Shown here piece after piece: positions 1-64,000 of a stretch of DNA of 64,000 nucleotides. The DNA is taken from positions 1 to 64,000 of the forward strand of contig NZ_PUGF01000015.1 in the NCBI RefSeq assembly GCF_002976435.1, given 5' to 3'. The position numbers and the translations under genes are program-made. This DNA comes from Solimicrobium silvestre (GTDB lineage Bacteria > Pseudomonadota > Gammaproteobacteria > Burkholderiales > Burkholderiaceae_D). How positions within the stretch are numbered: the stretch's first letter is position 1; every line of letters begins with the position of its first letter. Under the pieces are notes generated by a model. The model was not told the DNA's origin. It made no database searches and saw nothing but the letters and a program-made list of their open reading frames with translations.

Positions 1-288
1 AACGTAAGTCCATAGTATTGGCTGTATTCCAGGTCATAATGGCGGCTCCGATTGGACATCATTCTTGATGCCCAATAGTGTTACCTATGTCCTGATACAG
101 GTGTTACCCATGTCTCACGTCTATACACTTTTACAAATAAAGAAAAGCCCGAAGTGAATCAGGCAGATCAATGCAAACATGCTTAACTTTATTAGTTTTT
201 CAAAAAGTCGCATTTGGGAAGTTTTATATTGAAATTGCTTTATTGTAATTTATTTAGTTGAAATTGTATTTCAACTATTTTTAAGAAT
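1..288. other. Window-edge intergenic DNA, possible IS end
   Basis: No gene is supported here. Two near-identical 14-mers, gtgttaccyatgtc, lie at 78-91 and 101-114, with a 23-bp period. Repeats of this type are what I remember from the ends of some IS21-like insertion sequences, but no transposase is in view because the window starts here. The rest, 120-288, is AT-rich and featureless. Confidence 0.3.
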
Positions 289-318
289 AAAAAAACCGCT
301 CAATTGAGCGGTTTTTTA
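289..318. terminator. Bidirectional intrinsic terminator after mutS
   Basis: Stem ccgctc/gagcgg around an aatt loop is flanked by A and T runs on both sides, so it can work in either direction. It lies just past the mutS stop codon. Confidence 0.85.
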
Positions 319-325
319 TAACCGA

Positions 326-2935
326 TTACAGAGTTAGCGCTAATTTTTTGAGCTGGTACAAAGCATCCAATGCTTCCCTCGGACTTAACGAGTCTGGATC
401 GATGGCATCCAGCGCTTGTTGCAAAGGTTCGTCTTTCGTTTCAATTACTGGTACCGCTTCGGCAAATAAATCAAACTGCGGTGTGCTTTGGATTGAATGT
501 GCTTCTAATTCCGCCAAATGTTTGCGTGCGGCGCGGATTACCTGATTTGGAATTCCAGCCAATTGAGCTACTTGTAAACCATAGCTTTGTGAAGCAGGGC
601 CGTCTTGCACTGCATGTAAAAACACAATGGTTTCCTGATGCTCGACTGCCGATAAATGCACGTTCTGCGCGCTGGAATGAATGTCAGGTAACTGCGTCAA
701 CTCAAAATAATGCGTGGCAAACAGCGTGTAGCTGTTGGTTTGGGTGATGAGTTGCTTGGCGATGGCCCAAGCTAATGCCAGACCGTCAAAAGTGGATGTG
801 CCGCGTCCAACTTCGTCCATTAATACCAGCGACTGCTCAGTGGCCGCATTCAGAATGGCGGCTGACTCGGTCATTTCCACCATAAAGGTGGAGCGTCCGC
901 CAGCTAAATCATCTGCCGCGCCGATACGGGTAAAAATGCGATCAATCGGGCCGATGGTGGCGCTGTTGGCTGGCACATAACTACCGACATATGCCAATAA
1001 AGTAATTAGTGCGACCTGACGCATGTAGGTCGATTTACCGCCCATGTTCGGGCCGGTAATTAGCAGCAGTTTGCGATCAGCATTTAATTGGCAATCATTG
1101 GCAATAAAACGCTCAATCTGATTTTCTACGACTGGATGGCGACCTTGCTGAATATCTAAAATTGGCTCTGTTACCAATTGCGGCGCGCACCATTGATGGC
1201 GCGTTGCGTGTTCAGTCAACGCCACTAAACAATCGAGTTGCGCTAAGGCTTGCGCTATCGTTTGCAGCACAATAATGTGCGGTAACAGTTGCTGCAACAC
1301 TTGTTCGTACAAGTATTTCTCACGCACCAGGGCGCGTTCCTGAGCGGACAAAGCCTTGTCTTCAAAGGTTTTTAATTCCGGGGTGATATAGCGTTCGGCA
1401 TTTTTTAATGTTTGCCGACGGCGATAATGTTCTGGAACTTTGTCGGTTTGTCCGTTAGTGACTTCGATATAAAAACCGTGTACGCGATTGTATTCCACAC
1501 GCAAATTAGCAATGCCGGTAGCGGCTCGTTCTCGGGTTTCCAGGTCGATTAAAAATTGTCCGGCGTTTTCAGACAGGCCGCGCAATTCGTCGAGTTCTGC
1601 ATCAAAGCCGGCAGCTATAACGCCACCGTCACGTACCATCGTGGCCGGTTCTTGCATGATGGCGATTTCGAGCAAGTGCTGGCACTCGTCAGGTGTTGCT
1701 AGTGCGCCTAATAAGTCGTTTAGTAAAGGCGTCGCAGGTGTGCATTTTTCTAATGAGTTGCACAGTGCTGGTAACTGCAGCAAGCCGTCGCGTAAGCCGG
1801 CTAAATCACGCGGCCGAGCGGATGCTAGGGCGATACGCGTGGTGATACGTTCGATGTCGGGAACTTCGCTTAACGTTGCCAGTAAACTAGGGTTGGCGTC
1901 GGATTCTATCAGCGTTTGGATGGCCTGATGGCGTGCAATTGCTTGCTGCTGGGCGCGGCTCGGGTGGTGCAGCCAATGGCGTAATAATCGCGAACCCATG
2001 CTGGTGCGGCAATGATCCAACAGCGAAAACAAGGTTGGCGACTCTTGGCCGCGGATGGTTTCGGTAAGCTCCAGATTGCGTCTGGTGACGGCATCCAAAC
2101 CAATAAATTCATCAACAGTTTCCAACCTTAAGCTATTCACATGGCGCAGGTTTTTACCTTGTGTTGCAAGTGTGTAGCGCAACAACGCGCCGGCGGCAGT
2201 GATGGCACTGGTCGCGTGTTCTGCGCCAAAGCCACTTAGGCTGGCGACGCCGAGTTGTTCTTGTAGTGATTTTTTAGCGTGTGCAAAATCAAAATGCCAA
2301 GCGGGCAGGGCGGTAATTTTGCAGGGCAGGCTGGCGAGTAGTGCGCTGATGTCGGGTTGATTGACGTCTTCGGTATATAAAATTTCAGCCGCTGCAATCC
2401 GTTCGCATTCTTGCAGTAATAGATGGCTGAAGTTTTTTTCAGTAGTGCTGACTTCCAATAACTTTAGCGCGCCGCTGGAAAGCGATAACCACGCAAAACC
2501 CAACGTCATTTGCTTGCGCTGGGTGGTTACAGCAATCGATAACAAAGGTCGTTCTGATTTGGCTGGCAATAAGTCCGTTTCGGTCAGTGTGCCCGGTGTA
2601 ATGACGCGCATCACTTTACGTTCAACCGGCCCTTTGCTGGTGGCCGGGTCGCCGATTTGTTCGCAGATTGCAATCGATTCGCCGAGCTTGATCAGTTTGG
2701 CTAAGTAGCCGTCGATCGAATGATAGGGCACGCCGGCCATTTTGATCGGGGTGCCGCCGGAACTGCCACGCTGAGTCAGTGTGATGCCGATTAAGCGCGA
2801 CGCTTTTTCTGCATCTTCAAAAAACAATTCGTAAAAATCACCCATACGGTACAACACCAATGTGTCTGGGTAATCTGCTTTAATGCGCAGGTACTGCTGC
2901 ATCATCGGGGTGTGTTTTGCGTCTTCAACAGCCAT
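326..2935 (-). CDS. mutS: DNA mismatch repair ATPase MutS
   Basis: MutS recognises base mismatches and small loops and, with MutL, starts strand-specific repair. The 869-residue length fits the family (about 850). The N-terminal mismatch-recognition domain carries the Phe-x-Glu motif within GDFYELF near residue 35. The C-terminal ABC-type ATPase shows the Walker [10 protein letters not shown], the Walker [17 protein letters not shown] and the switch FATHYFELT. The ATG at 2935 gives the standard N-terminus ([15 protein letters not shown]). It stands alone on the minus strand and ends in a strong terminator. Identity is not in doubt; regulation is not evident from the sequence. Confidence 0.98.
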
Positions 2936-3048
2936 AGTCTTTGGTTTTTCGTTTATTTGGGGTGGATCTGATTGCTTGAATTCTGATTTTTGTGTTTCAG
3001 CATACTAAAGTATATTTTTGTGATTTTTGTTCTAAGTGGCGGTGAACG

Positions 3049-3145
3049 CTTTGAGCTTTAAATATACTGTCTGAAAACTACTTTTTATCGTCTGGAAAGC
3101 CATTGGATACGTTAAGTTCTTATAAAAATAGGGTGGGGTATATGA
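3049..3145 (+). promoter_or_regulatory. Promoter/leader element, copy A (no intact gene behind it)
   Basis: This 97-bp stretch is roughly three-quarters identical by eye to 14134-14230, which leads directly into a small DUF3096 gene. Shared parts are ctttgag, aatatactgtc (a -10-like TATACT), a T-tract followed by atcg, gccattRgatacgttaa, and an aatagggg purine-rich site before tatATGa. In copy A the ATG at 3142 opens a reading frame of only seven codons (MKIREKA, stop at 3165). It therefore looks like an orphaned promoter and leader, or one driving an RNA. The rest of the 2936-3472 gap shows no gene. Confidence 0.55.
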
Positions 3146-3472
3146 AAATACGTGAAAAAGCGTGAATTTTCTGAATTAAAGCCGCTAAATAAGCTAAATA
3201 GTTACACCCGGAGCGCACCTTAGCATAGACATAAACAGCGGTCTAGAGTTTGACCGGTTCTGTCCCGCCAAAATTGTGCGGCATTGCCAGCAAGGCAATC
3301 AGCAATTAACCCTGAAATTGTTATCACTCCTCAAATTAATTCAAAAATAAAATTAAACTTTACTAAAATCAACAATATTGAGTGTTCTATTGCCGTACGC
3401 ATCATGAAGGAATTTAATTCGATGGGATTCATTAGCCGGAAATAAGCTGAGACCAATAATCGGAAATTAACC

Positions 3473-5386
3473 ATGTCCATGTATCGTCAAATCTGGCTTT
3501 CTTTGATACTTACGGCGCTGCTGAGTTTGGCGGGTGGTTTGTTTGCCTCAACATTTAGCGTACGTGCTTATCTTGAAGATCAGTTGCGCATGAAAAATAC
3601 CGACAATGCGACATCGTTGGCGTTAGCGTTAAGTCAGCGCAACATCGGTACGATAGAAATAAAATTAGCCGTTACTTCCTTGTTCGATAAGGGGTATTAC
3701 GACCTGATTCGTGTCGTTGACGCCAGCGGTCGTGAAATTATCTCGCGCAAAGCACTGACCAATAGTGATGATACGCCTAGTTGGTTTATGCAAAGTCTGC
3801 CGCTCACTGTGGTACCTGGGATAGCGCACTTTAACAATGGCTGGAATCAGGTTGGCACAATCACGTTAGTGAGTAATACCCGCTTTGCCTATAAAGCCTT
3901 GTGGGAGTCGACATTGGCGCTAATTGGCGCGCTGGTTTTCACCAGTCTGGTTGGTGGCTGGTTAGGCACTTTAGTGTTGCGACGAATTAAAGCGCCGCTC
4001 AATGCGGTGATCGCTCAAGCACAAGCTATTACCGCACACCATTTCATTACCATCCCGGAATCGACCGTGCCTGAGTTGCGGCAATTGACTTCTGCCATGA
4101 ATTCCACGGTATTGCTGCTGAAAAAAATGTTTGCTGATGAAGCGCAGCGCCTTGAGTTAGTGCGGCTGGAGGCGAATTCAGATTCGCTGACCAAGTTAGC
4201 TAATCGTCTTTCTTTTATGGCGCAGCTACAAGCGACGCTGGAAATGGAAGATTCTTATGCGGGCGCATTAGTACTGGTAAAGATTGCGGATTTAGGTGCG
4301 ATCAACAAACGGCTGGGGCGCACAGAGACTGATAATTTTTTAAAATCGGTAGCAGTAACGATGTCTAAGGCGGTAGCAGTAGTGCCGAATGCATTAGTCG
4401 CGCGCTTGAATGGAGCGGATTTTGGGCTGCTGCTACCGTTATCGGAAGCGCACCCGATCACTGACCAGTTATTGGATGCGCTAGTGCTGGAAACCTCGGC
4501 CTATATACAGAGTGGCCCCGTGGCTTTTATCGGCGTCGGTAAATTTAGTTACGGTGTAAATCTCGCCAGTTTGATGATGCAAGTCGATGCGGCGTTGGCT
4601 GGGGCTGAGGCACAAGGGATTAGCTGTATCAGAGATGCGGCTAGCTTGAAGAGCGACGATGCACCGCGTAGCAATGAAGAGTGGTCAAAATTAATCTATC
4701 ACGCGATAGAAAACCAGGAAACCAAACTCGGCTCTTTCCCCTTGACGGACTTTGCAGGTAAATTGCTGCATAGTGAATGCCCCTTACGGCTGAGGTTGGC
4801 GCATGAATGGCTTCCGGCCGGGAGTTTTTTGTCGGTAGCGGAACGCTTGGGAATGAGTTCAACTCTGGATACCATCGCCATTACGCTGGGTATTGATGAG
4901 CTGAATATGAATCGGGAAATTGTTGGGCTCGCTATTAATCTATCGGCCCGTTCATTGGAAGATGGCACGTTCTGTGAATATATACGCGCAATGTTACTGG
5001 CCAACCCCAAAGCTGCCCGGCGGTTATGGATAGAATTTCCTGAATATGGTGCTTATGCGCATTTTGCGGCTTTCAACGAGTTCCTCAATAAAATGGCAGG
5101 AACCGGTTGTCGTTTAGGTTTGGAACATTTTGGGCGACAATTTAGCAAAATCGGCTTGTTGCAAGATTTAAAGCTGGATTATCTGAAAGTCGATGTCAGC
5201 TTCATCCGCGATATTAATAATAATCAGGGCAATCAAGTTTTCCTCAAAGGCTTAATTGGGATTGGTCACAATTTTGGCATGCAAATTTTTGCAGAAGGAG
5301 TTGCCAGCCCAGATGAATTAATCACCTTGGCGCAGTTGGGGTTTGATGGCGCCACTGGGCCAGGGGTTAAAGTTGCATCTATGTAG
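3473..5386 (+). CDS. LapD-like c-di-GMP receptor (degenerate GGDEF-EAL, inside-out signalling)
   Basis: Predicted inner-membrane receptor of 637 residues. A membrane segment (about 7-25) is followed by a periplasmic LapD/MoxY-type domain with the pattern LEDQLRMKNTDNATSLA, a second membrane segment (about 143-169), a HAMP linker, and GGDEF and EAL domains. Both catalytic sites are broken: the GGDEF position reads NGADF (residues 313-317), the EAL motif is ECP in HSECPLRLR, and the DDFGTGYSSL loop reads LEHFGRQFSKI. That pattern fits a c-di-GMP binding receptor rather than an enzyme. LapD in pseudomonads controls the periplasmic protease LapG and so adhesin retention. No LapG or adhesin gene is in this window. 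ATG 3473 has a weak GGAAA site; ATG 3479 is an alternative. Confidence 0.75.
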   Translation: MSMYRQIWLSLILTALLSLAGGLFASTFSVRAYLEDQLRMKNTDNATSLALALSQRNIGTIEIKLAVTSLFDKGYYDLIRVVDASGREIISRKALTNSDDTPSWFMQSLPLTVVPGIAHFNNGWNQVGTITLVSNTRFAYKALWESTLALIGALVFTSLVGGWLGTLVLRRIKAPLNAVIAQAQAITAHHFITIPESTVPELRQLTSAMNSTVLLLKKMFADEAQRLELVRLEANSDSLTKLANRLSFMAQLQATLEMEDSYAGALVLVKIADLGAINKRLGRTETDNFLKSVAVTMSKAVAVVPNALVARLNGADFGLLLPLSEAHPITDQLLDALVLETSAYIQSGPVAFIGVGKFSYGVNLASLMMQVDAALAGAEAQGISCIRDAASLKSDDAPRSNEEWSKLIYHAIENQETKLGSFPLTDFAGKLLHSECPLRLRLAHEWLPAGSFLSVAERLGMSSTLDTIAITLGIDELNMNREIVGLAINLSARSLEDGTFCEYIRAMLLANPKAARRLWIEFPEYGAYAHFAAFNEFLNKMAGTGCRLGLEHFGRQFSKIGLLQDLKLDYLKVDVSFIRDINNNQGNQVFLKGLIGIGHNFGMQIFAEGVASPDELITLAQLGFDGATGPGVKVASM

Positions 5387-5610
5387 GATTAATGCGGGTG
5401 GGCAGAAAAGCTTGCCCACATTCATATTTGCGCACGATGGTATTAAATCCACAATTTATTTTAAATATATGTTTTTGAGATTTATTTGATGAGATTGCGC
5501 GCTTTTTGTATTTGAGCGAATGAGGTGAGCGCATGATAATTCGAGCTGGATTCGAATAACCCACCGCAAAATCGAGAAAAAATGCAAAAAGGAACAGTTT
5601 TCTTCATAAA

Positions 5611-5643
5611 TTGAGAGCAATCTTGAATAAATTCTTGTAGAAT
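5611..5643 (+). promoter_or_regulatory. Possible promoter for tRNA-Leu
   Basis: A -10-like TAGAAT (5638-5643) lies about 100 bp before the tRNA. The nearest -35-like TTGAGA (5611-5616) is 21 bp away, too far for a classical promoter, so the call is weak. A small hairpin, gcgac-tta-gtcgc followed by Ts (5682-5698), sits between it and the tRNA. The rest of the 5387-5744 gap holds no gene. Confidence 0.3.
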
Positions 5644-5744
5644 ACGCGGCTGGAGTTAAAATGCCGCAAGCGGAAATGTGGGCGACTTAGTCGCTTTTGT
5701 TTTTTCTGCGCAATGCATACAGTAGTTAAAGTTATGCACATCCC

Positions 5745-5831
5745 GCGAGGATGGCGAAATTGGTAGACGCACCAGGTTTAGGTCCTGACGCCAGAAATGG
5801 TGTGGGGGTTCGAGTCCCCCTTCTCGCACCA
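5745..5831 (+). tRNA. tRNA-Leu (anticodon UAG)
   Basis: An 87-nt cloverleaf with a long variable arm, as expected for a class II tRNA. Acceptor strand GCGAGGA (5745-5751) pairs with TTCTCGC before A-CCA, and the CCA is encoded. The anticodon loop TTTAGGT gives anticodon UAG. The T-arm carries GGTTCGAGTCC. It lies 27 bp before tig. Confidence 0.96.
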
Positions 5832-5857
5832 CAGACAATTTTTATTTGGACGATTAA

Positions 5858-7207
5858 ATGGCAACTGCTGTCGAAACATTGGGTAAATTAGAACGCCGTC
5901 TTACAATCACTGTGCCTTTGGCCGATGTGCGTGTAGAAGTTGAAAAACGACTAAAAGTGCGCGCCCGTACAGCTAAAGCGCCAGGCTTCCGTCCTGGTAA
6001 AGTTCCTATGAAAATGGTCGCAGCACAATACGGCTATCAAGTAGAAACAGAAGTATTGAACGACAAAGTTGGCCGCGCTTTCAGCGAAGCTGCCAACGAA
6101 AACAAATTACGCGTGGCCGGTTATCCAAACATCGCGCCTAAAACCAGCGCAGAATCACAAGAAGGCCACGTGGCTTTCGATGCAACGTTTGAAGTTTATC
6201 CAGACGTTACTATCGGTGATTTGGCTGGCGCAGAAGTTACGCAAGTTAAAACCGTAGTTAGTGATGTTGAAATCGATAAAACTGTCGATATTCTGCGCAA
6301 GCAACGCGTTCATTTCCACGTTAAAGGTCAAGCTGGCGAACATGGCGACGGCGGTGCAGATGTTTCCGCACAAACCGGTGACCGCGCTACAGTTGACTTC
6401 GTCGGCTCTATCGATGGCGTTGAATTCCCAGGCGGAAAAGCTGATGGTTTCGTGTTTGTATTAGGCGAAGGCCGTATGTTGCCTGAGTTTGAAGCCGCAA
6501 CATTGGGCTTGAAAGTCGCTGAATCAAAAACTTTCTCAATGACTTTCCCAGCGGATTACCACGGTAAAGACGTTGCAGGCAAGACAGCTGAATTCACCAT
6601 CAAATTAACTAATTTGGAATGGGCGCACTTACCAGAAGTTGACGCAGAATTCGCTAAAATGTTGGGCGTAGAAGATGGCGATATGGCCAAAATGCGTGCT
6701 GATATTAAAGAAAATTTAGAGCGTGAAGTTGGTGGTCGCGTTAAAGCACAAACTAAAAACAGTGTGATGGATGCATTGTTGAAAATCTGCGAATTCGATG
6801 TGCCAAAAGTCTTGATCACTCAAGATTCAGAGCGTTTGTCAGAAATGACACGTCAAGATATGGCGCAGCGCGGCATGAACGTTAAAGACGTTCCATTCCC
6901 ACTCGAAATGTTCGCAGCACAAGCAGAACGTCGTGTACGTTTAGGTTTGATCTTGGCTGAAATGGTTAAGGCAAATGGCTTGAAAGCGACTTTTGAGCAA
7001 GTTGAAGCGCAAGTTGCTGACTTTGCTAAAAGCTACGAAGATCCTAAACAAGTGATGCGTTATTATTTTAACGACAGAAATCGTTTGGCTGAAGTTGAAG
7101 CCCTTGTATTAGAAGAAAACGTCGTTAACTATGTGCTTGGACAATCAAAAGTAACTGAAAAAGTTATTTCTTTTGATGAGTTGATGGGCAATAATAATCA
7201 AGCGTAA
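5858..7207 (+). CDS. tig: Trigger factor, ribosome-associated chaperone and prolyl isomerase
   Basis: Trigger factor docks at the ribosomal exit tunnel and shields nascent chains. The 449-residue length fits the family. The ribosome-binding signature reads [11 protein letters not shown] near residues 45-54. The FKBP-type isomerase domain covers roughly 165-260 ([25 protein letters not shown]). A Gly/Asp-rich stretch just before it ([13 protein letters not shown]) is slightly longer than usual. It is the first gene of the tig-clpP-clpX-lon block, placed directly behind tRNA-Leu. The upstream ribosome-binding site is weak. Confidence 0.97.
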
Positions 7208-7253
7208 GCTTAATTAAGCCACTAAAGCATAAGCAAACCACTAGGAAAAATAC

Positions 7254-7880
7254 ATGACAAGCTTGATACGAAATTCTGCACTAAACACCGAAATGCTTGG
7301 TATGGTTCCGATGGTCATTGAGCAGAGTGGACGTGGTGAACGCTCGTATGATATTTACTCGCGCTTATTGAAAGAGCGGGTAATTTTTCTGGTTGGTCCA
7401 GTTAATGACCAAACTGCTAATTTGGTCGTCGCGCAATTGTTGTTTTTGGAAAGCGAAAATCCGGATAAAGATATTTCGTTTTACATCAATTCACCAGGTG
7501 GTTCTGTATCAGCTGGTTTGGCAATTTACGACACGATGCAGTTTATTAAGCCCGATGTTTCTACATTGTGTACCGGTATGGCGGCGTCCATGGGTGCATT
7601 TTTGTTGGCAGCCGGTGCTAAAGGCAAACGTTTTTCCTTGCCTAATTCACGCATTATGATTCATCAGCCATTAGGCGGCGCGCAAGGTCAAGCGTCCGAC
7701 ATCGAAATTCAAGCCCGCGAAATTTTGTATTTGCGTGAGCGTTTGAATGAAATGTTAGCTACTCATACAGGTAAAACTGCTGAGCAAATTGGCAAAGACA
7801 CGGATCGCGATAACTTTATGTCAGCAGCTGATGCTGTTGAGTATGGCCTGATTGATAAAGTCATGGCGCACCGGGTTTAA
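7254..7880 (+). CDS. clpP: ATP-dependent Clp protease proteolytic subunit
   Basis: ClpP forms the tetradecameric serine protease chamber used by ClpX or ClpA. The protein has 208 residues. The catalytic Ser lies in GMAASMGAF, the His in [10 protein letters not shown], and the Asp in the following helix region. An AGGAAA ribosome-binding site precedes ATG 7254. It follows tig by 46 bp and is closed by its own terminator, so clpX has separate transcription at least in part. Confidence 0.98.
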
Positions 7881-7896
7881 TCTACTTGCAATAATA

Positions 7897-7920
7897 AAAC
7901 GCCCGTTATGGGCGTTTTTT
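7897..7920 (+). terminator. Intrinsic terminator after clpP
   Basis: Stem aacgccc/gggcgtt around a short gttat loop, followed by a T run, 17 bp past the clpP stop. Confidence 0.85.
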
Positions 7921-8041
7921 ATTTGTTGAGTTGCACTTTTGATTTTATTCTTAATGCTGCAATTAAAAATCGAATTAATCACGATGACGAATTCAGTAAT
8001 TACAGGTAATATCAAACCACTTCCTTCTTTAAATTAGTATC

Positions 8042-9310
8042 ATGCCAGATAAAAAATCATCCAGTGGTGAAAAATTGCTCTATTGCTCATTTTGTGGCAA
8101 GAGCCAGCACGAAGTCAAAAAATTAATCGCCGGTCCTTCCGTATTTATCTGTGATGAATGTATCGATCTGTGCAATGACATTATTCGCGACGAAATTTCT
8201 AGCATAGAAACCATCGGTAACGCGAAAGCAGACTTGCCAACGCCAGCCGAAATTTGCGAACTATTAAACCAGTACGTGATCGGTCAATCAACTGCTAAAC
8301 GTATTTTATCGGTAGCGGTTTATAACCATTACAAACGTCTGAAATACCTCGGTAAAAAAGACGATGTAGAACTGGCAAAAAGTAATATCTTATTGGTTGG
8401 CCCAACCGGCTCCGGTAAAACTTTATTAGCGCAAACCTTGGCGCGCATGTTGAACGTGCCTTTCGTTATCGCTGATGCGACTACATTGACTGAAGCTGGT
8501 TATGTAGGCGAAGACGTTGAAAACATCATTCAAAAATTACTGCAAAACTGTAATTATGAAGTTGAAAAAGCGCAAAAAGGAATCGTCTATATTGATGAGA
8601 TTGATAAAATCTCACGAAAGTCCGACAACCCATCGATCACCCGTGACGTATCCGGTGAAGGCGTGCAACAAGCGCTGTTGAAATTGATTGAAGGCACTAT
8701 GGCATCGGTTCCACCACAAGGTGGACGCAAGCACCCTAATCAAGATTTCGTACAAATTGACACGACCAATATCATGTTTATTTGCGGCGGCGCATTTGAT
8801 GGTTTAGCTAAGTTGATTTCTAATCGTTCTGAAAAAGGCGGGATTGGATTTTCGGCCAGTGTAAAAAGTAAGGTCGAATCCACTTCTAACCAACATCTGC
8901 AAGAAGTTGAGCCAGAAGATTTGATTAAATTTGGATTGATTCCTGAATTGGTCGGTCGTTTGCCGGTGGTTGCTACATTGAATGAATTGGACGAAGAATC
9001 GTTAATTCAGATTTTGATCGAGCCTAAAAACGCGTTGATCAAACAATATGCAAAATTACTGGAAATGGAAGGCGCAGAATTAGAAATCCGTCCTTCGGCT
9101 TTACATGCTATTGCTAAAAAAGCGATTGAACGTAAAGCTGGCGCACGCGGTTTGCGTTCAATTCTGGAAAGTGCGTTGTTAGATGTCATGTATGACTTGC
9201 CTAACGAACAAAATGTGGCAAAAGTTGTCATTGATGAAAACACGATCACGCAGGGAGCTAAACCGATCTTGATTTATCATGAAAAACCGAAGGCTTCTGG
9301 TGCAAACTAG
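8042..9310 (+). CDS. clpX: ClpX, ATP-dependent unfoldase of ClpXP
   Basis: ClpX unfolds tagged substrates and feeds them to ClpP. The 422 residues start with a zinc-binding domain ([11 protein letters not shown]...CDECIDLC, residues about 15-40). The AAA+ module follows with Walker A GPTGSGKT near residue 121, Walker [12 protein letters not shown] near 182, and a ClpP-contact IGF loop (GGIGFSA). The C-terminal sensor-2 region reads [10 protein letters not shown]. No strong ribosome-binding site precedes the ATG. It sits in the conserved order clpP-clpX-lon. Confidence 0.98.
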
Positions 9311-9363
9311 GTGTATTGTTTGAGCTAGCTAGCAAGCGCGATCGAAACCAGGCAATTGGTTCG

Positions 9364-9402
9364 TAAAGCCACTTCGGGTAAATCCCGTGAGTGGCTTTTT
9401 TT
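9364..9402 (+). terminator. Intrinsic terminator after clpX
   Basis: Stem aaagccact/agtggctt, with an inner cggg/cccg stem, followed by a T run. Confidence 0.8.
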
Positions 9403-9493
9403 ATGAAATAGATGTGAATATATTCTTTGTTGGGCTTGTGTTTTAACAATCCGTGCCAACATGTTGTTGAGAATTAATTAAATAAGGTAAACC

Positions 9494-11902
9494 ATGACGA
9501 CTTCACTTCCTACAGAGCACACCCAGTTGCCATTGTTACCCTTGCGGGACGTTGTAGTATTTCCGCATATGGTGATTCCACTTTTTGTGGGGCGTCCTAA
9601 ATCAATTAAAGCACTTGAAGCAGCGATGGAGCAGGGCAAAAGTATTTTGTTAGCAGCGCAAAAAGCTGCCGCTAAGGATGAGCCTTCCCCTGACGATATC
9701 TATGAAATTGGTTGTATCGCCAATATTCTGCAAATGCTGAAACTGCCGGATGGCACAGTTAAGGTATTGGTAGAAGGCGTACAACGTGCGCGGATTAATC
9801 AGATTCGTGAATTGGATACGCATTTTGTAGCGAACTTGATTCCGGTTGAAACCGAAGAGAGCGATGATTCCGAAGTCGAGGCGATGCGCCGTGCGATTGT
9901 TCAACAATTTGATCAATACGTCAAACTCAATAAAAAAATCCCCCCTGAGATTTTAGCTTCCTTGTCTGGCATTGATGACGCTGGCCGTTTGGCCGATACC
10001 GTTGCCGCCCATTTGCCGTTGAAGCTCGATCAGAAGCAAGAAATACTTGAGATTTTTAGCGTCGCCAAACGTCTAGAGCATTTGCTTGGACAATTAGAGG
10101 GCGAGCTGGATATTCTGCAAGTAGAGAAGCGTATCCGTGGTCGGGTCAAGCGTCAGATGGAAAAATCTCAGCGCGAATACTATTTGAATGAACAAGTTAA
10201 AGCCATTCAAAAAGAATTGGGCGAAGGCGAAGAGGGCGCGGATTTAGAAGAGATCGATAAAAAAATCATTGCGGCTAAAATGCCGAAAGAAGCCAAAGAC
10301 AAGGCCATGGGCGAGTTGAAGAAACTCAAAATGATGTCGTCCATGTCGGCAGAAGCAACCGTGGTGCGCAATTATATTGATACCTTGATTAATTTACCTT
10401 GGAAGAAAAAATCCAAAGTAACCAATGATTTGGCACATGCTGAAAAAGTGCTCGATGCCGATCATTACGGTTTAGATAAAGTCAAAGAACGGGTATTGGA
10501 GTATTTGGCGGTACAACAGCGCGTGGATAAACTCAAAGCACCGATTTTGTGTTTTGTAGGTCCGCCAGGCGTGGGTAAAACTTCCTTGGGGCAATCGATA
10601 GCGCGTGCCACGAATCGTAAATTTGTGCGCATGGCATTAGGTGGCGTGCGTGATGAAGCTGAAATTCGCGGACATCGCCGTACTTATATCGGTTCGATGC
10701 CGGGTAAAATTTTGCAAAGCCTGTCTAAAATTGGCGTGCGCAATCCTTTATTCTTGCTCGATGAAGTCGATAAAATGGGCGCCGATTTCCGTGGCGATCC
10801 TTCCTCTGCCTTATTGGAAGTGTTAGATCCAGAACAAAACCATACTTTCTCAGATCATTATCTGGAAGTCGATTTTGATTTGTCTGACGTGATGTTTGTG
10901 GCGACGTCCAATTCCTACAACATTCCTGCCGCCTTGTTAGACCGGATGGAAGTGATCCGGTTATCGGGTTACACCGAAGATGAAAAAAGTAGCATCGCTC
11001 AGCGTTACTTATTGCCTAAGCAAATTAAAAACAACGGCCTGAAAGAAGAAGAAATTTCGATTTCAGAAACAGCGATTAAAGACATTATTCGTTATTACAC
11101 GCGTGAAGCCGGCGTACGTTCTTTAGAGCGCGAAATTTCCAAAATCTGCCGCAAAGTAGTCAAGATGCTGCTCTTGAAAAAACAAGAGAAAAAAGTCACG
11201 ATTACTTGCAAAAACCTGGATAAATATTTAGGTGTGCGACGTTACGATTTCGGTATGGCAGTTAAAGAAAACCAGGTTGGTCAGGTAGTTGGTTTAGCCT
11301 GGACTGAAGTCGGCGGCGATCTGTTGACGATTGAAGCGGTATCCATGTCAGGCAAAGGTAATGTCATCCGCACTGGTACTTTGGGTGATGTGATGAAGGA
11401 ATCAATCGAAGCAGCCCGCACCGTGGTCAGAAGCCGTTCTGCGCGTTTGGGCATTAAAGCTGATGTGTTTGAAAAAACCGATGTACATATTCACGTACCG
11501 GAAGGTGCAACACCTAAAGATGGCCCATCCGCGGGTATTGCTATGACGACTGCTTTGGTCTCGATCTTTACTGGTATTCCAGTCAGAGCCGATGTGGCGA
11601 TGACAGGTGAAATCACCTTGCGCGGCGAAGTGTTGCCAATTGGTGGATTAAAAGAGAAGTTGTTGGCAGCGCATCGTGGTGGTATTAAAACCGTCATCAT
11701 TCCAGAAGAAAATGCCAAAGATCTGGTGGAAATTCCAGATAATGTCAAAAATCATTTGGAAATTATTCCGGTACGCTGGATTGATCGTGTGCTGGAAATC
11801 GCGCTGGAGCGTCAGCCTACTCCGCTAGTGGAAGAAGAAGTTGTAGTGAGTGCCAAGCCGGCGGTGCCGGGTGAGGTTGTTGATCCTGTGGTTAAGCATT
11901 AA
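9494..11902 (+). CDS. lon: Lon protease, ATP-dependent AAA+ serine protease
   Basis: Lon degrades misfolded and regulatory proteins. The 802-residue length is typical of the LonA type. The N-terminal substrate-binding domain opens with LPLLPLRDVVVFPHMVIPLFVGR. Walker A is GPPGVGKTS (about residue 355), and Walker B is NPLFLLDEVDKM. The C-terminal protease domain has the catalytic Ser in DGPSAGIAM and the Lys of the dyad further on in LPIGGLKEKLLAA. An AAGG site precedes ATG 9494. A long perfect terminator ends the block. The C-terminal tail (VEEEVVVSAKPAVPGEV) is variable. Confidence 0.98.
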   Translation: MTTSLPTEHTQLPLLPLRDVVVFPHMVIPLFVGRPKSIKALEAAMEQGKSILLAAQKAAAKDEPSPDDIYEIGCIANILQMLKLPDGTVKVLVEGVQRARINQIRELDTHFVANLIPVETEESDDSEVEAMRRAIVQQFDQYVKLNKKIPPEILASLSGIDDAGRLADTVAAHLPLKLDQKQEILEIFSVAKRLEHLLGQLEGELDILQVEKRIRGRVKRQMEKSQREYYLNEQVKAIQKELGEGEEGADLEEIDKKIIAAKMPKEAKDKAMGELKKLKMMSSMSAEATVVRNYIDTLINLPWKKKSKVTNDLAHAEKVLDADHYGLDKVKERVLEYLAVQQRVDKLKAPILCFVGPPGVGKTSLGQSIARATNRKFVRMALGGVRDEAEIRGHRRTYIGSMPGKILQSLSKIGVRNPLFLLDEVDKMGADFRGDPSSALLEVLDPEQNHTFSDHYLEVDFDLSDVMFVATSNSYNIPAALLDRMEVIRLSGYTEDEKSSIAQRYLLPKQIKNNGLKEEEISISETAIKDIIRYYTREAGVRSLEREISKICRKVVKMLLLKKQEKKVTITCKNLDKYLGVRRYDFGMAVKENQVGQVVGLAWTEVGGDLLTIEAVSMSGKGNVIRTGTLGDVMKESIEAARTVVRSRSARLGIKADVFEKTDVHIHVPEGATPKDGPSAGIAMTTALVSIFTGIPVRADVAMTGEITLRGEVLPIGGLKEKLLAAHRGGIKTVIIPEENAKDLVEIPDNVKNHLEIIPVRWIDRVLEIALERQPTPLVEEEVVVSAKPAVPGEVVDPVVKH

Positions 11903-11938
11903 TACATATTAAATACGCAGTAAATTCAGCTTTAAAAT

Positions 11939-11980
11939 CCCACAATAAAAAACGCCCGTCAGGGCGTTTTTTATTGTGGG
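11939..11980. terminator. Bidirectional terminator between lon and the convergent gene
   Basis: A 19-bp perfect inverted repeat (cccacaataaaaaacgccc at 11939-11957 and its complement at 11962-11980) around a gtca loop, with internal A and T runs. It lies between lon and a convergent minus-strand gene. Confidence 0.9.
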
Positions 11981-12023
11981 GGAATAGAATGAATTGTTAT
12001 GTTCAAAATTAGGAATAGGTTTA

Positions 12024-12515
12024 CTAAATATTTTGCATATCTAATTCAAGAGACGCATAAAAAGGAACTTGTAGCCATCGTTGAGCTAGTGCCAGCACGA
12101 CTTCGTATAAATCTCTCTCAGGATTAATTTTGCTCAAATCTGGTACTGCTCGATTACGCATTGAGCATGCTCCTTCTAGTCCAGCTAAAAACTGTTCGTT
12201 ATCAAACATGCCGCTCCACATTTGCGCTTGAAGGCTTTCCACCAAGGCTTCAGCATGTGTCGCCTGATCAGCAATTTGTTGATTTTGGATGTCGTGCGTT
12301 TGCTCCATCGCAAAGGCAAGATCAGCCCCTTTCGCTATTAAACCTAAAAAACCATGCTCGTAGCCCAATGCAGTTTCCACTACATAGTGAATCAAATCAT
12401 GAGGTAGTTGGCCTTGGCGCGGCATCTTTGTCGAAGTTTCAGTTCCGTTCTTACGCACGCAGCGTAATACATCGTATTTTTCGGTTTTACCTTGTTTGGT
12501 GGCGATTAATTTCAT
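12024..12515 (-). CDS. Conserved hypothetical protein, about 163 residues
   Basis: I do not recognise this family. It is soluble, without a signal peptide or membrane segment, and begins MKLIATKQGKTEKYDVLRCVRKNG. The middle (LPHDLIHYVVETALGYEHGFLGLIAKGADLAFAME) is helical and rather hydrophobic, and the C-terminus is mildly acidic. A GTG five codons upstream (12530) is an alternative start; neither has a well-spaced ribosome-binding site. It is convergent with lon and lies about 100 bp downstream of the AhpD-like gene. Composition matches its neighbours, so it looks native. Confidence 0.7.
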   Translation of the reverse strand: MKLIATKQGKTEKYDVLRCVRKNGTETSTKMPRQGQLPHDLIHYVVETALGYEHGFLGLIAKGADLAFAMEQTHDIQNQQIADQATHAEALVESLQAQMWSGMFDNEQFLAGLEGACSMRNRAVPDLSKINPERDLYEVVLALAQRWLQVPFYASLELDMQNI

Positions 12516-12619
12516 TTCCTGTAAATTCACTTAAAGTTCACAACATGGATTCAAGTTTGAAATGCGAATGGACGGCTTTTAATGTGAGTATGTGTAAACT
12601 GGCAATCCGTGTTTTTTGA

Positions 12620-13132
12620 TTACTCAATTTTGTTTGAAAATACCGGCGCAGGTGGTGCGTAATTAAACGCGACTGCAATACGATTCCAGCTATTAATTGC
12701 GGTGACAGCTGCTGTTAAGAACGGTAATTCGGCGTCGCTAAACTGCAATTTAACCACTGCGTATGCGCTCTCAGACACGCCGTTGCCTGCGATGTTGGTT
12801 AAGGTTTCGGTCCATGCAAAGGCTGCCATTTCTCGTGCGCTAAACACGCCTGCCTCTTGCCATACTGCGATCAGATCGAGCTTGGTTTGCGGTATGCGTA
12901 ATTCACGCGCTACGTTTAAATGATATTGCACGCAAAATGCACAGCCGTTAATTTGCGATGCCCGTAATTTAATAAGTTCAGATAACTCTTTTTCTAAGCC
13001 GGAATCATCGATCGCTTTGCCCATCGCATAGAGCGCTTTGTTCACAGCAGGAGCTATGTCGTTAAAGCCATCGCGACTTAAACGATTGTGTGCATTAGAG
13101 ACTGGACTTGAAGTTGAATTTGTTAATGACAT
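12620..13132 (-). CDS. AhpD-like / carboxymuconolactone decarboxylase family protein
   Basis: Small helical protein of 170 residues with the AhpD-type redox motif CAFC (Cys64, Cys67) and a following His71 in INGCAFCVQYHLNVARELR. Members act as alkylhydroperoxidases or related thiol-based enzymes in the cytoplasm. The substrate cannot be read from the sequence. It lies downstream of lexA on the same strand, with 54 bp between them, and may share its transcript; co-regulation by LexA is only inference. Confidence 0.85.
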   Translation of the reverse strand: MSLTNSTSSPVSNAHNRLSRDGFNDIAPAVNKALYAMGKAIDDSGLEKELSELIKLRASQINGCAFCVQYHLNVARELRIPQTKLDLIAVWQEAGVFSAREMAAFAWTETLTNIAGNGVSESAYAVVKLQFSDAELPFLTAAVTAINSWNRIAVAFNYAPPAPVFSNKIE

Positions 13133-13186
13133 TTTTCACCTTTGTTAATGAACTAAATGGAATAAAAAATTACTGCAAGCCCTGAG

Positions 13187-13828
13187 TTAATTCCAGCTGC
13201 GTAATAATCCTACAGCTAAACCTTCTAATGCAAAATCTTCGGTCTCGACCTTGATGACGCTGTAATCAGGATTTTCTGGGAACAGTTCAATCAGCGAGCC
13301 GGTTTTTTTATAGCGTTTAACCGTTACTTCATCACCAATCCGCGCCACGACTATTTGTCCATTATTTGCATGGCTGGTTTTTTTGACGGCCAATAAATCA
13401 CCTTCCAAAATACCGACGTCACGCATTGACATGCCACGTACTTTTAATAGGTAATCCGGGCGGGTTGAGAACAGGCTAGGGTCAACATTGTAGCTGGCTT
13501 CGATGTGTTCCTCGGATAACATCGGCGAGCCTGCGGCAACACGGCCAACGAGTGGTAATACGAGTTGTGGTGTTGAGGAGATAGCACTAACTTGCTCTGA
13601 TGCACGCGATTGTATTGATTCACATAAACGAATTCCGCGTGACGTGCCAGGTGTCAATTCAATTACTTTTTTACGTGCCAATGCTTGTAGATGTTCTTCT
13701 GCGGCGTTGGCGGAGCGGAAACCTAGTTCTGTTGCGATTTCTGCGCGAGTAGGTGGGAAACCGGTGTTTTGGATGGCGTCGCGAATGAGATTTAAAATTT
13801 GCTCTTGGCGTGCGGTAAGTTTTTGCAT
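13187..13828 (-). CDS. lexA: LexA repressor of the SOS response
   Basis: LexA represses DNA-damage genes and cleaves itself when RecA is activated. The N-terminal winged helix-turn-helix runs from [16 protein letters not shown] through [28 protein letters not shown]. The cleavage site is the Ala-Gly in RVAAGSPML, and the catalytic pair is Ser in RGMSMRD and Lys in LAVKKT. I place the start at ATG 13828 (213 residues) rather than the in-frame TTG at 13843, because the TTG would overlap an SOS box and ATG gives the usual MQKLTARQ N-terminus. Two LexA boxes upstream indicate autoregulation. Confidence 0.97.
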
Positions 13829-13843
13829 GGCAATGGTATCCAA

Positions 13844-13876
13844 CTGGGTTTATATGCAGTCTGTAATTTTATACAG
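13844..13876 (-). promoter_or_regulatory. Two SOS (LexA) boxes in front of lexA
   Basis: The box at 13861-13876 reads ctgtaattttatacag, a perfect CTGT-N8-ACAG operator. A weaker second site at 13844-13859, ctgggtttatatgcag, keeps the CTG-N10-CAG frame. They are 17 bp apart centre to centre, and both lie within 50 bp of the lexA ATG. Tandem operators are typical for lexA autoregulation. Confidence 0.9.
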
Positions 13877-14133
13877 TATTTGTAGGATTGTAATTGTTGT
13901 TTTGCATATTGGGGAGTTTTTATGTGTATTTACATAAAAATAGCCACGGAAAGCCGCATTAAAATTTCAAAATTTAAATTTTGGAATAATTAAGGTGAAC
14001 TCGGGGTTTCAGGCGATACAGTGTCAGCCGACGAAGCGATTTTGCCTTGCAAGGTAAAATTCTTTAGCGGCCATTTTATTTTTGTAATACAGGAGCATAA
14101 GTGTCATATTAATGCGTTATTGCCGATGTATGA

Positions 14134-14230
14134 CTTTGAGATTAAAATATACTGTCAAAAAATGGTTTTTTCATCGAAAGTAGAGCCATTAGATACGTTA
14201 AATATTTTAAAAAATAGGGGGAGTATATGA
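14134..14230 (+). promoter_or_regulatory. Promoter/leader element, copy B, in front of the DUF3096 gene
   Basis: Homologous to 3049-3145. It shares ctttgag, aatatactgtc, a T-tract, gccattRgatacgttaa and an aatagggg purine site. The -10-like TATACT is at about 14148-14153, without a clear -35, which would suit a stress sigma factor (inference). The purine stretch ending at 14223 serves as the ribosome-binding site of the ATG at 14227. The remaining 13877-14133 stretch holds only an AT-rich palindrome near 13966-13985. Confidence 0.6.
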
Positions 14231-14379
14231 ATTTGCATTTTTCAATCATGCCTTTGATCTCATTGATCGCTGGTATCCTGATTCTGGTCATGCCGAAATT
14301 GTTACATTTGATTATTGGATTGTATTTGATTTGCATCGGTTTGATCGGTTTGGTTGGCGCTGGTCATTTGCATTTATAG
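14227..14379 (+). CDS. DUF3096-type small membrane protein (50 residues)
   Basis: A short gene with an AGGGGGAG ribosome-binding site just before the ATG. The product starts MNLHFSIMPLISLIAGIL and ends VGAGHLHL. It is almost entirely hydrophobic, with two short membrane helices (about 8-23 and 26-43) split by a PKLLH turn. This matches the pattern I know for DUF3096 proteins: small, PLI(A/S)LIAGILIL...P...L. Function is unknown. It has its own leader, shared with an orphan copy 11 kb away. Confidence 0.75.
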   Translation: MNLHFSIMPLISLIAGILILVMPKLLHLIIGLYLICIGLIGLVGAGHLHL

Positions 14380-14463
14380 TTTGTTCGAATAGACATACAC
14401 TGCTCTGCACTGATCGTTTTTCCTTCTCCGGCAAAACGATTCATCATTCACCTATCCAACGTC

Positions 14464-15816
14464 TCAAATTCGCGCGGTCACAGTTGGAATAACAACCGTG
14501 AATTGGCAACCGCGACCAACTAATCCAGTTGAAAGCAGCACCTCGCCACCCATGCGTGCTGCTGCTTGCTGCACAATCGCCAAGCCTAGCCCTGAGCCGG
14601 GCAGGTCGTGCGCTTTTCCTCGGTAAAACCGTTCAAATACCGCGCTTCTATCTTCTTCCGCAATACCGGGCCCATCGTCGGCTACTGTCAGTGTGAGTGT
14701 ATTTGCTTGTCGTTTGAGTTTAACGATAATTTTTCCGCCGGGATGAATATAGCGGATCGCGTTGTCGACCAGATTATGCAAAATAGATTGAAATGCGTGC
14801 ATTTCCATCGGATGCGGCAATTTGTCCGGAGCATCCAGAGAGAGTTCTATCTGGCGGGCTTTGGCGGCAGGCGCAGCTTGTGCCAGTGTCAGCCGGGTGA
14901 GATGTGATGCATCGAGAGGCGCAAGATTCTCTAAGGGTTTTCCATCTACCCGTGCTAGTTCCAGTAATTGTTGAACTAGATGGGATGCACGTGCAATGGC
15001 GTTGTCAACGCGCTGTTCTGCTTCCAGTTTTTCTTGAAATGTATCCGCTTTGGCTAATACATGGACATGTGCCGATATCACTGCCAGTGGTGTTCTTAAT
15101 TCATGCGCTGCGTCTTGTACAAAGGCGTGCTCCCTGGCTATTTTTTTGCTGAGTTGGTTCAACAGGCGATTGATGGCGGAGACTACTGGTTTGAGTTCGC
15201 CGTAATAAGGATCAAAATCGACGGGGGATAAGTCGTCGGTATGGCGTGCCGCAATGAGCGCTGACAGTGTGCGCAATGGGTGTAATCCACGCCAAACCGC
15301 ATACCAGATCGGTAGCAGGATGAAGGGAAATGCAATGAGCATTAGCGTGCCAATGACACTGCCAAATTTGCGCACGGCGTCGCCGACAGTCAGGATCGGA
15401 TAAGCGATCTGAAAAGTCCAGAGCGCAGTTTCGCCTCTGAAGATCAGATAGTCCTTTCCATCCAGCTGAGTGGGAACGACCTGATTCAATATTCCCTTCA
15501 GCGGGTGATCGGTTACCCAGAACAAGCGTTTGCCGTGCTGATCCGATAGCTCCATTAAGACATCGTGACGACCATCGGAACGGCGGCTTCGGTTGAATTC
15601 CCGCTCCAGCGAAAAGGCATATTGAATCGCTTCGGGTGCGGTGCTGGCCGTATCGAATCCCTGCATTTCGTATTGTATAAATGAGCTCATGCCAGCGCGA
15701 ACATCATCGGTGTTGCGCTCAGTAATATATTTGTATGTAGTGAGTACCAGCCAAATGACGGAAAACGCGATGAAGATCGCCGTCACCACACGTCGGACTA
15801 GAGTAGGTTTGAACAT
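14464..15816 (-). CDS. Two-component sensor histidine kinase (QseC/PmrB-like)
   Basis: Inner-membrane kinase of 450 residues. Membrane segments at about 9-27 and 151-175 enclose a periplasmic sensor domain of about 120 residues, and a HAMP linker follows. The phospho-acceptor His238 lies in DAAHELRTPLAVIS. The ATPase domain has the N box NLVDNAIRYIHPGGKI, G1 DDGPGI and G2 GSGLGLAIV. The gene follows its response regulator by 18 bp, so they form one operon. The architecture and domain sizes resemble QseC/PmrB/TctE kinases; the signal is unknown. Confidence 0.93.
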   Translation of the reverse strand: MFKPTLVRRVVTAIFIAFSVIWLVLTTYKYITERNTDDVRAGMSSFIQYEMQGFDTASTAPEAIQYAFSLEREFNRSRRSDGRHDVLMELSDQHGKRLFWVTDHPLKGILNQVVPTQLDGKDYLIFRGETALWTFQIAYPILTVGDAVRKFGSVIGTLMLIAFPFILLPIWYAVWRGLHPLRTLSALIAARHTDDLSPVDFDPYYGELKPVVSAINRLLNQLSKKIAREHAFVQDAAHELRTPLAVISAHVHVLAKADTFQEKLEAEQRVDNAIARASHLVQQLLELARVDGKPLENLAPLDASHLTRLTLAQAAPAAKARQIELSLDAPDKLPHPMEMHAFQSILHNLVDNAIRYIHPGGKIIVKLKRQANTLTLTVADDGPGIAEEDRSAVFERFYRGKAHDLPGSGLGLAIVQQAAARMGGEVLLSTGLVGRGCQFTVVIPTVTARI

Positions 15817-15834
15817 GGTTGCTTGGTTGTTTTG

Positions 15835-16491
15835 TTACGAGGCGAGCGTGTAGCCGACGCCATGCACGGTTTGAATCCGGTGCGCGCCGATTTTCCGGCG
15901 CAGATTCGATATATGCACTTCAATTGCGCTGAAATCCACCGGGTCGCCTAATGGTTCCAGTCGTTGCGAAAGTTCTCCCTTGGGCATGACGACGCCAGGT
16001 TCACGTGCTAACTCCAGGATCAAACGGAACTCGCGTGGAGATAGGTCGAGCAATGTGCCGTTCAGGCGTGCGAGGTATTTTCTCGGCTCGATTTCGATAT
16101 CGCCGACTGACCAGATATCGCTGGCTTGACGTACATAGCGACGTTGCACGGCATAAATACGGGATATCAATTCGGCGGTTGCAAACGGTTTTACGAGATA
16201 ATCGTCTGCTCCACTGTCGAGGCCGGCCAGCCTGTCATCTAATGCCGATCTTGCGGTAATCACGATTATTGGGATAACGATTCCATCGTCACGCCATAGT
16301 TTCAGCAGGTCGAGGCCAGCGCCGCCTGGCAGGCAAAGATCAAGCAATATGCAATCAAATGGAGCTGATTCAAATGAACGCGGCGCATGGTCAACCCTGC
16401 GAACCCATTCGCTACTGAGGCCGTTGGTTTTTAGTGCCTTCTGCAAGGCAAAACCAAGGTCGATGTCGTCTTCAACAATCAAAATATGCAT
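15835..16491 (-). CDS. OmpR-family response regulator (QseB/PmrA-like)
   Basis: Protein of 218 residues with an N-terminal receiver domain: acidic pocket Glu7-Asp8-Asp9, phospho-acceptor Asp51 in LLDLCLPGG, Thr79, and Lys101 in YLVKPF. A C-terminal winged helix follows (LSPREFRLILELAREPGVVMPKGEL, ending IQTVHGVGYTLA). It is first in the operon with the kinase. A candidate binding site of two 11-bp-spaced repeats lies 27 bp upstream in the divergent promoter region. Confidence 0.94.
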   Translation of the reverse strand: MHILIVEDDIDLGFALQKALKTNGLSSEWVRRVDHAPRSFESAPFDCILLDLCLPGGAGLDLLKLWRDDGIVIPIIVITARSALDDRLAGLDSGADDYLVKPFATAELISRIYAVQRRYVRQASDIWSVGDIEIEPRKYLARLNGTLLDLSPREFRLILELAREPGVVMPKGELSQRLEPLGDPVDFSAIEVHISNLRRKIGAHRIQTVHGVGYTLAS

Positions 16492-16517
16492 AGCGGGAGA
16501 GTGTACAGCGAGCCATT

Positions 16518-16548
16518 AAGGTTTGCCAAAGGTTTGGTTTGTTATAGT
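16518..16548 (+). promoter_or_regulatory. Candidate response-regulator operator and promoter for the divergent hydrolase
   Basis: Two identical octamers aaggtttg at 16518-16525 and 16529-16536 are spaced by 11 bp, one helical turn, as OmpR/PhoB-family dimers bind. A -10-like TATAGT (16543-16548) sits so that the repeats cover the -35 position of a plus-strand promoter. That is the usual arrangement for activation of the downstream gene at 16638. The same site could autoregulate the minus-strand operon. Confidence 0.5.
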
Positions 16549-16637
16549 GCAAATCGTCGTAGTCTAGTCACACACTAATCTGATTAGGTAATACATCGAT
16601 GAATCATCGCAGCCAAAAATAATTACCCGGAGATTCC

Positions 16638-17834
16638 ATGCAATTTTTTGTAAAAGATATTTTCAAACAGATTTATACCTGCACCATTGTCGTTTTCCTG
16701 GGCGCCTGCGGAGGCGGAGGAGGTAGTTCGACAGCGACCACGCCAACCCAGCCAGTGAGTTTGAGCGCGACAGTCGACGGTATTATGTCTTCTACGATGG
16801 CGAGTACCGGAGTGACTGCTGCGACAGTGACCATTATGCATAACGGCGTGGTGCTGCATGATAAAGGGTACGGTTTTTTAGACGCAGCTGGTACGATCCC
16901 ATTGCCCGCTAGTGCCTTGATGGTAACGGCCAGCATAGTCAAGCCAGTTACCGCTTCAGCGATCCAGACATTGGCCAGCAATGGCACGCTGGCATTATCG
17001 GATCATGTTTTTTGCACGGGCAGTAATACACCGTGCTGGTTGTCTGCGGATTTGCTTTCCTCTAGCACTGATCCACGCGTTGCAAACATCACTATTCAGC
17101 AGCTTATTGCGCATGAAGGAGGCTGGGATATATCCCAACACGGTAACGTGGATTTCGATAAGCTTGAATCTGTCGTTCAAAGCTCGCTAGCATTGAGCAC
17201 GCCACCGGCGCAGACTGATGACATTCGCTACTGGATGGCAAAGCCGCTCGATTTCACGCCAGGCGCTCGGGCGGCATATACCAATTTCGGTTATTTGTTG
17301 TTAGGTCGAATCATCGCGCAGGCAAGCAATACCAGTTATCTCCAGTATCTGCAAAACACGATTTTGAGGCCGCTGGGTGTTGCTAGCGCCGATTTTTCTG
17401 GAGCGGCTTCATTGCTGGCAGACCGTAATCCGCGCGAACCAAACTACATCACATCGATTATGGCGCCCAGTATTTTTGCCCCCGGCACAACCGTCATTTG
17501 CACTAATGGCGCGATTAATACGCTGAATTGGGTTTCCGCCACAACCTCTATTACGACCTCAAAAGCTATGGCAACGTTTGCCGGTAGTTATTTGATACAG
17601 ACCAACGCTGATGGAACTGACGAGGCGCAAGATGGTATTCCTCTCGCTGGCAAGACCAATGATGGATTTCATTTTGGAAATTATCCGGGCACTTCTGCCA
17701 TCATCCGGCAATTACCATCGGGCGTGAGCTACGCCGTTTTGATGAATAAATCCAACGAGACCGGGTCGGTTGGATATCAGGGTTCGCTAATGACTAGTAT
17801 TGATGCAGCGATTGCTGCAGCGGGTTTATATTAA
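16638..17834 (+). CDS. Serine beta-lactamase-like hydrolase, lipoprotein
   Basis: Protein of 398 residues. The lipobox LGAC places Cys24 as the lipidated residue, followed by a poly-Gly linker, so it is an outer- or inner-membrane lipoprotein facing the periplasm. The class C beta-lactamase/esterase fold is shown by SxxK (Ser99-Lys102 in TASIVKPV) and YxN (Tyr214-Asn216 in AAYTNFGYLLLG). The third KTG-like element is not clear; HFGNYPGTSA may stand in. Members include esterases, D-aminopeptidases and penicillin-binding proteins, so activity on beta-lactams should not be assumed. A GGAG site precedes the ATG. It faces a two-component operon across a shared regulatory region. Confidence 0.85.
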   Translation: MQFFVKDIFKQIYTCTIVVFLGACGGGGGSSTATTPTQPVSLSATVDGIMSSTMASTGVTAATVTIMHNGVVLHDKGYGFLDAAGTIPLPASALMVTASIVKPVTASAIQTLASNGTLALSDHVFCTGSNTPCWLSADLLSSSTDPRVANITIQQLIAHEGGWDISQHGNVDFDKLESVVQSSLALSTPPAQTDDIRYWMAKPLDFTPGARAAYTNFGYLLLGRIIAQASNTSYLQYLQNTILRPLGVASADFSGAASLLADRNPREPNYITSIMAPSIFAPGTTVICTNGAINTLNWVSATTSITTSKAMATFAGSYLIQTNADGTDEAQDGIPLAGKTNDGFHFGNYPGTSAIIRQLPSGVSYAVLMNKSNETGSVGYQGSLMTSIDAAIAAAGLY

Positions 17835-17897
17835 TGTGTAGTTGAAAGAGGGGGCGGGATGCGTGCATTCTGTCCACATAACGATTTAGCATATCTT

Positions 17898-17937
17898 TGC
17901 AAATATTTTCAATATAGCGTCATTGAAAATATTTGCA
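17898..17937. terminator. AT-rich hairpin between convergent genes
   Basis: A 16-bp perfect inverted repeat (17898-17913 with 17922-17937) around an 8-nt loop lies between the hydrolase and the convergent pseudouridine synthase. It is probably a shared terminator, though its T runs are internal. Confidence 0.6.
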
Positions 17938-17947
17938 TTGGGCTAAT

Positions 17948-18706
17948 TTAAAACATTTCCGTTTCACTCAAATAACGCCATTTTCCTTCCGGTAAATTAC
18001 CCAATTTAACTCGTCCAATACGCACTCGTTTTAAGCCAATAACGGTCAACCCAACCGCTTCACACATGCGGCGAATCTGGCGTTTTTTGCCTTCTTTTAA
18101 AATGAAATTTAATTGATCTTCATTTTGCCAGCGAACTTTGGCAGGCAGCAATGCTTTGCCATCCAGCCACAAGCCATGATTCAGGCGTTTTAAATCGGCA
18201 TCGGGCAGGGTGCCGCCTTTGCTGTAGGAAACGCGCACCAAATATTCTTTTTCAACTGAAGTGTCTTGGCCGATCAGGTGCTTGGCAATGCGGCCGTCCT
18301 GTGTGAGCACTAACAGGCCGGTCGAATCAATATCCAACCTGCCAGCGGGCACCAGGCTACGTAATTGAGTTGGATGGAAATGAATCGGTAATTTATCTTC
18401 TTCCCAGCGATTTTCCACCGTCACCATACAGATTGCCGGTTCATAGCCATCTTCTGCCTGGCCGCTCACATAACCAACCGGTTTGTTGATGAGCACGGTA
18501 ACGCGTTTTGATTGTTCAGCGGCGGCTTGACGTTCGATGGTGATGTGCTGATCGGGCAGGATTTTAGTGCCCAGTTCTGAAACCACTTTGCCATCCACTC
18601 GTACCCAGCCACGGCTAATCCATTCGTCGGCTTCGCGGCGTGAGCACAGCCCTAATTCGGACATACGTTTTGAAAGGCGGAGCGGTTCGTTGTTCGGAGT
18701 ATTCAT
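17948..18706 (-). CDS. RluB/RluF/RsuA-family rRNA pseudouridine synthase
   Basis: Converts a specific uridine in ribosomal RNA to pseudouridine. The 252 residues include an N-terminal S4 RNA-binding domain (about 10-57, [29 protein letters not shown]) and the synthase domain with catalytic Asp125 in [15 protein letters not shown]. The motif [12 protein letters not shown] and the basic [16 protein letters not shown] are family hallmarks. By length and sequence flavour it is closest to RluF (23S U2604), but the subfamily is inferred. It lies 46 bp downstream of glnD on the same strand. Confidence 0.88.
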
Positions 18707-18752
18707 GAGATTTTTAAGGTTAAATTGCAGCTAAATTTTTGATGAGTCGCAG

Positions 18753-21308
18753 TTAAATTGTGAGAGCATCCAGCAAATCCGTTTCCAACTGGATTTGCGT
18801 ACGTGAATTTTGCAGGGCTGCGCCATCAATTAAGAAAACGTCTTCGACCCGTTCACCGAGCGTCATAATTTTAGCGGTATGCAGGTTGATTTTATATTTG
18901 GCGAGTACTTTTGCAATCGAATACAACAAGCCATTGCGGTCATTGGCAGTGACGGAAAGCAAATAGTATTGGCCGCGTTCATCCGGCAATAAACCAACGG
19001 TGGGCGTAATGGGGAAAGTACGCGATAAGCGTGATAAGCGGCCTTTGCTTGGTACCGGCAATGCGGTTTGCGAGCTTAATAATTTCGTCAATTCGTGCTC
19101 CACTAAATTGATGATGTCGCGATAATTTTTAGAAAACGCGGACGCGGAAATTAAAAAAGTATCTAGTGCGTAATCATGTTGCGTGGTGTGGATTTTGGCG
19201 TCCAAAATGCTAAAGCTCTTGGCATCGAAATAACTGCAAATACGGGCAAATAGATCAGGCTGGTCTTTGATGTAGACGGCCACTTGCAAACCTTCGCCGA
19301 TCGGTGCGGTGCGGCATTTTACTGCCGGTTTTTCGCTATTGACCTTGTCATAAAATACCCGCGTTTGCCACACAATGTCGCTGGCATCGTTACGTAAAAA
19401 ATAAACGACGTCCAGCTGCTTCCATAATTCGGCGTGCGCGTTTTCTGGTAAGCCATACAGTCGTAAATTCTTTAATGCTTCGTCTTGACGGTTTTTGAGT
19501 TCCCGGTCCGGTGATGGGATTTCACCACCTAAAGCACGTAAAGTGAGGTGGTATAAATCTTCCAGCAATTTGCCTTTCCACGCATTCCACACTTTAGGAC
19601 TGGTACCGCGAATATCGGAAACGGTCAGTAGATATAAAGCGGTCAGATGGCGCTCGTCTTTGACAACCTTGGCAAAGTGTTGAATCACTTCAGGATCGGA
19701 TAAATCTTGTTTTTGCGCGACTTGCGACATTAATAAATGATGCTCAACCAAAAATACCACCAGCTCGGTTTTATCTTTTGCCATGCCATGTTGGCGGCAA
19801 AATCGTCTGGCATCTTCTCCGCCTAAATGGGAGTGATCACCATTGCGACCCTTGGCAATATCATGGAACAGCGCGGCCACATACAGCACCCAGTGCTGCG
19901 GGAAGTTGGCGATTAACTGACTGCAAAATGGATATTCATGTGCATGCTCCGGCATCGTAAAACGCCGCAAATTCCGCACCACCATCAAGATATGCTGGTC
20001 AACGGTATACACATGAAATAAATCGTGCTGCATCTGCCCGATAATACGACGGAAATTCGGTAAATAGCGGCCCAATATACTCATCTGATTCATGCCGCGT
20101 AAAGCGTGGGTTACTCCTTGTGGAGCTTGCAGAATTTGTAAAAACAAGTCGTGATTGATCGGGTCGCGTCTAAATTTGCTATTGATTTTGAAGCGGGCAT
20201 GCCAAAGCGCGCGCATGGTTGGCGCGGACATGCCTTTGAGTTCGGTCTGCTGCGACAGTAATAAATAAAGCTCCAGCATGGCCGAGGGGCGATGTTCAAA
20301 TAACTGTGGATCAACCGGTTCAATAAAACCATTGATTTCATTGAAATCGGCATTAATAGCGTGCGGTTTTGAGGTGGAGATAAACAGTTGCGCTTCAATA
20401 TTTTGCAGCAAAATCGTGTTTAATTGGGTGACCGCTTTGGCTGCCCAATAATAGCGCTGCATTAAATATTCGCTGGAACGACGGGTAGGCGTGGCGACGA
20501 AGCCAAAGGTTTCCGCTATTGGTGTTTGTACGTCAAAAACCAAGCGGTCTTCACGTCGTTTGGCGAAGATGTGCAGGCGTATCCGAATGTCTTTGAATGC
20601 GCGTTCATTACGTCTTAACTGGCGCGCTTCCGGGCCGGTGATCAAACCACGTGCGGCTAATTCAGACCATGAATTGCCTAGTTTTGCGGCTTTGGATATC
20701 CACAAAATAACCTGTAAGTCGCGTAACCCGCCGGGGCTTTCTTTGCAGTTCGGTTCCAGGCTATATGGGGTGTCTTCAAACTTGACATGGCGCTGGCGTA
20801 ATTCCAGTGTTTTTGCCTGAAAAAAGGCTTGTGGATTCATCGCGGCATTGTAGTGCTCGCGCAGAGCTCGGAATGATTTGCGGCTCCCGGTGACCAGCCG
20901 TGCTTCTAGCAGACTGGTTTGAACGGTAATGTCCGCTTTTGATTCTTGCAGGCATTCATCAATCGTGCGGATGCTATGGCCGATTTCTAAGCCCAAATCC
21001 CAAAATTGTTGCACTAATAATTCAAGTTTTACCCGTAACGCATCATCTGCTGCATGCGGCAACAGAACCAGTACATCAACATCGGAATAAGGAAACAACT
21101 CGCCTCGGCCATAACCGCCAACGCCAATTAAGCTAACGTCATTGGGTAACGCTAATGCCTGCCAAAGCTCGATGAGCGCTGTATCGACACTGTGGCAAAT
21201 GTCATGTAACAGCGCCTCCGGTTTTTTCTGGTTTTGTGAAAATGCGGCAGTAATTAGCTGATGGCGAGCCTTTAATTGTTCCTTTAGCTTTTGCGCTAAG
21301 GGTTGCAT
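18753..21308 (-). CDS. glnD: GlnD, PII uridylyltransferase / uridylyl-removing enzyme
   Basis: GlnD senses glutamine and modifies the PII proteins that control glutamine synthetase and Ntr genes. The 851-residue length fits. The nucleotidyltransferase motif [22 protein letters not shown] is near residue 65. The HD domain for deuridylylation reads [17 protein letters not shown] in the middle. Two ACT domains close the protein ([19 protein letters not shown] and [19 protein letters not shown]). It lies 11 bp behind map, the usual betaproteobacterial pairing. Confidence 0.97.
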
Positions 21309-21319
21309 AGTGACTTTGC

Positions 21320-22132
21320 TTAAGATTTTGCCGATATAAATTCAGGAGGAGGTGGCATTCCAGCTGATGCGGTGAGTACTTCATAGCCGGTTTCGGTCAC
21401 TAACACAGTGTGTTCCCATTGTGCTGACAAGCTGCGGTCGCGGGTTTTAATTGTCCAGCCGTCCGGCATTTCACGAATTTCCTTGCGTCCGGAGTTAATC
21501 ATCGGTTCGACGGTAAATATCATCCCCGGCAACATTTCAGCCAGAGTTCCTGGGCGACCATAATGCAGAATCTGCGGCTCTTCATGGAAAATTTTACCAA
21601 TGCCATGTCCGCAAAATTCCCGGACTACGCTGTAACCGGCTTTTTCTGCGTATTGCTGAATAATGAAACCGATATCACCTAAATGATTACCCGGTTTGAT
21701 TTTAGAGATGCCCAGCCACATGCATTCAAACGTAATCGCTGAAAGGCGTTTCGCCATAATTGACGGCTCACCGACAAAAAACATGCGGCTAGTGTCGCCG
21801 TGATAGCCATCTTTAATCACGGTAATGTCTAGATTCACTACATCGCCGCTTTTCAATACTTTATCGCCAGGAATCCCGTGGCAGACCACATCGTTGACCG
21901 AGGTGCAAATTGCTTTTGGATAAGGCGTGTAACCAGGCGGGCAGTAATTTAACGGCGCAGGAATCGTGCCTTGCACGTTCACCATATATTCATGGCATAA
22001 GCGGTCAAGTTCGCCGGTTGTTACGCCAACCTTGACATAGGGGGTGATGTAATCAAGAACTTCAGAACCTAAACGGCCTGCTATACGCATACCTTGAATG
22101 TCTTCTGCAGTTTTGATTGTAATAGCGCTCAT
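21320..22132 (-). CDS. map: Methionine aminopeptidase, type I
   Basis: Removes the N-terminal Met from nascent proteins; a two-metal enzyme. I use ATG 22132 (270 residues, [19 protein letters not shown]), which has an AGG site and the family length. An upstream in-frame start at 22243 would add 37 unrelated residues. Metal ligands are visible: Asp in [18 protein letters not shown] (two Asp), His in [12 protein letters not shown], Glu in FTVEPMI and Glu in WEHTVLVTE. It starts the map-glnD operon. A perfect TATAAT on the minus strand (22226-22231) may be its promoter. Confidence 0.96.
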
Positions 22133-22225
22133 GATGTTGCCTGATAAGTTAGTGGTGCAATTGAGGGGGTAAGTTTGACCTGCGGCGGTGACGATGTGGC
22201 GGCCAATAATTAAATATAGACCGAA

Positions 22226-22231
22226 ATTATA
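22226..22231 (-). promoter_or_regulatory. Likely -10 box for map-glnD
   Basis: The minus strand reads TATAAT about 95 bp before the map ATG. No convincing -35 hexamer lies at the right distance. Confidence 0.4.
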
Positions 22232-22332
22232 GACGATTTGCAACCGGCTGGACTTTGAATCCGCCTAAATCTGGCGCTAAATTAATGAAAAGCCAGTCCG
22301 TAACGCCATTCTATTTTTTCATCAATTCCCTA

Positions 22333-22366
22333 TAAATTTGCAATCTACACCACTAAATTTGCAATC
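22333..22366 (+). promoter_or_regulatory. 21-bp-spaced direct repeats upstream of the ABC exporter
   Basis: The 13-mer taaatttgcaatc occurs at 22333-22345 and again at 22354-22366, exactly two helical turns apart and about 90-120 bp before the ABC ATPase start. This arrangement suits a dimeric regulator, but no regulator is encoded nearby. The rest of the map/ABC gap has no gene. Confidence 0.4.
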
Positions 22367-22454
22367 CGTCGGATTCAGGGCCGCTCTTAAAGCCGCTTCC
22401 AATACAGTTCAGTCATTGATCATCTTGATGGCTTATTACTGTAAGGGGTAAGAA

Positions 22455-23324
22455 ATGTTAGAACTTCGTCATGTAGTTAAACGCTTTGGTAAAAACCTCG
22501 TCGCAGTGGACGATGTCTCGCTCAATCTGACGCATGGGGTGGTCGGCTTGATCGGGCATAACGGTGCCGGCAAGACCACGCTGATGCAAATGATCGCCAC
22601 ACTCACTGTTCCGACTAGCGGGCAGATACTACTTGATGGGCAGGATATTACTAAAAAGCCAAAGCTGATCCGCCCACGATTGGGCTATTTACCACAAGAT
22701 TTTGGTATTTATCCTAATCTGAGTGCGCTCGAATTCATGCAGTACTTTGCTGCCTTAAAAGGCTGTAATGATCCTGAGCGGATACGTTATTTGCTGGAAC
22801 TGGTTAATCTGCATGAGCATGCCAAACGTCCGGCCGCTTCATTTTCCGGCGGTATGCGACGTCGTTTGGGGATTGCCCAGGCACTCATCAATGATCCGGA
22901 TATATTAATTGTTGATGAACCAACCGCAGGTTTAGATCCGGCAGAGCGCATGCGCTTTCGCAATTTGCTCTCGGAATTAGGCTTTAGTAAACTGGTGATT
23001 ATGTCTACCCATATCGTGTCGGATGTAGAAAGTATCGCCACACAGCTAGCCGTGATGCGTTCCGGGAAATTGCTGGCATTTGAAACACCTGAAACTATTT
23101 TGGAGCAAGCGCAGGGGCAAATTTGGACAGCGGAAATTGACAGCCAATATTACGAACAGCTGCGCAGTAAAGTGCACGTACTTAATGCGCAAAGGTTGGG
23201 GAATTCAATGGTCGTGCGTATCGCCCATCCGCATCAGCCATGCTTTGATGCGGTGCTGGCAGAGCCAAGTTTGGAAGAAGCTTTAATGGCGCAACAACTT
23301 ACAAAGCAGGTGGCGCTAGCATGA
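22455..23324 (+). CDS. ABC transporter ATP-binding protein
   Basis: Cytoplasmic ATPase subunit of 289 residues. Walker A GHNGAGKTT (residues 34-42), signature FSGGMRRRLGIAQA, Walker B ILIVDEPTAGLDP and a switch His in MSTHIVSD are all intact. The C-terminal 70 residues resemble the extension of CcmA/DRR-type exporters. A GGGGTAAG site precedes the ATG. It overlaps the membrane partner by 4 bp (ATGA). The two genes sit between map and rpsB, which are usually adjacent, so the pair looks inserted. The substrate is unknown. Confidence 0.92.
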   Translation: MLELRHVVKRFGKNLVAVDDVSLNLTHGVVGLIGHNGAGKTTLMQMIATLTVPTSGQILLDGQDITKKPKLIRPRLGYLPQDFGIYPNLSALEFMQYFAALKGCNDPERIRYLLELVNLHEHAKRPAASFSGGMRRRLGIAQALINDPDILIVDEPTAGLDPAERMRFRNLLSELGFSKLVIMSTHIVSDVESIATQLAVMRSGKLLAFETPETILEQAQGQIWTAEIDSQYYEQLRSKVHVLNAQRLGNSMVVRIAHPHQPCFDAVLAEPSLEEALMAQQLTKQVALA

Positions 23325-24883
23325 ATGCTACTACTATCAAGATACTTATATTGACGGAGGCGCGCTTGAGACTGCGCCGCCTAAGCACGTTGGTTACTTT
23401 ATTGCTCGTTGCCGCGCTCGCCTGGTTGATGTTAGCGGATCAAAGCAGTGGTAATACCTTCATTGCGGTTCAAAATGCAAAAGTACTCTATACCAGCTCA
23501 GCTTTAGCGTTAGGCAGTGCAACGATGTTTAGTCTGGTATTTGGTTTGGCAGGTTTTTATTTAGTGCGTGGACGTATTAGCGAAGATGTGCGTAGCGGTG
23601 CAAGTGGTGTGATCGCATCAAGTACGATTAGTAATGCTCTGTTTTTATTGTGTCGCTGGTTGGGTGGGGTCGGGTATTTGGTGGTGTTAGCCGGCGCATT
23701 TATGCTCAGTATTATGGCTTGCCATTTGTTTCGTGGGGTAGGGGCGATTAATGTATTTGTTTACCTTGAAACTTACGGTGTCATCTTGCTGCCATTGATT
23801 TTTTTTAGCGTGAGCTGTGCGGTTTTATTTGATGGTATTGCGCCATTGATGGGGAAGCTCGGCGATGTCATTTATTTCTTTTTGTGGATTGCGCAAATTT
23901 CAATCTTAGGTAGTTCTGAAGCTAATGCTACTCATCAAATAACGAGCATAATGTTATTTGATTTTTCTGGAATTGTGATGACTATGCAAAGTTTGTTCGC
24001 GTATTTACACACTTCCAATATTTCAATGGGTTACGCATCCTTTGATCCTAAACTGGTACCAGTTACTCTTACTAATGATTTATGGTCTGGTCCGATGTTG
24101 TTAATGCGCTTTGCATCGGCGGCAGTTGCCAGCTTAATTTTATTACCCTCATTTTTTCTGTTTCATCGCTATTCTCCAGATAAGGTCAAGGTGAGTCATG
24201 CCCGTGAGCGGCGTTCGCCTATTGCGGTACTGAATCAGGTTTTGCGTCCTTTATCAGGGTTGGTACAGCCATTGTTTCCGATGGCGGCACGTTTGCCAGG
24301 CATTTTGGGGCAGGCTTTGGCTGATGTTGCGCTGACCTTAACCAGTTCTCCTGCCGCCATTCTCGCTTTGATCCTTGTGCTGTTGAGTTCCATTTTCGTT
24401 AATTTGACCATGTTACCTAGCGTGTTGCTGGCAGCGCTTGCCTACTGGGGTATTTTAGTTAGTGACATCAGCACTCGCGATTACATGACCGGATGTGAAG
24501 ACATGACTGGCGTTGTTGCTGGTGGAGCTAAGCAGCGTTATCTTCGACAATTAGTTGCAACATTCATGCTGGGCTTGTTATTTACTATTTCTATTGCATT
24601 GCGTTTAGCATTTCATGCACCATTGTTAGCTTGTGCTTTGTTGGTTGGGCTATTTAGTTTGAGCGCGTTAGCTAGTCTGTTAGGGCGTACTTCGCGCTCT
24701 TCCCGCACATTTTTAGCTCTATTCTTATTTTGGCTATATGTTGCGACCCAAGTATCGAATGTGCCCATAATCGATGTGGCTGGGTTTAATGCGGTAGCAA
24801 ATAGCATCTCGATAACAACGCAAATGATCATAGCAATAACTGCCTTAATTTTTGGTTATAGTTACAACCGTTTGGCGAAATAG
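23321..24883 (+). CDS. ABC-2-type exporter membrane protein
   Basis: Polytopic inner-membrane protein of 520 residues with about ten to twelve predicted helices (for example LVTLLLVAALAWLMLA near 24-39, and AILALILVLLSSIFVNLTMLP in the second half). A large cytoplasmic loop lies in the middle (FHRYSPDKVKVSHARERRSP). It has no ATPase motif and overlaps the ATPase gene by 4 bp, so it is the translocating subunit. The N-terminal part (ILTEARLRLRRLSTLVT, then FGLAGFYLVRGRISEDVRSG) resembles permeases in gliding- or Nos-type exporters. I cannot name the substrate. Confidence 0.8.
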   Translation: MNATTIKILILTEARLRLRRLSTLVTLLLVAALAWLMLADQSSGNTFIAVQNAKVLYTSSALALGSATMFSLVFGLAGFYLVRGRISEDVRSGASGVIASSTISNALFLLCRWLGGVGYLVVLAGAFMLSIMACHLFRGVGAINVFVYLETYGVILLPLIFFSVSCAVLFDGIAPLMGKLGDVIYFFLWIAQISILGSSEANATHQITSIMLFDFSGIVMTMQSLFAYLHTSNISMGYASFDPKLVPVTLTNDLWSGPMLLMRFASAAVASLILLPSFFLFHRYSPDKVKVSHARERRSPIAVLNQVLRPLSGLVQPLFPMAARLPGILGQALADVALTLTSSPAAILALILVLLSSIFVNLTMLPSVLLAALAYWGILVSDISTRDYMTGCEDMTGVVAGGAKQRYLRQLVATFMLGLLFTISIALRLAFHAPLLACALLVGLFSLSALASLLGRTSRSSRTFLALFLFWLYVATQVSNVPIIDVAGFNAVANSISITTQMIIAITALIFGYSYNRLAK

Positions 24884-24936
24884 GGTGGAAAGTAGGGTGG
24901 AACCAAGGATGAAGTGCGTGGCAATGTAGGTTTAGC

Positions 24937-24966
24937 TTGAATTAATGAGTGGTCTTGGTGTAAAAT
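24937..24966 (+). promoter_or_regulatory. rpsB-tsf promoter
   Basis: TTGAAT (24937-24942) and TAAAAT (24961-24966) are separated by 18 bp, a good sigma-70 promoter. It leaves a leader of about 135 nt before the rpsB ATG. Ribosomal protein S2 autoregulates through the rpsB leader in enteric bacteria; whether this leader does so is inference. Confidence 0.6.
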
Positions 24967-25109
24967 CCTGCCCTGACTCATGAAGTGGTGCTTATGTAAG
25001 TAAATAAGTTCGCAAATGAGTTGTAAATTTGAAATCGCGAATCCGATCTAAAAAGGGTGCTCAGTATTGAGTCACTGATTGGATTCCAGACCAAACCCTG
25101 GAGAAAATT

Positions 25110-25862
25110 ATGTCAGTAACAATGCGCGAAATGTTGGAAGCCGGTGTCCATTTTGGTCACCAAACTCGTTTCTGGAATCCAAAGATGGCTCCGTTCATCT
25201 TCGGTCACCGCAACAAAATTCACATCATTAACTTGGAAAAAACCTTAGGTTTGTACCAAGAAGCAATGAAATTCATCCGTCAAACTTCCGCTAATCGCGG
25301 CACTATTTTGATGGTTGGCACAAAACGTCAAGCACGCGAATTGATCGCTTCCGAAGCGCAACGCGCTGGTATGCCGTTTGTTGATCAACGTTGGTTGGGC
25401 GGTATGCTGACTAACTTCAAAACTGTTAAAACTTCGATCAAACGCTTGAAAGACATGGAAGCGCAAGTTCAAGAGGGTACAGTTGAGAAGTTGAGCAAAA
25501 AAGAAGCCTTGATGTTTGATCGCGAAATGACCAAATTGCAAAAAGCAATTGGCGGCATTAAAGACATGGGCGGCGTTCCTGATGCAATTTTTGTTGTAGA
25601 CGTTGGCTACCACAAAGGTGCTATCACTGAAGCAGCTAAATTAGGTATTCCAGTTATCGGCGTGGTTGATACCAACCATTCACCAGACGGCGTTCAATTC
25701 ATCATTCCAGGTAACGATGATTCATCTAAAGCAATCGCTTTGTATGCTCGCGGCGTTGCAGATGCAATCCTCGAAGGCCGTGCAAATGCGTTGAATGAAG
25801 TTGTTGAATTGGTTAAAGCTGGTGGCGATGACTTCGTTGAAGTTAATAACGAACAAGCTTAA
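25110..25862 (+). CDS. rpsB: 30S ribosomal protein S2
   Basis: S2 joins late in assembly of the small subunit. The 250 residues begin [32 protein letters not shown], the S2 hallmark, and contain [17 protein letters not shown] and [22 protein letters not shown] site precedes the ATG. A terminator separates it from tsf, which likely tunes the S2 to EF-Ts ratio. Confidence 0.99.
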
Positions 25863-25900
25863 GTTTTAAATATAGAAGTTATCGCTAAGATGACTTTATG

Positions 25901-25930
25901 AAAAAGGGGCAGTTTAGCCCCTTTTTTTTA
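25901..25930 (+). terminator. Terminator between rpsB and tsf
   Basis: Stem ggggc/gcccc around agttta, with flanking A and T runs. It probably acts as a partial terminator within the rpsB-tsf operon. Confidence 0.85.
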
Positions 25931-25994
25931 AGACGCTTATTGTGATATTTATTTTGATACGCCCGTATTGGGCATAGTGAACCAGGAGAGAAAC

Positions 25995-26876
25995 ATGGCA
26001 GCGATTACAGCAGCGATGGTAGGTGAATTGCGCGCAAAAACAGATGCGCCTATGATGGAATGTAAAAAAGCATTGACTGAAGCCGAAGGTAACATGGAAC
26101 GCGCTGAAGAAATTTTACGCGTTAAATTGGGCGGTAAAGCTTCTAAAGCAGCTTCACGCGTTACAGCTGAAGGTGTTATTGCAGCATATGTTGCTGGCAA
26201 TGTTGGCGCGTTAATTGAAATTAACTGCGAAACCGACTTTGTTACTAAAAATGATGAATTCTTAGCGTTGGCAAATGCCTGCGTTAAATTGGTTGCTGAA
26301 CACAACCCGGCTGACGTAGCAGCTTTGTCTGCATTGCCATTGGGCGAGTCTACCGTTGAAGGTTTGCGTACTACATTAATCGGCCGTATCGGCGAAAACA
26401 TGTCGATCCGTCGTTTTGTGCGTTTTGAGTCAACTTCTAAAATCAGCACATATCTGCACGGTACACGTATCGGCGTTATCGTTGATTTTGATGGCGCAAA
26501 TGAACAAGTTGGTAAAGACGTTGCTATGCACATCGCTGCAATGAAGCCAGTTTCTTTGTCAATAGAGCAAGTTCCTGCTGAATTGATCGAAAAAGAACGT
26601 TCAGTAGCGACATTGAAAGCTGCTGAATCAGGCAAGCCTGCTGATATCGCCGCAAAAATGATTGAAGGCTCAGTACAGAAATTCTTAAAAGAAGTTTCTT
26701 TGTTGAATCAACCATTCGTTAAGAGCGACAAGCAAACTGTTGAGCAAATGTTAAAAGCAGAAGCCTCAACTGTTAAAGCATTCCAGATGTATGTGGTTGG
26801 TGAAGGCATTGAGAAGAAACAAGATGACTTCGCTGCTGAAGTTGCTGCTCAAGTAGCTGCCGCTCAAAAGGCATAA
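25995..26876 (+). CDS. tsf: Elongation factor Ts
   Basis: EF-Ts exchanges GDP for GTP on EF-Tu. I place the start at ATG 25995 (293 residues), which has a strong AGGAGAG site and the usual N-terminus [27 protein letters not shown]. An in-frame start at 25968 would read through the ribosome-binding site. The EF-Tu contact motif [10 protein letters not shown] is near residue 80. It lies in the conserved order rpsB-tsf-pyrH-frr. Confidence 0.98.
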
Positions 26877-26895
26877 AGTATCGACAGGGAGTAAT

Positions 26896-27028
26896 CAGAT
26901 GAATTTGACACTGACCAATAGAGGTAAGGCAGATCAAGATGCAAAGCATCTTTGGTCAGTTATTCTGCTCAGTTGTTTTGATTCATCTGTGAAGTAAGCT
27001 AGGCGGGCCGTTGGGCCCGTTTTTTTTA
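26896..27028 (+). ncRNA. Candidate structured small RNA or leader between tsf and pyrH
   Basis: Three nested stems are visible. The outer is cagatgaat (26896-26904) with attcatctg (26981-26989). The middle is actgaccaa (26910-26918) with ttggtcagt (26952-26960). The inner hairpin is agatgc-aaa-gcatct (26937-26951). An intrinsic terminator, cgggcc-gtt-gggcccg and eight Ts (27003-27028), follows at once. The arrangement looks like a terminated small RNA or a tsf 3' UTR RNA. A 32-codon frame (26899-26997, MNLTLTNRGKADQDAKHLW...) with a GGGAG site overlaps it and could instead be a leader peptide. I do not recognise the family. Confidence 0.5.
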
Positions 27029-27110
27029 ATGCTTATGATGTAACAAGATATAGAATGTAACTTTTACGGGAAATGTCCATTTTCGCCAAAGTTTGCAGGA
27101 ATGCAGTTGA

Positions 27111-27162
27111 AGTAGCGCGCAGAAGTAGTGTGTAGAAATGCTGTGCAGAAGCGCTGTGTAGA
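27111..27162 (+). repeat. Four-copy 13-bp tandem repeat upstream of pyrH
   Basis: Copies at 27111, 27124, 27137 and 27150 follow the degenerate pattern ARYRSYGYGYAGA, each ending in aga, with a partial fifth copy (agtacag). They lie 43 bp before the pyrH ATG. Confidence 0.75.
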
Positions 27163-27204
27163 AGTACAGCAACCAGACAGTCAGATAAAAACAGTGGAGA
27201 AAAA

Positions 27205-27924
27205 ATGTTGAAAAAATCAGCTTATAAACGCGTACTACTGAAACTTTCTGGTGAAGCTTTAATGGGTGATGATGCTTATGGCATTAATCGCGCCACAATA
27301 GAGCGCATGGTCGCTGATGTGGCAGAAATTAAAGCGTTAGGAATTGAGTTGGCCATCGTTATTGGCGGCGGTAATATTTTCCGCGGTGTGGCTCCTGGCG
27401 CCGAAGGAATGGATCGTGCAACCGCTGATTACATGGGGATGTTAGCAACCGTTATGAATTCCCTGGCACTTGCCGATGCAATGCGCCAGGCAGGAATAAC
27501 GGCACGCGTCATGTCGGCTATTGCAATTGATCAGGTGGTGGAGCCTTACGTTCGACCAAAAGCGTTACAGTATTTAGAAGAAGGTAAAGTCGTTGTCTTT
27601 GCTGCCGGTACCGGTAATCCATTTTTTACGACGGATACTGCTGCAGCGTTACGTGGCGCGGAAATCGGCGCAGAAATCGTATTAAAGGCTACTAAGGTAG
27701 ATGGCGTGTATTCTGCTGATCCTAATAAGGACAGCAATGCAGTTCGCTATAGCACCATTAGTTTTGATGAGGCGTTGTCACGTCAATTGCAAGTGATGGA
27801 TGCAACGGCATTTGCTTTATGTCGTGACCGTAATTTGCCTATTAAAGTATTTTCTATCGTAAAGCCCGGCGCATTGAAACGCGTCATTATGGGTGAAGAT
27901 GAAGGTACGTTAGTGCATGTTTAA
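27205..27924 (+). CDS. pyrH: UMP kinase
   Basis: Phosphorylates UMP to UDP for pyrimidine nucleotide supply; a hexameric amino-acid-kinase-fold enzyme. The 239 residues show [12 protein letters not shown], the glycine loop [10 protein letters not shown], and [19 protein letters not shown]. The GGAG site is well placed. It stands downstream of a terminator and a tandem repeat, so it likely has its own promoter, and leads frr. Confidence 0.98.
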
Positions 27925-27952
27925 TTATTTTATTTTGATGTAGGAGATTCGC

Positions 27953-28513
27953 ATGGCAGTTGTTGATGTTAGAAAAAACACTGAACTAAGAATGCAAAAG
28001 TCACTTGAAGCCCTCCGGGCCGATTTGGCAAAAGTACGCACTGGTCGGGCGCACACAGGTATTTTGGATCATGTTCAAGTTGATTATTATGGAAACCCAA
28101 CCCAATTAACCCAAGTTGCCAATGTGACGCTGATCGATGCACGCACTATTGGTGTTCAGCCTTGGGAAAAGAAAATGGTGGCTGTGGTTGAAAAAGCGAT
28201 CCGTGATTCCGATTTGGGTTTAAATCCATCCACCCAAGGTGACATGATTCGCGTTCCAACACCGCCGCTCACTGAAGAGCGTCGTAAAGAGTTTGTTAAG
28301 TTGGTTAAGACGGAAGGTGAAGATGCCAAAATTGCCGTCCGTAATATTCGCCGTGACGCCAATGAAGCATTCAAAAAAATGTTGAAAGACAAAGAGTGTT
28401 CGGAAGATGATGAGCGTCGTGCGCAAGATGATGTCCAAAAATTGACGGATAAATTCGTGTTGGACGTGGATAAAATGGTTTCTGAGAAAGAAAAAGAACT
28501 GTTGACGGTATAA
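27953..28513 (+). CDS. frr: Ribosome recycling factor
   Basis: With EF-G it splits post-termination ribosomes. The 186 residues show the family hallmarks: [43 protein letters not shown] and a basic helical C-terminus ending [18 protein letters not shown] site precedes the ATG, 28 bp behind pyrH. Confidence 0.98.
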
Positions 28514-28530
28514 CGTTAACAATTCACCAC

Positions 28531-28563
28531 TTTGAATGGCGCTTTGAATAGCGCTTTGAATTG
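28531..28563 (+). repeat. 12-bp tandem repeat between frr and uppS
   Basis: tttgaatggcgc and tttgaatagcgc in tandem, followed by a partial tttgaattg. Confidence 0.7.
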
Positions 28564-28569
28564 GAATCA

Positions 28570-28600
28570 GCACTACCTGTTGCTAGGTAGTGCTCAGTTT
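28570..28600 (+). terminator. Hairpin between frr and uppS
   Basis: Stem gcactacct/aggtagtgc (28570-28578 with 28585-28593) is followed by tcagttttta. It is probably a partial terminator or a processing site. An in-frame GTG for uppS at 28590 lies inside the stem, which argues for the later ATG. Confidence 0.65.
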
Positions 28601-28622
28601 TTATATTTTGAATTGCTTCGAC

Positions 28623-29381
28623 ATGCCTGAATTAAGTTCTACTCAAACTATTCCCAAAGTGGGTGCTGTACCCAAACACGTTGCCATCATTATGGATGGT
28701 AATGGTCGTTGGGCGACGCAGCGGTTTATGCCACGTGTTGCCGGACATTCAAAAGGCGTAGATGCTGTTCGTACCATGGTCGAAGCATGCATAGAGCAAG
28801 GCATTGACTATTTAACGCTGTTTGCTTTTAGTTCTGAAAACTGGCGTAGGCCGGAAGAAGAAGTGTCGATACTCATGCGCTTGTTTATGACGGCGTTAGA
28901 GCGTGAAGTTAATCGACTACATGCTAATGACATTTGCTTAAAAGTGGTTGGAGATTTATCCCGCTTTAGTGAAGCTTTGCAGGAAAAAATTCGCGACGCG
29001 GAATCTAAAACCGCGAACAATAAACGTCTGACGGTCACGATTTGTGCAAACTACGGCGGCCGTTGGGATATCGTCCAGGCGATGAATAAATTGCTTGCGG
29101 CACAGCCGGAAATTACCCAGATCGAAGAGCATCACCTGGCCCCATATCTATCGATGGCATATGCGCCAGAACCTGACCTGTTTATTCGTACCGGCGGTGA
29201 AAAACGCGTATCTAACTTCCTATTGTGGCAACTCGCTTACACAGAGCTGTATTTTACCGATACCTATTGGCCCGATTTTGGACGTACTGAATTAACGGCG
29301 GCCATTCAATCCTATCAACATCGCGAACGACGGTTTGGTCGCACCAGTGAGCAATTGCTCGAGTCTAAGAAAGCCCCTTAA
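28623..29381 (+). CDS. uppS: Undecaprenyl diphosphate synthase
   Basis: cis-Prenyltransferase making the C55 carrier lipid for peptidoglycan and LPS. I choose ATG 28623 (252 residues); the GTG at 28590 falls in a hairpin. Motifs: [13 protein letters not shown] (catalytic Asp), [13 protein letters not shown], and [25 protein letters not shown]. The usual RxSxF reads RVSNF here. Its stop overlaps the cdsA ATG (TAATG), indicating translational coupling. Confidence 0.96.
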
Positions 29382-30217
29382 TGTTAAAAACCCGCATTCT
29401 CACAGCAGCGGTGCTGTTGGCAGTATTGTTGCCGGTTTTATTTTTTGGCGCTCCATTAGCGATAAATATTCTTTGTGCCCTATTTTTTTGTGCGGCCTGC
29501 TGGGAAAGTCTGCGTCTATTCGGACATCGCCTGCTTATTCCCGCAACCATCGTTTGGACCGGTATATTTATTTGGCTGGCGTTCATGGGAAATACGGCGC
29601 AATTTTTCCCTGTTTGGGCGCTAGGCATTGCAGCTTGGATAGCTAAATTTATTCCCTCATTAAAATTTGGTTTGCCTCCGCAAGCCAGTGCTTCAAACCG
29701 CATATTTAGCACGCTATACCTGATCTCGATACTGGCCTGTTTTTTAGCAATTCTTATTTTTCAGCGCCATTCAACAAGTTATTTGTTATCGGTGTTGGTC
29801 ATCGTTTGGGTGGCCGATATTGGGGCGTATTTCTCAGGCAAAGCATTTGGTAAACGCAAGTTGGCGCCAACTATTTCACCAGGAAAATCCTGGGAAGGCG
29901 CAATTGGCGGTTGGGTTTGTGTAGTCGCGCTTGGCGCAATCAGCACTCAAATTCCATTTTTCTCAGATAGTTTTTCCGTCACCCTGCAACATCATTGGGG
30001 TTGGCTGGGTTTATGTTTGGTATTAAGTTTATTGACTGCCTTAAGTGTGGTTGGTGATTTGGTTGAGTCGCAATTAAAACGCCGTGCACAGATAAAAGAC
30101 AGTAGTAATTTATTGCCGGGTCATGGCGGAGTTTTGGATAGAATTGATGCGTTGATTTCTGTTTTGCCGATGGCAATATTAATTGAAATTTTGGTTGAGA
30201 TAACAAGCAAATCATGA
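29381..30217 (+). CDS. cdsA: Phosphatidate cytidylyltransferase
   Basis: Makes CDP-diacylglycerol, the precursor of all phospholipids. Polytopic membrane protein of 278 residues with about eight helices. The signature is complete: [12 protein letters not shown] and [29 protein letters not shown] near the C-terminus. It overlaps uppS by 1 bp and dxr by 4 bp. Confidence 0.96.
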
Positions 30218-31386
30218 AGCAAACAATCACTATTTTAGGATCAACCGGTTCTATTGGGGTGTCCACTTTAGATGTAATTTCCCGGCATTCAGATCGCTAC
30301 CAAGTAGTTGCCTTGACCGCGCACAGTCGCGTGAATGAGCTTGCCAAACAGTGTGTGCAATTTAAGCCCAAGTTTGCCGTTGTTGGCAGCGTTGACGCGG
30401 CTGACGCATTGAAGGCCATATTGGCGCCTTATGACCTGAATATCAACGTGTTATTTGGTGAAGCTGCATTGTGCGATGTGGCGCGTGAATGCGATGTGGT
30501 GATGGCCGCGATTGTTGGTGCGGCTGGGTTGGCGCCAACCATGGCGGCAGCAAAGGCTGGCAAAAAAGTGCTGTTGGCGAATAAAGAAGCGCTGGTAATG
30601 TCCGGGCAATTATTCATGGATGCCGTGCGGGAAAATGGCGCAACCCTGTTGCCTATCGACAGCGAACACAACGCTATTTTTCAGTGCCTGCCGCATGATT
30701 TTAATCTTGACTCTGCCCAGCAGGGCATTGCAAAAATTTTGTTGACCGCATCAGGCGGACCTTTTTTACATAGACCGATTAATACCTTACACGATGTTAC
30801 TCCCGAGCAGGCTATTGCTCATCCGAATTGGGTGATGGGCAAGAAAATTTCGATAGACTCAGCCACCATGATGAATAAGGGGCTGGAAGTCATAGAGGCA
30901 CACTGGTTATTTGCTGTGCCGGTTGACCAAATTGAAGTGGTTATACATCCTCAAAGTGTGATTCACTCAATGGTCTCGTACGTTGATGGTTCCATGTTGG
31001 CGCAATTGGGTAATCCAGATATGCGTACGCCAATTGCTTATGGATTAGCTTACCCAGAGCGGATAACGTCCGGTGTGCCCCAGCTCGATATCACAAAAAT
31101 TGCTCAACTTCAATTTGAAAAGCCTGACTTTTCCAGATTCCCTTGTTTAGCGATTGCGTTCGATGCCTTACGTGCTGGTGATACTGCACCAGCCATAATG
31201 AACGCGGCCAATGAAGTTGCTGTCCAAGCGTTTCTCGATAAAAAAATTGGCTTTTTGATGATCCCAGAATTAATTACCAGTGTCATGAATAAAATTGCGA
31301 ATAGCCCAGTGATCGATTTAGATGGTGTGATGGAGCAAGACGCATTGGCGCGTGAAGCAGCTATGCACTTTATTGCATCGTATTGA
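30214..31386 (+). CDS. dxr: 1-deoxy-D-xylulose 5-phosphate reductoisomerase
   Basis: Second step of the MEP isoprenoid pathway; makes MEP using NADPH. The 390 residues begin with the NADPH-binding [16 protein letters not shown]. The metal and substrate site lies in [13 protein letters not shown] and in the [18 protein letters not shown] region. It shares the operon with uppS, the consumer of isoprenoid units, and overlaps cdsA by 4 bp. Confidence 0.98.
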
Positions 31387-31387
31387 T

Positions 31388-32737
31388 ATGAGTTTCATTC
31401 ATACGGCGCTAGCCTTCCTCTTTGCTCTTTGCACATTAATTGTGTTTCATGAATTGGGACATTATTGGGTCGCACGACTTTGTAATGTCAAAGTGCTGCG
31501 GTTCTCGCTTGGAATGGGCAAGGTTTTGTTTTCTCGTCGGTTTGGCCCAGACCAGACCGAATGGGTGATTTCGGCGCTACCGCTGGGCGGTTACGTCAAA
31601 ATGCTGGACTCGCGTGAACAAGAACTGGGCGAAATTGCCCCGGCTGATTTGGCCCGGGAATTTACCCGTCAATCAGTTTGGAAACGCATTGCTATTGTCG
31701 CCGCTGGCCCTTTGGCTAACTTTATCCTGGCGATTTTTTTGTTTTCAATTCTGTACATGGTGGGTATGCCCGAGCCCATTGCCAAGTTACGCCATCCAGC
31801 ACCATCCACCCAGGCTTATCAGGCAGGAATACGCGGTGATGAGCTAGTTACTGCGGTAAATAGTAAGCCGATACAGTTTTGGTCTGAATTACGCTGGGAA
31901 TTGCTGCAACAAGCGGTAGATAAGCAGGCGGCCACATTAACGCTGGTTTCGGACGGATCAACCCGTCAAGTGACATTAAGCTTAGACGGCTTATCACCGC
32001 AAGATTTAGAAACGGATTTTTTGAGTGCGTTAGGATTGAGTTTAGCGCTCTCCAAGGCGCAATTAGGTCAGGTGGTGCCAGATGGCCCAGCAATGCGCGC
32101 AGGCCTTCAAAAAGACGATATTGTTACTGAGATTGACGGCAAAGTGATTTTTGATAGTTTGGATTTAATCGAAACGGTTCGAGCCTCCCCGAATAAATTA
32201 CTTCAACTCAAGGTCAGCAGATCTGGCGCCATACTCGAGTTCACAGCCACTCCCGAGGCAGTCACCGTGAATGGGCAGCTAATTGGCAAGCTGAATGTGG
32301 AAGTTCGCTCTACACCCGAGGTGCTTGATCATCAGGAATCACTCTTCGCTGCGATTCAAAAAGCCTCCCAGCGTACTTGGAGCACCAGTGTTTTGACCTT
32401 GAAAATGATAGGGAAAATGGTGCTTGGCGAAGTTTCGCTTAAAAATATTACCGGACCGCTGACCATTGCCGATTATGCCGGGCAGACTGCCAAAATTGGC
32501 TGGATCAGCTACGTAAATTTCCTAGCTTTCATTAGTATTAGCCTCGGAGTGATGAATTTACTACCCATACCTGTATTAGATGGCGGACATTTGTTGTATT
32601 ATTCGCTGGAAGTTTTAACTGGACGACCAGTTTCAACACGTTTTTGGGAAATGGCCCAGCGGGCTGGACTAGCTATTTTGATGATATTAATGTTTGTCGC
32701 CTTCTTTAACGATATTGTGAGATTGCTGCCAACCTAG
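31388..32737 (+). CDS. rseP: RseP site-2 intramembrane metalloprotease
   Basis: Inner-membrane zinc protease that cleaves RseA in the sigma-E envelope stress pathway and clears signal peptides. I use ATG 31388, one base after the dxr stop (449 residues). The zinc motif HELGH lies near residue 21 in VFHELGHYWVAR, and the third ligand is in NLLPIPVLDGGH. Two PDZ domains lie between (AYQAGIRGDELVTAVN and AMRAGLQKDDIVTEIDGK). The order dxr-rseP-bamA links it to outer-membrane quality control. Confidence 0.96.
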   Translation: MSFIHTALAFLFALCTLIVFHELGHYWVARLCNVKVLRFSLGMGKVLFSRRFGPDQTEWVISALPLGGYVKMLDSREQELGEIAPADLAREFTRQSVWKRIAIVAAGPLANFILAIFLFSILYMVGMPEPIAKLRHPAPSTQAYQAGIRGDELVTAVNSKPIQFWSELRWELLQQAVDKQAATLTLVSDGSTRQVTLSLDGLSPQDLETDFLSALGLSLALSKAQLGQVVPDGPAMRAGLQKDDIVTEIDGKVIFDSLDLIETVRASPNKLLQLKVSRSGAILEFTATPEAVTVNGQLIGKLNVEVRSTPEVLDHQESLFAAIQKASQRTWSTSVLTLKMIGKMVLGEVSLKNITGPLTIADYAGQTAKIGWISYVNFLAFISISLGVMNLLPIPVLDGGHLLYYSLEVLTGRPVSTRFWEMAQRAGLAILMILMFVAFFNDIVRLLPT

Positions 32738-32832
32738 TTTCAACTAAGTTTCAAAATAGCGCCAGCCTATTGCCGACGTTGTCATATTTTTTGCTTTACT
32801 TAATAAGAATACTGTTAAAGAACTCATTGCCA

Positions 32833-35220
32833 ATGAAATTACATTCTGCGTATTTTCCCCTGCCTAATTTCCCGCGTCGTTTGGTTGCTATTGCCGCTTT
32901 TGCACTAAGCAGTGGTTCTGCTTTGGCTATTCAGCCATTTGTAGTCAAAGATATTCGTGTTGAGGGTGCTCAAAGAACCGAGGCCGGTACCATTTTTAGT
33001 TATCTGCCAGTTCGGGTAGGAGATACCTTTACAGATGAAAAAAGTATTGCAGCGATTAAATCACTGTACGCAACCGGATTTTTTAAAGACGTTCAAATTG
33101 AAGCGCAAGGCAATGTTTTAGTCATTGTGCTGGAAGAGCGTCCGTCGGTTGGGTTGGTTGAGTTTACCGGGATGAAAGAGTTTGAAAAAGACGTATTGAT
33201 TAAAGCGTTAAAAGAAATTGGCGTTGGTGAGGGCCGTATTTTTGATAAAGCTTCGGTTGATCGTGCCGAGCAAGAGTTGAAGCGCCAGTATTTATCACGC
33301 GGTTTGTATGGCGTGCAAGTCACTACCACGGTTACGCCAATTGAGCGGAATCGCGTCAATATTAATTTTGTGGTGGATGAGGGTGAAGTTGCCCGGATTA
33401 AAAAAATTAGTTTTATCGGTAACAAAGCGTTTAGCGATAAAGAATTGCAAGACAATATTGCCCTGCGTACTCCTGGTTGGTTTACCTGGTATAGCAAGGC
33501 TGATCAATATTCAAAACAAAAACTCTCTGGCGATTTAGAGTCATTAAAATCGTTTTATCAAAATCGTGGTTATATCGAGATGAATGTGGATTCGACGCAG
33601 ATATCGATTACCCCTGATAAAAAAGATATTTATATAACAATTAATTTAACTGAGGGTGAGCAATACACCGTCACCGATATCCGACTAGAAGGCGAAACTT
33701 TTGGACGTGATGCAGAATTTAAATCATTGCTCACCTTAAAATCTGGCGAAACCTATTCTGCAGCGAAATTGACTGAAAGTACCAAGAAGATTACTGATCG
33801 CATGGGTAATTTCGGTTATGCATTTGCGAATGTGAATGCTAACCCTGACGTGGACAGAGAAAAGAAAGAAGTTGCATTTACGATCTTCTTGGATCCTGGT
33901 AAGCGCGTCTATGTACGTAAAATTGGTTTCGCTGGTAATACCACCACGCGTGACGAAGTTATTCGACGCGAATTCCGGCAATTTGAAGGTTCGTGGTACG
34001 ACGGCCAAAAAATCAAATTGTCACGCGACCGCGTTGATAGATTGGGTTATTTTAAAGAAGTCACTATTGAAACCCCTGAAGTGGCAGGCAGCACGGATCA
34101 AATTGACGTTAATTTGAATGTGGTTGAAAATCCGACTGGTAACTTCACCTTGGGTGCTGGTTACTCACAAGCTGAGCATTTCACAATTTCCGGCGGTTTA
34201 TCAAAAAGCAATGCCTTTGGTAGCGGTGACACGATAGGTATTAGCGTTAATACCAGCCAAATTAACCGTACAGTGGCTTTGTCGCGCTATGAGCCGTATT
34301 TAACGGATGACGGCATTAGCCGCAGTGAGGAAGTGTATCTGCGTACCAATACTGCACCGATCGGCAGTTTCGGTGGCTATAACGTGCGAACCATCGGTTC
34401 TGATGTGAAGTTTGGTGTGCCGTTTACTGAGCTTGATACCATTTATTTTGGTTTGGGTGTTGAAAACACTAAAGTAGAAACCAAGACAGGTAGCCCTTAT
34501 CGTTATCAAAAATATGTGACTGATTACGGTAATGGTCAAATTTTCTATGTGCCAGAAAACCCTATTACTGGTGCTCCATCGTATATTGATGAGGTGCCAG
34601 GAGTTGCAAAAACATTCGCTTTCCCAATGACCATGGCTTGGCAACGTGATAGTCGTGACAGTGCTTTAACACCAAGTATTGGTAGTTACCAACGCGCTAA
34701 TTTGGAAGTGGCATTGTTGGGCGATATGAAATACATGCGAACTGTTTATCAACGGCAATATTTCCAGCCATTTTTTAGCAATTTCGCCACCTTGGCATTA
34801 AATGGTGAGATTGATTACGGACGTGGTTTTAACGGGAATCCTTTCCCTATCTTTAAAAACTGGTATGCGGGCGGTATCGGTTCTGTGCGTGGCTTTGAAA
34901 CATCTTCTTTGGGTAGTAAAGATCCTGTTACCGGTGACTCAACCGGTGGTGCATCGCGTTTGATTTTAAATGCTGAATTACAATTCCCATTCCCAGGATC
35001 AGCCAATGACCGTTCCTTGCGTTGGTTCGTGTTTAGCGATGCAGGTAACGTATACGATGAAGGCGCGGCATTTAGAGGCGGTGTAAAAGCTTCCTACGGT
35101 ATAGGTATTTCTTGGCTTTCACCGATGGGACCGTTGAAGTTGAGTTTGGCTCATGCAATTAATGCAACAGATCTTGATAGGAAAAAACCATTTGATTTCC
35201 AAATTGGTGGTGGCTTCTAA
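32833..35220 (+). CDS. bamA: BamA, outer-membrane protein assembly factor
   Basis: Central Omp85 protein that inserts beta-barrels into the outer membrane. I use ATG 32833 (795 residues); the earlier TTG at 32770 would place 21 odd residues before the signal peptide. The signal peptide ends around SSGSALA. Five POTRA domains follow (first: FVVKDIRVEGAQRTEAGTIFSYLPV). The barrel carries the conserved GSVRGFETSSLG loop and ends in Phe (QIGGGF), the outer-membrane targeting residue. It is followed by the chaperone gene skp. Confidence 0.97.
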   Translation: MKLHSAYFPLPNFPRRLVAIAAFALSSGSALAIQPFVVKDIRVEGAQRTEAGTIFSYLPVRVGDTFTDEKSIAAIKSLYATGFFKDVQIEAQGNVLVIVLEERPSVGLVEFTGMKEFEKDVLIKALKEIGVGEGRIFDKASVDRAEQELKRQYLSRGLYGVQVTTTVTPIERNRVNINFVVDEGEVARIKKISFIGNKAFSDKELQDNIALRTPGWFTWYSKADQYSKQKLSGDLESLKSFYQNRGYIEMNVDSTQISITPDKKDIYITINLTEGEQYTVTDIRLEGETFGRDAEFKSLLTLKSGETYSAAKLTESTKKITDRMGNFGYAFANVNANPDVDREKKEVAFTIFLDPGKRVYVRKIGFAGNTTTRDEVIRREFRQFEGSWYDGQKIKLSRDRVDRLGYFKEVTIETPEVAGSTDQIDVNLNVVENPTGNFTLGAGYSQAEHFTISGGLSKSNAFGSGDTIGISVNTSQINRTVALSRYEPYLTDDGISRSEEVYLRTNTAPIGSFGGYNVRTIGSDVKFGVPFTELDTIYFGLGVENTKVETKTGSPYRYQKYVTDYGNGQIFYVPENPITGAPSYIDEVPGVAKTFAFPMTMAWQRDSRDSALTPSIGSYQRANLEVALLGDMKYMRTVYQRQYFQPFFSNFATLALNGEIDYGRGFNGNPFPIFKNWYAGGIGSVRGFETSSLGSKDPVTGDSTGGASRLILNAELQFPFPGSANDRSLRWFVFSDAGNVYDEGAAFRGGVKASYGIGISWLSPMGPLKLSLAHAINATDLDRKKPFDFQIGGGF

Positions 35221-35296
35221 TTCCATTGAAGTGTTGTTCGTAAATGGCTATTATGTGATGGTTTTGTAAGAAAAATTATTTCAGCGGAGAATTATC

Positions 35297-35812
35297 TTGA
35301 AACACTATGCAATTTCATCTTTATTGCAGTTATTGATGGCTTCTGGCTGCATGTTGGTCGTCGTGAGTGCTACCGCGGACGAAACTAAAATTGGATTCGT
35401 GAGTACTGAACGCATTACGCGTGAATCAGAGCCAGCCAAAGCGTCCGAAGCCCGGTTGGAAGCAGAGTTCTCTCAGCGTCGTAAAGATTTGCAGGATTTC
35501 ACTATCAAAATCAAAGCGATGGCTGAAAAATTAGATAAAGATTCCCCTGTTATTTCTGAATCAGATCGCCTCAAACGGCAACGTGAGTTATCGGATATGG
35601 ATCAGGATTTTCAGCGTAAGCAACGCGCTTATCGTGAAGACGTGAATCAACGTATTAATGAAGAAACTGTTAAGTTAAATGAGCGCGCCACAAAAGTGAT
35701 AAAGCAAATTGCTGAAGCTGAAAAATTCGACATCGTCCTGCAAGATAATGTTGTGTATTTCAGTCCACGTATCGACATCACTGACAAAGTGATGAAAGCA
35801 TTGAGTAAATAA
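35297..35812 (+). CDS. skp: Skp/OmpH periplasmic chaperone
   Basis: Trimeric jellyfish-shaped chaperone that carries unfolded outer-membrane proteins to BamA. The 171 residues comprise a signal peptide (to about TADE), a strand KIGFVSTERI, and a long coiled coil (about 50-130, rich in K, R, E, Q) ending FDIVLQDNVVYFSPRIDITDKVMKAL. The start is TTG 35297, supported by a GGAGA site 7 bp upstream; no in-frame ATG is near. The stop overlaps the lpxD ATG by one base. Confidence 0.94.
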   Translation: MKHYAISSLLQLLMASGCMLVVVSATADETKIGFVSTERITRESEPAKASEARLEAEFSQRRKDLQDFTIKIKAMAEKLDKDSPVISESDRLKRQRELSDMDQDFQRKQRAYREDVNQRINEETVKLNERATKVIKQIAEAEKFDIVLQDNVVYFSPRIDITDKVMKALSK

Positions 35813-36882
35813 TGTCTGGACTTCATCTAAGTGAATTAATTGACCGCTTAGGCGGTCAATTAATTTGTGATACTGATTTAGTGGTGGATAGCATTGCCCC
35901 TCTGGAGCACGCACACGCAAACAGCATCACGTTTCTATCTAATCCCAAGTTACGCAATCAAGCCGGTAATACTCTCGCTGCCGCCATCATTATCAAAGCA
36001 GCCGATGCTGAGTTTTTGCGATCGCAATTTAAGGGCGCGTTGATTTTAGTTGATAATCCGTACGCGTATTTTGCAAAAACCGCGCAATTATTTGCTGAAT
36101 TAAAACGGCAGCCCCTAGTGCCCGGCATACATCCTAGTGCCAGCGTTGATCCGACTGCCCGTATTGCTGCCAGTGCGGCGATTGGACCGTTGGTTTGTAT
36201 TGAAGAAAACGCCGTTATTGGCGAGCATGTGCAAATTGATGCCGGCTGTTTTATTGGTCACGGCGCACAGATTGGCGCGCACAGTCATTTTCACGCTAAC
36301 GTCACCTGGCACCATGAATGCCGTATCGGGCAACGTGCCATTATTTATTCTGGTGCGGTGATCGGCGGTGAAGGGTTTGGATTCGCGAATGAAGCTGGGC
36401 GCTGGTTGAAGATTCCCCAAACGGGTGGCGTAGCGATAGGTGATGACGTTGAGATTGGTGCGAATACCTGCATAGATCGCGGCGCCTTAACTGACACGAT
36501 CATCGAAGACGGCGTTAAGTTAGATAATCAAATTCAAATCGGCCACAACTGCCATATCGGCGCACACACGGCCATGGCTGGTTGCGTTGGTGTTGCCGGT
36601 AGCGCCAAAATTGGCAGTCATTGTACTTTTGGTGGTGCTGCAATGGTGTTGGGGCATTTAACCATTGCTGACAATGTGCATATTTCTTCGGGAAGTATGG
36701 TGTCAAGATCCATCTTGGAAGCAGGTCAATATACCGGTTTTTATCCTTTGGCAAAAAATGCCGATTGGGAAAAATCTGCTGCAATCGTTCGTAATTTAGA
36801 TAGCCTGCGCGACAAAGTACGCGCCATGGAAAAAACAATTCAATCGCTCACTAGCGCTCAAAATGGAAAAAAAGATGAATAG
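35812..36882 (+). CDS. lpxD: UDP-3-O-(3-hydroxyacyl)glucosamine N-acyltransferase
   Basis: Adds the second acyl chain in lipid A synthesis. The 356 residues have an N-terminal uridine-binding domain ([13 protein letters not shown]), a left-handed beta-helix of hexapeptide repeats (about 105-310) with the catalytic His region in [16 protein letters not shown], and a C-terminal helix. It overlaps fabZ by 8 bp. Confidence 0.97.
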
Positions 36883-37357
36883 CTTAGACATTAATCAGAT
36901 CAAAGAATACTTGCCGCACCGTTACCCAATGTTACTGGTTGACCGGGTACTGAATTGGGAATCAGGCAAGACTATTACCGCGATTAAAAACGTGACTGCC
37001 AATGAAGAATTTTTCAACGGCCATTTCCCGAATAAACCGGTGATGCCTGGTGTATTAATGATTGAAGCAATGGCACAGGCCGCTGCTTTATTATCGTTTC
37101 TAACCATGGGGCAAAAACCCGATGAAAATACCTTAGTGTATTTTTTAGGAATTGATAATGCACGCTTTAAACGGCCAGTTGAGCCGGGTGATCAGTTGAA
37201 ATTAGAGGTTGAAATTGTCAAGGTTGCGCGTGGTATCTGGAAATACAAAGCAACTGCCTCAGTGGATGGTCAGTTAGCCGTGGAAGCTGATTTGATGTGC
37301 ACTTTACGCACAGTAGAAAGTTCAGCCGCTAAGCCAGCCCCTGTGGTGCCAGATTAA
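36875..37357 (+). CDS. fabZ: 3-hydroxyacyl-ACP dehydratase FabZ
   Basis: Hot-dog-fold dehydratase of fatty acid elongation; it competes with LpxA for 3-hydroxyacyl-ACP. I use ATG 36875 (160 residues, [25 protein letters not shown]); an ATG at 36863 is possible. The catalytic His lies in [20 protein letters not shown] and the Glu follows in the same motif. It is coupled to lpxD by overlap. Confidence 0.97.
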
Positions 37358-37371
37358 TCAGGAGCGTGAGC

Positions 37372-38160
37372 ATGAGTAAAATCCATTCGACAGCGATTAT
37401 TGCTAAAGAAGCGTGTTTGGATAGTTCGGTCGAAGTAGGTGCTTACAGCATCATCGGCCCACATGTGCAGATTGCTGCCGGGACTAAAATCGGCCCGCAT
37501 GTGGTGCTGGAAGGTCATACGACGATTGGCCGTGACAATACATTTTTTCAATTTTCCTCCATCGGCGCAGCGCCACAAGATAAAAAATATGCAGGTGAGC
37601 CGACTCGCCTGGAAATTGGCGACCGTAATACGGTGCGTGAATTTTGTACTTTTAATTTAGGTACGGTGCAAGATGCTGACGTGACTCGGATTGGTCACGA
37701 CAATTTGATGATGGCGTATGTACACATTGCGCACGATTGCCAAGTTGGGAATAACACTATTTTTGCCAATAATGCCTCTATCGCCGGTCATGTGGAAATT
37801 GGTGACTGGGTAATTTTAGGCGGCTTTGCTGGCGTACATCAGTTTTGTAAAATTGGCGCGCATGCCATGTTGGGGATGAATACCAGTCTCACTCAAGACG
37901 TGCCTCCGTTTGTAATCTTGTCAGGCAATCCGGCGGCGGTACATGGCTTGAATCTGGAGGGCTTGAAACGGCGCGGTTTCACACGTGAGCAACTTAATGC
38001 CATCCGACAGATTTACAAATTATTGTATAAATCTGGTTTAACGTTGGAAGAAGCCAAGTTGGCAATGCAAGCTGCTCTTGCCGAACACCCTGCAGCGCAG
38101 CAACAGATTCAGCAAATGCAAACATTCTTAGAGCGCTCTACGCGTGGAATTGTGCGTTGA
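37372..38160 (+). CDS. lpxA: UDP-N-acetylglucosamine O-acyltransferase
   Basis: First step of lipid A synthesis. I use ATG 37372 with AGGAG 7 bp upstream (262 residues); GTG 37366 is too close to that site. The hexapeptide beta-helix is clear, and the catalytic His lies in MMAYVHIAHDCQVG. The C-terminal helical domain begins GLNLEGLKRRGFT. The stop overlaps lpxB (TGATG). Confidence 0.97.
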   Translation: MSKIHSTAIIAKEACLDSSVEVGAYSIIGPHVQIAAGTKIGPHVVLEGHTTIGRDNTFFQFSSIGAAPQDKKYAGEPTRLEIGDRNTVREFCTFNLGTVQDADVTRIGHDNLMMAYVHIAHDCQVGNNTIFANNASIAGHVEIGDWVILGGFAGVHQFCKIGAHAMLGMNTSLTQDVPPFVILSGNPAAVHGLNLEGLKRRGFTREQLNAIRQIYKLLYKSGLTLEEAKLAMQAALAEHPAAQQQIQQMQTFLERSTRGIVR

Positions 38161-39302
38161 TGAGCGCTAATATTGCGGTTGTTGCGGGTGAAACCTCTGG
38201 CGATTTATTAGCTAGTCGTTTGTTATCTGGCTTACGCCCGCAATTGCCGGATGCGCATATGCACGGCATCGGCGGCAAGCACATGGCCGAATACGGTTTT
38301 GTGTCGGACTATCCGATGGAAACTTTATCCGTGCGCGGCCTGTTTGAAGTGCTGATGCATTACCGTGAAATAAAAGCAGTCCAGACAAATTTAAGTACAC
38401 AATTATTGGCTGAGCGGCCAGATGTATTTATCGGAGTTGATGCGCCTGATTTTAATTTTACGGTGGAACAGCGCCTTAAAGAAGCAGGTATTCCCACGGT
38501 ACATTTTATTGGCCCGTCAATTTGGGCTTGGCGTGCAGGGCGGATTAAAAAAATCATTAAATCGGTGTCGCATATGCTGGTGATTTTTCCGTTTGAATCG
38601 GAAATCTACCAAGCTGCCAATATCCCTGTTACCTATGTCGGTCATCCGTTAGCTGAAGTTTTGCCGCTTGAGCCAGATATGATGGCCGCACGTAAAGAAC
38701 TTGGATTGCCACTCGACGCGAATGTGGTGACGATTATGCCGGGCAGCCGGTTATCGGAAATTAATTACAATACTGCGGCCTTTATTGGCGCTGCAAAATT
38801 GCTGGCCGAGCGTGATCCATCGATTCGCTTTGTGGTGCCTATGGCGGGTTCTAAACAGCGCGATGCGTATATTCAACAAGTGGTTCAGGCTAAGTTAATG
38901 GATGTGCCGGTGCTGTTAATTGATGGCCGTTCACACACGGCGATTACTGCTGCAAATAGTGTCTTGGTGGCGTCTGGCACGGCAACGCTGGAAGTGGCTT
39001 TGTTGAAAAAGCCGATGGTGATTGCGTATAAGCAGATATGGGCTAGTTGGCAAATTATGCGGCATATGGGGTATCAGCCGTGGGTCGGTTTGCCGAATAT
39101 TTTGGCGCGGGAGTTTTTGGTGCCGGAATTTTTGCAGGATGCGGCTACGCCGTTGGCATTGGCTGATGCGCTTTGGAAGCAATTGCATGATGATAAATTG
39201 GTGACGCGCTTGAAGCAGCGGTTTTTGGAGATGCATCATAGTTTGTTGCGGGATAGTGCGAGGGAAAGTGCGCAGGCTATTCTGCAGGTTATTAATAAGT
39301 AG
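38160..39302 (+). CDS. lpxB: Lipid-A-disaccharide synthase
   Basis: Glycosyltransferase (GT19) joining UDP-diacylglucosamine and lipid X on the inner membrane. The 380 residues show AGETSGDLLASRLL, GIGGKHMAEYGF, FIGPSIWAWRAGRIKKI, TYVGHPLAEV and MPGSRLSEI. It is the last gene of the run that begins at pyrH. In many betaproteobacteria rnhB follows; here it does not. Confidence 0.97.
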   Translation: MSANIAVVAGETSGDLLASRLLSGLRPQLPDAHMHGIGGKHMAEYGFVSDYPMETLSVRGLFEVLMHYREIKAVQTNLSTQLLAERPDVFIGVDAPDFNFTVEQRLKEAGIPTVHFIGPSIWAWRAGRIKKIIKSVSHMLVIFPFESEIYQAANIPVTYVGHPLAEVLPLEPDMMAARKELGLPLDANVVTIMPGSRLSEINYNTAAFIGAAKLLAERDPSIRFVVPMAGSKQRDAYIQQVVQAKLMDVPVLLIDGRSHTAITAANSVLVASGTATLEVALLKKPMVIAYKQIWASWQIMRHMGYQPWVGLPNILAREFLVPEFLQDAATPLALADALWKQLHDDKLVTRLKQRFLEMHHSLLRDSARESAQAILQVINK

Positions 39303-39311
39303 GCAGGTAGG

Positions 39312-39333
39312 GTGGGCACGGTTTTGTGCCCAC
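39312..39333 (+). terminator. Terminator-like hairpin after lpxB
   Basis: Perfect 8-bp stem gtgggcac/gtgcccac around ggtttt, directly after lpxB. There is no downstream T run, so it may instead be a dispersed repeat palindrome. Confidence 0.5.
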
Positions 39334-39407
39334 GCGTTACGGTTGATCAACAACTATTCTGGTTTTGTTTGCTGGTTGAATATTGATTGGCGCTAGATTT
39401 ATTTTGG

Positions 39408-39600
39408 ATTGCTGGTCGGGGGTAGCCCGACAGCTACTTACCTTTTTTGCTTCGCCAAAAAAGTGTAAGCCAAAAAAGGCGACCACGCTATTTCGGAAAC
39501 CCCGATTTTTCACAGGGAAAATGGGAAAAGTTCGAAACTCGCCTGCGGCTCAGACAACGAACCTTTCTTATCCATTTTCCCTGTGAAAAACCGGCCGAAC
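39408..39600. repeat. Palindrome-rich extragenic repeat element
   Basis: Three palindromes in a row. A small one is gtcggg-ggtag-cccgac (39415-39431). A second is cttaccttttttg-cttcg-ccaaaaaag...gtaag (39437-39469). The third is a 19-bp perfect inverted repeat, 39506-39524 with 39572-39590, enclosing 47 bp. The composition suggests a repetitive non-coding element; I recall similar sequences scattered in Oxalobacteraceae genomes. No credible gene is present in 39303-39715. Confidence 0.6.
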
Positions 39601-39715
39601 TAGAAGTGGGGGTAGGTCAAAAGCAACGTCAAAACCAACTTCAACACATACATATTTCAACCAGTGCAGTATTTCACATCAGTTAATCACTACCTCAATT
39701 TTTAGGCTCATTCCC

Positions 39716-40495
39716 ATGTTTATCGATTCCCACTGCCATCTTGATTTCCCCGAACTATCTGCTCGCCTGCCTGAGATTTTAGCGACGATGGAAGCTAATC
39801 AGGTGGGGCGTGCTTTGTGTGTAGCGGTGGATTTGCCGGATTTTCCGCGGGTGTTGAATCTGGCTGAAACTTATCCGCACTTATACGCTTCGGTTGGCGT
39901 GCATCCTGATTATGTTGATACGCCGGAACCAACGGTGGAACAATTGGTGACTTTATCAAATCATCCTAAAGTTATCGCGATTGGTGAAACCGGGCTGGAT
40001 TATTTCCGATTAACAGGTGACTTGGAATGGCAGCGTAATCGGTTTCGTACCCATATCGAAGCCTCTCGCATTACTGGAAAACCGTTGATTATTCATACCC
40101 GTGCGTCGGCTGAAGACACGATTAAGATCATGCGTGAATCTGGTGCCGGAATAGAGCAGGGCGGGGCGGGTGGTGTGATGCATTGTTTTACGGAAACCTT
40201 AGACGTGGCTCTGGCGGCAGTTGATATGGGGTTTTATATTTCCTTCTCGGGGATTTTGACTTTTAAAAGTGCCAAGCAAATTCAGGAAGTGGCAAAGGCA
40301 TTGCCATTAGAACGGATTTTAATTGAGACCGATTCGCCGTATTTAGCACCAATACCGCATCGCGGAAAAATGAATGAGCCGGGTTGGGTTAAACATGTGG
40401 CCGAGTATTTGGCGGATTTAAAACAGATCCCGCTGGCGCAAGTTGAGCAGCAAACTACCGAGAATTTTTTTACACTGTTTAAGCATGCAGCATGA
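39716..40495 (+). CDS. tatD: TatD-family metal-dependent hydrolase
   Basis: TIM-barrel metal-dependent hydrolase with nuclease activity in several members. The 259 residues begin with the metal-binding MFIDSHCHLDFPE (HxH). Further ligands lie in GETGLDYF, PLIIHTR, GVMHCFTE and ETDSPYLAP. Its stop overlaps the start of the ankyrin gene. In related genomes TatD often follows holB and pilZ; here it follows a repeat element instead. Confidence 0.95.
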   Translation: MFIDSHCHLDFPELSARLPEILATMEANQVGRALCVAVDLPDFPRVLNLAETYPHLYASVGVHPDYVDTPEPTVEQLVTLSNHPKVIAIGETGLDYFRLTGDLEWQRNRFRTHIEASRITGKPLIIHTRASAEDTIKIMRESGAGIEQGGAGGVMHCFTETLDVALAAVDMGFYISFSGILTFKSAKQIQEVAKALPLERILIETDSPYLAPIPHRGKMNEPGWVKHVAEYLADLKQIPLAQVEQQTTENFFTLFKHAA

Positions 40496-41154
40496 TGAAC
40501 AAAATTCTGCGCCGCTTACTTGTTAGCCTGTTGTTGCTAATCACATTCCAGCCCTTGTTGGCGCTGGCCAGCGACCAGGACGATTTTTTAAAAGCAGCTG
40601 AATTTGATTATGTCAGCGATTTGAGTAAGTTCATCGCGCGCGGGGTTGATCCGAATTGTCATGAGCCGATGCGGGGCGAAACCGCCTTGATCTTGGCAGT
40701 ACGAGAAAACTCGCTCAGAGCCATTGATTTTTTGGTGCAAGCGCCAGGCATAAATTTGGATGCCACCGCAAATAACGGCAATACTGCCTTAATGATGGCG
40801 GCTTACCTTGGTAATCAGCATGCGGTAGAAACACTGATTGCACACGGTGCTCAAGTTAACAAAACCGGCTGGACTCCGTTGCATTACGCCGCTACGGCCG
40901 GTAATGACGTCATCGTCACTATTCTCTTGCAGCACGACGCAGATATTGACGCTGCCGCGCCCAATGGATTAACGTCATTGATGATGGCAGTACGTGCTAA
41001 CAAAACCCGCACAGTTAAATTGTTGCTGGATAACGGTGCCGATCCATTACTTAGCAATGCGTTGAGCGTGAGCGCTCTTGATATGGCTAAAAAACTGGAA
41101 TTTAGAGGAATGGTTGAGTTGCTGGAAACTGGCGTTAAAAAATCCAATCGTTAA
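40492..41154 (+). CDS. Secreted ankyrin-repeat protein
   Basis: A signal peptide (RRLLVSLLLLITFQPLLALAS, about residues 6-26) is followed by about five ankyrin repeats to the end, for example GETALILAVRENSLRAIDFLV, GNTALMMAAYLGNQHAVETLIAHGAQVN, GWTPLHYAATAGNDVIVTILLQHDADID and GLTSLMMAVRANKTRTVKLLLDNGADP. It is predicted periplasmic, and the role is protein binding of unknown target. It overlaps tatD (ATGATGA; ATG 40495 is an alternative), so the two are coupled, a pairing common in Burkholderiales. Confidence 0.88.
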   Translation: MMNKILRRLLVSLLLLITFQPLLALASDQDDFLKAAEFDYVSDLSKFIARGVDPNCHEPMRGETALILAVRENSLRAIDFLVQAPGINLDATANNGNTALMMAAYLGNQHAVETLIAHGAQVNKTGWTPLHYAATAGNDVIVTILLQHDADIDAAAPNGLTSLMMAVRANKTRTVKLLLDNGADPLLSNALSVSALDMAKKLEFRGMVELLETGVKKSNR

Positions 41155-41524
41155 CTCTAAAAATGCCATTAATGTAATTACATACTGCAGTACCAGAACT
41201 CCATTCGTTTAATTAGTTGACTCTTCAAATAAAAATTGCCTCAAGCCAATTTTTGCCAAATAATCGTTGTGATGATGCTACAAAAAAGTCATTAGACAAA
41301 ACATACTACAGTTATTCGTGCCATTTTTGACACTTTGTTTCCTCCCCGGCAACAAAGTCAGCTAGTATCTTTTTACTCAATTGCTGCACGGCACATTCAT
41401 TTTTTTCATTATTACCAGCTCGCGCAGTGTATTGAGAGGCACTATGTCCGTCAGGCCAGTGGTAGCTATTAACGACTTGAAAGGGCATATTTTTTATTTG
41501 GAAAATAAATGGGGAGTTAGTATC
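41155..41524. other. Intergenic region before DUF2844
   Basis: No gene or clear promoter is supported. An in-frame ATG at 41424 with GAGAGG before it could extend the next gene by 34 residues, but that would put an atypical long segment in front of the signal peptide. Confidence 0.4.
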
Positions 41525-42046
41525 GTGTCAAATCGAATAACTGCTAAAGCAGAAAATAAAGTAATTTCCTTATTGCCGAAAGCGGCAATAAGTTTGGCAA
41601 TGTTAGCCATATCGTTTTCGGCGCATGCCACTTTGGGTGAGCAAGCCGCCAGTGTTACCGCGGATCAGTCCGCACTGCATGCCACCATGACCGCTACTGT
41701 CGGCACAAGCTATACCGACTATGCGCTCACACTGCCTAAGGGCTTGGTGGTGCATGAATTGGTAAATCCGGCCGGTCGGGTATTTGAAGTGACTTGGAGC
41801 GGGCGTGGTCAGCGTCCCGATATGGCACAGCTACTCGGCACTTATGTCACGCGTTTTACTCGTCAGACTCAAGCAGGTCAGGTAACAGGAAAACCGACAG
41901 ATCGACACATGGATCGGGTTGAATCCGATCTGGTTATTCACTCAGCTGTGCGTAATCGTTTCTTTTCTGGTACGGCACATATTCCCGGCATGATTCCTGA
42001 CACAATGTCCGGCCCTGTTAAAGTTAATGTTGAGGTGAACCAATGA
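41525..42046 (+). CDS. DUF2844 secreted protein
   Basis: I choose GTG 41525, which has GGGGAG 8 bp upstream and yields 173 residues with a normal signal peptide (VISLLPKAAISLAMLAISFSAHA). The mature part starts TLGEQAASVTADQSAL, the DUF2844 pattern, and ends in a conserved block (NRFFSGTAHIPGMIPDTMS). Function unknown. It overlaps the DUF3443 gene by 4 bp (ATGA). The DUF2844-DUF3443 pairing is known in Burkholderiales and suggests a shared periplasmic or surface role. Confidence 0.8.
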   Translation: MSNRITAKAENKVISLLPKAAISLAMLAISFSAHATLGEQAASVTADQSALHATMTATVGTSYTDYALTLPKGLVVHELVNPAGRVFEVTWSGRGQRPDMAQLLGTYVTRFTRQTQAGQVTGKPTDRHMDRVESDLVIHSAVRNRFFSGTAHIPGMIPDTMSGPVKVNVEVNQ

Positions 42047-43362
42047 AAAATACACGCAATCTCACCAAGCTTTTTTTTGCCGCAGTTGTCTTACTTGGCT
42101 GCATGAATACATCTTGGGCGCAGTCGACGGCAATGGGTTGCGGCACAGTAACCTCAACCGGTACCGGTAACACAACGCCATTAGTTATTGACGGTTTTCC
42201 TTGCGCCGCTGGCGGTACTGCCGGTGCAGTGAATGCAGCGATGGAACCGTATGTCAGTGTCAAAATTTGCGCGCCTGGTAGCACAACCAATTGCCAAATC
42301 ATCGACCATGTAATTGTTGATACCGGTTCAACCGGTTTGCGGATTGCAGCGACGGCCTTGTCGTCCAAACTGCAACCTGGCGTCTCCGGCGGTTTGCCTT
42401 TAGTTGCCGGATCTAGTTCAGGCACAAAACTGACTGAGTGCGAAACCTATGTGGATTCTTACGTGTATGGCCCAGTTGTGAATGCCGATGTGTATATTGC
42501 CGGTGAACTGGTGAAAAGCACCACGATGCAAGTGTTTGGCAGTTCCAGCTATACCGTCCCTAAAACCTGCAGCAGCCAAGGTGGTACACAGACTGACACA
42601 ACGCAAAGCTTCGGTGGTAATGGTTTGATCGGTGTGAGTTTTGATTTGGCTGACAACTATCCGCTGTATTTCAATTGTAAAACTGCCACCGGCAGTAGCT
42701 GTTCTGCGAACACGGCTTATGCAGGTATGCCAAGTACGGTCAGCCAGTTTGCTACCGACAACAACGGCGTGGTATTGAGTCTTCCAGCGGTCGGTGCCAG
42801 CGGTTCTACAACGGCCGTGGTCGGTACGTTGATGTTTGGTGTGAGTACCCAAAGCAATAATGTTCCGGCAGCAGCGACTTTACCGATCGTGAATTTGGGC
42901 GGTAATACATCGCTTAGCGGTACTTTCAACACAGAGGTCGGTGGTACTTGGTATTCGGCTTATATTGATAGCGGCACTGATGTAATTTATTTCAATGACA
43001 CGGCTAACAAGAACCTGAAAGCATGCCCGACCTCAGGTAATTTTGATGGCTGGTATTGCCCGACAACCGTACAAAGTGTGCCGTTTAGTATGGCAAATAC
43101 CGGTTCAACTACAGCCAAAGGTACGTTGACATACTCTGTCGCGAATGCCAGCGTTATTGCTGGTAGTAAAGTCATTGCTTATAACAATGTGGCAGGATCA
43201 GACGGCAGCTCAGCAACGACTAACTCGTCGGTTGGCTTTGGTCTGTCGACATTTTTAGGTCACAACATGTATATCCTGTTTAACGGAATGACTGCACCAG
43301 GCACCGGCTTGGGCGGCAATTCAAGCACGACTGTTACAGGCCCGATCAACGGTATCGATTAA
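42043..43362 (+). CDS. DUF3443 secreted protein with pepsin-like aspartyl protease motifs
   Basis: Protein of 439 residues with a signal peptide ending near NTSWAQ. The N-terminal half carries VIVDTGSTGLRI (Asp93) and the C-terminal half AYIDSGTDVIYF (Asp309). Two such Asp-Thr/Ser-Gly motifs, about 216 residues apart, are the layout of pepsin-family aspartic proteases. GNGLIGVSF (193-201) resembles the pepsin core element following the flap, and GFGLSTFLGHNMYILF near the end resembles its closing strand. Formally it is a DUF3443 protein; the protease reading is mine. Cys are frequent, suggesting disulfides. The last 28 codons and terminator are duplicated about 2 kb downstream. Confidence 0.8.
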   Translation: MKNTRNLTKLFFAAVVLLGCMNTSWAQSTAMGCGTVTSTGTGNTTPLVIDGFPCAAGGTAGAVNAAMEPYVSVKICAPGSTTNCQIIDHVIVDTGSTGLRIAATALSSKLQPGVSGGLPLVAGSSSGTKLTECETYVDSYVYGPVVNADVYIAGELVKSTTMQVFGSSSYTVPKTCSSQGGTQTDTTQSFGGNGLIGVSFDLADNYPLYFNCKTATGSSCSANTAYAGMPSTVSQFATDNNGVVLSLPAVGASGSTTAVVGTLMFGVSTQSNNVPAAATLPIVNLGGNTSLSGTFNTEVGGTWYSAYIDSGTDVIYFNDTANKNLKACPTSGNFDGWYCPTTVQSVPFSMANTGSTTAKGTLTYSVANASVIAGSKVIAYNNVAGSDGSSATTNSSVGFGLSTFLGHNMYILFNGMTAPGTGLGGNSSTTVTGPINGID

Positions 43363-43436
43363 TTTCGATTTGCCGTATTTCAACCCAAAGCCAGCGCAGT
43401 GCACTTGCTGGTTTTGGGGGAGTTTCATCAAGATAC
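43277..43436 (+). repeat. Direct repeat, copy 1 (3' end of the DUF3443 gene)
   Basis: Matches 45238-45396, with the first ~120 bp identical and only short differences after. It covers the last 28 codons, the stop codon, and a terminator-like hairpin ccagc...gctgg-tttt (43391-43415). Confidence 0.95.
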
Positions 43437-43502
43437 GAGCAAAAGGGGGGGGGGGCAGGTCAAGCATTGTAATATTTATAATGTTTGTGTTATCTTCCTG
43501 TA

Positions 43503-44347
43503 ATGGCTAGACCACTCCGATTAGAATTTGCAGGCGCTCTGTATCACGTGACTTCACGTGGGGATCGGCGTGAGGATATCTTTTGGGATGATGCAGATAG
43601 GGAGGAGTGGCTAGCAGTGTTGGCAATGGCGTGTAATCGGTTTAATTGGGTGGTGCATTCCTATTGCCACATGACGAATCATTATCATTTGTTGATCGAA
43701 ACTGTCGAAGGCAATTTATCTGCTGGTATGCGTCAGTTGAATGGCGTTTATACACAAAAATTTAACCGCCATCATCAACAAGTAGGACATTTATTTCAAG
43801 GTCGGAATAAGGCAATATTGGTACAAAAAGAAGCGCATCTATTAGAGCTATCGCGCTATGTTGTCTTGAATCCAGTGCGGGCTTGTATGGTAGAAACGCC
43901 AGAAGAATGGCCTTGGAGTAGCTATGTTGCTTGCGTGAGTGATGAATTCGCACCACCTTGGTTGGACACGGATTGGCTGCTGACTCAATTTGGAACGCAA
44001 CGCAAACGGGCATGTCGGGCATTTCAACGGTTTGTGCTGCAAGGCAAAGGGTTAGCGTCGCCGTTGCTAGCGACCCGGCATCAATTGTTGTTGGGTGACG
44101 ATGATTTTATAGCGCAGCATCAAACCGATATAAAACAAGAAAATTTAAGAGAGATGTCGACCGCACATCGCCGAACGCTGGCATTAACACTAAACGAATA
44201 CCAAAAAAATACACAAGTAGAAATGAATCCATAGCAAGAGCTTACAAGTCGGGCGCTTATACGATGGCACAAATAGCGGATTATTTTGGAGTGCATTACA
44301 TGAAGGTGAGCCGAGCATTGCGAGCATTTGAGGATGGGAAGTTTTGA
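43503..44347 (+). pseudogene. REP-associated tyrosine transposase (RAYT), C-terminal frameshift
   Basis: Y1/IS200-like single-strand transposase. The reading frame 43503-44234 carries the hallmarks LYHVTSRGDRREDIF, the HUH-type HxH context (HMTNHYHLLIET) and the candidate catalytic Tyr in GVYTQKFNRHH. It stops at TAG 44232-44234. Directly after, another frame continues as IARAYKSGAYTMAQIADYFGVHYMKVSRALRAFEDGKF to 44347, which is the C-terminal helix-turn-helix these proteins have. A one-base change near 44228 therefore splits the gene. The flanks carry ggggcaggtc (43452-43461) and, inverted, gacctgacccc (about 44363-44373), possible element ends. Confidence 0.8.
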
Positions 44348-44692
44348 AAAATGTATTAATAGACCTGACCCCTTTGAGTGACCTTGGTTAAATTCTACAT
44401 TGCATGGTAATAGCTGACGTATAAGGCATAAAAAGCGCAATCTATTTATGGATTGCGCTTTTTTTATTCAATAACTTCTCAATTGCTTTATACCGAGCTC
44501 CCCAATCGTAGCCATATTGAGCGTTATTGCTACTCATTAATAAATAATTAATATAATAGAAATAAAAATTAATATGCATTATTATCAATATCGCTTCAGC
44601 ACGAATCACTCACCAGTAGCAATCAATCTAAGTCAGCGCCTCTTGTTGGAGCACTCTTACATAAGTTCCTATTAATTTAATAAGGAGTTGTT
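44348..44692. other. Intergenic region with one terminator
   Basis: No gene. The strong hairpin is listed separately; the remainder is AT-rich with repeated taat-type sequence and no promoter I would defend. Confidence 0.4.
44431..44465 (+). terminator. Intrinsic terminator behind the RAYT remnant
   Basis: Stem aagcgcaatc/gattgcgctt around tatttatg, followed by Ts. Confidence 0.85.
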
Positions 44693-45244
44693 ATGAACAA
44701 GATTAGTCTTCTATTAATTGCTATAACCTTAGGCATTAACTACCACAGCACTCAGGCTCAAACCAGCCCAGACGCATTGCTAGATCTATCGAAAGATATC
44801 TCAATTGAACCCGGCGAAATCCCCGGGTTTTTTTCCAGCCCACCTGGCGTCAATATGGTAAAAAATGCCGTCAAAAATCGCGACGGATCCAAAACGATTA
44901 AAGCAGGTCAGCAGGTACCAGAGGCCAATGATCTAAATCGAAAAGTATGTGAAAGTATGGGAATGAAAGATATTACCAATGAGAATGATTTTACATTGGG
45001 GGCTGGCGCAGCCTACGGCGGAGTTTGCTTCAGCACAGAGCCTCCTCGCAACCGATCCACCAGAGTGCAAGCTATTCCAGGTAAGGGGACTGGGCGCGTA
45101 TTTATACCTATTCCAGAAAACGATCTAAATAAACCACAAGCACCTATGCCATATTCTACCAGGGCACCTATGCAAATAATTCCATATGCGACCACAGGAT
45201 CATCAACATTTAATCAAATGTATTATGCACATTCTCTTGTTTAA
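44693..45244 (+). CDS. Secreted orphan protein, 183 residues
   Basis: I do not recognise the family. It has a clear AAGGAG site and a signal peptide (KISLLLIAITLGINYHSTQAQ). The mature part is Pro-, Gly- and Asn-rich and holds two Cys (CESMGMKD and GGVCFSTEP), which could form one disulfide. Its last codons (SLV and stop) run into the second copy of the DUF3443 3' end, so the original C-terminus may have been replaced at the junction. It lies between the two direct repeats, together with the RAYT remnant, and was probably brought in or trapped by that event. Confidence 0.65.
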   Translation: MNKISLLLIAITLGINYHSTQAQTSPDALLDLSKDISIEPGEIPGFFSSPPGVNMVKNAVKNRDGSKTIKAGQQVPEANDLNRKVCESMGMKDITNENDFTLGAGAAYGGVCFSTEPPRNRSTRVQAIPGKGTGRVFIPIPENDLNKPQAPMPYSTRAPMQIIPYATTGSSTFNQMYYAHSLV

Positions 45245-45396
45245 CGGAATGACTGCACCAGGCACCGGCTTGGGCGGCAATTCAAGCACGACTGTTACAG
45301 GCCCGATCAACGGTATCGATTAATTTCGATTTGCCGTATTTCAACCCAAAGCCAGCGCAGAGTACGTGCTGGTTTTGGGGAGTTTTATCAAGATAC
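45238..45396 (+). repeat. Direct repeat, copy 2 (duplicated 3' end of the DUF3443 gene)
   Basis: A second copy of 43277-43436, offset by 1961 bp. It contains the coding tail out of context, the stop codon, and the hairpin ccagc...gctgg-tttt (45352-45376). Differences are limited to a few bases around 45361-45366 and one G. Confidence 0.95.
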
Positions 45397-45435
45397 TAAA
45401 TGATGTATCAATCCAACTATAAGTGAACCTGGGTT

Positions 45436-45753
45436 TTAACCGGCATCACTATTGGTATGAGCAGTGTGACCGTTGTCAGCCTTCAGTTCATCCAGTGTCT
45501 TATAAGCGTCGGTGATTTTTTCCTCAATGAATTCGAGCCGTTCCGTCGCATGACAAAACCCTGCCCGGAATAATATGGGTGTAATACGTTTATTGGAAAA
45601 ATCTGTCAGAGCAAGATGATCGAGCACTTCAAAAATGGCCGAAAGATCGCTGACGATGTCACGCGCCTGGGTATAGGCGTCAATCGTGTCGACGGCGAGG
45701 TGGGTAATAAGTGGTGGGTGTTGTTGCGTGTGTATCTGATCGGTGCTGGTCAT
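45436..45753 (-). CDS. Small orphan protein behind a structured leader
   Basis: 105 residues starting MTSTDQIHTQQHPPL. ATG 45753 is chosen because GGAAGGAG lies just upstream; an in-frame GTG at 45786 would include that site. The sequence is soluble and helical (AYTQARDIVSDLSAIFEVLDHLAL, then RAGFCHATERLEFIEEKITDAYKTLDELKA) and ends in a polar tail. Size and pattern resemble small accessory proteins I associate with Pseudomonas (DUF3077/DUF6124-like), but I cannot confirm membership. Codon choice is more GC-rich than its neighbours, suggesting transfer. The leader upstream has competing hairpins. Confidence 0.6.
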   Translation of the reverse strand: MTSTDQIHTQQHPPLITHLAVDTIDAYTQARDIVSDLSAIFEVLDHLALTDFSNKRITPILFRAGFCHATERLEFIEEKITDAYKTLDELKADNGHTAHTNSDAG

Positions 45754-45780
45754 GGTGCGCTCCTTCCAGTTCGGTTTGAA

Positions 45781-45863
45781 CGCCACCCGCTATTAAACGG
45801 GTGGGCGGCAAATAGCGGGTTGAGAGACTGGCACTTACTATCAAATCCAGCAGCCCGAAGGCT
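45781..45863 (-). promoter_or_regulatory. Structured leader (GATAGTAAGT type), left copy
   Basis: Read on the minus strand: a hairpin agcc-ttcg-ggct (45852-45863), then gatagtaagt (45833-45842), ctctcaa (45820-45826), and three segments P, Q and R. R (45781-45794) can pair with P acccgctatt (45811-45820) over 10 bp, or with Q cccacccg (within 45798-45809) over 7 bp, but not both. The ribosome-binding site of the small gene follows directly. Mutually exclusive pairing before a start codon is typical of cis-acting RNA switches. Confidence 0.55.
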
Positions 45864-45878
45864 CCTGCTACCACCGCC

Positions 45879-47745
45879 GTGTGTCAAGAACGCGAAAGCC
45901 GAAGTACTGGCTGAAGCGATGCTTTATTGAAGATGAGGGCCGACCCCTCGTGATCGGCGTGCAGGCGCAGGTCACAAACCACCTCAAGCTGCGAGGGTAA
46001 AGAGCCCTGGTGGTGAGCGTTGAGGCTAAAAGGCGGAGTTAACTCCGTCAGGTAGGAATCGAAGAGACGAACGCAAGTGAACCATTGTTGAAGCGTCGTA
46101 AAAGCATAGAGAAGTCGTCGAAATCGTGGAGTGGTGGTGTCTGCGGGATAAGCTCAAGGGAAACCTGATTACTGCTTGAGCGGCGACCGGCGTAGAGATG
46201 GCGTGAATTCGATTCAGGCTTCGATAAGGAACTTGAGAACCTGTCGTGCCGATGCCAAGGGAGACTTTCAAGTGGGTAGCCCCCACGAGGAACAGAGTAC
46301 CGAAGCGGCGCACAGGGGCAGAAGTGCTCGTAGTAGGGATGAAGGCGCTGTAATGGCGCTGGACCAAAGGGGCACTGTCGTTCAGCCTGATTCAGGCGAA
46401 CAACTTATAAGAGGATGATTCGCATGAAACAGGTAAAGCCATTTGTGATTTCCAAACGGGAAGTCTGGCAAGCGTACAAACAAGTCAAAGCCAATCGCGG
46501 CGCGGCAGGCGTGGACGGCGAGACGATCGACCAGTTTGAACAGGATCTGAGTAAGAACCTGTACCGGCTGTGGAATCGACTTTCGTCTGGCAGTTACCTA
46601 CCGCGTCCGGTACGTCGGGTGGAGATTCCGAAGAGCGATGGCAAGACGCGACCGTTAGGCATTCCCACGGTAGCCGATCGCATCGCGCAAATGGTGGTCA
46701 AGAACATCTTGGAGCCGCAGTTGGAGCCGATATTTCATCGCAACTCCTACGGCTATCGACCCAACCGTTCGGCTCATGAGGCCGTTGGCTGTGTCCGGCA
46801 GCGATGCCGAAACATAGACTGGGTGGTGGACTTGGACATCAAAGGATTCTTCGACAATATCGACCATGAGCTATTGATGAGGGCGGTACGTAAGCACACC
46901 GACTGTCGCTGGGTGTTGTTGTACATCGAAAGATGGCTGACAGCGCCAGTGCAAATGCCGGATGGCTCATTGGTGACCAACACGGGAAAAGGCACGCCGC
47001 AAGGCGGAGTCATCAGCCCGTTGCTGGCCAACCTGTTTCTGCATTACGCTTTCGATCGGTGGATGGATAAACACTTTCCAGATCTACCGTTTGCACGGTA
47101 TGCAGATGATGTCATCTGTCATTGCTTCAGCAAGACGCAAGCCAACATGCTGCGGCGGGCGGTACAGAAGCGGCTGGCCGAGTGCAAGCTGGAACTGCAT
47201 CCGGACAAGACCAAGATCGTGTACTGCAAGGACGAAGCACGACGAGGTCGGCATCCGGTCTACAAATTCGATTTCCTCGGTTTCGAGTTTCGGCCCCGTT
47301 GGGTTCGTAACCGTCAACGAGGAACGATATTTGCCCGGTTCACGCCGGCAGTCAGTCCGAAAGCATGTAAAACCATGCGGCAGACGATCCGAAGTTGGCG
47401 GCTGCATCTGCAGACGGGATCCAGTCTGGATGAAGTGGTCCAACGAATACGCCCGATTCTCAACGGGTGGATTCAGTACTACGGGCGCTTCAACCGGGGC
47501 TTGCTCATCAACGCACTAGCGACGATCAATCTGTATCTGGTGCGGTGGGCAATGCGGAAATACAAACGATTGCGGTATAGCTATGCCAAGGGGTGGCAAT
47601 GGATGATGCGGCTGTGTGCCCGTCAGCCTGATCTACTTCCGATATGGCTGCCGAGTCAGGGCTGAGCGACAAGAGCCGGATGAATCGAGAGGTTCACGTC
47701 CGGTTCTGTGAGAGCCTGAGGGGGAGGCTCCCTTGGGCGACTCGA
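45879..47745 (+). mobile_element. Group II intron
   Basis: A self-splicing retroelement of about 1.87 kb. The 5' end is a candidate GTGTGTCAAG at 45879; the 3' end is placed near 47745 and could be off by a few bases. The region 45879-46423 has the GC-rich, heavily folded look of domains I-III and no credible gene. The reverse transcriptase is in domain IV. Domain V, a 34-nt hairpin, is at 47673-47706 (gagcc...ggttc with the agaggttc inner loop). Domain VI, with stem gagcct/aggctc at 47712-47730, follows. It is inserted next to the hairpin of a structured leader. Confidence 0.88.
46424..47665 (+). CDS. ltrA: Group II intron reverse transcriptase/maturase
   Basis: Splices and mobilises its host intron. 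ATG 46424 is preferred (413 residues) because GAGG is correctly spaced; ATG 46415 abuts it. The reverse transcriptase fingers-palm shows RPLGIPTVADRIAQ, NSYGYRPNRSAHEAV, VDLDIKGFFDNIDHELLM, GTPQGGVISPLLANL and the catalytic YADD (RYADDVICH). The maturase X domain follows (ILNGWIQYYGRFN). The protein ends at WLPSQG with no HNH endonuclease domain, so it belongs to an endonuclease-less class that usually inserts by using replication forks. It appears intact. Confidence 0.95.
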   Translation: MKQVKPFVISKREVWQAYKQVKANRGAAGVDGETIDQFEQDLSKNLYRLWNRLSSGSYLPRPVRRVEIPKSDGKTRPLGIPTVADRIAQMVVKNILEPQLEPIFHRNSYGYRPNRSAHEAVGCVRQRCRNIDWVVDLDIKGFFDNIDHELLMRAVRKHTDCRWVLLYIERWLTAPVQMPDGSLVTNTGKGTPQGGVISPLLANLFLHYAFDRWMDKHFPDLPFARYADDVICHCFSKTQANMLRRAVQKRLAECKLELHPDKTKIVYCKDEARRGRHPVYKFDFLGFEFRPRWVRNRQRGTIFARFTPAVSPKACKTMRQTIRSWRLHLQTGSSLDEVVQRIRPILNGWIQYYGRFNRGLLINALATINLYLVRWAMRKYKRLRYSYAKGWQWMMRLCARQPDLLPIWLPSQG

Positions 47746-47775
47746 TCAATGAAGAGACGTGATAGTACACGCACG

Positions 47776-47797
47776 TAAAAAAACGGCTTCACGCCGT
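47776..47797 (-). terminator. Minus-strand terminator-like hairpin
   Basis: On the minus strand, acggc-gtgaa-gccgt is followed by a run of Ts. On the plus strand the same hairpin is the first stem of the right-hand GATAGTAAGT leader. Confidence 0.5.
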
Positions 47798-47870
47798 TCA
47801 TGCGGATAGTAAGTAGAGCAGGCTCTCAAACCTGCTTCCCCTTTTTCTCAGGGAAGCCTGAAGTATCAGG
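47783..47870 (+). promoter_or_regulatory. Structured leader (GATAGTAAGT type), right copy
   Basis: Plus-strand counterpart of the element at 45781-45863: hairpin acggc-ttcac-gccgt (47783-47797), gatagtaagt (47805-47814), and agcagg-ctctcaaa-cctgct (47817-47836). Hairpins gcttccc/gggaagc (47834-47857) and cctga-agta-tcagg follow. No gene of reasonable length follows it. The rest of the 47746-48221 gap holds only the motif listed at 48045. Confidence 0.5.
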
Positions 47871-48044
47871 TAATGCGGTGTATAGAGTCAAGCATTTTTG
47901 ATAATTAAAAAACAAACTCGGTCATACGTTTTCAGCCAGTAATTTGATTGCGGTCAGTGATCGGTTTAATGCGTTGCGCTGTATTATTTAATTAAATTTT
48001 TAAATGCCGTCATTGGTTATTTGGGGAATTGGTTACGGCGAACC

Positions 48045-48065
48045 TATGTGCGTCACCGTACAGAG
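48045..48065 (+). promoter_or_regulatory. Conserved-looking motif upstream of the YXWGXW gene
   Basis: tatgtgcgtcaccgtacaga at 48045-48064. I recall near-identical motifs (GCGTCANCGTACAG) in front of osmotic or general stress genes in Burkholderiales. It may be an extracytoplasmic or stress promoter element; this is a recollection, not a verified match. Confidence 0.35.
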
Positions 48066-48221
48066 TTTATTGTGCATCGGTGTAACATGAGTTCAACATA
48101 AGCGATTAGCCAATTGCTTGGTATTCAGCTAAGAAATTACCCACTCTATCATTCGATAGGTATGCAGATTAACAAATCAAAAAACCGTGTTGTCGCATTC
48201 TGCGGCTTGAAAGGATCTACC

Positions 48222-49091
48222 ATGCATAAAATCATTATTCAATTGACTCTTGCTGCGGCTTTGGTTACCCCGTTTATTGCTCAGGCAGATGTCTCACTTT
48301 CAATTAACATTGCACCTCCTGCGTTGCCGATTTATGCGCAACCGGCAATTCCTGGTGATGGCTATTTATGGACGCCAGGCTATTGGTCATGGAATGATGC
48401 AGATGCCGATTATTACTGGGTGCCGGGAACCTGGGTTGTCGCACCATTTGTCGGGGCTTTATGGACGCCGGGTTATTGGGGCTGGGCTAATGGCGGTTAT
48501 GCCTGGCATGGCGGTTATTGGGGTACCCATATCGGTTATTACGGCGGTATTAATTATGGTTATGGCTATGTAGGTGTTGGCTATCAAGGCGGGCATTGGA
48601 ATAATGGCGTGTTCAATTACAACCGCAGTGTTAATAACGTCGGTAATCGCCACATCACCAATATCTACAATTCAAGAGTTGTTAATACGACGGTGAATCG
48701 GGTTAGTTATAACGGTGGACAAGGTGGTGTTCGGTTGCAGCCGACCAAGGCTGAAGAAGTCATTGCCGGCATGCCGCATAAAGTGCAAACTCCATTGCAA
48801 ACACAGCATGAATCCGCTGCACGTGGCAATCAAGTTCAGCGTGCTTCAGTTAATCATGGCGTGCCAAAGGTCGCTGCGACACCAGAGCCGAACGCATTCA
48901 ATGCGCCAAATGTGGTTGCTGCAAGGGTGGCACAAGCTGCGTCATCGCATCATTCGCCTGCCGGGAATGCACAACATCCGCAAGCCCGGGCACCGAAACA
49001 TGAGGAGCAGCAGGCATCACATTCAGAACCGCATCCAGCGCAGCATTCAGCACCACATGAGGGTAATCAGCATGAGGAAGAGCATCGTTAA
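48222..49091 (+). CDS. YXWGXW-repeat secreted protein
   Basis: I use ATG 48222 with an AAGGA site (289 residues); the frame is open upstream but lacks sense. The signal peptide is MHKIIIQLTLAAALVTPFIAQA. The mature N-terminal half has aromatic repeats of the type GYLWTPGYWSWN, YYWVPGTWV and ALWTPGYWGWANGGYAWHGGYWG, then a Gly/Tyr/Asn-rich segment. The C-terminal third is rich in His, Gln, Ala and Pro (HHSPAGNAQHPQARAPKHEEQQ), which could bind metals. Proteins with YXWGXW repeats are common, secreted and of unknown function. The gene precedes a BON lipoprotein, consistent with an envelope-stress locus. Confidence 0.85.
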   Translation: MHKIIIQLTLAAALVTPFIAQADVSLSINIAPPALPIYAQPAIPGDGYLWTPGYWSWNDADADYYWVPGTWVVAPFVGALWTPGYWGWANGGYAWHGGYWGTHIGYYGGINYGYGYVGVGYQGGHWNNGVFNYNRSVNNVGNRHITNIYNSRVVNTTVNRVSYNGGQGGVRLQPTKAEEVIAGMPHKVQTPLQTQHESAARGNQVQRASVNHGVPKVAATPEPNAFNAPNVVAARVAQAASSHHSPAGNAQHPQARAPKHEEQQASHSEPHPAQHSAPHEGNQHEEEHR

Positions 49092-49185
49092 AATAGTGCG
49101 CCTTAACGCTGCATTGTTCAGCAAGCAGGTGTTCATTTAAGCCACTTAACTTAACGATGTTAATTACCAACTAAGGAATTTCATC

Positions 49186-49497
49186 ATGAAAAATTTTAAA
49201 CTAGCATCTAGCGTAATTGTCACCGTTTTGTTTTCTACGCTGGCGGCTTGTTCATCCACTCCAACACACGAAAGCACAGGGCAATACGTGGATGACACGG
49301 TCATTACCACCAACGTGAAGGCGGCAATTTTAGGCGAGCCGTCGTTGAAAGTGGCTGAAATTACTGTCAAGACGTACAAGGGAGAAGTTCAGTTGAGCGG
49401 TTTTGTGGGTTCTGTCGATAACATACGCACGGCGATTGCCGTAGCGGAAAAAATCGACGGTGTGAAATTGGTTAAGAATGAAATGACGCTGAAGTAA
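49186..49497 (+). CDS. BON-domain lipoprotein (OsmY-like)
   Basis: 103 residues with a lipobox LAAC (Cys22) after a short signal. One BON domain fills the rest (DDTVITTNVKAAILGEPSLKVAEITVKTYKGEVQLSGFVGSVDNIRTAIAVAEKIDGVKLVKNEM). BON domains bind phospholipid or membrane surfaces; OsmY is osmotically induced. An AAGGAA site precedes the ATG. It shares direction with the YXWGXW gene 94 bp upstream. Confidence 0.9.
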   Translation: MKNFKLASSVIVTVLFSTLAACSSTPTHESTGQYVDDTVITTNVKAAILGEPSLKVAEITVKTYKGEVQLSGFVGSVDNIRTAIAVAEKIDGVKLVKNEMTLK

Positions 49498-49659
49498 TTA
49501 CGCGTTTTTTTGATGACGATAATGAGGGCAGGGAAAGGTAATTCTGAGCGGCGTATTTTGTAGGCACTGAATTGCTTTTGTCGCTGGAAGCATTCCTTGC
49601 AAGGGATGTCGGTGCATGCAACGCGACATCCCTGCTGCTATACCATCATTTACGATGAA

Positions 49660-50505
49660 CTAGTCATTTTTAGCTTGCATGCGCTCAGTAACATCCATCC
49701 CTATTCCGCGATAACCGACAAAGCAGCTGTTTGAATCAAAGATCGGTTCACCACTAACTTGCAAGTATTGTGTTTTCCCATCGGGTTGATAGCGTGTATA
49801 AATAAAATCGAGAAAAGGCCGGCGCGCCGCAATATTGGCGTCCAGTTGCGCACGCTCGGAAGCATTCCATTGTCCGGTAAAATTTGTGCTGGTTGAGTCC
49901 GCCGATCCAAGCATCTCTTGAGCATCAATCCCTAGCATTTCAAATACCGGGCCATACACTTTGGTAAACTTTCCGGCTTGATCCTGTTCCCAATACCAAT
50001 CTGAAGAAAGTTCGGTAAAACTCTTGAAACGGGCTTCGCTCTCGCGCAGTTCAGCCGTGCGTGCTTGTACTTCGGCTTCCAGTTCCTTGTTGTAGTTGGC
50101 TAGTTTTCTGTATAACAAGCGCACTTCCAGCATGTTATGTATGCGGGTTTGCACCTCAAGCAAGTCAAATGGTTTGCTGACGAAGTCTTTGGCACCCGCT
50201 TGTAAGGCGCGTAATTTGTGTGCCGGTTGGGCGGTGATGACCAAGACGGGAAAATAGCCATCGGCCTCAATTTCCGACAAACCCTGCATAACCTCGAAGC
50301 CATCCATGGTGGGCATTTGCAAATCGAGCAAGATCAAATCGTAGCGATGTTCTGCATGCAAAGCGCATACCTGACGCGGATCTGTGGTGGACGTAACCTG
50401 TGTGTAGCCCACATTTTTCAACATGTTCTCCAGTAACAGGACATTCGCTTCCTGATCATCCACAATCAAGATGCTGGCATTTAAAAAATCAGATAGTTTA
50501 GGCAT
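49660..50505 (-). CDS. Response regulator with PAS output domain
   Basis: 281 residues. The receiver domain (about 10-125) has ILIVDDQEANVLLL, phospho-acceptor Asp in LILLDLQMPTMDG, Thr in VITAQP and Lys in VSKPFD. A coiled-coil linker (about 130-158) leads to one PAS domain (about 160-280, with FKSFTELSSDWYWEQDQAGKF). There is no DNA-binding or enzymatic domain, so it probably signals by protein contact with the neighbouring hybrid kinase. It lies 33 bp behind that kinase gene. Confidence 0.88.
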   Translation of the reverse strand: MPKLSDFLNASILIVDDQEANVLLLENMLKNVGYTQVTSTTDPRQVCALHAEHRYDLILLDLQMPTMDGFEVMQGLSEIEADGYFPVLVITAQPAHKLRALQAGAKDFVSKPFDLLEVQTRIHNMLEVRLLYRKLANYNKELEAEVQARTAELRESEARFKSFTELSSDWYWEQDQAGKFTKVYGPVFEMLGIDAQEMLGSADSTSTNFTGQWNASERAQLDANIAARRPFLDFIYTRYQPDGKTQYLQVSGEPIFDSNSCFVGYRGIGMDVTERMQAKND

Positions 50506-50538
50506 GACATTCTTTCAGTAAATCGGTCTTGATTGGCA

Positions 50539-52836
50539 TTACTCTATCTTGCTAACTTCATCTCCTACATCATTTTCTGCCGTGTAGCTCACGGCGGTGT
50601 TCAATGCTTCCATGAATTCATCAACCTTAATTGGCTTGGTTAAATAGCGGAAGAAGCCTGCTTCCATTCCTTTTTCGATGTCACGCGGTACCGCATTGGC
50701 AGACAGTGCGAGAACCGGAATGTGTGCCGTTAATGGATCTTCTCTCAGAATTCTCAAGGCCCCGAAGCCGCTGATGCCCGGCAAATTAATATCCATTAAA
50801 ATTATGTCGGGCTGGAAGGTGCGCGCCAGTTGAATTCCCAGGTGGCCGTTAATGGCGGTCAGTAACTTCAAGTCGCTGCGGCGCGCAATCAATTGTTCGA
50901 CCAAGGCCAGATTGGCCGGATTGTCTTCAACATACAGCAAGGTACGGCGGTCAGAATCGGGGTTTTTACTGTTATGTGTTTGCTGGTCGATATTCAGATT
51001 GCTGGTCTCGCCGTACATCAGTTCTGGCGCAACGGAGGCTTGTAATTCAACCCAAAAAACACTGCCGATACCAACGCTGCTTTCAACGCCGATTGTGCCG
51101 CCCATTAATTCGATCAATTGCTTGGTAACGACTAAACCGATGCCCGTGCCTTCTTCGGTGCTCACTTCTTGTCCCAGTCGGTTAAACGGCTGGAATAGTT
51201 GTGTCAACTGATCTGTTGATAAGCCGATGCCGGTGTCTTTTACGCTGATCCGAACCCAGTTTTCTGCACGCAACTCACATTGCACAATGACCCCGCCACC
51301 AGGGCGATTGTATTTGATTGCGTTGGACAGCAAATTGATCAAGACTTGCTTAACGCGCGTGCGGTCGGCATGCACATAAAAAGGCGTATCAACGTGCATG
51401 AAGGTCATCTGTATGCCGCGACTGTGTGCCTGCGGTTCGATCATGGACTGGCAATCTTGCAGCACATCGGTGAGCGAAATCGATTCTTGCGACATCGTTA
51501 CTTTGCCCGATTCAACCAACGCCAAATCAAGAATTTCATTAATCAGTCGCAGCAGGTACCAACCGGCTTGCAATATTTGATCTATCGACATCTTCTGAGC
51601 CGCAGTTGGCGGTGGTACTTCAGACGCCATTAACTGCGCAAAGCCTAGCACTGCATTCAGTGGTGTGCGTAATTCATGGCTCATGCTGGATAAAAAATCG
51701 GATTTGGCCAGGTTGGCTTTTTCTGCGGCGGCCTTAGCGCTCTCCAATTCGACATTGTTTTCTTGCAAGCGATGCTCGAATTGTTTACGGTCAGTGACGT
51801 CACGCGCTGCGGCAAATACACCTTGTAAGCGTCGGTCGCGGTCGTAAAACGTCGTCGCGTTATACGAAACTACGGTTTCTTTACCGTCACGCGCATGGGC
51901 AGTGAGTTCGTAATTGGTAACCTTGCCTTCACGCAGCACTCGTGTGATGGCCGCTTCGGCACGTTCCGGTTCGGTGAAATAGTTTTTGAAAGGTGCCCCG
52001 ATCAATTCATCGCGGGTGCAGCCAGTTAATGCTTCCATCTGCTGGTTCACGTCGCTGATAATGCCGCGGTGATCGGTGGTCATTAATGCGTCGATATTTG
52101 ATTCAATCAGTGAGCGGGTATAGAACTGCTGGTCACGCAAACGCTGGTAGAGCAAAGCCTGTTCCGCTTCAACTTGTTTGCGTGCCGTATTGTCGGTACC
52201 GATGAGCAGGTAACCGATGATTTTATCCTCCGCATCACGCAACGCGGTAACGGAAACAATGGCGGGAAAACGGCTGCTATCCTTACGGATGTAAGTCAAT
52301 TCATAAATGTCTTCAATGCCGCGCGAGGCTTTGAATACCAAGGCTTCAAAGCCCGGTGTGATGCGCGTATCGAACTCCAGACTAAGTGCTTCTGCCCGCA
52401 AAATCAACTCATGTGCGTCAGAGATACCCGCTGGCGTGATCTTGTCCACCACGTCAGCCGCTTCGTAACCGAGCATGCGCTCAGCACCGACATTAAAAAT
52501 TTGTATTACACCGTGGGCATCGGTGGCAATACTGGAGAAATTGGCACTGTTAAAAATAGCATCTTGCAGGCTTCCTGCCTTTAATAGTGCCGGCTGAATT
52601 TTGTTTATGGAGCTTGCCGCCTGAGCTTGAATTTCGCGCTGGATACGGGTAAACATCAGGGCCAGAAACACGAGTAATAAAATGACACAAGCGCCGATGA
52701 AGAAGCCGACGATTGGGCTGGACAAGCTGTATGCAATGCCGCCAATCAGCAGCAATACCGCTAGCGTTAGTCCGAATCCGATTTCCATCAATTTGTCGAT
52801 CGGGGTATTTTTCATAGTAAACATAGGTACAGACAT
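50539..52836 (-). CDS. Hybrid sensor histidine kinase (PAS-PAS-HisKA-HATPase-REC)
   Basis: About 765 residues from ATG 52836; the more distant TTG at 52872 is unlikely, and ATG 52815 is an alternative. Two membrane segments near the N-terminus (LTLAVLLLIGGIAYSL and VGFFIGACVILLLVFLALMF) have almost no periplasmic loop. Two PAS domains follow (IFNVGAERMLGYEAADVV and VNQQMEALTGCTRDEL). The phospho-acceptor His is in SHELRTPLNAVLGFAQLM, the ATPase in NLLSNAIKYNRPGG and GTGIGLVVTKQL, and a C-terminal receiver in DIILMDINLPGISG. The sensor is likely intracellular or in the membrane. It is flanked by a Crp-type regulator and a PAS response regulator on the same strand. Confidence 0.9.
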   Translation of the reverse strand: MSVPMFTMKNTPIDKLMEIGFGLTLAVLLLIGGIAYSLSSPIVGFFIGACVILLLVFLALMFTRIQREIQAQAASSINKIQPALLKAGSLQDAIFNSANFSSIATDAHGVIQIFNVGAERMLGYEAADVVDKITPAGISDAHELILRAEALSLEFDTRITPGFEALVFKASRGIEDIYELTYIRKDSSRFPAIVSVTALRDAEDKIIGYLLIGTDNTARKQVEAEQALLYQRLRDQQFYTRSLIESNIDALMTTDHRGIISDVNQQMEALTGCTRDELIGAPFKNYFTEPERAEAAITRVLREGKVTNYELTAHARDGKETVVSYNATTFYDRDRRLQGVFAAARDVTDRKQFEHRLQENNVELESAKAAAEKANLAKSDFLSSMSHELRTPLNAVLGFAQLMASEVPPPTAAQKMSIDQILQAGWYLLRLINEILDLALVESGKVTMSQESISLTDVLQDCQSMIEPQAHSRGIQMTFMHVDTPFYVHADRTRVKQVLINLLSNAIKYNRPGGGVIVQCELRAENWVRISVKDTGIGLSTDQLTQLFQPFNRLGQEVSTEEGTGIGLVVTKQLIELMGGTIGVESSVGIGSVFWVELQASVAPELMYGETSNLNIDQQTHNSKNPDSDRRTLLYVEDNPANLALVEQLIARRSDLKLLTAINGHLGIQLARTFQPDIILMDINLPGISGFGALRILREDPLTAHIPVLALSANAVPRDIEKGMEAGFFRYLTKPIKVDEFMEALNTAVSYTAENDVGDEVSKIE

Positions 52837-52883
52837 AAATGAGCAAACTTCTGGGCGCAGGCCTCGGCCCAAACAAGGTGATA

Positions 52884-53648
52884 TTAGCGTGCCTGTTGTT
52901 GGCCTCCGCTGTTATTACTCGATGAAGTTTGACGCTGCCGCACGTCAGATAACAGTCGTGCAAATTCTTTCTTCACAACGCCATAGCATTCGCAAACGTT
53001 ACGCTCCAACCCAGCCCGATCTGTAACGGTAATGTGTCCACGCCGGTAGCTGATGAAGCCGTAGCTCTGTAGTTTGCCTGCCGCCTCAGTAACTCCTTCA
53101 CGTCGCACGCCCAACATGCTGGCAATTAATTCCTGGGTCATGGTGAGTTCATTGGTCGGCATGCGATCCAGCGTTAACAGCAGCCAGCGACACAGTTGCT
53201 GTTCCACGGAATGATGGCGGTTACAGACGGCTGTTTGCGACATTTGGGTAATCAGCGCTTGGGTATAACGCAGCAATAGTCGCATTACTGCTCCAGCGCG
53301 ATTGAATTCTTCTAGTAATAGCTGGGACTTAAGGCGATAGCCATAACCGCCAGTTTGTACAATCGCACGGCTGGGCGTGGTATTGCCACCCATGAACAAA
53401 GAAACTCCCAATACGCCTTCATTCCCGACCCCGGCAATTTCAGACGAACTGCCGTTTTCCAGCACATAGTGCAGTGAAATGATCGACGTGGTGGGGAAGT
53501 AGACATGTTGCAGCTTACCTCCCGACTCATACAATAAGTCACCAAGTTTCATCTGCACTAACTCCAGATGCGGTGAAATACGATCAAACTCGGCATCGAG
53601 CAATGCGGCGAGTAATTGATTTTGATTCGGATCATGCAGACTGGGCAT
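52884..53648 (-). CDS. Crp/Fnr-family transcriptional regulator
   Basis: 254 residues from ATG 53648, chosen for a GGGAAG site; the frame opens 16 codons earlier. The cyclic-nucleotide-like beta-roll (about 25-120: LGDLLYESGGKLQHVYFPTTSIISLHYVLENGSSSEIAGVGNEGVLG) and a long dimerisation helix precede a winged helix (ELTMTQELIASMLGVRREGVTEAAGKLQSYGFISYRRGHITV). No Cys cluster of the Fnr type is present. This subfamily resembles Crp-like regulators next to sensor kinases in Burkholderiales; the ligand is unknown. It is first in the minus-strand operon and divergent from the c-di-GMP gene. Confidence 0.9.
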   Translation of the reverse strand: MPSLHDPNQNQLLAALLDAEFDRISPHLELVQMKLGDLLYESGGKLQHVYFPTTSIISLHYVLENGSSSEIAGVGNEGVLGVSLFMGGNTTPSRAIVQTGGYGYRLKSQLLLEEFNRAGAVMRLLLRYTQALITQMSQTAVCNRHHSVEQQLCRWLLLTLDRMPTNELTMTQELIASMLGVRREGVTEAAGKLQSYGFISYRRGHITVTDRAGLERNVCECYGVVKKEFARLLSDVRQRQTSSSNNSGGQQQAR

Positions 53649-53886
53649 GTCAGCTTCCCTATTTTTGTTTTTATGCGTCGCTTTAGGCATGAACAATATA
53701 GATGCTCTAAAGCATTTCGTCCGTCAGAGAGTAACACAGCCATACTCTTATAACGGACTGTATTACGCAGGGGCTATTTGGTCTGTGTGCTAACGCACAT
53801 ACATGGCGAAAATTTTCATTCATAGTCGCCTTTAATTTCGCCGTTTTGTTGATTAAACTGGGGAGAGACGACTTTCGAAGGACAGT

Positions 53887-56763
53887 ATGGACAAGTTATT
53901 ACGTCGGGTTAGATTCTCATTTACGGTGTCGGCGCTGCTAACTTTATTCGTCGGTCTATGCTTAACTATGCTGGTTTTTACCGCAATTCGAAAAGTTGAG
54001 TCAGATCAGCAGAAAATTCAATTTCGGCAAAATGCCAATTTGCGCATCTCGGTGATCGAAATTGGACTGCAAGATGCTGTTGAGCAATTAGTGATACTTA
54101 ATCAATTATTCCGTACTTTCGGCATCATCACCAGAGAACAATTTCACACCTTTACTGCGCCAATTTTGAAGCGTTATCCTGAAATTCAGGCGCTCAGCTA
54201 TCAGCGCCTGTTGCGACAAACTGACCGGCATAATTTTGAAATGGAAATGCGGCGTCGCAACCCCGACTTCATGTTGACCGAAATCGTGAACGATCAACAA
54301 CGGCGTGCCTCAATTCGTGACTATTACAACGTCATTGATTATCTGGAACCAAGCATAGGCAATGAGGCCGCATTAGGGCTGGATACGGCTTACAACAATG
54401 ATCAAACACTGGCTAGGCAGCGTTCCCGCGACACAGGTAATGCGGTTTCTACCGGGTTGATTTCGTTAGCTCAACATAAAGGTTTGCATAGCGGCTTTTT
54501 GGTATTAGCACCGGTTTATCTGCAAGGCGTTCCGCTCGACGGTGCAACTGCACGCGAACGCGCTGCGATAGGTGAAACTTCCGCCGTATTTCGCAGTGAT
54601 CAACTGATCAACACCATACTGCGTTCTGGCGGGGTGGCAGAAGCTACCGGTATGGGGATCAGTATTTATGCCAGTGCGCAGGCTGATCCGCAAAACCTGG
54701 CGTTTCAACAGAGTGGACCAAAACCGGTAATGGAGTCTATAAAACTGCCTGTAGGCTGGCTGTTTTACGATAATGCCGAGCCACTTGGTCACACTTTTAC
54801 GTTGGCAGGAAATGAGTGGCATTTAGAGGTAATTCAAGCATCGACACCGTTCACCGTGTATCACCACGGCGCCTTGTACGTATTGCTGGGCGGCTTGTTA
54901 TCGAGCGTGCTGGCGGCCGCTTATGTGTACAAATTAGTGCTGCGCATCGCCACGGTTGAACATGAAACCAGCGAGCGTGCCGCAACCTTACAGTTTGCCA
55001 ATTTGCGCTTATCGGAAGATATTGCATTGAGCCTGCGCACCGAAAAATCGTTACGCTTACGCGAGCGCGTGATTGAGGTTTCCGCTAATGCCATCATCAT
55101 TTGCAGTGCCAATGCGCCGGACTATCCGATTGAATATGTCAATCCGGCCTTTGAACGTATTACCGGCTACAGCGCCGACGAAGTGCTTGGCCGTAGCCTG
55201 GAGTCATTGCAGGGCAATAGCCAGGACCAGCAGAATATTGAAGAGATACGTGCGGCATTACGCGATAAGCGCGAAGGTCACGCATTGTTGCGTAATTATC
55301 GTAAAGACGGGACTGGCTACTGGAACGATTTGTTTATCGCGCCGGTGCAAGATGAACATGGTTTGATCAGTCATTTTGTGGTCGCGCAATACGACATTTC
55401 GGCTGTCATGAAGTATGAAGCGGAAATGGAGTTTCAAGCCAGTCACGACACATTGACCGGCTTAGCTAACCGTAATTTATTACGCGAACGTCTCACCGAA
55501 GCGATTGCCGATGCGGAACGCAGCGGTACGCCGTTATGGGTGGTATTCGTGGATTTAGATCGTTTTAAATTCATCAACGACACACTGGGCCATGAAGCAG
55601 GCGATGCTTTACTTAAAGTGCTGGCAATGCGACTGCAATCGGCCACCGGAGAAGCCGATACCGTGGCGCGGCTGGGTGGTGATGAATTTGTGTTGGTGTT
55701 CCCTAATCAAACTGAAGATGCGCCGGGTTTAGTCGTATTGCAGCGCATTATGGACTCGGTTGCGCAACCGCTGATGTTGCAAGATCATGAGTTTTATTTA
55801 ACCTGTAGCATGGGAATAGCCCAATATCCGGGTGACGGCAATACAGCCGAAAGCTTGATCAAACATGCCGATATTGCGATGTATCGTGCCAAAGAAATGG
55901 GCCGTAATACGTTTCAATTTTATACGCCGACCATGATCGAACGCACGCTCGACCGCTTAAGCATCGAAACCGATTTGCGTTACGCGCTGGACCGCGATGA
56001 ATTTGTTATTCAATATCAACCACAAGTCAGTCTAGCTACAGGCCGCATCGTCGGTATGGAAGTCTTGCTGCGATGGGAGCATCCCGTTCTTGGTTTGATT
56101 GCGCCAACCCGTTTCATTGGTTTGGCGGAAGAAATGGGCTTAATTGTTCCCATCGGTGCATGGGTGATACGTACTGCCTGCATTCAAACCAAAGCCTGGC
56201 ATTTGGCCGGATACACCGATCTGCGGGTTGCGGTGAATCTGTCGCCGCGTCAGTTCACGCAAAAAGCGTTGGCGCAGTCGATAGCCGATGTGTTAGCTGC
56301 AACCGGACTGGAACCACATTTTCTGGAACTGGAGCTGACCGAAAGCATGATTATGAATGATGTCGATAATGCGATTACGATTTTGCGCGCGTTGAAACAA
56401 CTCGGTGTGCATATTTCTATCGACGACTTTGGTACGGGTTATTCTAGCTTGTCCTACCTGCGCCGTTTCCCTATTGACGTGTTGAAAATTGACCAGTCTT
56501 TTGTCAATGAATTGAACATAGATGCCGATGCAGCCGCTATCGTGATTGCCATCATTTCACTGGCGCATAGCCTGCGGTTGAAGGTGATTGCCGAAGGTGT
56601 TGAAACACCGGAGCAGCTAGCTTTTTTACGCGCGCACGGTTGTGATCAGATGCAGGGTTATTATTTCAGTAGACCGGTGAACGCCGAGCAATTTGAACTG
56701 CTGTTGCAGCAGGAGAGTGGTGCAATTATTGATGATAATGTTTTGTATTTTGGGCCGCATTAA
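53887..56763 (+). CDS. CHASE-PAS-GGDEF-EAL c-di-GMP turnover protein
   Basis: 958 residues. A first membrane segment (about 12-33) and a second (about 325-350) bracket a periplasmic CHASE domain (RYPEIQALSYQRLLRQTDRHNFE). A PAS domain (about 390-500: YPIEYVNPAFERITGYSADEVLGRS) precedes GGDEF (intact motif at 597-601) and EAL (GMEVLLRWEHP, Glu725; DDFGTGYSSLSYL; FVNELN). Both catalytic motifs are complete, but the RxxD inhibitory site before GGDEF is absent (GEAD). It is predicted to make or degrade c-di-GMP in response to an external ligand. It is divergent from the Crp operon, 190 bp away or more. Confidence 0.93.
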   Translation: MDKLLRRVRFSFTVSALLTLFVGLCLTMLVFTAIRKVESDQQKIQFRQNANLRISVIEIGLQDAVEQLVILNQLFRTFGIITREQFHTFTAPILKRYPEIQALSYQRLLRQTDRHNFEMEMRRRNPDFMLTEIVNDQQRRASIRDYYNVIDYLEPSIGNEAALGLDTAYNNDQTLARQRSRDTGNAVSTGLISLAQHKGLHSGFLVLAPVYLQGVPLDGATARERAAIGETSAVFRSDQLINTILRSGGVAEATGMGISIYASAQADPQNLAFQQSGPKPVMESIKLPVGWLFYDNAEPLGHTFTLAGNEWHLEVIQASTPFTVYHHGALYVLLGGLLSSVLAAAYVYKLVLRIATVEHETSERAATLQFANLRLSEDIALSLRTEKSLRLRERVIEVSANAIIICSANAPDYPIEYVNPAFERITGYSADEVLGRSLESLQGNSQDQQNIEEIRAALRDKREGHALLRNYRKDGTGYWNDLFIAPVQDEHGLISHFVVAQYDISAVMKYEAEMEFQASHDTLTGLANRNLLRERLTEAIADAERSGTPLWVVFVDLDRFKFINDTLGHEAGDALLKVLAMRLQSATGEADTVARLGGDEFVLVFPNQTEDAPGLVVLQRIMDSVAQPLMLQDHEFYLTCSMGIAQYPGDGNTAESLIKHADIAMYRAKEMGRNTFQFYTPTMIERTLDRLSIETDLRYALDRDEFVIQYQPQVSLATGRIVGMEVLLRWEHPVLGLIAPTRFIGLAEEMGLIVPIGAWVIRTACIQTKAWHLAGYTDLRVAVNLSPRQFTQKALAQSIADVLAATGLEPHFLELELTESMIMNDVDNAITILRALKQLGVHISIDDFGTGYSSLSYLRRFPIDVLKIDQSFVNELNIDADAAAIVIAIISLAHSLRLKVIAEGVETPEQLAFLRAHGCDQMQGYYFSRPVNAEQFELLLQQESGAIIDDNVLYFGPH

Positions 56764-56950
56764 CTGTATTAGCTCAAGCTTGAACATACATACGAGGTTT
56801 GATCGAATCGAAACTTAAAGCCTCTTTATTTAAATTTTTGGTTACTTGCCAATAAATTTAAACTTATTAACTGGCAGGTCACCGCCGCCAGTTAATAGGC
56901 ATTGAATTTTATACGGAGATTGTCCTTGTCATGTCCTGAGCTGATCTTCA

Positions 56951-57616
56951 TCAGCCGCTCGATGGCTTGCCAGTGAAAACAGCCAATTGAGCGTCGAAAG
57001 CACGCTGGTAGGCGGGCCGCGCTTTGCCGCGGGCGACATAGGCGGAGAGGTTCGGATATTCGTCCAATATGCCCGATCTGCTCAACCTGAGCAGCACCGA
57101 CACCATCAGAAGATCGCCTGCACTGAATGCACCATCGAGCCAGTCGGCATCGCCAAGGCGAACGGAAAGTTCGCCCAGCCGGATACGGATGCGATCCTCG
57201 ACAACAGGCAGGCGCTGCTCAAACCAGGGTTTGTCGCCCTCCATGAGTCTGGCGATCCCGAGATCAATGATTGGCGGCTCCATCGTATTTAGCGCGGCAA
57301 ACATCCATGTGATCGCGCGCGCCCGGGCATTCGCATCGTCTGGCAGCAGGCCTGCATTGCGCTCCGCAATATGGAACACGATCGCCCCAGACTCGAACAG
57401 GGCGAGATCGCCTTCTTCATAGGTCGGAATCTGCACGAAAGGATGGAGCGTACGATGCGCAGATGCTTTCATCTCGGTGAACGAAACAAGACGAACTTCG
57501 TAGGGTTGGCCCACTTCTTCAAGTGCCCAGCGAACGCGCATGTCACGCGCAAGCCCCTTGCCTCCATCGGGCGACCGTTCAAAGGCTGTAATAGTGGGGA
57601 TCATTGGAAGGGTCAT
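56951..57616 (-). CDS. Glutathione S-transferase family protein
   Basis: 221 residues with an N-terminal thioredoxin-fold domain (ITAFERSPDGGKGLARDMRVRWALEEVGQPYEVRLVSF, then PFVQIPTYEEGDLALFESGAIVFHIAE, with cis-Pro and ESxAI) and a helical C-terminal domain. An AAGGAG site precedes the ATG. Third positions are far richer in G and C than in neighbouring genes (GCG, CGC, CTC), which suggests recent transfer, perhaps from an alphaproteobacterium. The substrate is unknown. About 1 kb of degenerate DNA lies upstream of it. Confidence 0.9.
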   Translation of the reverse strand: MTLPMIPTITAFERSPDGGKGLARDMRVRWALEEVGQPYEVRLVSFTEMKASAHRTLHPFVQIPTYEEGDLALFESGAIVFHIAERNAGLLPDDANARARAITWMFAALNTMEPPIIDLGIARLMEGDKPWFEQRLPVVEDRIRIRLGELSVRLGDADWLDGAFSAGDLLMVSVLLRLSRSGILDEYPNLSAYVARGKARPAYQRAFDAQLAVFTGKPSSG

Positions 57617-58683
57617 GGTAATTTCTCCTTTGCTGGATGGGCGGGCTTCATTTGGTATGTGCCGTAATCATGCTTATCATAAATTCAGTTCGACTTAAGC
57701 ATCGAACACGGGGCAGCGGTGTCCGACCGTCCCAACATCATCAATAGCTTTGATGCTAATAATTTAGTGACTAATGGGAAGGGAAGTCCACTATATTGTG
57801 GTACGTCATCTGGAACGTCAGTATGCCATCCGGGCACCACAGCGATGGCGAGGTTTATCGTGAGCAGAATTTCTGATGCCAGCTGTCTGCCAAATCGTTA
57901 TCGACCATCGTCGATACAGGGCGATATTGTTGTACGCTGTAAATGCACTGTGGATGACCTGCTAAATCGCCAAATGAGTGTGAGATTGAGTATGCGCCGC
58001 AGCTCTCTAATTCCTGCTGTCACTGATCAACAGCATTTCGTGGTCATCACATTCACCAGAATTAACCACCAAATCCCCATAGACCGTCGCTCACTCTGAA
58101 TGCACGGATTGTTTTACGCGGTTTCCTCCCTCGGGGCTTGTCCGACACCTGCCTGCAGGGATTGCTGTTGCTTGGGCGAGCTTCAGTGGTGGGCAGATGA
58201 CTGACAACCCTTAACGATTCCGAGCTTTCACCAAAGCACGCTGACCGGCTCTTAACAGTCCTATACATGATATTCGTTCAAGAAAAGTAACACAATATTG
58301 AAATGGCGCAATTTTGAGACGATGAGCGCAATAGAGTCTATAACTGAAAATCAGTTCGCGAAATCCGGACCAGATCGAACTTTAAAATGCATGATCGAAG
58401 ACCTAGATGATTATGGGGGCTGCCATGTTCGATTTATAGCCCTTAAATCCACCCATCTTAATTCTCTGAATAATAAATGTGGAAAGAGGATGTGTTGTAA
58501 TTTCGATTTTACTTATTATTGGATAATTGCTATTTTTGGAATTTTGTTTTATTGTTCCTCGGCAATAGGGGGGCTTGATTGACTAAGTAAACGACCAGTC
58601 TGGCGCGAACTTTGCGGCCTGGTTACCGCTCAAGTAAACATTTACTTTGAGCGCTCAATATAACGTTTTATAAAAAGGGAGAG
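57617..58683. other. About 1 kb without a convincing gene
   Basis: Open frames exist (57719-58099 plus, 58062-58268 minus, 58298-58582 plus) but none shows a recognisable domain, and they overlap or lack ribosome-binding sites. The 58322-58582 part would encode an 86-residue protein with a C-terminal hydrophobic helix (YYWIIAIFGILFYCSSAIGG) and is the best candidate. The mixed composition fits decayed, transferred DNA around the GST gene. Confidence 0.4.
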
Positions 58684-59421
58684 ATGATGTCCGATATGGT
58701 CTTCTGCAGAGGATGCGGGAAAGAAATTCATGTTACAGCACCGACATGCCCCGGTTGCGGTGCCCCACAACGGGTGGCTAAAGCTGGAAAAAGCAAAGTT
58801 GTCGCTGCGGTTCTCGCCCTCTTTTTGGGTGCTCTCGGCATCCATCGTTTTTATCTGGGGCAATGGTGGGGAGTCTTCTACCTATTGTTCTGCTGGACGG
58901 GTATTCCGTCCTTGATCAGTTTCATCGAGACTATTGTATTTCTTTGTACCAGCGACAAAACTTGGGACGACAAACATAACGGTGGCATCCCCTCCAATGG
59001 AGGCTCGACTGCGGCAGTGGTGGTTACAGTCTTTGTATGTCTGTTCGGCGGCGTGTTTGTAATCGGCATTCTAGCAGCCATCGCAATCCCGCAATATCAA
59101 ACTTATACGATAAAGGCGAAAATGGCTGAAGTTGAAAGCGAAGGGCAAAAAATCACTTCGTCATTTACACGTTACATGCAAGACAATAAATCTATTCCTG
59201 CAAACATTAATGTTTTGGGGGTGGATGTATCTAACAAATTTATTTCAGAAGTCGAGATCAATCAGGTGAACGGCGTTGTCAGCCTAACGCTTACGGGTAG
59301 CGTACCGATCAACGGGAAGCATTTTCTATTGATTCCTAAGGTAGATGCAGACAAGAAACTTATATGGGGATGTGGGAGCGAAGATTTGGCCGTTGCATAT
59401 ATCCCGACCAAGTGCCGCTAG
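58684..59421 (+). CDS. Zinc-ribbon / TM2 / pilin-like fusion protein
   Basis: 245 residues. An N-terminal zinc ribbon has CxxC pairs at Cys8/11 and Cys22/25. A TM2 domain follows (about 35-90: VVAAVLALFLGALGIHRFYLGQWWGVFYLLF). Then comes a hydrophobic helix, FVIGILAAIAIPQYQTYTIKAKMAEVESEGQ (about 125-155), which is the conserved helix of type IV pilins but without the G-FTLIE leader or the Glu5. The last 90 residues resemble a small pilin-type beta domain with two late Cys (CGSE, KCR). It is probably an inner-membrane protein. A GGGAGA site precedes ATG 58684; ATG 58687 is equally possible. Confidence 0.75.
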   Translation: MMSDMVFCRGCGKEIHVTAPTCPGCGAPQRVAKAGKSKVVAAVLALFLGALGIHRFYLGQWWGVFYLLFCWTGIPSLISFIETIVFLCTSDKTWDDKHNGGIPSNGGSTAAVVVTVFVCLFGGVFVIGILAAIAIPQYQTYTIKAKMAEVESEGQKITSSFTRYMQDNKSIPANINVLGVDVSNKFISEVEINQVNGVVSLTLTGSVPINGKHFLLIPKVDADKKLIWGCGSEDLAVAYIPTKCR

Positions 59422-59554
59422 ACTGCATGCTTCGTATTACGCTCACAACAGACCCAGTCTGAAGAAAGTTGGTAGTTCGGCGTTACTAGGGTGCAAGTTC
59501 CTCCTTTAATCGACGCTGGTGTCTAATTGGCCTGCTGATCATTATGTTTGAATC

Positions 59555-59598
59555 ATCACCTATCTGGAAGTCTACTTTTAGTCTTCCAGGCAGGTGAT
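59555..59598. other. Long imperfect hairpin
   Basis: atcacct (59555-59561) and ctggaag (59564-59570) pair with cttccag (59583-59589) and aggtgat (59592-59598). There is no T run on either side. It lies between the TM2 gene and the convergent VOC gene and may act as a transcript end. Confidence 0.45.
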
Positions 59599-59631
59599 AA
59601 AAGGTTGGCGACACAACGCAGGTATTCCCAC

Positions 59632-60021
59632 TTAGCTCATAGGCGAACACAACTCAATTAAAGAGCCTTCGGCTGAACGCACATAAGCAACCTGTTGTCC
59701 CCAAGGTTTTTGGGCAGGTTCTTTAATTGCCACTGCACCAGCTGCCACTGCCTTGGTAAAGGCCGCGTTAACGTCCTCAGTAACAAACGCCAATTCCACG
59801 CCAAACGGCGCGCCCGTTGCCACTACCTTTTGATAGTGTCCGTCCAGATTCATTTCACCCATCTGGTGTGCCCCAAACGCTAGCACGGTGGCACCGGTTT
59901 CAAGCTCGCCATACATCTCGGACTCATGCAAAAAGCGTGTCTCGAATCCGAATGCTTCTTTATAAAATTTGAGAGTATCTGGAACGGAGGTAACGTAAAT
60001 AATCGTGTAGCCAAATTTCAT
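59632..60021 (-). CDS. VOC/glyoxalase-superfamily protein
   Basis: 129 residues in two beta-alpha-beta-beta-beta modules: GYTIIYVTSVPDTLKFYKEAFGFETRFLHE and GVELAFVTEDVNAAFTKAVAAGAVAIKEPAQKPWGQQVAYVRSAEGSLIELC. These are metal-dependent lyases, dioxygenases or resistance proteins; the exact role is unknown. An AAGGAA site precedes the ATG. A strong bidirectional terminator separates it from acnA. Confidence 0.88.
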   Translation of the reverse strand: MKFGYTIIYVTSVPDTLKFYKEAFGFETRFLHESEMYGELETGATVLAFGAHQMGEMNLDGHYQKVVATGAPFGVELAFVTEDVNAAFTKAVAAGAVAIKEPAQKPWGQQVAYVRSAEGSLIELCSPMS

Positions 60022-60076
60022 TTTTATTCCTTGTTTGGTTTATAAAAAAGCTGCTCAACACATTCTAAACTGCCCA

Positions 60077-60109
60077 ATAAAAAACAGCGGCTTGCGCCGC
60101 TGTTTTTTT
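60077..60109. terminator. Bidirectional terminator after acnA
   Basis: Stem acagcggc/gccgctgt around ttgc, with A and T runs on both sides, 18 bp past the acnA stop. Confidence 0.9.
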
Positions 60110-60126
60110 ACTGAGTTACATACTTA

Positions 60127-62841
60127 TTACGCCGCTAACAACTGACGCAATACAAACGGCAAAATACCGCCATGTTTGTAGTAATCAACTTCAATCGGTG
60201 TATCAATACGCAGCAACACAGTCACTTCTTGTGATGTGCCATCTTCACGATGAATCACTAAAGTTGCGTTTTGTTGTGGTTTGATTTCGCCATCCAAGCC
60301 TTTTAAGTCATAGGTTTCTTTACCTGTAATGCCTAAAGTTTGCACGCTATCGTCGCCGATAAATTGCAATGGCAAAACGCCCATGCCGACCAGGTTGGAA
60401 CGGTGAATACGCTCGAATGAACGAACGATAACTGCTTTAACACCTAACAACTGCGTACCTTTAGCTGCCCAGTCACGTGAGGAGCCTGTACCGTATTCTT
60501 CGCCACCAAACACCATCGTTGGAACGCCGTTTTCAACGTATTTCATTGCTGCGTCGTAGATCGCCATTTGTTCGCCGGTTGGCTGGTAAGTGGTGATGCC
60601 GCCTTCAACCTGGCCGCCGTCTTCTTTCAACGGGATCATGCGGTTTTTGATACGCACGTTAGCAAAGGTGCCGCGCATCATGATTTCATGGTTACCACGG
60701 CGTGAACCGTAGGAATTGAAATCTGCCTTGAGTACATTGTTCGCTAATAACCATTTGCCAGCAGGGCTGGTTTCAGTGATAGAACCGGCTGGAGAAATGT
60801 GGTCAGTCGTGATCGAATCGCCAAACACACCTAAAGCACGTGCACCGATGATGGTGGTTGCAGCAGCTTTTGGTTCCATTTCAAAGTCATTGAAGAACGG
60901 TGGTTCAGCAATGTAAGTGGATTTTGGCCAGTCGTACACGTCACCTTCAGCGCCACCTTTAATGTTTTCCCACAGCTTGCCTGGTGCGCCTTTAACGTCT
61001 GCGTAATTCTCTTTAAATACTTTAGAATTCATCGCAAATTTCATTACCTTGTTGATTTCTGCGCTAGTTGGCCAGATATCGCCCAAGAAAATGTCTTTAC
61101 CTTTAACGCGGCCAACTGGCTCGGTCATTAAGTCGCGTGACATGTTACCGGCAATGGCGTAAGCCACAACCAGCGGAGGAGAAGCCAAAAAGTTGGAGCG
61201 GATATTGCCGTGAATGCGCGCTTCAAAGTTGCGGTTACCTGACAACACGGCAGATGCCACGATGTCGTTCTTGATGATGGCTTCGTTCATGGCTGGTGTT
61301 AAATCACCAGCATTACCGATACAAGTGGTGCAACCGTAAGCAGCAACGCCAAAACCGAGTTTTTCCAGGTATGGCAACAAACCAGCAGCTTCCAAATACT
61401 TGGTTACTACGCGTGAGCCAGGAGCTAACGAAGTTTTGATATGTGGGGATACTTTCAAACCGGCTTCAACAGCTTTTTTAGCCAATAAACCAGCCGCCAT
61501 CATGACGCTTGGGTTGGATGTGTTGGTGCATGACGTAATCGCAGCAATGACGATGTCGCCATTTTTGATTTTTACGCCGTCTGAAGTTTCATAAACCGCA
61601 TCCAGATCTTCGTCTTTTTTGTTGAAGCCGTTTTCTGATACCGGTTTGGAGAATAAATCGCGGAAAGTTGATTTAACATTGCCGATTTCGATCCGGTCTT
61701 GTGGACGCTTAGGACCAGCCAATGAAGGAGCAACAGTAGATAAATCTAACGACACTTCTTTGGTGTAATCGATGTCACCTTGTTTTGGAACGCCAAACAG
61801 GTTTTGCGCTTTGAAATAGCCTTCAAATGCACTGATTTCAGCTTTGCTGCGGCCAGTACCTTTGAAGTAATCCAGAGTCGCTTCATCCACTGGGAAGAAG
61901 CCCATGGTTGCGCCGTATTCTGGAGCCATATTGGCGATGGTAGCGCGGTCAGTTAATGTTAATGTGCTAGTGCCTGTGCCGTAGAATTCAACAAACTTGC
62001 CAACGACTTTTTCTTTACGCAGCAACTCAGTAATGGTCAACACTAAATCGGTTGCGGTAACGCCTTCACGTAACTGACCGGTCAAATTTACACCGACTAC
62101 GTCTGGTGTCAGGAAGTAAACTGGTTGGCCTAACATGCCGGCTTCCGCTTCAATACCGCCCACGCCCCAACCAACTACGCCAATACCGTTGATCATGGTG
62201 GTGTGGGAGTCAGTACCAACTAAAGTATCTGGATAGTAGATGTCCTTTTTAGCGATTTTATGTACGCCGCGTGCCAGATATTCCAAATTGACCTGATGGA
62301 CAATACCGAAGCCTGGAGGAACTACGCCGAACGTATCAAAGGCTTGCATGCCCCATTTCATGAACTGGTAACGCTCATTGTTACGTGAGAATTCCAGTTT
62401 CATATTTAAATCGAGGGCTTTCTTTTCGCGGTAATGATCAATCGTGACAGAGTGATCAACTACTAAATCAACCGGAACCAATGGTTCGATATTTTTAGCT
62501 TTAATGCCCATTTTAGCGGCTACATTACGCATCGCGGCTAAGTCAGCCAGCAATGGAACGCCGGTAAAATCTTGTAAAACAACGCGTGAAACAACAAAAG
62601 GAATTTCATCGTTACGGTCTGCATTGGCACCCCAGTTGGCCAATTGTTTTACGTGTTCTTCGGTTACTTTTTTGCCATCGCAGTTACGCAATACGGACTC
62701 TAAAACAATACGGATGGACACTGGTAAGCGTGAAATTTTTACGCCGAGTTTTTTTTCTAGCGCAGGTAAAGAATAAAACTTACCTTTTTTGCTGTCTGAA
62801 ATTTTAAATTCTTTCAGGGTTTTAAATGCGTCTTGACTCAT
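60127..62841 (-). CDS. acnA: Aconitate hydratase A
   Basis: Interconverts citrate and isocitrate using a [4Fe-4S] cluster. The 904-residue length fits the AcnA/IRP type. Cluster Cys are visible in [14 protein letters not shown] and [13 protein letters not shown]. Other motifs are [37 protein letters not shown] and the C-terminal swivel domain with [18 protein letters not shown]. An AAGGAAC site precedes the ATG. It lies next to a CoA-ester lyase gene, a neighbourhood of central carbon genes. Confidence 0.97.
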
Positions 62842-62963
62842 GGCTGTTCCTTTTAGTGTATTGAGTGCTGCAGTTATGGAGCGATTACTGATTTAATTTA
62901 TTTTACTGTCTTACTTACTATTTTTGCTATTGATGCCGTGCTGACTAGTCAGGCTCTTATGCC

Positions 62964-63389
62964 TTATTGACCAGCCGTTTTGCAATCATTGGCCAATTGC
63001 TGACCATGACGTGAATCTAGCAACATACCTTTAGTTGGAATGCCGATCCAGACTAAGCCGGCTTTTTTATTTTCAAAGCGATTCGCACCGGTCGTGGTGA
63101 CTACACGTTTTAAGCGATACAGCTTGTTTTTCCAGCGTAAAGCAACATGGTCATTATCATCGCTGTTGGTATAAATAGTCAGCGAATCTTTAAGCTCGCA
63201 TTTATACTCGTAAGTCGTGCTTTCTTTGATGTCGGGAGTCATGTCGTCTTCATCGTTGCTGACTTCTTGTGCTGGAACGGCTTTTTTAGTTGCCGTTTTT
63301 TTTACCGGGGTAGGCGTAGTCGATTGCGCAAAAACGAATTGGCTGGTGATTGAAAGGGTGATAGCGGCGCAAATGGTGCAAAATTTCAC
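62964..63389 (-). CDS. Secreted protein with MliC-like C-terminal domain
   Basis: 141 residues from GTG 63389 (AGGAG 6 bp upstream). A signal peptide (ICAAITLSITSQFVFAQ) is followed by a Thr/Lys/Pro-rich linker and an acidic patch. The C-terminal 80 residues match the pattern of MliC/PliC C-type lysozyme inhibitors: YEYKCELKDSLTIYTNSDDNDHVALRWKNKLYRLKRVVTTTGANRFENKKAGLVWIGIPTKGMLLD, with Cys near both ends (CEL and NDC). If correct it would inhibit host-type lysozyme in the periplasm. The match is by pattern only. It lies 13 bp behind the CoA-ester lyase and shares its transcript. Confidence 0.55.
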   Translation of the reverse strand: MKFCTICAAITLSITSQFVFAQSTTPTPVKKTATKKAVPAQEVSNDEDDMTPDIKESTTYEYKCELKDSLTIYTNSDDNDHVALRWKNKLYRLKRVVTTTGANRFENKKAGLVWIGIPTKGMLLDSRHGQQLANDCKTAGQ

Positions 63390-63402
63390 AAATTTCTCCT
63401 GT

Positions 63403-64000
63403 TTATAGTAGTTCTAATGCTGTTTCTGGTAAGGCTAAGCCATTGGTTTTGGCGCGTTTTAAGACCATCCAATAGTAGCGGTAACTAGCGCGGTCATGTA
63501 AGCGACCATTCACTTGAATTGGCCCCCATGCTGCTGCTTGTGCTGCAGTTAAAATGGTGATCGCTTCTTGTAATTCTGAGCTGCGTGGTGCAAATGCTTT
63601 AATAATGGGCTTAATCTGGTCGGGATGAATACTCCACATGCGACTGTAACCGCATTCATTAAAGGCGCGTTGCGCATCATTGGCGACCACCGCGGTATCT
63701 TTAAATTCAGTGGTGACATTATGCGATGCAACTTTTCCATGCAAATGGCAAGCCGCCGCAATATCTAATTTTGCACGCATTACCAACGGATGGGTAAATT
63801 GCCCGGGCGTGCGCATGGCATTGCCGGGAATTGCACCGTAGTGTGCGGAAACAAAATCCATAATTCCGAATGACAAGCATTCCACCGACTTAAGTGCGGC
63901 GATCTGTTGTACTTCGGCTAAAGCGCCGTGGGTTTCGATTAGTACATGAATCGGAATTGCCGGTAAGCCTGAAAAATCACGTTGCAACGCAATCGCTTTG
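63403..64000 (-). CDS. HpcH/HpaI-type CoA-ester lyase, partial
   Basis: C-terminal part of a TIM-barrel lyase (citrate lyase beta/malyl-CoA lyase family). The frame is open to the window edge, so the N-terminus lies beyond 64000. Visible motifs are IPIHVLIETHGALAEVQQIAAL, with the catalytic or metal-binding Glu, CLSFGIMDFVSAHYGA, and YSRMWSIHPDQIKPI near the C-terminus. The substrate cannot be fixed from this part. Its closeness to acnA suggests a role near the citrate or glyoxylate cycle. The next gene starts 13 bp on. Confidence 0.85.
   Translation of the reverse strand, partial: KAIALQRDFSGLPAIPIHVLIETHGALAEVQQIAALKSVECLSFGIMDFVSAHYGAIPGNAMRTPGQFTHPLVMRAKLDIAAACHLHGKVASHNVTTEFKDTAVVANDAQRAFNECGYSRMWSIHPDQIKPIIKAFAPRSSELQEAITILTAAQAAAWGPIQVNGRLHDRASYRYYWMVLKRAKTNGLALPETALELL

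Follow-up and report, generated by a model that had tools for sequence, protein, structure and literature searches.

On sequence grounds, the leader of a 105-residue orphan gene of Solimicrobium silvestre is a known kind of RNA-responsive leader and no unknown riboswitch, and it is a variant of that kind: multi-copy, apparently chromosomal and without a detectable arm against the Shine–Dalgarno (SD) sequence. We consider it probable that the leader represents a multi-copy form of the phage IsrK/SeqA–C4/CI regulatory RNA, controlled by RNA pairing and split at this locus by a group II intron. The locus lies in a 64 000 nt stretch of contig NZ_PUGF01000015.1 (the window), where a first-pass annotation had proposed, for positions 45781–45863 of the minus strand, a translational riboswitch or protein-responsive leader of no recognized class with two mutually exclusive hairpins as its key feature. 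The idea of a modular regulatory leader before an orphan gene is borne out by the architecture that intact paralogues share. The class can be named, as Rfam C4 and IsrK fit, and this class, together with matched codes between its two halves, points to RNA as the partner and not to a metabolite or a protein.

Features of the split leader and their pairings

At the Rfam gathering cut-offs, a scan of the window (Table 1) returned neither C4 nor isrK. At permissive thresholds the 3′ half is named as C4 antisense RNA (RF01695; 34.2 bits against a gathering cut-off of 45, with E values of 4.8e-4 for 2.8 kb and 2.1e-4 for the genome) and the 5′ half as isrK (RF01394 at 47777–47856; 33.2 bits, E = 9e-5, below the cut-off of 50) and c4-a1b1 (below its cut-off). 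The genome holds ten C4 matches, six of them above the cut-off (47.8 to 55.7 bits) and the other four at 34.2–44.8. Among ten further loci (seven from relatives and three paralogues), C4 exceeded its cut-off in all ten, isrK in two (relatives L121 and L146, with 54.8 and 51.1 bits) and c4-a1b1 in none; the paralogues L002, L005 and L008 failed the isrK cut-off with 32.3–44.8 bits. The three-stem fold, the UUCG-type loop and the two code segments of C4 are all present and, as in IsrK, a predicted short RNA bounded by a promoter and an intrinsic terminator lies upstream of the C4-like segment, an arrangement kept in nine copies. C4 motifs are described from Proteobacteria and phages (PMC2864571) and an earlier prediction of C4 in Burkholderiales is cited by PMC5320573.

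Two other candidates were set aside. Riboswitch families were absent both from the window at the gathering cut-off and from 45400–48200 with thresholds relaxed to E = 10; recognition of transposon ends or single-stranded DNA, suggested by a nearby RAYT-like gene, seemed the poorer fit to the conserved promoter-like site, the terminator and the copy-specific complementarity of the 5′ half. This RAYT-like Y1 transposase gene (43485–44234) and a 183-residue ORF are bracketed by a 146 nt direct repeat of 97% identity (43274–43419 and 45235–45380), which comprises the end of a 439-residue gene and its downstream region.

The pairings of the first-pass annotation are real. The minus-strand segments AATAGCGGGT and ACCCGCTATT are perfectly complementary over 10 bp, with one such pair in the window and none in 100 shuffles; the alternative 7 bp hairpin (CCACCCG/CGGGTGG) was confirmed on the same strand, the paired segment stops 15 nt before AAGGAG, and the TTCG hairpin, gatagtaagt and ctctcaa are all in place. 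All four pairs of the UUCG hairpin are altered on both sides somewhere in an alignment of 98 sequences, and the leader segment 45754–45878 folds better than its shuffles (z = −3.45; one of 200 as good). The two rival hairpins did not hold up as the conserved feature: with the segments used, the 10 bp pairing has an energy of −8.3 kcal/mol or lower in six of the ten copies in the genome, and its weakness in the other four (−5.5 to −6.6) and in a Glaciimonas relative (−4.3) means that it does not define the family. Its upstream strand also pairs farther upstream, in the C4 closing stem, a state that the annotation had not listed and whose pairs covary over the 98 sequences. Moreover, neither state covers the SD sequence. 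A cis-acting switch, in which the choice between the 10 bp pairing and the 7 bp hairpin governs ribosome access for a ligand or protein, has in its favour that both pairings exist and that the longer one greatly exceeds chance expectation in the window and is strong in those six copies, but against these observations we regard it as very improbable.

The informative feature proved to be the inverted gatagtaagt pair. The motif occurs exactly twice in the window, at 45833–45842 (minus strand) and 47805–47814 (plus strand), and two occurrences were found in 0 of 100 shuffles. Its second site belongs to what had been taken as a right-hand copy of the element; this part is indeed related, but it is no second leader and forms, beyond the intron, the 5′ half of this one. 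The span originally named correspondingly lies within the 3′ half and is not a complete element.

The intron is identified by its catalytic domains (RF01999 at 45935–46053 and RF00029 at 47671–47746), by an intron-encoded reverse transcriptase with RVT_1 and GIIM as its only Pfam domains and by clean exon junctions. Its boundaries were set by comparison with intact paralogues and this intron has no other match in the genome. The insertion point follows the reverse complement of the UUCG hairpin of C4 at a distance of 15 nt. Being antisense to the leader, the intron cannot splice out of the leader RNA. At this locus the 5′ RNA is complete with its promoter-like site and terminator, the C4–gene half retains its fold, and V1 and V′ still match perfectly over 10 bp. 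The consensus scan gave two promoter-like sites against a shuffle mean of 2.1, which is no excess, and none on the strand of the C4–gene half in the stretch from the 5′ half to the gene; the promoter stretch is well conserved across nine copies in the genome. The terminator scan gave five terminator-like sites against 2.5 in shuffles, and an intrinsic terminator was found in nine copies and in Glaciimonas. The C4–gene half, now 1.9 kb farther from its promoter, is probably poorly expressed, and the locus would be expected to make short RNA and little protein. The 5′ RNA starts with GGCUUC, complementary to GAAGCC in the 3′ arm of the terminator; this possible antiterminator looks weaker by eye in other copies. 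We found no case of C4 with a group II intron in the literature, and its absence from print is not claimed.

Table 1. Features of the leader locus in the window.
Feature	Position	Strand	Basis or remark
σ70-like promoter, TTGACT-18-GATACT (spacer of 17 nt with TGATAC, one base earlier, as the second box)	47862–47891	−	Consensus scan
5′ half, IsrK/SeqA-like RNA (hairpin 1, hairpin 2, V1, terminator)	47774–47858	−	RF01394 isrK match
Hairpin 2, AGCAGG-UUUGAGAG-CCUGCU	47817–47836	−	Loop is code A, complementary to A′
V1, ACTTACTATC	47805–47814	−	Complementary to V′
Intrinsic terminator, stem-loop and T run	47781–47799	−	Terminator scan
Group II intron, 1868 bp	45879–47746	+	Reverse orientation to leader, at 5′ edge of C4 domain
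Intron-encoded reverse transcriptase/maturase, 416 residues	46415–47665	+	RVT_1, E = 7.6e-43; GIIM, E = 4.4e-16
C4 antisense RNA domain, three-way junction	45801–45884	−	RF01695; match extends 6 nt into intron
UUCG tetraloop hairpin, AGCC-UUCG-GGCU	45852–45863	−	C4 domain
V′, GATAGTAAGT	45833–45842	−	Loop region, second C4 hairpin
A′, CTCTCAA	45820–45826	−	C4 junction strand
10 bp alternative pairing of the first-pass annotation	45785–45820	−	45785–45794 with 45811–45820
3′ hairpin (7 bp state of the first-pass annotation)	45783–45804	−	Code A again here in many relatives
Shine–Dalgarno sequence, AAGGAG	45760–45765	−	Before orphan gene
Orphan gene, 105 residues, ATG start	45436–45753	−	ORF behind leader

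Paralogues and copy-specific codes

A search of the genome with the 3′ part of the leader gave 11 matches, including the window and one gene-only match, and a search with the 5′ half gave nine, itself included. Eight intact paralogues share the order promoter-like site, hairpin 1, hairpin 2, V1, terminator, three-way-junction domain with V′ and A′, and gene. One copy (L007) lacks the 5′ half only and another (L011, G000:C1:441246–441548) lacks the whole leader, its similarity to the 105-residue gene starting at the ATG; some of the genes therefore live without a leader. In a MAFFT alignment of the nine full elements, with the intron removed from that of the window, the leader is well conserved except for the islands V1 and V2 (V′) and the hairpin-2 loop with its partner A′. 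Identity between copies is 48% in V2 against 84% elsewhere and 35% in V1 against 77% in the remaining columns.

Pairing between these codes was tested in ten elements (nine from S. silvestre and one from Glaciimonas) using duplex energies and 20 000 permutations. V1 and V′ paired at −11.8 kcal/mol with their own partners against −4.2 with others, and the hairpin-2 loop (A) and A′ at −8.6 against −5.4, with no permutation as good in either case; the own partner came first (ties counted) in eight of ten rows for V and nine of ten for the loop. The exceptions are C3_208, for whose V1 the V′ of C3_142 (−14.0) is a better partner than the own V′ (−10.9); C18, whose V1 is marginally better with V′ of C3_181; and C34, in which the V pair is weak (−7.4) and the A loop mismatched (−4.3). 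V1 of the window also pairs well with V′ of C3_208 and of C3_142 (−11.4 each), so insulation between copies is incomplete. Copy-specific complementarity of the two predicted C4 code segments, V′ and A′, to segments of the 5′ RNA is shown at the level of sequence, V1–V′ and A–A′ corresponding to the complementarity between C4 and its upstream target a1/b1.

The gene has 11 copies in the genome, that of the window included, and directly follows the C4 domain, without a small coupling ORF. Its protein looks to be under constraint (median dN/dS of 0.29 for 45 pairs among ten copies). The protein has no Pfam match at E = 0.001, and its best E values in NCBIfam and PHROGs (0.04 and 0.06) are not close to significance. 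Apart from the S. silvestre genome itself, protein relatives were found neither in 98 relatives nor in plasmids or phages, and peptide patterns gave none in genome contigs and viral contigs; two weak extra matches in the 392 family genomes (S. silvestre included) lie inside long frames of other genes and were judged to be chance. The AlphaFold model is a helical hairpin (mean pLDDT 64.8) whose fold matches no PDB entry at an E value of 0.001 or lower, and profile comparison with three protein families downstream of relatives' leaders gave probabilities under 2%. No signal for a C4 target was found inside the 105-residue ORFs of the genome.

The 20 ORFs scanned beside the ten other copies include a short-chain dehydrogenase, phosphodiesterase, cupin, porin, glucokinase, GGDEF/EAL protein, sulfotransferase and AAA/SMC protein, as well as toxin–antitoxin-type neighbours, namely RelE with an MqsA-like antitoxin at the C15 copy and an HTH protein with an IrrE-like peptidase at the copy on the contig numbered C4. 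Four of the 20 had no match and none had a phage domain, for which reason the copies look chromosomal, and they may still be of mobile origin. No P4 replication gene was seen beside these copies. One unmatched ORF of 95 residues beside C3_142 (L117:5659–5946) resembles a primase fragment by eye, without a Pfam match, and is a possible satellite or phage trace. The lack of phage domains among these neighbours, the intron-split copy, the two truncated copies and the missing SD arm would suit a relic, in which a phage leader has spread through the genome together with the orphan gene and no longer regulates anything. Codes that differ between copies and still match within them, together with the apparent constraint on the genes, argue against such a relic, which we hold to be highly doubtful.

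Relatives in the family and the Shine–Dalgarno contact

A DNA pattern derived from the leader matched 66 stretches in named genomes, of which one, in Glaciimonas immobilis (L082), is a true relative by its flanks, with the same leader and different codes, promoter region and genes. A covariance model (R1) built from the 3′ half of the leader matched 70 of 392 family genomes (S. silvestre included) in 17 of 44 genera, with at least 125 matches in 69 genomes outside S. silvestre, counting the best eight per genome; it scores 132.2 bits on the window at 45754–45880, the window sequence being itself part of the model. Recurrence before small genes, which the first-pass annotation had named as support for its proposal, was found, and so were compensatory base changes. 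Over 98 sequences (nine from S. silvestre and 89 of 109 relatives), in an alignment that was fitted to the model and leans towards it, 96.7% of the cells in the C4 stems are paired against 88.5% when shuffled, and 23 of 30 pairs are changed on both sides against 10.5 (none of 500 shuffles as good). With RF01695, four genomes picked as relatives with at least eight R1 matches each (G057, G119, G138 and G314) gave 26, 9, 23 and 24 C4 matches and 14 control genomes gave none. G057, G138 and G314 contain 23 to 27 C4-like domains each, several closely paired (e.g. G057:C1:4406866 and 4407179).

From the 125 listed relative loci 109 were fetched, one of which (L120) is the Glaciimonas locus again. 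All but L154 and L176 could be parsed (107) and all but L169 and L226 of these have an ATG start codon (105); L159, L160, L192, L195, L207 and L210, in which the wrong segment was parsed, were kept among the 105. In the relatives each code is present at a third place, which for A is the hairpin behind the C4 domain and for V the SD site, in accord with the a2/b2 contact of C4 over the SD of the first ORF. With permutations that ignore kinship (82 of the 105 V′ are distinct), own energies were lower than permuted ones for V′–SD (−11.68 versus −7.19), V′–5′ half (−11.89 versus −9.20), A′–5′ half (−7.84 versus −6.13) and A′–3′ hairpin (−7.30 versus −5.01; n = 105 throughout), and none of 5000 permutations reached the mean in any of these. 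Row by row, the own SD was best or tied for V′ in 26 of 105 and in the top tenth in 65, the own 5′ half was best or tied in ten and in the top tenth in 60, and, ranked from the side of the SD, the own V′ was among the best 10% in 73. Within G057 alone (27 matches, 26 parsed, 25 distinct V′), V′ paired at −11.21 versus −8.88 with the 5′ half (n = 26) and at −10.70 versus −5.94 with the SD (n = 20, no ATG being found in six), with 0 of 5000 permutations as good in both cases; the own target was best or tied in seven of 26 rows and eight of 20 rows, respectively.

In S. silvestre the corresponding a2/b2-like contact was not found: V′ and SD pair at −5.13 versus −5.37 when permuted, with 79% of permutations as good (n = 10). 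For A′ and the 3′ hairpin 30% of permutations were as good, in what is a weak test given ten copies and little A′ variation; the letters of the 3′ hairpin (e.g. GTTTAATAG) also misfit A′. Glaciimonas has the strongest V′–SD energy in that comparison (−8.0), and its 3′ hairpin GTTTGAGAT stands opposite ATCTCAA. Blocking V′/A′ in a nested fold, which is blind to pseudoknots and was not used as support, changed SD openness by 0.01 or less in eight of 11 rows (S. silvestre copies and Glaciimonas), raised it by 0.39 in C3_181 and lowered it by 0.14 in C3_208 and 0.06 in C3_142; among relatives it rose by more than 0.2 in 19 of 102. Classical C4 control of translation might nevertheless operate through an altered contact, the CCAGU arm of the V′ hairpin binding ACUGG beside the SD until freed by the 5′ RNA. 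CCAGT is present in ten of ten copies and ACTGG beside the SD in seven of ten, the relatives use V′–SD complementarity, and IsrK activates translation in trans according to PMC4825925. The contact amounts to only 5 bp, however, C7_118, C34 and L007 lack ACTGG beside the SD, and there is no copy-specific V′–SD signal in S. silvestre, so that we judge translational control of this kind unlikely.

Toprim, KilA-N and Bro-N proteins are the usual products of genes controlled by P4 and C4 elements. Seven proteins of relatives were scanned and four have a Pfam domain (Toprim, KilA-N, Bro-N and a primase zinc ribbon), the Toprim, KilA-N and Bro-N genes lying in operons of three relatives. A second ORF starts with a 4 nt overlap in 50 of the 105 relatives, which suits the translational coupling described for IsrK. 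A recurrent family of small proteins shares an F-S-W-L motif, by which 33 ORFs were found (e.g. at L142, L156 and L163), and is often encoded by the second ORF behind the leader; comparison of one member with Pfam and PHROGs gave no match.

Proposed mechanism and significance

In the reading that we prefer, pairing between the short RNA and C4 would set terminator read-through. Most transcripts would end at the terminator as an IsrK-like RNA of roughly 85 nt, whereas read-through transcripts would carry the C4 domain, possibly cut out as a C4 RNA (compare RNase P in P1/P7), and the pairing partner of C4 would be the 5′ segment of a nascent or a short transcript. Where C4 matches the SD too, as in relatives, the short RNA should therefore switch translation on by capturing C4. 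The S. silvestre family appears to keep the 5′-RNA/C4 arm only and, since an SD arm is undetectable there, control would most likely lie at the terminator: C4 on the nascent 5′ segment would favour termination in the manner of P4, and the short 5′ RNA would titrate C4.

The 5′-RNA/antisense arm is one of the termination arms of P4. As with the P4 CI RNA and seqA/seqC, the antisense RNA lies within the leader and is complementary to an upstream segment (PMC4825925); unlike P4, the S. silvestre copies show the upstream (seqA-like) arm only and have no P4 replication gene beside them. With the C4 of P1/P7 the leader shares the three-stem fold with a UUCG-type tetraloop, variable code segments, the position in the leader of its own operon and the upstream target segment; it differs in the score of the window copy below the Rfam cut-off, the lack of an a2/b2-like SD match, the orphan gene without a recognized antirepressor domain and the presence of about ten copies in one genome. 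P1/P7 C4 is processed by RNase P to an RNA of roughly 77 nt (PMC5320573). IsrK of Gifsy-1 has the same predicted order of promoter, short RNA to an intrinsic terminator and C4-like segment, but here the small coupling ORF between the C4 domain and the gene is absent, the window copy and three paralogues fall below the isrK cut-off, and Gifsy-1 IsrK is described with other helices than our two-arm scheme (PMC4825925). According to the same source, the short RNA acts in trans in Salmonella to activate its own read-through mRNA, which is otherwise inactive, and an RNA segment of the read-through transcript that is complementary to IsrK (STnc1160) is processed out. Multi-copy C4 is not new in itself, as Acinetobacter baumannii is described to have many C4-like RNAs, whose a′ segment varies and which bear signatures of RNase P-like processing (PMC5320573). 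The Group 1 sRNAs of that species resemble the present family in number per genome and in the variable a′ segment, whereas most of the present copies belong to a complete leader that includes a matched 5′ RNA and precedes a gene.

What is unusual is the presence of about ten such predicted switches in one genome, the majority of which have a base-pairing code of their own. We put forward tentatively, as a conjecture that may well fail, that some bacteria of this family co-opted phage C4/IsrK immunity RNAs as largely orthogonal private attenuators (8 to 27 per genome in five genomes counted), mostly with individual codes and each before its own small protein gene, and that the S. silvestre lineage dropped the anti-SD arm, leaving a pure chromosomal sRNA–C4 termination switch in which the codes would act as identity tags that limit cross-talk, as in phage heteroimmunity. 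Near-identical leaders that differ in two short matched codes constitute a natural experiment in RNA orthogonality within one cell, and the paralogues make testable both the minimum code length that insulates antisense switches and the role of a C4 RNA that lacks the classical target at the ribosome site. The results also indicate a large set of C4-led small genes whose function is mostly unassigned where scanned, C4 domains numbering as many as 26 or 27 in one genome.
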